The notes beneath the pieces are model-generated. The model was given only the letters and a program-made list of their open reading frames with translations. It was not told the DNA's origin and made no database searches. A stretch of 20,080 nucleotides of DNA from a virus, in the IMG/VR virus record IMGVR_UViG_3300000361_000146, positions 180 through 20,259 of that record; one strand, written 5' to 3'. A program made the position numbers and the translations under genes. Below, piece by piece: positions 1 through 20,080 of the stretch (the first letter of the stretch is position 1; each line of letters begins with the position of its first letter).

Positions 1-720
1 TCTTTTGATTTCCGAAAGTATGATAAATCATACAGGTATGAGTTGTTTAATGCGGTAAAAGCAGAAGTTGTAAAGGAATTTAAAAGTACATTTCCTGAAC
101 CTGTAATTGACATTGAATTTAATTTGAACTTTGAACCAAGTGTGAAGGATAATTTATTACAAAATAATTCATTTACAGATTCAGCATATATTACGGGAAT
201 TGTGGGGTTTACGGAATTTGAAAATGATATGAGTTTATTGGCATCCTATGTAGATGATCTTCCATATGTAAAAAATGATTATAAACTATTGCTATTATCA
301 GGAGAAGAGTTGGTAGTTAATCAAACGTTTAACGATCCTGACGAGGACGTATATGAACAGTATGTAACAGATGTTAGCTATTACGTTAGTACATTAGAAT
401 CAATGAATGATGTAGAAGTAGAGGTCAATCCTGATAAAGATATTTCAGGTGTATACCATTCACGCTTCGGATCATCATTATTTTATAATTCTTCAGGTGT
501 AGTAGGTAGAGGAAATCAATGGTATGGATTTGTATCTCCTGAAAGACGCCACGGAGAAACTCCATACGGAAAACATAGATTACATCCTGCAAAATATCTT
601 GTGGAATTAGCGAAAAATCAATTAACCTACAATCAAGATGAGAACTATGAGTATATTTTATCTTCCAAAATTGGAGATAAGTTGGATAATTATACTTACA
701 CAAAACTTCCAATAAAATAA
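1..720 (+). CDS. S-adenosylmethionine synthetase, archaeal type, C-terminal part (5'-truncated by window)
   Basis: The frame is open back to base 1, so the gene starts outside the window. The TTG at 43 is only an internal codon and no convincing ribosome site precedes it. Methionine adenosyltransferase makes AdoMet from methionine and ATP in the cytoplasm. The visible part follows the C-terminal half of the archaeal-type family. Around nt 502-516 it has VGRGN, the family's signature. It is followed by G-F-V-S-P-E-R and a GK near the position of the family's AAAGKNP, and the end reads ILSSKIGDKLDN where archaeal enzymes have ILSQIGKPI. Upstream, DYKLLLLSGEEL resembles the family's DIKVMGLREGD. 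The family's Gly-Asp-Asp-Gly before VGRGN is replaced by Asn-Ser-Ser-Gly, so acidic ligands may be lost. It ends 7 bases before the phosphoesterase gene, suggesting one transcript. Identification rests on motif memory and activity is uncertain. Confidence 0.68.
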   Translation, partial: SFDFRKYDKSYRYELFNAVKAEVVKEFKSTFPEPVIDIEFNLNFEPSVKDNLLQNNSFTDSAYITGIVGFTEFENDMSLLASYVDDLPYVKNDYKLLLLSGEELVVNQTFNDPDEDVYEQYVTDVSYYVSTLESMNDVEVEVNPDKDISGVYHSRFGSSLFYNSSGVVGRGNQWYGFVSPERRHGETPYGKHRLHPAKYLVELAKNQLTYNQDENYEYILSSKIGDKLDNYTYTKLPIK

Positions 721-727
721 ATCAAGT

Positions 728-2116
728 ATGAATAGTATAGGAAATTTACAGATAGCATTCAAAAAATTTGTTCGAATTAAAAGAGGTGACACTGATACTG
801 TCCCTCAAAATTTTTGGGTACAAATAGCGGACTATTGGTCAGAGACAGAGGGAAATGAAAATGTGAGTAATGATGTTGTCCGAAAAAGATTTGGCAGACG
901 TTATAAAAAATTAAAAAGGGCGAGTTTTTCTGATGAGATTCTCGATGAAATTCTTGATGAGCTATCAAAAGATGATAGAACATATTTTGGAGATGTTGAT
1001 TATGATCCTGATGAGGGAGATGACCATGAAAGTGGAGAATCAGAAAGACGTGGAGAAAGGACGGAAACACGTTGGGATCATGAGAATAACACGGTATCAT
1101 CTAAATCTGAACGTATAAAAACGTTGGATCAACTGTTAGACGTTGCTGAAGTCGATTTAAATATTTTTGAAGTTGAAAAGGAAGTTGTAAACGCTTGGGA
1201 AGTTACTTCATGGAAAAAAGGATATGCTGAGGTTCGGACAAATTATCAAGTAAAAGCATGGCTCAAGAACAAGTTCTTCAATAAAGTTGATGAAAAATGG
1301 GTTGAGAGTTATTTTGATGAGATATCCCCAAATCTCCCAACAATAGATATTCCCAAATTTGATCGAACAGGTGACCCTTTAGTGTGTGCGATTGCTGATT
1401 TACATGCAGGTGGTTTTACAGAAAATATGAAACTTGTACCTGATTATAATTTAGGAGCTTTAGAGGAGAAATTAAAGCGCATCGCATTACGATTAAAAAA
1501 TATTAATCGACCTGTACACTTGAAAATACTTGGCGATTTAATTGAGAGTTTTACAGGGAAAAATCATAAAGATACATGGAAGCAGATTGAAATGCATGGG
1601 ATTAAAGTAATGTTTGTAGTTGCGGATATGCTCCAAAAAATGGTTCAAGAAGCGAATAATATCGTATCAATTGATATAATTTCGGGTAATCATGATCGTA
1701 TTACGTCATCGAATCAAGAAGATGTAGAGGGTCAAGTTGCATTTGGAGTTGCTCAACTATTACGGAGGCAGTTACCTTCAAGTATCAAAATAAATTATGA
1801 TCCATTACTTGTATCCAACAAGCATGATAACGTAAATTACATTCTATTACACGGTCATTTACCAATTGCGAAGAAGAATCCTTCACAAATTGTACTTGAC
1901 TATGGTGATCAGAATTGTTATAATGTAATACTTACGGCTCACTATCATGAAGAGTTATTAAAGAAAAATACTACACGTCTTAGATTGCATCAGGTTCCTT
2001 CTTTAGTACCTGCAAATAACTTTGCTCAAAACCTTGGGGTACATGCTCCTACGGGATTTGTATTATTTGAAAGTAATCAATTCAAGAGTGTAGATTCACG
2101 ATCATTAGCAGTTTAA
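728..2116 (+). CDS. Calcineurin-like metallophosphoesterase with long N-terminal extension
   Basis: A 462-aa protein whose C-terminal half carries an intact two-metal phosphoesterase site. The ligand motifs are D-L-H (224-226), G-D (269-270), GNHD (320-323), HGH (375-377) and H-Y-H (405-407). The family includes Mre11/SbcD-like nucleases, protein phosphatases and phosphodiesterases. Residues 1-215 are additional. Residues 30-65 are basic and could be a small winged-helix DNA-binding domain. A very acidic linker lies near 90-110, and a Trp-containing segment (157-180) precedes the catalytic domain. Position directly before clamp-loader genes suggests a nucleic-acid substrate, but it does not resemble T4 gp47 closely, so I do not call it Mre11. 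The start has no Shine-Dalgarno sequence, and the leader is A/T-rich. Confidence 0.85.
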   Translation: MNSIGNLQIAFKKFVRIKRGDTDTVPQNFWVQIADYWSETEGNENVSNDVVRKRFGRRYKKLKRASFSDEILDEILDELSKDDRTYFGDVDYDPDEGDDHESGESERRGERTETRWDHENNTVSSKSERIKTLDQLLDVAEVDLNIFEVEKEVVNAWEVTSWKKGYAEVRTNYQVKAWLKNKFFNKVDEKWVESYFDEISPNLPTIDIPKFDRTGDPLVCAIADLHAGGFTENMKLVPDYNLGALEEKLKRIALRLKNINRPVHLKILGDLIESFTGKNHKDTWKQIEMHGIKVMFVVADMLQKMVQEANNIVSIDIISGNHDRITSSNQEDVEGQVAFGVAQLLRRQLPSSIKINYDPLLVSNKHDNVNYILLHGHLPIAKKNPSQIVLDYGDQNCYNVILTAHYHEELLKKNTTRLRLHQVPSLVPANNFAQNLGVHAPTGFVLFESNQFKSVDSRSLAV

Positions 2117-2134
2117 AATAAAAATAAAATAGAT

Positions 2135-3079
2135 ATGAATGAGAATCATTTAGATTTTCTTTGGGTTGAACGCCATCGCCCATCAGAACTTGAAGATTTC
2201 GTATTAGAAGATCATGTAAAAGATAAGATTGGGAAGTGGTTAGATATGGAAATATTTCCACATCTCATTTTACATGGACAATACGGGACAGGGAAGACAT
2301 CATTGGTTAAATTTCTTTTAAATAAATTTGACTGTGACGTTCTTGAAATTGGTAAAGATATGAAGAAAAAAGGTGTTGATATAATGAGGGGTGAAATAGA
2401 TCAATTCCTCAAATTGACATCGTTTAGTAAGTTTAAAGTGGTAGTTTTCCATGAAGGAGAACAATTTTCTCCACAGGCTCAAGAATCACTCAAAGAGAGT
2501 ATCGAAGTTAATTCTGATGATACGCGGATTATATTTACAACAAACCATATTGAAAAGTTAAATGGGGCACTTGTAAGTAGATGTGAAGCATTACATATTG
2601 AACCACCATCTCCTCATGCGGTTGCTAAGAGGGTTCAACATATATTGGATGTAGAGGGTGTTGAAGTGTCTGATGAACAAACACAGGAGTTGTGGAAGCT
2701 TGTGAAAGACAATTTCCCTGATATTCGAAGTACGATAAAACAGATTGATAATAGCGTTTATGATGGCGTATTAAACCTTCGTGAAACTAAGAAAATAAAT
2801 CAGTTTGATGATATCATTGAATTAATGAAATCAGTGAATATGAAGAATAAGATTGATAAGTTTTATGAAATCCGAAAAATTGTAAATTCACTTCCATCAA
2901 ATAATTTACAGAATATCTATGAATTTTTATTTTATAGTTTAACTGATATTTACAATAGAGAGGAATATTATTATTCTACAACTATAATTGCTGAATATCA
3001 ATATAAGGCGTCATTTGATGTAGATATTGAAATCAATGTATCGGCAATGATACAAGAATTAATAGAAATCAAACTATGA
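2135..3079 (+). CDS. 44: Clamp-loader ATPase, T4 gp44 / RFC small-subunit-like
   Basis: An AAA+ ATPase of 314 aa, the length expected for T4 gp44. It would load the sliding clamp onto primed DNA in complex with the gp62-like subunit encoded at 3900. It opens with the RFC-type WVERHRP box (10-16) and has a Walker A G-Q-Y-G-T-G-K-T (48-55). Sensor 1 TTN is at 135-137, the SRC arginine-finger motif at 148-150, and a sensor-2-like F-P-D-I-R at 194-198. Walker B reads VVVFHEGE (102-109): the usual Asp-Glu is His-Glu, keeping the catalytic glutamate but losing the Mg-coordinating aspartate. The leader is A-rich without a Shine-Dalgarno site. The stop overlaps the next start by 4 bases (ATGA), which implies translational coupling. 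Confidence 0.88.
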   Translation: MNENHLDFLWVERHRPSELEDFVLEDHVKDKIGKWLDMEIFPHLILHGQYGTGKTSLVKFLLNKFDCDVLEIGKDMKKKGVDIMRGEIDQFLKLTSFSKFKVVVFHEGEQFSPQAQESLKESIEVNSDDTRIIFTTNHIEKLNGALVSRCEALHIEPPSPHAVAKRVQHILDVEGVEVSDEQTQELWKLVKDNFPDIRSTIKQIDNSVYDGVLNLRETKKINQFDDIIELMKSVNMKNKIDKFYEIRKIVNSLPSNNLQNIYEFLFYSLTDIYNREEYYYSTTIIAEYQYKASFDVDIEINVSAMIQELIEIKL

Positions 3080-3462
3080 AAAATTTTACAATCACGTACT
3101 CTTTTTATTTAGTACTTAAATCCAAACGAGTTAAAGTTGATGAAATAGAGATTAAAGGTAACTCTGTTATGGATTGTTCACGACAGGCGTTTGATAAGAA
3201 GTTAGAGATTCAGAGACGTAAAGGTGGCGAAATAATTTATAAGAAAGACAAAGTTATTAAAGAGAAGAAAGTACGTAAGAAAAAAGATAATGTTGACTTA
3301 AACGTTAAATCAAAGGATTTATCTGCTAATGACGCGATAGAATATATTAAAAGTCATGAACTTGACGTATTGGTCAATGGACAATTTTTATCGGAAGATG
3401 AGGATAGAGTTACTGTAACAAATGCATTTGAATCTAAACAAAAACAAAACAAAAAACAATGA
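3076..3462 (+). CDS. Small lysine-rich protein of unknown function
   Basis: 128 aa, not recognised. The N-terminal 60 residues look like beta-strands with a helix (TITYSFYLVLKSKRVKVDEI). A strongly basic stretch lies at about 55-75 (many Lys). The C-terminal part (about 83-122) reads as a helix plus short acidic turn, with the pattern NDAIEYIKSHELDVL then LSEDEDRVTV. The last residues are Lys/Gln-rich. It overlaps the gp44-like gene by 4 bases and the following gene by 4 bases, and lies between the two clamp-loader subunit genes. This suggests a replication-associated or co-expressed accessory role, which is inference only. Confidence 0.72.
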   Translation: MKNFTITYSFYLVLKSKRVKVDEIEIKGNSVMDCSRQAFDKKLEIQRRKGGEIIYKKDKVIKEKKVRKKKDNVDLNVKSKDLSANDAIEYIKSHELDVLVNGQFLSEDEDRVTVTNAFESKQKQNKKQ

Positions 3463-3896
3463 AGAAAGAATATAAAATACAATCAAAATCTACAAATGGC
3501 ATTTGGGTTAACCAAGGCTATAAAGAATTCGATAGTGATGGAGAAGCTAAAACCTTTGCAAGAAATAAGAGTATAGAAAGGGGTTTTGAATATCGTGCTA
3601 AATTTATACGTAATTTGAAATCAGAATCAGTGGAGAACGTTGATGAAGTTGAAGAACAAGATGAAGTTGAGACTAAAGTGGAGGAAGTTGAAGAGCAAAC
3701 TGAAGAAAAGGAAGAAAAAGTTGATGGAGATGACGTAGAGAAGATCGATTATGACTTTGCTGATGATCATGATACAGATAATTTCCCCCAAGGATGGTGG
3801 CTTAAAAAAGAGTTTGTAGCAAAAGATGGAACAGTATTCAAATTCAAAAAAGAGCAACCACATCTTTACAGAACACTAAAACCAAGTGAGTATTAA
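3459..3896 (+). CDS. Acidic low-complexity protein of unknown function
   Basis: 145 aa in three parts. The first is a basic N-terminal domain (1-50), with YKIQSKSTNGIWVNQGYKEF and a helix containing EAKTFARNKS. The second is a Glu/Asp-rich low-complexity segment (about 54-105) with V-E-E-V-E-E-Q type repeats. The third is a C-terminal piece with aromatic residues (PQGWWLKKEF, then FKFKKEQPHLYRTLKP). The shape, a small folded domain plus an acidic linker and a conserved tail, is common in phage proteins that bind a partner, but I recognise no family. The ATG overlaps the preceding stop (ATGA), and no Shine-Dalgarno sequence is present. Confidence 0.7.
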   Translation: MKKEYKIQSKSTNGIWVNQGYKEFDSDGEAKTFARNKSIERGFEYRAKFIRNLKSESVENVDEVEEQDEVETKVEEVEEQTEEKEEKVDGDDVEKIDYDFADDHDTDNFPQGWWLKKEFVAKDGTVFKFKKEQPHLYRTLKPSEY

Positions 3897-3899
3897 TAC

Positions 3900-4298
3900 A
3901 TGAAATTGTATGATTACGTTTTTAACATTATAAATGGGAAAAAGAATTTTGATGACTTCAATGATATGGAGAAATCAGAATTCAACCCCTTTATGACAAA
4001 TAAAGTAATCTCGATGGATTATGATTTGTTACCTTTGGCAGAAAATACAAATAGGTTTGTAGATTCTATTCCTCCAAAGGTACTTCATGATTCACTTAAA
4101 TCATTTATTCCAAATAGACGGTATAATCTCACATATAAAAAAGGAAAAAAAGAGGACACGAAACATTTTGAAGAGACTGTAGATTATATAGCTAAGTTGT
4201 ATGATGTACCTGTTCGAGATGCTAAAGCCTATTATCACGATTTATCAGACGAGCAATTAAAAGAAATAAGATCAATTTACGGTGTAGTGGATGAGTGA
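3900..4298 (+). CDS. 62: Clamp-loader small subunit, T4 gp62-like (short cyanophage type)
   Basis: 132 aa. The pattern follows gp62 proteins of cyanophages, which are shorter than T4 gp62 (187 aa). An N-terminal Y-x-F-x-x-I-N-x-x-K segment is followed by FNPFMTNKVISM (where relatives have a Pro-Phe-hydrophobic-Asn-(Lys/Arg)-x-(Leu/Ile)-Ser pattern), then a central LHDSLKSFIPNRRYNLTYKK and a C-terminal helical region ending SDEQLKEIRSIYG. In T4 the gp62 chain is the non-ATPase subunit of the gp44/62 pentamer, and the gp44-like gene three genes upstream supplies the partner. The start is 3 bases after the preceding stop, and the stop overlaps the next gene by 8 bases. Two unrelated genes separate the two subunit genes. 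Confidence 0.72.
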   Translation: MKLYDYVFNIINGKKNFDDFNDMEKSEFNPFMTNKVISMDYDLLPLAENTNRFVDSIPPKVLHDSLKSFIPNRRYNLTYKKGKKEDTKHFEETVDYIAKLYDVPVRDAKAYYHDLSDEQLKEIRSIYGVVDE

Positions 4299-4866
4299 AA
4301 AGAAATTAGTTATTTTATGCGGTACAGATGAGGCTATAAAATATTTTAAAGAGGGAGTGTTACCTTCTTTCGATACGTATACAAAATCGGATTATGGGTC
4401 TTTGGATTTAACAGAGGAAGATATGAAGTCGGATGATGTCATAAATGATACAAAAAAAGCTGTTAATTTTATTTATGACGATGATAGTACACACTTTATA
4501 AATAATATTTTTTTATTTATTCATTCTACAGATTTAGATTTTGTGGAATCTATCACGAATGAAATTAAGGAAACTTTTCAGAAAAAATTTAAGACGATTA
4601 AATTTGTTTATTTAACAACAGATGAACATCCGATAAGCCAATCTCGAATGAATGATATTATTGACTTTCAAAAATCAATTGGGTTAGATTATAATCTTGA
4701 TGATATGATGAAAAATGAAGTAGAAACAAAGAATATTAATAGTCTACGTGAAAAGTTGTATATGTTAGGAGATGCAATTGAGATTTCTACTTTACTTGAT
4801 GAAACTCCGAATGATGTAAGAGAAATTTTAGTAAATAAATTTAATGATATAGTATCGAAGATATGA
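4291..4866 (+). CDS. Protein of unknown function
   Basis: 191 aa, not recognised. It opens with a beta-strand/loop KLVILCGTDEAIKYFKE that looks like the first unit of an alpha/beta fold but lacks a P-loop (no GK[ST]). Another likely buried strand is NNIFLFIH (near 68-75), with IKFVYLTT following a helix. The C-terminal third is helical and acidic. It contains no Cys-pair zinc sites or membrane segment. It overlaps the gp62-like gene by 8 bases and the next gene by 4, so it is translationally coupled in the replication block. I would not assign a function. Confidence 0.7.
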   Translation: MSEKKLVILCGTDEAIKYFKEGVLPSFDTYTKSDYGSLDLTEEDMKSDDVINDTKKAVNFIYDDDSTHFINNIFLFIHSTDLDFVESITNEIKETFQKKFKTIKFVYLTTDEHPISQSRMNDIIDFQKSIGLDYNLDDMMKNEVETKNINSLREKLYMLGDAIEISTLLDETPNDVREILVNKFNDIVSKI

Positions 4867-5414
4867 ATATATGTGTTTTTTCAGAATTTGAGGGTGTTGA
4901 TGTTCAGAATTTAAATTTGTTTAGAGATACAGAATTCTCAATAAATATTTTTTTAAAAAATTGTACTGATGACAAGTATTTTATTATTAAAGAACAAATA
5001 TCTAATTTAGATTTTAATAATGTTGAAACTGTAATTGATTATGATGGAGATTTAAATCATATATTCTCAAAATTTTATATTGAAGATGAAGAAATATTTC
5101 TACTAAGAGATGGTGAGAAGGTAACAAGTCAATTAATCGATTTTTTGCAGTTGTCCGACATGGAAGTACAGTCTATGTCTATGGACGTGATACAACTCCC
5201 CACAAAAATATTATGTAATGTTGGCGATATAGAGGAATTAAAATCAAGAGGACATCAAGTCAATGCCATGGGGTGGGTTGATTTTCCATCATTACAACCG
5301 CGCATTATTAAAAACAAAGACTATTTAGAATGGATCGATGGAAAATTAATGTACATAAGAAATTCCACGTCCGTTCAAAATGAAGAGTTGTCAATCATAA
5401 AAAAATATTCATAA
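4863..5414 (+). CDS. Protein of unknown function
   Basis: 183 aa, not recognised. The first half alternates short strands (MNICVFSEF, YFIIKEQI, EIFLLRDG) and helices with many Asp/Asn, suggesting a small alpha/beta domain. The second half has a distinct segment near 105-125 (DVIQLPTKILCNVGDIEELKS) and a Trp-containing C-terminal part (MGWVDFPSLQPR, DYLEWIDGKLMYIR). The start overlaps the preceding stop as ATGA, with no Shine-Dalgarno site. Its end is followed by the first noticeable gap (57 bases), so it probably closes the transcriptional block that starts with the clamp-loader genes. Confidence 0.7.
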   Translation: MNICVFSEFEGVDVQNLNLFRDTEFSINIFLKNCTDDKYFIIKEQISNLDFNNVETVIDYDGDLNHIFSKFYIEDEEIFLLRDGEKVTSQLIDFLQLSDMEVQSMSMDVIQLPTKILCNVGDIEELKSRGHQVNAMGWVDFPSLQPRIIKNKDYLEWIDGKLMYIRNSTSVQNEELSIIKKYS

Positions 5415-5430
5415 AAAGGTTCCACTTCCA

Positions 5431-5470
5431 TATTTAATAATAGATTGAGGTTTAAAATTATTATTAAATA
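5431..5470. repeat. 12-bp perfect inverted repeat in front of the Nudix gene
   Basis: TATTTAATAATA (5431-5442) and its exact reverse complement TATTATTAAATA (5459-5470) are separated by 16 bases. The right arm ends one base before the ATG at 5472. The loop holds TTGAGG, the only Shine-Dalgarno-like string upstream of that start, about 21 bases from it. In RNA this could be a hairpin controlling translation of the Nudix gene; in DNA it could be an operator. The arms are pure A/T, so chance formation in such DNA is a real alternative. Confidence 0.5.
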
Positions 5471-5471
5471 G

Positions 5472-5996
5472 ATGAACGTAGAGTATTCCAATAAGTGGAT
5501 TAATATTATATCTGATGGTGAAGGTGACGAAAAGTATTATTATGTTAATGAACCGTTGAAAATTTGCATCCTACCATACATTCAAGAAGACGATGAACTT
5601 TTAATTGTATCGTTGATTGAGCCAATCACTATATGGGATGAAGATAGAACAAGAGAAATAACTTGTGTTCAAGGCACAATAGAAGATGGCGATGATCCTA
5701 TAGAGACAGCACCAAGGGAGTTGTATGAAGAGACAGGATTTAACGCTCCTCTACCTGAATTTAAAGAACGTTATACTTATGTCGGTAAGTATAATTTTAG
5801 CAAGTCATCTGATTCCCATAGATATCTATTTTTAGTAGATGTTACGGGAATGGACAGGGGAAAAAAGACTACCGATGGTTCAGATTTTGAAAAACGAACT
5901 AAGATTATGGTTAGTAAACCAACCATATTGGAAGAATCAACTGATATGACACTTCAATTTCTCTATCATTGTTTGAAGCAAAAACTCGAACAATAA
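5472..5996 (+). CDS. Nudix hydrolase
   Basis: 174 aa with a clear Nudix box at residues 68-90: G68, then R82-E83-L84-Y85-E86-E87-T88-G89-F90 in the correct spacing. The first glutamate of the canonical G-x5-E pattern is Asp74, a conservative change. Nudix enzymes hydrolyse nucleoside diphosphates linked to another group, such as ADP-ribose, NAD(H), capped RNA ends or damaged dNTPs. Nothing in the sequence fixes the substrate. Strands before the box (KICILPYIQEDDELLIVS) and after it (RYLFLVDV) match the fold. It is preceded by a 57-base gap with a perfect inverted repeat and followed by PhoH, as a possible start of a new transcription or translation unit. Confidence 0.88.
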   Translation: MNVEYSNKWINIISDGEGDEKYYYVNEPLKICILPYIQEDDELLIVSLIEPITIWDEDRTREITCVQGTIEDGDDPIETAPRELYEETGFNAPLPEFKERYTYVGKYNFSKSSDSHRYLFLVDVTGMDRGKKTTDGSDFEKRTKIMVSKPTILEESTDMTLQFLYHCLKQKLEQ

Positions 5997-6011
5997 TATA
6001 GTAATAAACAT

Positions 6012-6677
6012 ATGTCTAATAAATTTAAGACAGTAAGCATACAAGAACTACCTTTATATTTTTATGAATCAAAAACAAAATCACAAGACCAATTAATTAA
6101 TCTTATTGAAGATAACGAAATAGTGTTCACTAAGGGTGTTGCGGGGACGGGGAAAACGTTCTCCACACTTGCTGTAGCACTACAGAAACTTTTAAATAAG
6201 GAATATGAAAAATTAATTATCATTAAACCTTTAGTGGAGGCTGAAGAAAACCTTGGATATCTCCCAGGAACCGTAGACTCGAAAGTATATCCTTATCACT
6301 ACTCAACGCTATTTACACTTGATTCCTTAATTGGAAAAGAGGAACGGATAGAAAAAATGAAAAAGGGTGATATTGAGGTTCTCCCAATTGCATATTTACG
6401 TGGAGTAACATTTAATGACTGCTTTATTGTTATTGATGAAGCTCAGAATGCAACAAAAGGGCAAGTAAAATTGATATTAACACGTATCGGTAATAATTCA
6501 AAGATGGTATTCCTTGGAGATACAGAACAGACAGATCTGAATAAAAATAAAGATTCAGGTTTAGCAGATGCAATTGAAAGATTTGACGATTTAGATAATG
6601 TGGGAGTGTTTTCTTTTGATCGTAAGGATATTGTTCGAAATGAAATCATAACTACACTGTTAGAACGTTATGATTAG
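6012..6677 (+). CDS. phoH: PhoH-like P-loop ATPase
   Basis: 221 aa, the short single-domain form common in phages. Walker A is G-V-A-G-T-G-K-T (42-49). The PhoH signature IKPLVEAEENLGYLPG follows the second strand, Walker B is FIVIDEAQN (138-146), and the sensor strand is MVFLGDTEQTD (165-175). PhoH proteins are ATPases, some fused to nuclease domains in bacteria and proposed to act on RNA. Their role in phages is unsettled. The start lacks a Shine-Dalgarno sequence (leader AATAATATAGTAATAAACAT). Its end overlaps the next gene by 8 bases, and a terminator-shaped hairpin lies 26 bases past the stop. Confidence 0.92.
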   Translation: MSNKFKTVSIQELPLYFYESKTKSQDQLINLIEDNEIVFTKGVAGTGKTFSTLAVALQKLLNKEYEKLIIIKPLVEAEENLGYLPGTVDSKVYPYHYSTLFTLDSLIGKEERIEKMKKGDIEVLPIAYLRGVTFNDCFIVIDEAQNATKGQVKLILTRIGNNSKMVFLGDTEQTDLNKNKDSGLADAIERFDDLDNVGVFSFDRKDIVRNEIITTLLERYD

Positions 6678-6993
6678 TTTAAATAAAAGAAAAAATAAAT
6701 TCGCTCGTAGGGTAACGTCCCTACGAGTTTTATTCGATGCTCTTCCTAAGAAGGATCAAAAGAGTTTCTTAAAATCATTAAATGGTAATTCATTCAGAAA
6801 AGTTTTTGAAAATAAATCATTTAGTATACTTAATATTGAAAGGGTCAAGAATGCACCCAATCATTATTATTATGAAATTGATAAGAAGAAGAAGAAAAAT
6901 AAATCGCACATTATTTTATGTGTATCGGATTTGAAAATTATCAATAAAAACATTAAATATTTATTTAACAAACAAGTAAAAGAAAGAGGTTAG
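6670..6993 (+). CDS. Small basic protein of unknown function
   Basis: 107 aa, very basic, with Lys/Arg-rich ends (RKNKFARR near 7-14, DKKKKKNKS at 71-79) and a central helical part (LPKKDQKSFLKSLNGNSF). It could bind nucleic acid; no family is recognised. The only Met codon is the first, which overlaps the phoH stop by 8 bases. There is no Shine-Dalgarno site, so coupling to phoH would be needed. Codons 12-20 form a 9-bp hairpin followed by TTTTATT (6704-6734), so transcription of this frame may be attenuated. If the hairpin is a true terminator, the product may be made only by read-through. Confidence 0.62.
   Translation: MISLNKRKNKFARRVTSLRVLFDALPKKDQKSFLKSLNGNSFRKVFENKSFSILNIERVKNAPNHYYYEIDKKKKKNKSHIILCVSDLKIINKNIKYLFNKQVKERG
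6704..6734 (+). terminator. Intrinsic-terminator-like hairpin inside the 5' end of a coding region
   Basis: CTCGTAGGG (6704-6712) pairs perfectly with CCCTACGAG (6719-6727) across a 6-base loop and is followed by TTTTATT. It lies 26 bases after the phoH stop, which is normal for a phoH terminator, but also 34 bases into the overlapping 107-aa gene. Confidence 0.68.
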
Positions 6994-6998
6994 ACGAT

Positions 6999-7178
6999 AT
7001 GGCACTACCATATAAAATAGTTATTAAGAATGCACAATTTGCATACGACAACAATTTAAAACCAAACCATCCATATAGACCTGATGCAATGGACGAGGAA
7101 GGGTATTATATACCACATCCTATCAATGATATGAGTATCATGATTCCATTTAAGTATACAGAAGAAGTCTATAAATAA
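6999..7178 (+). CDS. 59-aa protein of unknown function
   Basis: A short gene with a good ribosome site (AGAGG, 9 bases before the ATG). The product begins MALPYKIVIKNAQFAY and is rich in Pro/Tyr, with HPYRPDAMDEEGYYIPHPI in the middle and ending FKYTEEVYK. No family is recognised. It sits 5 bases after the small basic gene and 10 before the next, clearly part of the same run. The spacing and ribosome site make it more likely real than most frames of this size. Confidence 0.65.
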   Translation: MALPYKIVIKNAQFAYDNNLKPNHPYRPDAMDEEGYYIPHPINDMSIMIPFKYTEEVYK

Positions 7179-7181
7179 GAG

Positions 7182-7710
7182 GTAAACAGTGGAAACAATT
7201 TATTTAAGTGAGGACAATAAGCAGTTTCCTTCACGTAAAGAGTGTAAATTATATGAGGAAGCTCTACAAGAGATAGATCAGATCAATGGTCTCCAATACG
7301 AGATAGTAGGGGGTTATAAGTTTTTCAAAATAAACAATCAAGCAGAATTATATTTTTTTGATCACATGGATGATACTCCTGAAAATAAAAGTGAGAAGAC
7401 GTTGTATGATGTATTTAAAGATTTACGAGGGAAGAGTAATAGAATTTTCCCTTTTTGGATACGGGAAGACGGGAAGGCTACAAAAAAGTCGGAAATATCC
7501 GAGAAAGAAAATCGTATTGACGAGTTAAAATCTGAAATTGATACTATACGTGAAGAGATAGATCAACTACGTAGTTTAAATAGTAGGAAGAAAGATCCAC
7601 TATATAAACAGGACGCTGAAGAGGATGCTGTTTCTGAGGAAGAAGAGGAAGATACTGCGGACGAAGAAATAGAAATAAATGAAGTAGAAGAAAAAAATAA
7701 TGAGGTATAA
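7182..7710 (+). CDS. Acidic coiled-coil protein of unknown function (coding starts at GTG 7189)
   Basis: 173 aa from the GTG at 7189, supported by AGAGG six bases upstream; the first few bases listed belong to its leader. The N-terminus has a short motif seen in many phage small proteins, an opening IYLSEDNKQFPSRKEC that leads into a helix. The middle (about 40-95) is an unassigned globular part with aromatic residues. Residues 100-130 form heptads typical of a coiled coil (ENRIDELKSEIDTIREEIDQL), and the tail from 140 is almost entirely Glu/Asp. It overlaps the next gene by 11 bases. Confidence 0.75.
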
Positions 7711-8296
7711 TGTTTCAGGTATAGGTCAAATACGAGAAGATATTTGGTTCACATCAGACACATGGTTTTTTAATGAGGATATAATGAAGGATCTTGGAAG
7801 ACCATTTACACATCCATTGGACATGAATGATTACATTGTTGAAAAATGGAATAAAAAGGTTAACAAACGTGATATTGTCTATCACCTTGGAAATTTTGGA
7901 ACGGGGAATAAAAAAGAAACAGCGCGATTAATTGACAGGTTAAATGGTAGAATAAATCTTATTGTAGGATCGGAAGATTCAAATGATAACATACTGTCAC
8001 TTAGAAATAAGTTGGCAAGTGTTAATTATAGATTGGATTTCAGAATTGATAGTTGGCTCATCACACTAAATCACTATCCACAGCGATTTTGGAAATCACA
8101 ACATGAAGGGTCGGTACATTTATATGGCTACGTTTGTGGCACAGTACCTGCGGATCAATACTCTTTATGTTTAGATGTTAGCGTAGATACAACGCATGAT
8201 TACGCACCTTATAATTGGGAAGAGATAAAAACTCTTATGAAATTGAAGGGAGAATATATTTCTTTCAATAAGAAGAGATTGGCTAACCCCCTTTAG
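7700..8296 (+). CDS. Metallophosphoesterase-fold protein, probably catalytically inactive
   Basis: 198 aa, the length and order of the small calcineurin-like phosphoesterases found in phages and bacteria. The framework is plain: IWFTSD (15-20), RPF (34-36), a helix with EKWNKKV, YHLGNFG (61-67), RLNGRINLIVG (80-90), LNHYP (123-127), LYGYVCG (141-147) and a late LDVSVD. But most metal ligands are changed. Relatives read SDTHF, LGDF, GNHD and GHVHG, where this protein has SDTW, LGNF, GSED and GYVCG. Only Asp20, Asp93 and His125 remain of the usual set. It is therefore likely a pseudoenzyme kept for binding or structure. The start overlaps the preceding gene by 11 bases, and an endonuclease gene follows 2 bases after. 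Confidence 0.8.
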   Translation: MRYNVSGIGQIREDIWFTSDTWFFNEDIMKDLGRPFTHPLDMNDYIVEKWNKKVNKRDIVYHLGNFGTGNKKETARLIDRLNGRINLIVGSEDSNDNILSLRNKLASVNYRLDFRIDSWLITLNHYPQRFWKSQHEGSVHLYGYVCGTVPADQYSLCLDVSVDTTHDYAPYNWEEIKTLMKLKGEYISFNKKRLANPL

Positions 8297-8298
8297 AA

Positions 8299-9255
8299 AT
8301 GGTAATATACGGGATAGAGAATATAGAAAATGGGAAGTTGTATGTGGGTCAATCTCGAAATAAATTGAACAAACGGGTGAATGAACATAAACGGTTTTTG
8401 AGGTATGGAACCCATGTTAATAACTATCTACAAAATTCATGGGATAAATATGGAGAAAAAAATTTTCGATTTTTTATATTGGAAAAGGACTTTGATAATT
8501 TAGAAGATTTAAATGATGCTGAAAGATTTTGGATAAATGTATTAAATACACTACATAGAGATCATGGATATAATTTGAAGAGTGGAGGTGGTAACGGAAA
8601 AATTATAGATGAAGAATATTTAAACAGTATAAGTTTAAATGTATATCAATATGAATATCCAACGGGAATTTTTATTAATGGGTATGAGTCGTCTAAAGAG
8701 GCATCGAGGAAAAATAAAATTGATTGTAAAACAATTCAAAAGTGTTGCAGGGGAGAATTAGTAACATATAATGGATTTTATTGGTCATATGAAAAGCTTG
8801 AACGTTATGAGTTTGATAAAAATAAATATACACCTGTATACCAATTTACTTTGGATGGGGAATTCATTAGAGAATGGGATAATGCGACAAAACCTAACAA
8901 AGATTTAAACATTGATCGGAGTAACATATTGAAGTGTTGCAATGGAACATATAGTCAATCGGGGGGCTTTATTTGGAAGTTTAAATATAATGATGATGGC
9001 TGTGAAATATCTAAAGATATAAATATGAAACGAAATCTATCTAAAAGGAAGAGAAAAGAATTATACCAATTTGATTTAGATGGTAAATTTATTCGGGAAT
9101 GGGAATCAGCGGGTTCAGTTGAAAGGGAGTTAGGTATAGCAAGATCAAATATTACAAATGTGTGCAAAGGGAAAAAATACAATAAAACTGCGGGTGGGTT
9201 TATTTGGAGATATAAATATAGTGGGGATGGGATTTTAAATAAAAAGAAAATTTGA
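8299..9255 (+). CDS. GIY-YIG homing endonuclease with three NUMOD1-like repeats
   Basis: 318 aa. The nuclease domain (1-95) has IYGI (3-6), YVG (15-17), a conserved Arg-His region (KRVNEHK, 25-31), a catalytic-type Glu75 in DAERFWI and the closing GYNLKSGG. The rest is three copies of a DNA-binding NUMOD1-like helix-turn-helix unit at about 115-164, 180-229 and 255-306. Each starts with (V/L)YQ(F/Y), carries a Glu-Trp or similar motif and ends F(I/Y)W. Free-standing GIY-YIG genes spread by cutting alleles that lack them. It begins 2 bases after the phosphoesterase-like gene, without a ribosome site, and lies just before a promoter. Confidence 0.92.
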   Translation: MVIYGIENIENGKLYVGQSRNKLNKRVNEHKRFLRYGTHVNNYLQNSWDKYGEKNFRFFILEKDFDNLEDLNDAERFWINVLNTLHRDHGYNLKSGGGNGKIIDEEYLNSISLNVYQYEYPTGIFINGYESSKEASRKNKIDCKTIQKCCRGELVTYNGFYWSYEKLERYEFDKNKYTPVYQFTLDGEFIREWDNATKPNKDLNIDRSNILKCCNGTYSQSGGFIWKFKYNDDGCEISKDINMKRNLSKRKRKELYQFDLDGKFIREWESAGSVERELGIARSNITNVCKGKKYNKTAGGFIWRYKYSGDGILNKKKI

Positions 9256-9258
9256 TTA

Positions 9259-9267
9259 TGGTATAAT
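9259..9267 (+). promoter_or_regulatory. Extended -10 promoter upstream of the DUF932 gene
   Basis: TGGTATAAT matches the TGnTATAAT extended -10 exactly. No -35 box is visible 17 bases upstream, which this class does not need. It lies just past the stop of the GIY-YIG gene and 60 bases before the DUF932 ATG, in one of the few gene-free stretches. This suggests host sigma-70-type polymerase use. Confidence 0.55.
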
Positions 9268-9327
9268 TTCTTTTTATATTAAAAGTGTCGTGAAAAGATA
9301 ACAATGATAATTAAATGAGGATATATT

Positions 9328-10251
9328 ATGAGCATGAATGAAAATTTATTTGTTAAGAATGGCGTTAAATGTGAAAATTTAATGACATCGGGGGAAGCTT
9401 TAAAAAAAGCAAATCTCGATTGGGATGTACAAGTTGAACCCGTATTCCTTGAAAATGGGGATGAAGTAAAAAGTAATAAAGCGATTGTGAGACAGTCGGA
9501 TAAAAAAGTATTTAATGTACTTGGTAATCGATACACGCCATTACAAAATACAGAGGCGTTCGAATTTTTTGATGATGTTGTCGGAGAGGGTGAAGCAATA
9601 TATCAAGAAGCGGGGGAATTTCGAGATGGATCTGTAATTTGGTTATCTGCAAAAATGCCTGATTATATTCGGATTGGGAATACCGATGATCTAATCGAGA
9701 AAAAGTTATTATTGATTAATTCTCATGATGGAAGTAGACCTGTAATTGTAAAGGTAACTCCACGAAGATTAATTTGTGAAAATATGATTAATGCAGTAAT
9801 GAAAGGTAGAGGTGATGAAATTAAAGTTCGTCACACTAAAAATATGATCATAAATCTCGAACAAGGGCGTAAAACATTAGGGCTTGTAAATAAAATTTAC
9901 GATCAACTTGATGATATTTTCAATCGTATGTATGACATTCCTATTACTACAAACAGTATGGATAATTACTTGAATAATGTTCTTAATGGTGGTAAAGAGG
10001 AAGTGGCAACACGAACTGAAAATACGATCATGGATGTGAAGAGAATTTATGAAGAGGGGGCAGGAGTAAATGATCCTACCATTCTTCAAGGAGAAGATAA
10101 TCTTTGGAGACTCATGAATGCTGTCGATGAATTTTCGGATCATTATAAAGATTATAATAGTGGAACTGATGTATTTTATGCAAGTACATTAGGTAGCGGT
10201 GCTAAGTTGAAAGAGAAAGCATTTAAAGAAGCAGTAAAAATGCTGAACTAA
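9328..10251 (+). CDS. DUF932 / TIGR03299-type phage-plasmid protein
   Basis: 307 aa. It has the hallmarks of the DUF932 family: a start with a W-D-V segment (31-34), an early VFNVLGNRYTPLQN (61-76), the helix EAFEFFDDVV, the strand pair SVIWLSAKMP, the segment LLLINSHDGSRPV, and TPRRLICENM (about 144-153). A long helical C-terminal half follows. The family is widespread in phages and plasmids, with no settled function. It has its own extended -10 promoter, a GAGG ribosome site 7 bases before the ATG and a strong terminator after its stop. It is therefore probably a separately regulated, well-expressed single gene. Confidence 0.88.
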   Translation: MSMNENLFVKNGVKCENLMTSGEALKKANLDWDVQVEPVFLENGDEVKSNKAIVRQSDKKVFNVLGNRYTPLQNTEAFEFFDDVVGEGEAIYQEAGEFRDGSVIWLSAKMPDYIRIGNTDDLIEKKLLLINSHDGSRPVIVKVTPRRLICENMINAVMKGRGDEIKVRHTKNMIINLEQGRKTLGLVNKIYDQLDDIFNRMYDIPITTNSMDNYLNNVLNGGKEEVATRTENTIMDVKRIYEEGAGVNDPTILQGEDNLWRLMNAVDEFSDHYKDYNSGTDVFYASTLGSGAKLKEKAFKEAVKMLN

Positions 10252-10262
10252 AAGATTAATCA

Positions 10263-10297
10263 AATCGGGTGGGTAATTTAACTCACCCGATTTTTTA
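10263..10297 (+). terminator. Rho-independent terminator after the DUF932 gene
   Basis: AATCGGGTGGGT (10263-10274) pairs with ACTCACCCGATT (10281-10292) with one G-U pair. The loop is 6 bases and TTTTTTATTT follows. It begins 11 bases after the DUF932 stop. The ribosome site of the next gene (10301) directly follows the T tract. Confidence 0.9.
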
Positions 10298-10300
10298 TTT

Positions 10301-10307
10301 AAGGTGG
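10301..10307 (+). promoter_or_regulatory. Ribosome-binding site that sets the start at 10313
   Basis: AAGGTGG lies 5 bases before ATG 10313. The in-frame GTG at 10304 is part of this site and is therefore not the start. Confidence 0.7.
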
Positions 10308-10312
10308 TTGTT

Positions 10313-10585
10313 ATGATAGAAAAAACATATATAAATAGTGATGGATTAGAAGTTTTTGTTAATTGGGAAGATCATAAAGTCATTGACCTTTATGTATTCA
10401 CTGAAGACTTAGAAAAAGATGATTGGATGGATGAAGATTCACTACAACGAAGAAGGTTTCTAAAACCTGATGAGAAAAATAAATTATTTAGACACGCAAG
10501 AACTCCCCAAAAATATTGGGACGATAGAAAACATTTATTTATAGATTCAGATGAACCTGACAACCATTATTCTTTAACCTATTGA
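10313..10585 (+). CDS. 90-aa acidic protein of unknown function
   Basis: Starts at the ATG following a strong AAGGTGG ribosome site. The product (MIEKTYINSDGLEVF...) has a predicted beta-hairpin at the N-terminus, a highly charged middle (EDLEKDDWMDED then RRRF) and an aromatic tail. No family is recognised. It sits between a terminator and a 70-aa gene 10 bases downstream, forming a small-gene cluster. No promoter is seen between the terminator and its start, so transcription probably depends on read-through. Confidence 0.7.
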   Translation: MIEKTYINSDGLEVFVNWEDHKVIDLYVFTEDLEKDDWMDEDSLQRRRFLKPDEKNKLFRHARTPQKYWDDRKHLFIDSDEPDNHYSLTY

Positions 10586-10595
10586 GGAAATTATT

Positions 10596-10808
10596 ATGAA
10601 ACGCATTGGATATTTTGGTAGACATAAGCTTACTTTACGCGAATCCTTACGAGCAGATAAAATGAAGAAGAAGGAGAAGACTAAAAAAGAATTGAACGAT
10701 TTGGGTAGACATGAAATGAAGATGTGTGATGATGCAGGGTTACCGTATCCTAAATGTGCAACGGACAGGTGGTATGATGAAGTAGAGGATGAAGATGCCT
10801 TGGCATAA
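10596..10808 (+). CDS. 70-aa lysine-rich protein of unknown function
   Basis: Preceded by GAGG with good spacing (7 bases). The N-terminal half is strongly basic (RHKLTLRESLRADKMKKKEKTKK) and probably helical. The second half has Cys44 and Cys54 near MCDDAGLPYPKC and an acidic end. Two cysteines alone do not make a zinc site. It overlaps the next start by 14 bases when the preferred start there is used. Function unknown. Confidence 0.68.
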   Translation: MKRIGYFGRHKLTLRESLRADKMKKKEKTKKELNDLGRHEMKMCDDAGLPYPKCATDRWYDEVEDEDALA

Positions 10809-11025
10809 TAAAATAGAACGACACGATTTAGTATTTCACCCTTTACATGGTGTATTTGTGGTGGATGCTATGATAGATAAAAAATATGTGACACCGATGC
10901 CGTTTACAAGTAGTACGAAGTATTTTCAAGTGCATATTGATAGTTGTAAGAAATTACAATTCAATCCACTCAATGAATACCTTGACTATAAGATTAGTTT
11001 TATTGTGAATTTTTTTACTATTTAA
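10795..11025 (+). CDS. 76-aa protein of unknown function
   Basis: GAGG at 10785-10788 lies 6 bases before ATG 10795, whereas an ATG at 10789 directly abuts it, so 10795 is the better start (MPWHNKIERHD...). The N-terminal HDLVFHPLHGVFVVDAM looks like a small beta-barrel opening, similar in rhythm to Tudor/KOW-type folds; this is weak evidence. The end is hydrophobic (ISFIVNFFTI) but too short to be called a membrane segment. Confidence 0.65.
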   Translation: MPWHNKIERHDLVFHPLHGVFVVDAMIDKKYVTPMPFTSSTKYFQVHIDSCKKLQFNPLNEYLDYKISFIVNFFTI

Positions 11026-11046
11026 CAATAATTATATCAAAACATT

Positions 11047-11700
11047 ATGAAGACTTTCATATCAACAGCAATTATAATTACATCGGTACTTCTACCAATA
11101 GCAGTAGATGATAGTGATATTTTATATGAAATTGATTTTGATGAAGTAGAACAGATCGAAGAACTAAATTATTATCTCGATCAATATTATGAATTTAAGC
11201 AAGGTATAGGATTTAGGGAATCGACAAATAATTATAAGGCGGTTTCACGATCAGGAAATTATTGGGGAAAATATCAATTCGGAGAATTAGCCCGTAGAGA
11301 GGTTAACATTGATATAGGCAAGGTAGCGTTCGCATCAGATACATTGATACAGGAGACAGCATTTTATAAGCTTCTGTGTAGAAACTATAACTATTTACGA
11401 ACGGAGATTCGTCAATTCAAACGGACGGAGATTAATGACATAGAAATTACAGAATCAGGAATATTAGCATCTGCACATTTAGTAGGATTTAGCTCTGTAA
11501 AAAAATATTTGCATAGTAATGGAAAAATTGTTAGATTAGATGATAATAATACTTCATTGGAAGAATACATGTATGAGTTTAGTCACTACGATTTAAATTT
11601 AAAGTGTGAATATGAAGACAATTTTATTACGAATTATTTAGTAACTGAATACGGACAAGATGACATTAGAAGAACTACAAGAAGGGTTGAAACAAGGTAA
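11047..11700 (+). CDS. Secreted lysozyme-like peptidoglycan hydrolase (probable endolysin)
   Basis: 217 aa. The N-terminus is a signal-type segment (MKTFISTAIIITSVLLPIAV, then acidic residues), so export by the host is expected. The catalytic domain begins about residue 52. IGFRES carries the likely catalytic Glu58, with YKAVS and then WGKYQFG (about 72-78) as in soluble transglycosylase/lysozyme-like phage proteins. The conserved late pattern ILASAHLVGFSSVKKYL, then TSLEEYMYEFSHYD, fits the same family. It would cleave the cell-wall glycan at lysis or during entry. No holin-like gene is recognised next to it. No Shine-Dalgarno site precedes the start, and its 3' end overlaps the next gene by 41 bases. 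Confidence 0.78.
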   Translation: MKTFISTAIIITSVLLPIAVDDSDILYEIDFDEVEQIEELNYYLDQYYEFKQGIGFRESTNNYKAVSRSGNYWGKYQFGELARREVNIDIGKVAFASDTLIQETAFYKLLCRNYNYLRTEIRQFKRTEINDIEITESGILASAHLVGFSSVKKYLHSNGKIVRLDDNNTSLEEYMYEFSHYDLNLKCEYEDNFITNYLVTEYGQDDIRRTTRRVETR

Positions 11701-12190
11701 AAAAGTAAGAATACGTGGATATGTGAAACCGAAAAATCGTTACAGGCTCTCAGATGAATTGGTTGATGTGACTATTGATACACAGATTCCTGCATATGAC
11801 ATTCTCAAAAGGCAATCGCTGACAGAAGTAAAGAGTATACCATTAAATAAAGTGGTTGAAATTTCAAAAAAACATGAAGGAACAAGGGAAGATGCTGAGA
11901 AGGCGTTAGAAGAAGTAAAGAAATCTCTTGAAAAACCTTCTTCAGGAGGACGATTTGATGATCCCAAGTATAAAAACTTAGCTCCATATGTGAATTTAAA
12001 TACGGAGACAGGGGATATTTACTTTACAGGAAAGAAAGTAAATGAAATTAAATTGTCCACGTCATCATATAAGGAGAAGAATAGCAGACCGAAGACTCTT
12101 ATTAAAAATGAAATTAAGAGAGATTTACCAAATACAGTGAAAACGTGGAAGGTAAATAAAGACAATATTGATAAAATCGAATTTGTATAA
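11660..12190 (+). CDS. Protein of unknown function
   Basis: 176 aa, not recognised. It starts MTLEELQEGLKQGKKVRIRGY, a helix-then-strand pattern common in small phage proteins. Residues about 70-95 form a charged helix (EDAEKALEEVKKSLEK), followed by a Gly/Asp-rich linker, a beta-rich piece (DIYFTGKKVNEIKL) and a basic C-terminus. The ATG lies inside the lysozyme-like gene (41-base overlap), but no later Met gives a better start and the first residues look conserved in style, so I keep it. It ends at TAATG, sharing one base with the next start. Confidence 0.7.
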   Translation: MTLEELQEGLKQGKKVRIRGYVKPKNRYRLSDELVDVTIDTQIPAYDILKRQSLTEVKSIPLNKVVEISKKHEGTREDAEKALEEVKKSLEKPSSGGRFDDPKYKNLAPYVNLNTETGDIYFTGKKVNEIKLSTSSYKEKNSRPKTLIKNEIKRDLPNTVKTWKVNKDNIDKIEFV

Positions 12191-12807
12191 TGAGTAAAAT
12201 AAAAGTTCGCGTTGATTTAGATGACGTGTTAAATAAGTTTTCCGAATACTTTTTAACATATCATTATGAAAAAACAGGTGAAGAATTAGAATGGAATTCA
12301 TGGGATCTACATTTAGATTCTCGATATGGCTTGGACATATGGAACCATTTATCAGATAAAGATTTCTTTTTGAATATGCCTGTAGAACATAATGCTGAAA
12401 AGACCATTGAATATTTAGATAATCAATCATCTGTATTTGAATATATGATTGTATCTTCTTATTATGGAGATGATGATGACGTGTTTGATAATATTTATAG
12501 GCAAAAATCAGCATGGTTATATCAGTATTTTGGTGAAAGAGCTATGAAGAGATTGATTCTCGTACAAGGTAGTAAAGAGAAATTTCCTGCGGATATTTAT
12601 ATCGATGATTATTATAGAAATTTAGTTGAAGATGGCGCAGAAGAAAAACTTAAATTATTTTATACACGCCCACACAATAAAAATATTTCTGTAGATAATG
12701 AATATGTATTACGAGTGTCGAAACATGATCAGATTAGGAATATTTTACGGGACATTTCATTTCATACAGATATAAATAGTTATTTAGAAAGTAACTTTGA
12801 TGTATAA
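12190..12807 (+). CDS. 5'(3')-deoxyribonucleotidase-like HAD phosphatase
   Basis: 205 aa. The HAD nucleophile motif is VDLDDVL (8-14) with Asp9 and Asp11. Motif II is the serine pair after MIV (about 89-90), a lysine-rich KEKF precedes the fourth strand, and IYIDDY (137-142) supplies the acidic motif IV. The order and length match the NT5C-type nucleotidases found in phages, which dephosphorylate (deoxy)nucleoside monophosphates. Some members instead process polynucleotide 3'-phosphates, so the substrate is not fixed. It starts within TAATG, overlapping the preceding stop by one base. A GIY-YIG gene follows 33 bases later. Confidence 0.82.
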   Translation: MSKIKVRVDLDDVLNKFSEYFLTYHYEKTGEELEWNSWDLHLDSRYGLDIWNHLSDKDFFLNMPVEHNAEKTIEYLDNQSSVFEYMIVSSYYGDDDDVFDNIYRQKSAWLYQYFGERAMKRLILVQGSKEKFPADIYIDDYYRNLVEDGAEEKLKLFYTRPHNKNISVDNEYVLRVSKHDQIRNILRDISFHTDINSYLESNFDV

Positions 12808-12840
12808 TTACTGATAGATTGTAATTAAACATAAAAGGAA

Positions 12841-13578
12841 TTGGGATACATTTACAAAATAAAAAATATCATTTCTAATAAAACGTATATAGGACAGACG
12901 GTGAAGAAAGATGTAAGAAGGCGTTGGTCTGAACATTTATGCCTTCTGAGATCTGATAATCACTATAATAGCCATCTACAAAACTCTTTTAATAAACATG
13001 GAGAGGAATTTTTTATATTTGGTGTTGTAAAACAACATGATACAATTGAGGAATTAAATGAAAGTGAAACATTTTTTATAGAAAAATTTGAAAGTTTGAC
13101 ACCTAATGGTTATAATTTAACAACAGGCGGTCAAAATACAATTTTATCTCAGGAAATTATTGAAAAATTAAGTGGTGAGAATAATCATAATTACGGTTTA
13201 AAAGGTAAAGATCATTATTTATATGGTATAGAGAGAACCGATGAGGTTAAAGAAAAGGTGAGACAAAAAGTTCTTTTAGCATATAAAGAAGATAGGTTAA
13301 ACGTAACAGGGGCGAATAACCCATTTTATGGGAAAAAGCATACAGAAAAAACTAAGAAAAAAATATCAAATAGTAGAACAGGAAAAAGAGTAAGTGGTAA
13401 CCATCCCAATGCTAAAAAAGTTATTCAATACGATTTAAATGGTGAAGAAATTAAGGAATGGGATTGTATAATAGATGCGGGGAAAGAGATAGGCATTAAT
13501 AGAAGAAATATATCTGCGGTTTGTAACGGGAAGAGAAAAACGTGTGGCGGTTATAAATGGAAATATAAAGAATTATGA
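12841..13578 (+). CDS. GIY-YIG homing endonuclease with NUMOD3 and NUMOD1 modules (TTG start)
   Basis: 245 aa. The frame has a stop at 12832-12834, so the TTG at 12841 is the only plausible start; the resulting MGYIYKI is exactly how the family begins. The nuclease domain (1-97) has the GIY-type strand, YIG (16-18), an Arg/His region (RRRWSEH), Glu76 in the catalytic position and GYNLTTGG. NUMOD3-type segments follow (GENNHNYG, then NNPFYGKKHTEKTKKKIS), and a NUMOD1-like unit closes the protein (about 195-243, VIQYDLNG to GGYKWKY). The purine stretch AAAAGGA is only one base from the TTG, so translation should be weak. Its stop overlaps the KTSC gene by 4 bases. Confidence 0.9.
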   Translation: MGYIYKIKNIISNKTYIGQTVKKDVRRRWSEHLCLLRSDNHYNSHLQNSFNKHGEEFFIFGVVKQHDTIEELNESETFFIEKFESLTPNGYNLTTGGQNTILSQEIIEKLSGENNHNYGLKGKDHYLYGIERTDEVKEKVRQKVLLAYKEDRLNVTGANNPFYGKKHTEKTKKKISNSRTGKRVSGNHPNAKKVIQYDLNGEEIKEWDCIIDAGKEIGINRRNISAVCNGKRKTCGGYKWKYKEL

Positions 13579-13901
13579 TTTTAGAACAAATACATAAAAT
13601 TTTTGAAAGTGTTTCTCCGAGAGTGACTCCGAGTAACGTTTCTGATTTATATAGACAGTATGTATTAGTGGATAGCAGTAATGTTCATTCATTTTATTAT
13701 GATCCATCCTCAAAAGAATTACGAGTTCGGTTTTTACCGAAAGAAGAATATGGGCAGAATGGGGCAGAATATTTGTACCATCGAGTTCCTGAGAGATTAT
13801 TTATCGCGTTACTTAATAGTCAATCTCATGGCTCAGAATTTTGGAGACTCATACGAGACAAATTTTCCTACGAGCGTTTAAGCGATTGGTCAGAGGTTTA
13901 A
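13575..13901 (+). CDS. KTSC-domain protein
   Basis: 108 aa. Residues 34-98 follow the KTSC pattern: SSNVHSFYYDPSSKELRVRF, then YLYHRVPERLF (the V-P element), then LLNSQSHGSEFWRLIRDKF. The domain occurs alone in many phages and appended to some lysyl-tRNA synthetases; no activity is known. The first 30 residues are an additional helix. It starts inside ATGA shared with the GIY-YIG gene on its left, and a second GIY-YIG gene begins 1 base after its stop. Without these insertions it would follow the deoxyribonucleotidase and precede the PRT-like gene. Confidence 0.75.
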   Translation: MILEQIHKIFESVSPRVTPSNVSDLYRQYVLVDSSNVHSFYYDPSSKELRVRFLPKEEYGQNGAEYLYHRVPERLFIALLNSQSHGSEFWRLIRDKFSYERLSDWSEV

Positions 13902-13902
13902 T

Positions 13903-14817
13903 ATGTATAAAAAATATTATGTATATCGACATATAAATTTAACGACAAATAATATTTTTTATATAGGAAAAGGTAAAAAGCCGAAAAAATATAAATCATA
14001 TAGTAAAGAATATGGTAGAGCTTTTTCTAAAAATGGTAGAAATTCTGATTGGAAAAAAATTTTTGATAATAATGATATAAAGGTAGAAATTATTTTTGAA
14101 ACGTATAATGAGAAAGAGGCATTAAATAAAGAAATAGAATTTATAAATATATATGGAAGAAAAGATTTAAATGAAGGCAATTTAACAAATAAAACTGATG
14201 GCGGTGATACAGGAGGTAATATAATTTTTACTGATGAGCATAGGAATAAATTATCTAAGAGCAAAAAAGGAAAAAATAATCCGTTTTACGGTAAGAAGAG
14301 ACCAAAACATTCTGAATGGATGAAAAAAGAAGGAAACAACCATTTAAAAAATAAAACTTTTGTCGAAGCTTATGGAGAGGAAAAGGCTAAAAATATAATT
14401 GATAATATGAAAGAAAAATTATCAGGTGAGAACAGTTCTATGTATGGAATTAAAAAAAGTGAAGAACATTGTAAGAATGTTTCAATAGGAGTTCAAAAAG
14501 CGTATGATGAGGGTAGATTGAATAGAGAAGGTGAAAATAATACATTTTATAATAAGACACATACTGAAGAAGTGAGAAAGGTGATATCTGAAAAAAATAA
14601 ACTTGCTCATAAAAATGGATTATTTGATTATGATAAATATAAAAGATCAGTTATATGTATAACTACAGGAAAGGTTTATAAAGGTATAGTAGATGTTTTG
14701 GAAGATCATGACGTTAAATATGGCACATTAGCGTGGTGGCTTAATCAAGGTAGAAACACAGATCAATTTATGTATTATAGCGAATATTTAGAACAACAAG
14801 AAACACATAAAGAATAA
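13903..14817 (+). CDS. GIY-YIG homing endonuclease, SegB-like, with NUMOD3 modules
   Basis: 304 aa. It starts at ATG with AGAGG six bases upstream. The nuclease domain opens YYVYRHIN (a GIY variant), has YIGKGK (20-25), the WKKIF helix, a catalytic-type Glu near 77-79 in NKEIEFI and the closing GGDTGGN. NUMOD3-like repeats follow: KGKNNPFYGKKRPKHSEWMK (from about 122), then GENSSMYGIKKSEEHC and GENNTFYNKTHTEEVRK. The C-terminus (CITTGKVYKGIVDVLEDHD, then AWWLNQGRN) looks like a further DNA-binding module. It is A/T-rich and Lys/Asn-rich compared with neighbours, as expected of a recent mobile gene. It ends TAATG, sharing one base with the next start. Confidence 0.9.
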   Translation: MYKKYYVYRHINLTTNNIFYIGKGKKPKKYKSYSKEYGRAFSKNGRNSDWKKIFDNNDIKVEIIFETYNEKEALNKEIEFINIYGRKDLNEGNLTNKTDGGDTGGNIIFTDEHRNKLSKSKKGKNNPFYGKKRPKHSEWMKKEGNNHLKNKTFVEAYGEEKAKNIIDNMKEKLSGENSSMYGIKKSEEHCKNVSIGVQKAYDEGRLNREGENNTFYNKTHTEEVRKVISEKNKLAHKNGLFDYDKYKRSVICITTGKVYKGIVDVLEDHDVKYGTLAWWLNQGRNTDQFMYYSEYLEQQETHKE

Positions 14818-15566
14818 TGGCAACAGTATCACTATCAGATGACGGGAATATTAAAATTGAAGTTGGGGAACCTGATGATATTATTACACAATTAGGAAAA
14901 CGATCTGATGGAGAATTTAAACCATATTCAATTTCTACACGTTACGAAGGAATTAATTCATATTATGTACATGTTGTAAAAGATGATTATATACCTTCAG
15001 TATTTGAAGATGCTGATGATTTTGTTGAAACTTTAAGAGTACAGTCAGCCACAAATCAATATATTCAGAACTATTGTGATATTGCAGGAGAATATTTAAA
15101 TGAATATCTAAAAAAAGTTGGAATTGTTGATGAAAATACTTATTTTATGCAAGTTCCGTCATCCCCTAATGATTTAACAGAAACATTTTTTAAAAGTTTC
15201 ATAGGGATGAGTAACAACTTTTCAGATGAAGCAATTACAATTAAAGAAGAAGTTACGGCTGATGATTTAGTCATTTCAGAACACGCTCCAAAAGAAGCAG
15301 TTGAATATTTCGAAGAATTATTTACACAGATGGATAAGGTTGATGCTTATTATGACTTCGAAGATTTAAAAATAGATCCGAAAAACTACATTTATTTAAA
15401 TGGATTTATAACTGTGTTATGGGATCAGATTGATATTCCCGAAAATGCAGAAATTATTTTGGTACGTGATCGTTTACGAAGGGGACATTTATTATATGAT
15501 GCAATAGATCAACTCAGTGAGAAGTACAATGTAGTTGGTATGGCAACTTTATTTAGACAGTTATAA
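14817..15566 (+). CDS. Possible phosphoribosyltransferase-fold protein with degenerate PRPP loop
   Basis: 249 aa. The C-terminal segment AEIILVRDRLRRGHLLYDAI (211-230), followed by a helix and GMATLFRQL, has the layout of a PRPP-binding loop. In PRTases that loop is four hydrophobics, two acids, a loop, G-x-T, a helix, then a strand ending in Thr-Leu-x-Arg. Here the usual Asp-Asp is Arg-Asp and the Gly-x-Thr is Gly-His-Leu. FMQVPSS (110-116) resembles the earlier PRT strand that ends at a Pro-Ser. The first 100 residues are unassigned. I rate the fold as likely-to-possible and PRPP chemistry as doubtful. The start is one base into the preceding stop. Confidence 0.45.
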   Translation: MATVSLSDDGNIKIEVGEPDDIITQLGKRSDGEFKPYSISTRYEGINSYYVHVVKDDYIPSVFEDADDFVETLRVQSATNQYIQNYCDIAGEYLNEYLKKVGIVDENTYFMQVPSSPNDLTETFFKSFIGMSNNFSDEAITIKEEVTADDLVISEHAPKEAVEYFEELFTQMDKVDAYYDFEDLKIDPKNYIYLNGFITVLWDQIDIPENAEIILVRDRLRRGHLLYDAIDQLSEKYNVVGMATLFRQL

Positions 15567-15592
15567 TTTAAACTTAAAATTTAGGAAAGAAG

Positions 15593-16030
15593 ATGAAACT
15601 ACTCGATCCACAAGGAAACGAGGTCAGTTCGGAAGATCTACGTCAACAAGACGAAGAATCTACAGATGAAAATCAAGAACAGACCGAAGAAGAAACAAGT
15701 GATAAAGAACAGGAAAAACCTGAGTTTTATACACTCATGGAAAGTTATGATGATAAACTCAAAGAAATGGTAGATAATATCATGGAAAGAGTTAAACTTC
15801 TTAACATTGAAATAAATCAACAACAAGCATTTCAAATTGTACAAGTTTTGCAAGACACTGCATATAACGCGGTATTTAAAAAATTGTACGAAATGGGTGT
15901 GGAAGATGTTGAAGAAATTATCGATGAAGATCTCCAACATAAAATGGAGCACATGATCGATTTTAAAAAGAACTTACAAACATATAGTGAAGAGGATCTT
16001 CAAAATATGGATAATTCAAATCAAAAATAA
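15593..16030 (+). CDS. Acidic helical protein of unknown function
   Basis: 145 aa, preceded by AGGAAAG at good distance. Residues 8-45 are a Glu/Gln/Asp-rich disordered stretch. Residues 48-140 are nearly all helix (YDDKLKEMVDNIMERVKLL, QAFQIVQVLQDTAYNAVFKKLYEMG, then an acidic helix). No family is recognised. Together with the 79-aa gene 10 bases downstream it ends at a terminator, so the pair may be the tail of an operon. The composition suits a scaffold or adaptor-type protein, which is a guess. Confidence 0.75.
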   Translation: MKLLDPQGNEVSSEDLRQQDEESTDENQEQTEEETSDKEQEKPEFYTLMESYDDKLKEMVDNIMERVKLLNIEINQQQAFQIVQVLQDTAYNAVFKKLYEMGVEDVEEIIDEDLQHKMEHMIDFKKNLQTYSEEDLQNMDNSNQK

Positions 16031-16036
16031 GGTGAT
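16029..16036 (+). promoter_or_regulatory. Ribosome-binding site that sets the start at 16041
   Basis: AAGGTGAT lies 4-8 bases before ATG 16041 and is complementary to the 16S 3' end. It places the start after the preceding gene's stop rather than at upstream in-frame ATG codons inside that gene. Confidence 0.7.
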
Positions 16037-16040
16037 AACT

Positions 16041-16280
16041 ATGGCAGTACAAAGTGCTGAATATAAATTTAAATTTAACAAGAAAGGACGTTTAGACGTT
16101 ACGTATACTGAGAAGGAGAAAACTGATGCAGGTGATACGATTACAACAAAGACACCTGAGAAACATGATATCGTTAATGCTGATGAAGAACAAAAAGAAA
16201 TGCTCTTCAATGCACTAACGGAATCATTGGGACAATTTCTCCGTGGTGGTACACTCGATTATTACAATAACGAAGACTAA
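16041..16280 (+). CDS. 79-aa protein of unknown function
   Basis: Starts MAVQSAEYKFKFNKKG after AAGGTGAT. Longer in-frame extensions back to 15987 would overlap the preceding gene and lack a ribosome site. The N-terminal half looks like a beta-meander (YKFKFNKKGRLDVTYTEKE), followed by an acidic helix (DADEEQKEMLFNALTESLGQFL-type) and an acidic end. No family is recognised. A terminator begins 8 bases after the stop. Confidence 0.72.
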   Translation: MAVQSAEYKFKFNKKGRLDVTYTEKEKTDAGDTITTKTPEKHDIVNADEEQKEMLFNALTESLGQFLRGGTLDYYNNED

Positions 16281-16288
16281 ACTTAAAT

Positions 16289-16326
16289 AATTAGGGGGAT
16301 TAAGTTCCCCCAATTTAATTTCTTTT
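16289..16326 (+). terminator. Rho-independent terminator abutting the GMPR/IMPDH start
   Basis: AATT-A-GGGGGA (16289-16299) pairs with TCCCCCAATT (16306-16315) with one bulged A and a 6-base loop. A T-rich tail TTAATTTCTTTT reaches the ATG at 16327. It follows the 79-aa gene by 8 bases. There is no room for a promoter between it and the next gene. Confidence 0.82.
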
Positions 16327-17388
16327 ATGAATAAAAAATTTGATTTTGACGATATTCAATTAGTACCTTCTGAATCTTCACGTATTAACTCACGATCAGA
16401 AGTAAATGTATACGATGAGTTTAATTTCCTACCAATTATTTCCGCACCAATGGACACTGTATATTACGGTGATGTAACTAAATGGGAATTATTTGAAAAT
16501 GACTTCTATATAACAATACCAAGAAATAAAAATCATGTAAACGAACGGTTAATGTTATGTTCGGATTTTACATCACCATTCATTTCTATATCTTTAACTG
16601 AATTAGAAGCCATTAATCATGGTCACACTATTTTTGAAACCGCCATTGATGAAAAGTGGAGTACATTACCATTTAAAATTCTCGTTGATATAGCGAATGG
16701 ACACATGGAGTCATTGGAAAACGAAGTGAAAATATTTAAAAAAAGATTTCCAAATGAGATTTTAATGGTTGGAAATGTTGCAAATCCGAAAACTTATAGG
16801 AGACTATCAGAAGCAGGTGCAGACTATATAAGAATTAGTATTGGATCGGGTAGTGCCTGCCTCACATCAGTTCAAACATCAGTGGGTTATCCGATGGCAT
16901 CATTAATATCAGAGTGCTATACGGAATCTTTAAGTTTAGACAACCCTGCTAAAATTGTAGCTGATGGGGGATTTAGAAATTACTCCGATTTTATTAAAGG
17001 TTTAGCATTGGGAGCTGATTATATTATGTCAGGTTCAGTTTTTAATAAAGCGGTTGATATAGGTGGAGATTGTTATTGGTGGAAATTCAAAATACGAGAT
17101 GAGATGAAGAAATTAAAATTATTTGATCTCGGTTTTAATTTAAAAAGACCTTATAGAGGAATGTCAACTAAGGACGTTCAAAAAGATTGGGGTAGATCAA
17201 ATCCAAAGACAGCGGAAGGAATTTCTAAAATGAATAATATAGAATATACCCTTTGTGGTTGGAGGGAAAATTTTATATCTTATTTGAGTAGTGCGATGAG
17301 CTATACAAATAGTAAAAATTTAACAGAATTCAAAGGAAGTGATTACGTAGTAATTACAGACAACGCTCTTAAACGATTTAAAAAATGA
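16327..17388 (+). CDS. GMP reductase / IMP dehydrogenase family protein
   Basis: 353 aa, the size of GMP reductase and without the CBS pair of most IMP dehydrogenases. FDFDDIQLVP (5-14) is the conserved N-terminus, so the start is secure. PIISAPMDTV (36-45), LVDIANGH (119-126), GNVANPKTYRRLSEAGADYIRI (149-170), the active-site loop GSGSACLTSVQTSVGYP (173-189, Cys178), ADGGFRN (212-218) and the phosphate-binding ALGADYIMSGSVF (227-239) follow in the expected order. YRGMS (276-280) and an Glu-Gly pair near 297-298 resemble the family's flap. The family interconverts IMP with XMP or GMP; which reaction cannot be settled here. The usual Cys-Thr-Thr is Cys-Leu-Thr. No ribosome site precedes the start, and the stop overlaps the next gene as ATGA. 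Confidence 0.87.
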   Translation: MNKKFDFDDIQLVPSESSRINSRSEVNVYDEFNFLPIISAPMDTVYYGDVTKWELFENDFYITIPRNKNHVNERLMLCSDFTSPFISISLTELEAINHGHTIFETAIDEKWSTLPFKILVDIANGHMESLENEVKIFKKRFPNEILMVGNVANPKTYRRLSEAGADYIRISIGSGSACLTSVQTSVGYPMASLISECYTESLSLDNPAKIVADGGFRNYSDFIKGLALGADYIMSGSVFNKAVDIGGDCYWWKFKIRDEMKKLKLFDLGFNLKRPYRGMSTKDVQKDWGRSNPKTAEGISKMNNIEYTLCGWRENFISYLSSAMSYTNSKNLTEFKGSDYVVITDNALKRFKK

Positions 17389-17882
17389 AAACATTAATTT
17401 TAAATATAACATACATGCCCCTTTCAGTAATTGAAGCTGAAAGGGCTTTTGTATTATGGTACAAGGATAGGGTAGATATAGTCGAAAACTATGAAGATAA
17501 ATGGTTTAATACTATTGATAAAAAATATCCTATACCATCTATAGTTCGTATACGAGAGTATGTAGACTACAGATATGATAATGTACCACTAACAAAAAGA
17601 AATATATTTAAAAGGGATGGTTTCACTTGTATTTACTGCGGAGATAACAGAAATTTGACCATTGATCACGTAATACCAACATCAAAGGGTGGTAAAAATG
17701 AATGGAATAACGTTGTTACAGCCTGTGCAAAGTGTAACAGTGAAAAGGGTGATCTTATGGAGCCTGATATTCCTGATAAATTCAAACCTGAATTGAAATT
17801 GTATAAGCCACATGCATTTTTAATGATGAAGAAATCAATTGGTAAAGTACCTGAATCATGGAAACCTTATTTATTTAATTAA
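17385..17882 (+). CDS. HNH endonuclease family protein
   Basis: 165 aa. The N-terminal part (TLILNITYMPLSVIEAERAF) and the core match the bacterial-type single-domain HNH proteins. Cys82-x2-Cys85 and Cys114-x2-Cys117 bind zinc. IDH (93-95) carries the catalytic His95, VIPTSKGG follows, WNNVV gives the Asn, and CNSEKGD ends the motif. Such proteins nick or cut DNA. Unlike the GIY-YIG genes it lacks NUMOD modules and looks like a resident rather than a homing gene. It is coupled to the GMPR/IMPDH gene by a 4-base overlap. Codons 12-21 form a terminator-shaped hairpin with a T-rich tail. Confidence 0.9.
   Translation: MKTLILNITYMPLSVIEAERAFVLWYKDRVDIVENYEDKWFNTIDKKYPIPSIVRIREYVDYRYDNVPLTKRNIFKRDGFTCIYCGDNRNLTIDHVIPTSKGGKNEWNNVVTACAKCNSEKGDLMEPDIPDKFKPELKLYKPHAFLMMKKSIGKVPESWKPYLFN
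17419..17450 (+). terminator. Intrinsic-terminator-like hairpin inside the HNH gene
   Basis: CCCTTTCAG (17419-17427) pairs exactly with CTGAAAGGG (17437-17445) across a 9-base loop, followed by CTTTTG. It lies 31 bases after the GMPR/IMPDH stop, a normal terminator position for that gene, yet 34 bases into the overlapping HNH gene. Confidence 0.58.
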
Positions 17883-17884
17883 TT

Positions 17885-18277
17885 ATGGCATTTCAACAAT
17901 TACTACAGGATGATATTTACGAAGCGGAAGAAGTACTTTATAAAACTATTAAAGGATTAAAGAAATATGATTATAAAAATGATTTACAGAGGATAGAAGA
18001 AGAAAAAGATGAGGGTTATAATTTTGATGAATTTTTTAATGGGTTCATTGAAGTTTATAGTTCAATCTTCTATGTGAATGAAGAACATATGTTGGGAGAT
18101 GATGAGGAATTTATGAATGATTTATGTATCCTCATTTCCCATCTTAAATTTATTAAATATAGAATACGTAAGAAACAGAAGCAATCTAAGGAATATGAGA
18201 CGGGTCATAAAATGGGTGTGAACGTTTTATCCCCATTAATTTATTACCACCAATTTATTTTTTCAGAAAATGAGTAA
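17885..18277 (+). CDS. Helical acidic protein of unknown function
   Basis: 130 aa, not recognised. Nearly all helix: an opening LLQDDIYEAEEVLYKTIKGL, a charged linker, an aromatic segment with FDEFFNGFIEVYSSIFYV, then CILISHLKFIKYRIRKKQKQSKEYETGHKMG and a Pro-containing end. It starts 2 bases after the HNH stop with no Shine-Dalgarno site, so coupling is likely. No membrane segment is convincing. Confidence 0.72.
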   Translation: MAFQQLLQDDIYEAEEVLYKTIKGLKKYDYKNDLQRIEEEKDEGYNFDEFFNGFIEVYSSIFYVNEEHMLGDDEEFMNDLCILISHLKFIKYRIRKKQKQSKEYETGHKMGVNVLSPLIYYHQFIFSENE

Positions 18278-18298
18278 TACGTATAGTTAAAATAAAAA

Positions 18299-18421
18299 AT
18301 GGACGAAATAGTAAAAAGACTACGAGAAATACGCGAAACCTTAGAAAAAGACGAAGATATTGAAAATTCTCTAATTGAATTAGATCAACTCATGGCAGAG
18401 TTGGAATCGGGATATTTCTAA
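18299..18421 (+). CDS. 40-aa coiled-coil-like small protein
   Basis: A short frame, MDEIVKRLREIRETLEKD and ending in LMAELESGYF. Hydrophobic residues fall in regular heptads, and charged residues fill the remaining positions, as in a short coiled coil. It follows an A-rich leader (TTAAAATAAAAA) without a Shine-Dalgarno site, like other genes here. Its stop overlaps the stop of the converging gp15-like gene by 4 bases. Codon use and the clean heptads favour a real gene, but 40 codons is close to chance length. Confidence 0.5.
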   Translation: MDEIVKRLREIRETLEKDEDIENSLIELDQLMAELESGYF

Positions 18422-18435
18422 TCTAATAAATCCCG
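18408..18435. other. Hairpin at the convergent gene junction
   Basis: CGGGAT (18408-18413) pairs with ATCCCG (18430-18435), extended by two A-T pairs past a bulge. It spans the overlapping stops of the 40-aa gene and the gp15-like gene. Neither strand has a T run after it, so a termination role is uncertain. Confidence 0.35.
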
Positions 18436-19125
18436 TACATTCGTTACTTCAGTTTCTACAAGTTGGAATGCACTGATAGTCCGTTTTTCCCTCTTAGTTG
18501 TAGATTCCTTTTTCATTAATTCGGGTCTAACATATCCACGAAGGTCTATAGTAATAGAAGAAGAAATTATCCTCTCCTGCGACTGATCTGCTGATTCTGA
18601 GTTATCTATAAAAGATGAATAACTTGCTCTGAATGGATACTCATCAAATTTCCAATACTTACCCTTCAGTGCAATAAATTGTTCTAACAGATGATCATTA
18701 TGTTTTTTAATTGACGTTATAATATTTACGTCATAGGTAAGAGTTATAGAAGATGGGATATTAGCTACAAAATTTCCATCTTCGTAAAATTCAGAATAAT
18801 ACGTTTTATGTTTTTTTCCTGCGGGTATACTAATTAAATCTTCATTTATCCAATGGGGTACAATATTCCTATTTAATTCTCCCCCTGATCGGAACACTGT
18901 AACTACAGGTAAATTGAGATGGTTTTGATCTAATTTATTTTTTATAGTAGTTTTACTTTTTTGTTCTGACCATCGTTCAGGTTTGGTGACAAGAACATTA
19001 GTTTTGATAGGGGTTCCATCATCATCAAAATCATATGCAATATTCTCTTTAATGTATGATACAACCGTATCATCCATATTAATAAGTCCTAACTTGGTTA
19101 GTGCTTGATCTGTTATATTCTCCAT
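18418..19125 (-). CDS. 15: T4 gp15-like tail completion / sheath-stabilising protein
   Basis: 235 aa on the minus strand. The pattern follows T4 gp15, which caps the tail and joins it to the neck. A KPERWSEQKSK-type segment (about 49-59) precedes NLPVVTVFRSGG, where T4 has an NKWTSI segment before a LPRINLHLVD-type strand. IPSSITLTYDVNIITSIKKHNDHLLEQFI (123-151) matches the conserved strand-then-helix region, and RIISSSITIDLRGYVRP (about 184-200) matches the late strands. T4 gp15 is 272 aa, so this is a little shorter. It begins 1 base after the stop of the gp13-like gene in the same operon and converges on the plus-strand genes. Confidence 0.62.
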   Translation of the reverse strand: MENITDQALTKLGLINMDDTVVSYIKENIAYDFDDDGTPIKTNVLVTKPERWSEQKSKTTIKNKLDQNHLNLPVVTVFRSGGELNRNIVPHWINEDLISIPAGKKHKTYYSEFYEDGNFVANIPSSITLTYDVNIITSIKKHNDHLLEQFIALKGKYWKFDEYPFRASYSSFIDNSESADQSQERIISSSITIDLRGYVRPELMKKESTTKREKRTISAFQLVETEVTNVRDLLD

Positions 19126-19126
19126 T

Positions 19127-20080
19127 TTATACTCTGTATATTCCCAAAGGAATTTTTCTTAATTTATCTGATAAAGCCTGTGTTGTTTGCTGTTCAATAT
19201 CAAGTGCTCTTTCTTTAGAGAGTTTATTCAAATACTCTTTCATATCCTCTTCTAATTGTCTAATCTCTTCTTTACCCTCACTAACTAAGGCGTCACCATT
19301 TAATGAAACGTCACCATTTGGATATTGCAGTGAAGAGAATTTTCTTCTATTCTCACCCAATGTAATTTTTACAAGTGCTTCAGCATATGAAATAACCCAA
19401 TATTGATCCCTTGGAGATATTTTGTCCCATTGGAAGTGGTTGAAATTAACTTTTGTAGGGTCATTTATAATATCTCCGTTTGCTTCATTGTATCTTTCAT
19501 CTACATTATTTTCTCCCTTCTCTTCCGATGCTAATGTATATTTGAAATTTAGTTGAAAGCTATGTTTTGGTATAGGAAATAATCTCAATACGCCACCTGT
19601 AATTTCAAAACCATAATTACTTGATCGTATATCACGTGACATCTTGATGGATTGCATTCTTTGAACATTCCAAGATAAAGGTAGAAGGGTAAAACTATTA
19701 CTGTATGATCCTGCACCAAATCCAAATTGCCCTGAAATTGTATCAGCGGAATCAACTCCAACGAAGTTAGCTGTTTGATTTCCGATTACACTTGGAGGAA
19801 TTGGATTATGATATACTTCTCTAATTGTAAATCCCTTTTCGTCAGGATGTTCAGTGGCAAAGTATTCACTCTTTAAATTGTATAACTGCTTACCTTTCTC
19901 TGTTTGAATACTTCCAATATACATTGGAACATCTCCACCGACTCCTGTTTCAGTAGCATATGCAGATGAAAGTCTGAGATAGTAGTCCATACTTGGATAT
20001 ACCAATTTATCAGAATCAACTTCAGATACATCTTTACCCACTAAAGAGAAATAATCTTCTGTTACTTTAAATTCATTCAT
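19127..20080 (-). CDS. 13: T4 gp13-like neck protein (may continue past the window edge)
   Basis: 317 aa on the minus strand if translation starts at the ATG at base 20080, which is the window edge, so the true start may lie outside. The length is close to T4 gp13 (309 aa). The late part resembles marine T4-like neck proteins. It reads ISPRDQYWVISYAEALVKITLGENRRKFSSL, then DVSLNGDALVSEGKEEIRQLEEDM: an aromatic-rich helix, an L-G-E-x-R-x-K-F motif, an L-N-G-x-x-L turn and a long helix. The earlier part holds paired aromatic strands (LRLFPIPKHSFQLNFKYT). In T4 gp13 with gp14 forms the neck that joins head and tail. Adjacency to the gp15-like gene supports the call, but gp14 is not found next to it. 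Confidence 0.55.
   Translation of the reverse strand: MNEFKVTEDYFSLVGKDVSEVDSDKLVYPSMDYYLRLSSAYATETGVGGDVPMYIGSIQTEKGKQLYNLKSEYFATEHPDEKGFTIREVYHNPIPPSVIGNQTANFVGVDSADTISGQFGFGAGSYSNSFTLLPLSWNVQRMQSIKMSRDIRSSNYGFEITGGVLRLFPIPKHSFQLNFKYTLASEEKGENNVDERYNEANGDIINDPTKVNFNHFQWDKISPRDQYWVISYAEALVKITLGENRRKFSSLQYPNGDVSLNGDALVSEGKEEIRQLEEDMKEYLNKLSKERALDIEQQTTQALSDKLRKIPLGIYRV

Follow-up and report, generated by a model that had tools for sequence, protein, structure and literature searches.

Introduction

It is an established rule of the calcineurin-like phosphoesterase superfamily that two metals are held by the residues of its conserved motifs. The small subunits of eukaryotic DNA polymerases (Pol delta p50 and Pol epsilon Dpb2) carry an inactivated phosphoesterase fold, retained to scaffold an information-processing complex. 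VPS29 was shown experimentally not to be an active metallophosphatase, acting instead as a rigid scaffold that binds metal weakly without activity (PMC3101248). In phages, "phosphoesterases" are annotated by fold and are assumed to be enzymes. A literature search found no paper describing phage pseudo-phosphoesterases such as those reported here, although this does not prove that there is none, and a search on COG4186 and its solved structure 1xm7 found nothing useful.

The window analysed in this study is a stretch of 20,080 nucleotides from a viral metagenomic record (IMGVR_UViG_3300000361_000146). An earlier note on its sequence had described the ORF at 7700-8296 as a phosphoesterase that has lost most of its metal ligands and is kept by selection for a non-catalytic role. 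The sequence comparisons presented here suggest that this gene represents a non-enzymatic branch, maintained in many environmental phages, of an established family of phage phosphoesterases, rather than a decaying gene.

A phosphoesterase-family gene in the window

The genes of the window that bear on the analysis are as follows.

728-2116 (+), separate phosphoesterase with an exonuclease PHROG match; motifs DLH, GD, GNHD, HGH and AHYH intact by eye
5472-5996 (+), Nudix-like protein, named from sequence motifs by reading; conserved upstream in all three members of the window lineage
6012-6677 (+), PhoH-family ATPase; retained upstream across the window lineage
7189-7710 (+), coiled-coil protein, candidate partner; weak phrog_3671 match
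7700-8296 (+), putative pseudo-phosphoesterase; 198 aa, phrog_547/COG4186-type calcineurin-like fold

The ORF at 7700-8296 has an ATG start, a TAG stop and an uninterrupted frame, and it begins 11 bp inside the 3' end of the coiled-coil gene. When its product was used in a profile search, the best PHROG was phrog_547 "phosphoesterase" (E 4.1e-30, residues 13-186), a significant match over most of the protein that places it in phrog_547/COG4186. A Pfam search of the protein matched no model and NCBIfam gave no useful family; the silence of Pfam is probably explained by models that lean on the motifs missing here. A tblastn search of phage records with the window protein returned 1101 records, every one below 60% identity, and megablast of the window (whose source record has 20,259 bases) against phage records found no near copy. 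Additionally, scans with one protein at a time as the query (the window protein, PhoH or DUF932) gave distant relatives only or none. Nineteen relatives taken from phage records read D-x-H, G-D, G-N-[HY], H and G-H-x-H, with GNYE being the reading of the second Enterococcus-type copies among them.

The phosphoesterase at 728-2116 was considered as a close paralogue and was rejected, since there was no significant BLASTP similarity to the product of 7700-8296 and its PHROG matches are to exonucleases. The earlier note had offered it as a possible contrast, and with its motifs intact by eye it can serve as one, though only loosely, as it is no near paralogue. Three further ORFs in the window (8299-9255, 12841-13578 and 13903-14817) resemble homing endonucleases of the GIY-YIG/NUMOD type; the first lies directly behind the pseudo-phosphoesterase and matched GIY-YIG and NUMOD1, and the other two were recognised by reading.

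Loss of metal ligands in the window protein

Ligands were scored on an alignment of the window protein with 72 non-redundant intact relatives. The five motifs of the window protein are listed below.

7754-7765 (+), motif 1, SDTW (residues 19-22); canonical S-D-x-H, with D20 kept and H22 changed to W, leaving no D-x-H
7886-7897 (+), motif 2, LGNF (residues 63-66); canonical L-G-D, with the bridging D65 changed to N
7967-7978 (+), motif 3, GSED (residues 90-93); canonical G-N-H-D, with N91 changed to S, H92 to E and D93 kept, leaving no G-N-H-[D/E]
8069-8080 (+), motif 4, NHYP (residues 124-127); ligand H125 kept, so that the motif 4 His is present
8123-8140 (+), motif 5, YGYVCG (residues 142-147); canonical x-G-H-x-H-G, with H144 changed to Y and H146 to C, leaving no G-H-x-H

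Six of the eight ligands are thus replaced (H22W, D65N, N91S, H92E, H144Y and H146C) and two are left. The bridging position 65 is D in 100% of the intact relatives, and a fourth conserved active-site His, H25 (95% conserved in the relatives), is Asn in the window protein. When the other columns with at least 90% conservation were compared, the window protein was found to keep 18 of 19 (1/19 lost against 6/8 ligands, Fisher p=0.0006). The core residues W50, N51, D58, H62-L63-G64, G83, P127 and G143 are common to the window protein and the intact family. The concentration of substitutions at the ligands, with 18 of the 19 other sites kept, therefore argues against general decay. The variants SDTW, LGNF, GSED and YGYVCG are present as the earlier note described them, and its claim of ligand loss stands for six of the eight positions; the loss is not total, as D20 remains, together with H125 in an HYP motif that the note did not list. 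From known chemistry, hydrolysis by the window protein is unlikely because the bridging Asp and five other metal-holding residues are gone.

Predicted fold

The AlphaFold2 model of the window protein has an ordered, intact fold (pLDDT 93.5, pTM 0.88). The solved structure nearest to the model is 1xm7 (Foldseek E 1.7e-10), and the VIA comparison with that structure gave Z 19.5 and 2.3 A rmsd over 163 residues. VPS29 is among the VIA matches of the model (Z 8.9), and Pol delta p50 (3e0j) is among its Foldseek matches with a weak structural score. The model of the coiled-coil protein is only moderately confident (pLDDT 72.6).

Closest relatives and a shared gene order

A DNA pattern that selects for D65N, W-N..[VI]...D.[VI][YF]-H-L-G-N-F, matched 116 loci on viral contigs. 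The closest of these to the window are L032/L072, whose 197-aa product is 40% identical to the window protein and reads SDQL, LGNF, GTSD, NHHP and HGST. Another pattern led to L254/L255, which are about 43-45% identical and read SDHR, LGNF, GTDD, NHHP and HGAV. A two-row alignment search recovered the contigs of L032 and L072 and no others, and a three-row search added only the contig of L254 and one intact relative, L256. The window, L032/L072/L157 and L254/L255 are treated here as three members of one lineage (the window lineage), and the ligand loss is common to all of them at the same locus.

D20, N65, D93 and H125 are invariant across the three members, and the lost positions vary (W/L/R at 22, E/S/D at 92, Y/S/A at 144 and C/F/R at 146). 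The comparison suggests that the metal site has been released from constraint and is free to drift, and that the protein is not. When identities of the pseudo-phosphoesterase were compared with those of PhoH, they were 45% vs 36% for the window and L255 and 51% vs 51% for L157 and L255, and by such measures the pseudo-phosphoesterase appears to be conserved to roughly the same degree as PhoH and Nudix within the lineage. Given the invariance of D20, N65, D93 and H125, these residues may still bind one metal, or a ligand, weakly.

This variation also bears on the proposal that the protein is still an enzyme, using one-metal or metal-free catalysis or a re-modelled site (with, for example, N65, E92, C146, D93 or D96 as new ligands). 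D20 and H125 are indeed kept, and a Bacteroides homologue (L249, described below) has the single change D65N, so that N at 65 is tolerable alone. However, the two closest members already fail to conserve E92 (E/S/D) and C146 (C/F/R), all three carry Asn in place of the bridging Asp, and the lost positions hold no alternative conserved set of H, C, D or E. Continued catalysis is thus quite improbable, and the different, complete set of ligands that the earlier note had raised as a possibility was not found in the family, since the homologues conserve no replacement set.

The frames are open in all three members, that of L254 only when TGA is read as Trp. The three TGA codons in the L254 pseudo-phosphoesterase fall at W50, W131 and W139, a TGA likewise interrupts the PhoH gene on the same contig, and neither gene has a TGG. 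L254 as a decayed gene was therefore rejected in favour of recoding, as the stops fall exactly on Trp positions and PhoH is split likewise. The phage in question is IMGVR_UViG_3300012267_000007, with TGA as Trp in the pseudo-phosphoesterase (L254:3171-3767 (-)) and in PhoH (L255:4331-6579 (+)); in the window and L032 the code is the standard one.

The order Nudix, PhoH, coiled-coil gene and phosphoesterase is conserved in the window, L032 and L254/L255, and PhoH is about 1.1 kb or less upstream of the pseudo-phosphoesterase in all three. The L032 locus shares synteny with the window, running Nudix, PhoH, small gene(s), coiled-coil gene, pseudo-phosphoesterase, and it also contains a gene in opposite orientation that matches window positions 19127-20080. 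The coiled-coil gene adjoins the pseudo-phosphoesterase in 3/3 members, with a 1 bp gap in L032/L157 and an overlap in L255, and lies near no other family member examined. In both L032 and L255 the pseudo-phosphoesterase is followed by a peptidoglycan-binding/hydrolase-like gene and then by a GroEL-like chaperonin of 865-874 aa whose large insert resembles an intein (all by reading only).

A larger clade of putative pseudo-phosphoesterases

Most of the 116 LGNF loci belong to three further types, named SDTW, SDTF and SNLQ, which show coordinated ligand loss (more than 110 loci, from environmental viruses). SDTW types keep H144, and SNLQ types have lost essentially the whole pocket with the protein equally conserved. 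A related pseudo-phosphoesterase, L148, sits in a 462-kb huge-phage record. The ligand loss of the window protein is thus shared by its homologues, as the earlier note had asked of them, both by the three members at one locus and by this large and mostly sigma-linked clade. The same losses on independent contigs (L032/L072, L254 and more than 110 others) also argue against an assembly or sequencing artefact, an explanation to which the source lends itself, as the window is a metagenomic contig of 20 kb for which the collections contain no near copy, and which is hardly conceivable given those contigs.

A sigma-70-like factor, identified by phrog_1740 and PF04542, was found within 2.5 kb of 37/39 SDTW, 44/57 SNLQ and 7/16 SDTF genes (88/112) vs 0/107 intact genes, and PhoH within the same distance of 12/16 SDTF vs 1/107 intact genes; these neighbour associations lie inside one clade and are not phylogenetically independent. 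No sigma-70-like gene was found within 2.5 kb in the window or in L032/L157, and with the window lineage lacking a linked sigma factor, the roles of the two pseudo groups may differ. An IMP dehydrogenase/GMP reductase-like protein is encoded in the window at 16327-17388 (PF00478, E 9e-35), and an IMPDH-like gene, identified by reading, is near SNLQ pseudo-phosphoesterases in nine loci.

Census and selection

As the LGNF search selects for D65N, a further pattern was run that ignores every ligand position; it gave 112 loci, some of whose rows end at contig ends and among which related loci are non-independent. The sample is bimodal: 74 loci are fully intact and a few more carry a single change, which brings the essentially intact set to about 80, whereas about 27/112 have four or more ligands lost, and none fall between the two modes. 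The LGNF pattern was matched at only four places in 257 Gb of prokaryote genomes. The gene at L249:3025-3630 (-), from Bacteroides stercorirosoris, has D65N with every other ligand intact, possibly a first step toward inactivation. Two 153-aa homologues on Bacilli MAG contigs, L246:2142-2603 (-) and L248:4720-5181 (+), have LGNF and no GHxH; one of the pair keeps SDTH and the other reads ANTN, and judging from these motifs they represent ligand loss in cellular (or prophage) DNA. The fourth contig, L247, carries an SDTW type with a second, intact-looking copy. A second intact-type copy was also present in 7/28 long pseudo-bearing records (six by reading of the sequences and the seventh, G020, by a match equal to theirs in length and score), and therefore both forms can coexist. 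The gene at L034:422-1066 (+), a relative of the GNYE-type second copies in Enterococcus phages, reads ADNN, LGNF and GNYE and keeps AHIH; the DxH His and the bridging Asp are lost, possibly another independent partial loss.

For independent close pairs of the larger clade, dN/dS was 0.03-0.23 (computed from pairs that share more than 70% identity and have dS 0.15-1.0; values from saturated pairs were inflated and are left out). These values point to purifying selection in the larger clade, and for the window lineage PhoH-level conservation suggests the same, though only indirectly. The many simultaneous active-site substitutions are what one might cite for a decaying gene on its way out. However, the frames are open in three members, conservation resembles that of PhoH, 18/19 of the other conserved sites are kept, dN/dS is low in the larger clade and the census holds no intermediates, which leaves decay very improbable. 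The relatives accordingly match the view of the earlier note that the scaffold is well kept, with open frames and PhoH- and Nudix-like conservation in the window lineage and the dN/dS values in the larger clade.

One origin or two

When trees were built with the nine active-site columns removed, the window lineage (100/98) was placed among intact relatives and the larger clade apart (100/99); an earlier tree likewise grouped the window and L032 together inside the intact relatives. The larger clade is marked by FGR, NFA(W)DP and W165, and also by R157 in SDTW and SDTF types. The window protein has FFN, NFGTG and T165 at these marks, and the clade residues are absent. However, a single clade of all pseudo forms was not rejected by the AU test (p 0.229; p 0.093), and the adjacency of PhoH in the window lineage and in 12/16 SDTF loci could reflect shared ancestry or shared function. 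Two origins of ligand loss are provisionally favoured over one. A broader reading is that a COG4186 phosphoesterase was converted at least twice, independently, into a dead scaffold serving gene expression under phage direction, one lineage pairing it with a phage sigma factor and the other with PhoH and a coiled-coil partner, as a viral counterpart of the dead phosphoesterase subunits in eukaryotic replication and trafficking complexes; this is offered tentatively and is somewhat doubtful.

Discussion

The explanation judged probable is that the window protein is a pseudo-phosphoesterase whose catalytic two-metal centre is permanently lost and whose fold and non-catalytic core are retained by selection, making it a non-catalytic binding scaffold, probably in phage RNA or gene-expression transactions. 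Such a protein would most likely be a rigid, metal-independent scaffold like VPS29, with the former active-site face as a binding surface for protein or nucleic acid. The proposed role in RNA or gene expression is suggested by the neighbours, namely PhoH and the sigma-70-like factor, and also by intact copies that lie near RNA ligase or polynucleotide kinase genes (several copies, in named phages). In the window lineage the protein may form a complex with the coiled-coil protein encoded just upstream; this is a guess that draws on the adjacency of the two genes in three members and on their overlap.

A rival proposal is that the protein binds a ligand independently of metal (a nucleotide, cyclic nucleotide or RNA end) and acts as a sponge or sensor, possibly as a counter-defence decoy. 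The RNA ligase and polynucleotide kinase genes beside intact relatives suggest RNA-end substrates, the four invariant residues D20, N65, H125 and D93 lie at the pocket, and H144 is also kept in SDTW types. However, several pocket positions vary freely among the three closest members, H25 is lost as well, SNLQ types are equally conserved proteins with essentially no pocket left, and there is no defence-island context. This proposal is therefore considered unlikely, though less so than continued catalysis. The binding-scaffold explanation, by comparison, bears out the non-catalytic role under selection that the earlier note proposed; the decoy or inhibitor that it also named is not specifically supported, because the gene sits in gene-expression and metabolism blocks and in no defence island.

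If the scaffold explanation is true, the hydrolase annotation is wrong for members without a metal site, which make up about a quarter of the ligand-blind sample. The family would also be a ready comparative system, with intact, D65N-only, partly lost and fully lost forms, for the question of how an enzyme becomes a scaffold. For the larger clade, the linkage to a sigma factor supplies a concrete candidate partner.

Of the systems with which the window protein can be compared, the phrog_547/COG4186 phosphoesterases, with Aquifex aq_1665 (PDB 1xm7) as the solved relative, are the same family by sequence and fold. Whereas D-x-H, G-D, G-N-H, H and G-H-x-H are all present in intact members, the window protein keeps 2/8 ligands. 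The SDTW, SDTF and SNLQ pseudo-phosphoesterases are also the same family and share with the window lineage a coordinated ligand loss that includes the same D65N; however, FGR, NFA(W)DP, W165 and a mostly sigma-70-like linkage are their own, and the window lineage lacks these features and branches apart. Pol delta p50 and Pol epsilon Dpb2 are eukaryotic and larger and have an OB domain, and the likeness to them is structural, with a weak score and no evident sequence kinship. VPS29 of retromer is likewise eukaryotic and of a distinct family, with about 10% identity over the aligned part, but it shares the calcineurin-like phosphoesterase fold, the lack of enzyme activity and the use as a scaffold, and the comparison is thus one of how the two proteins may work.
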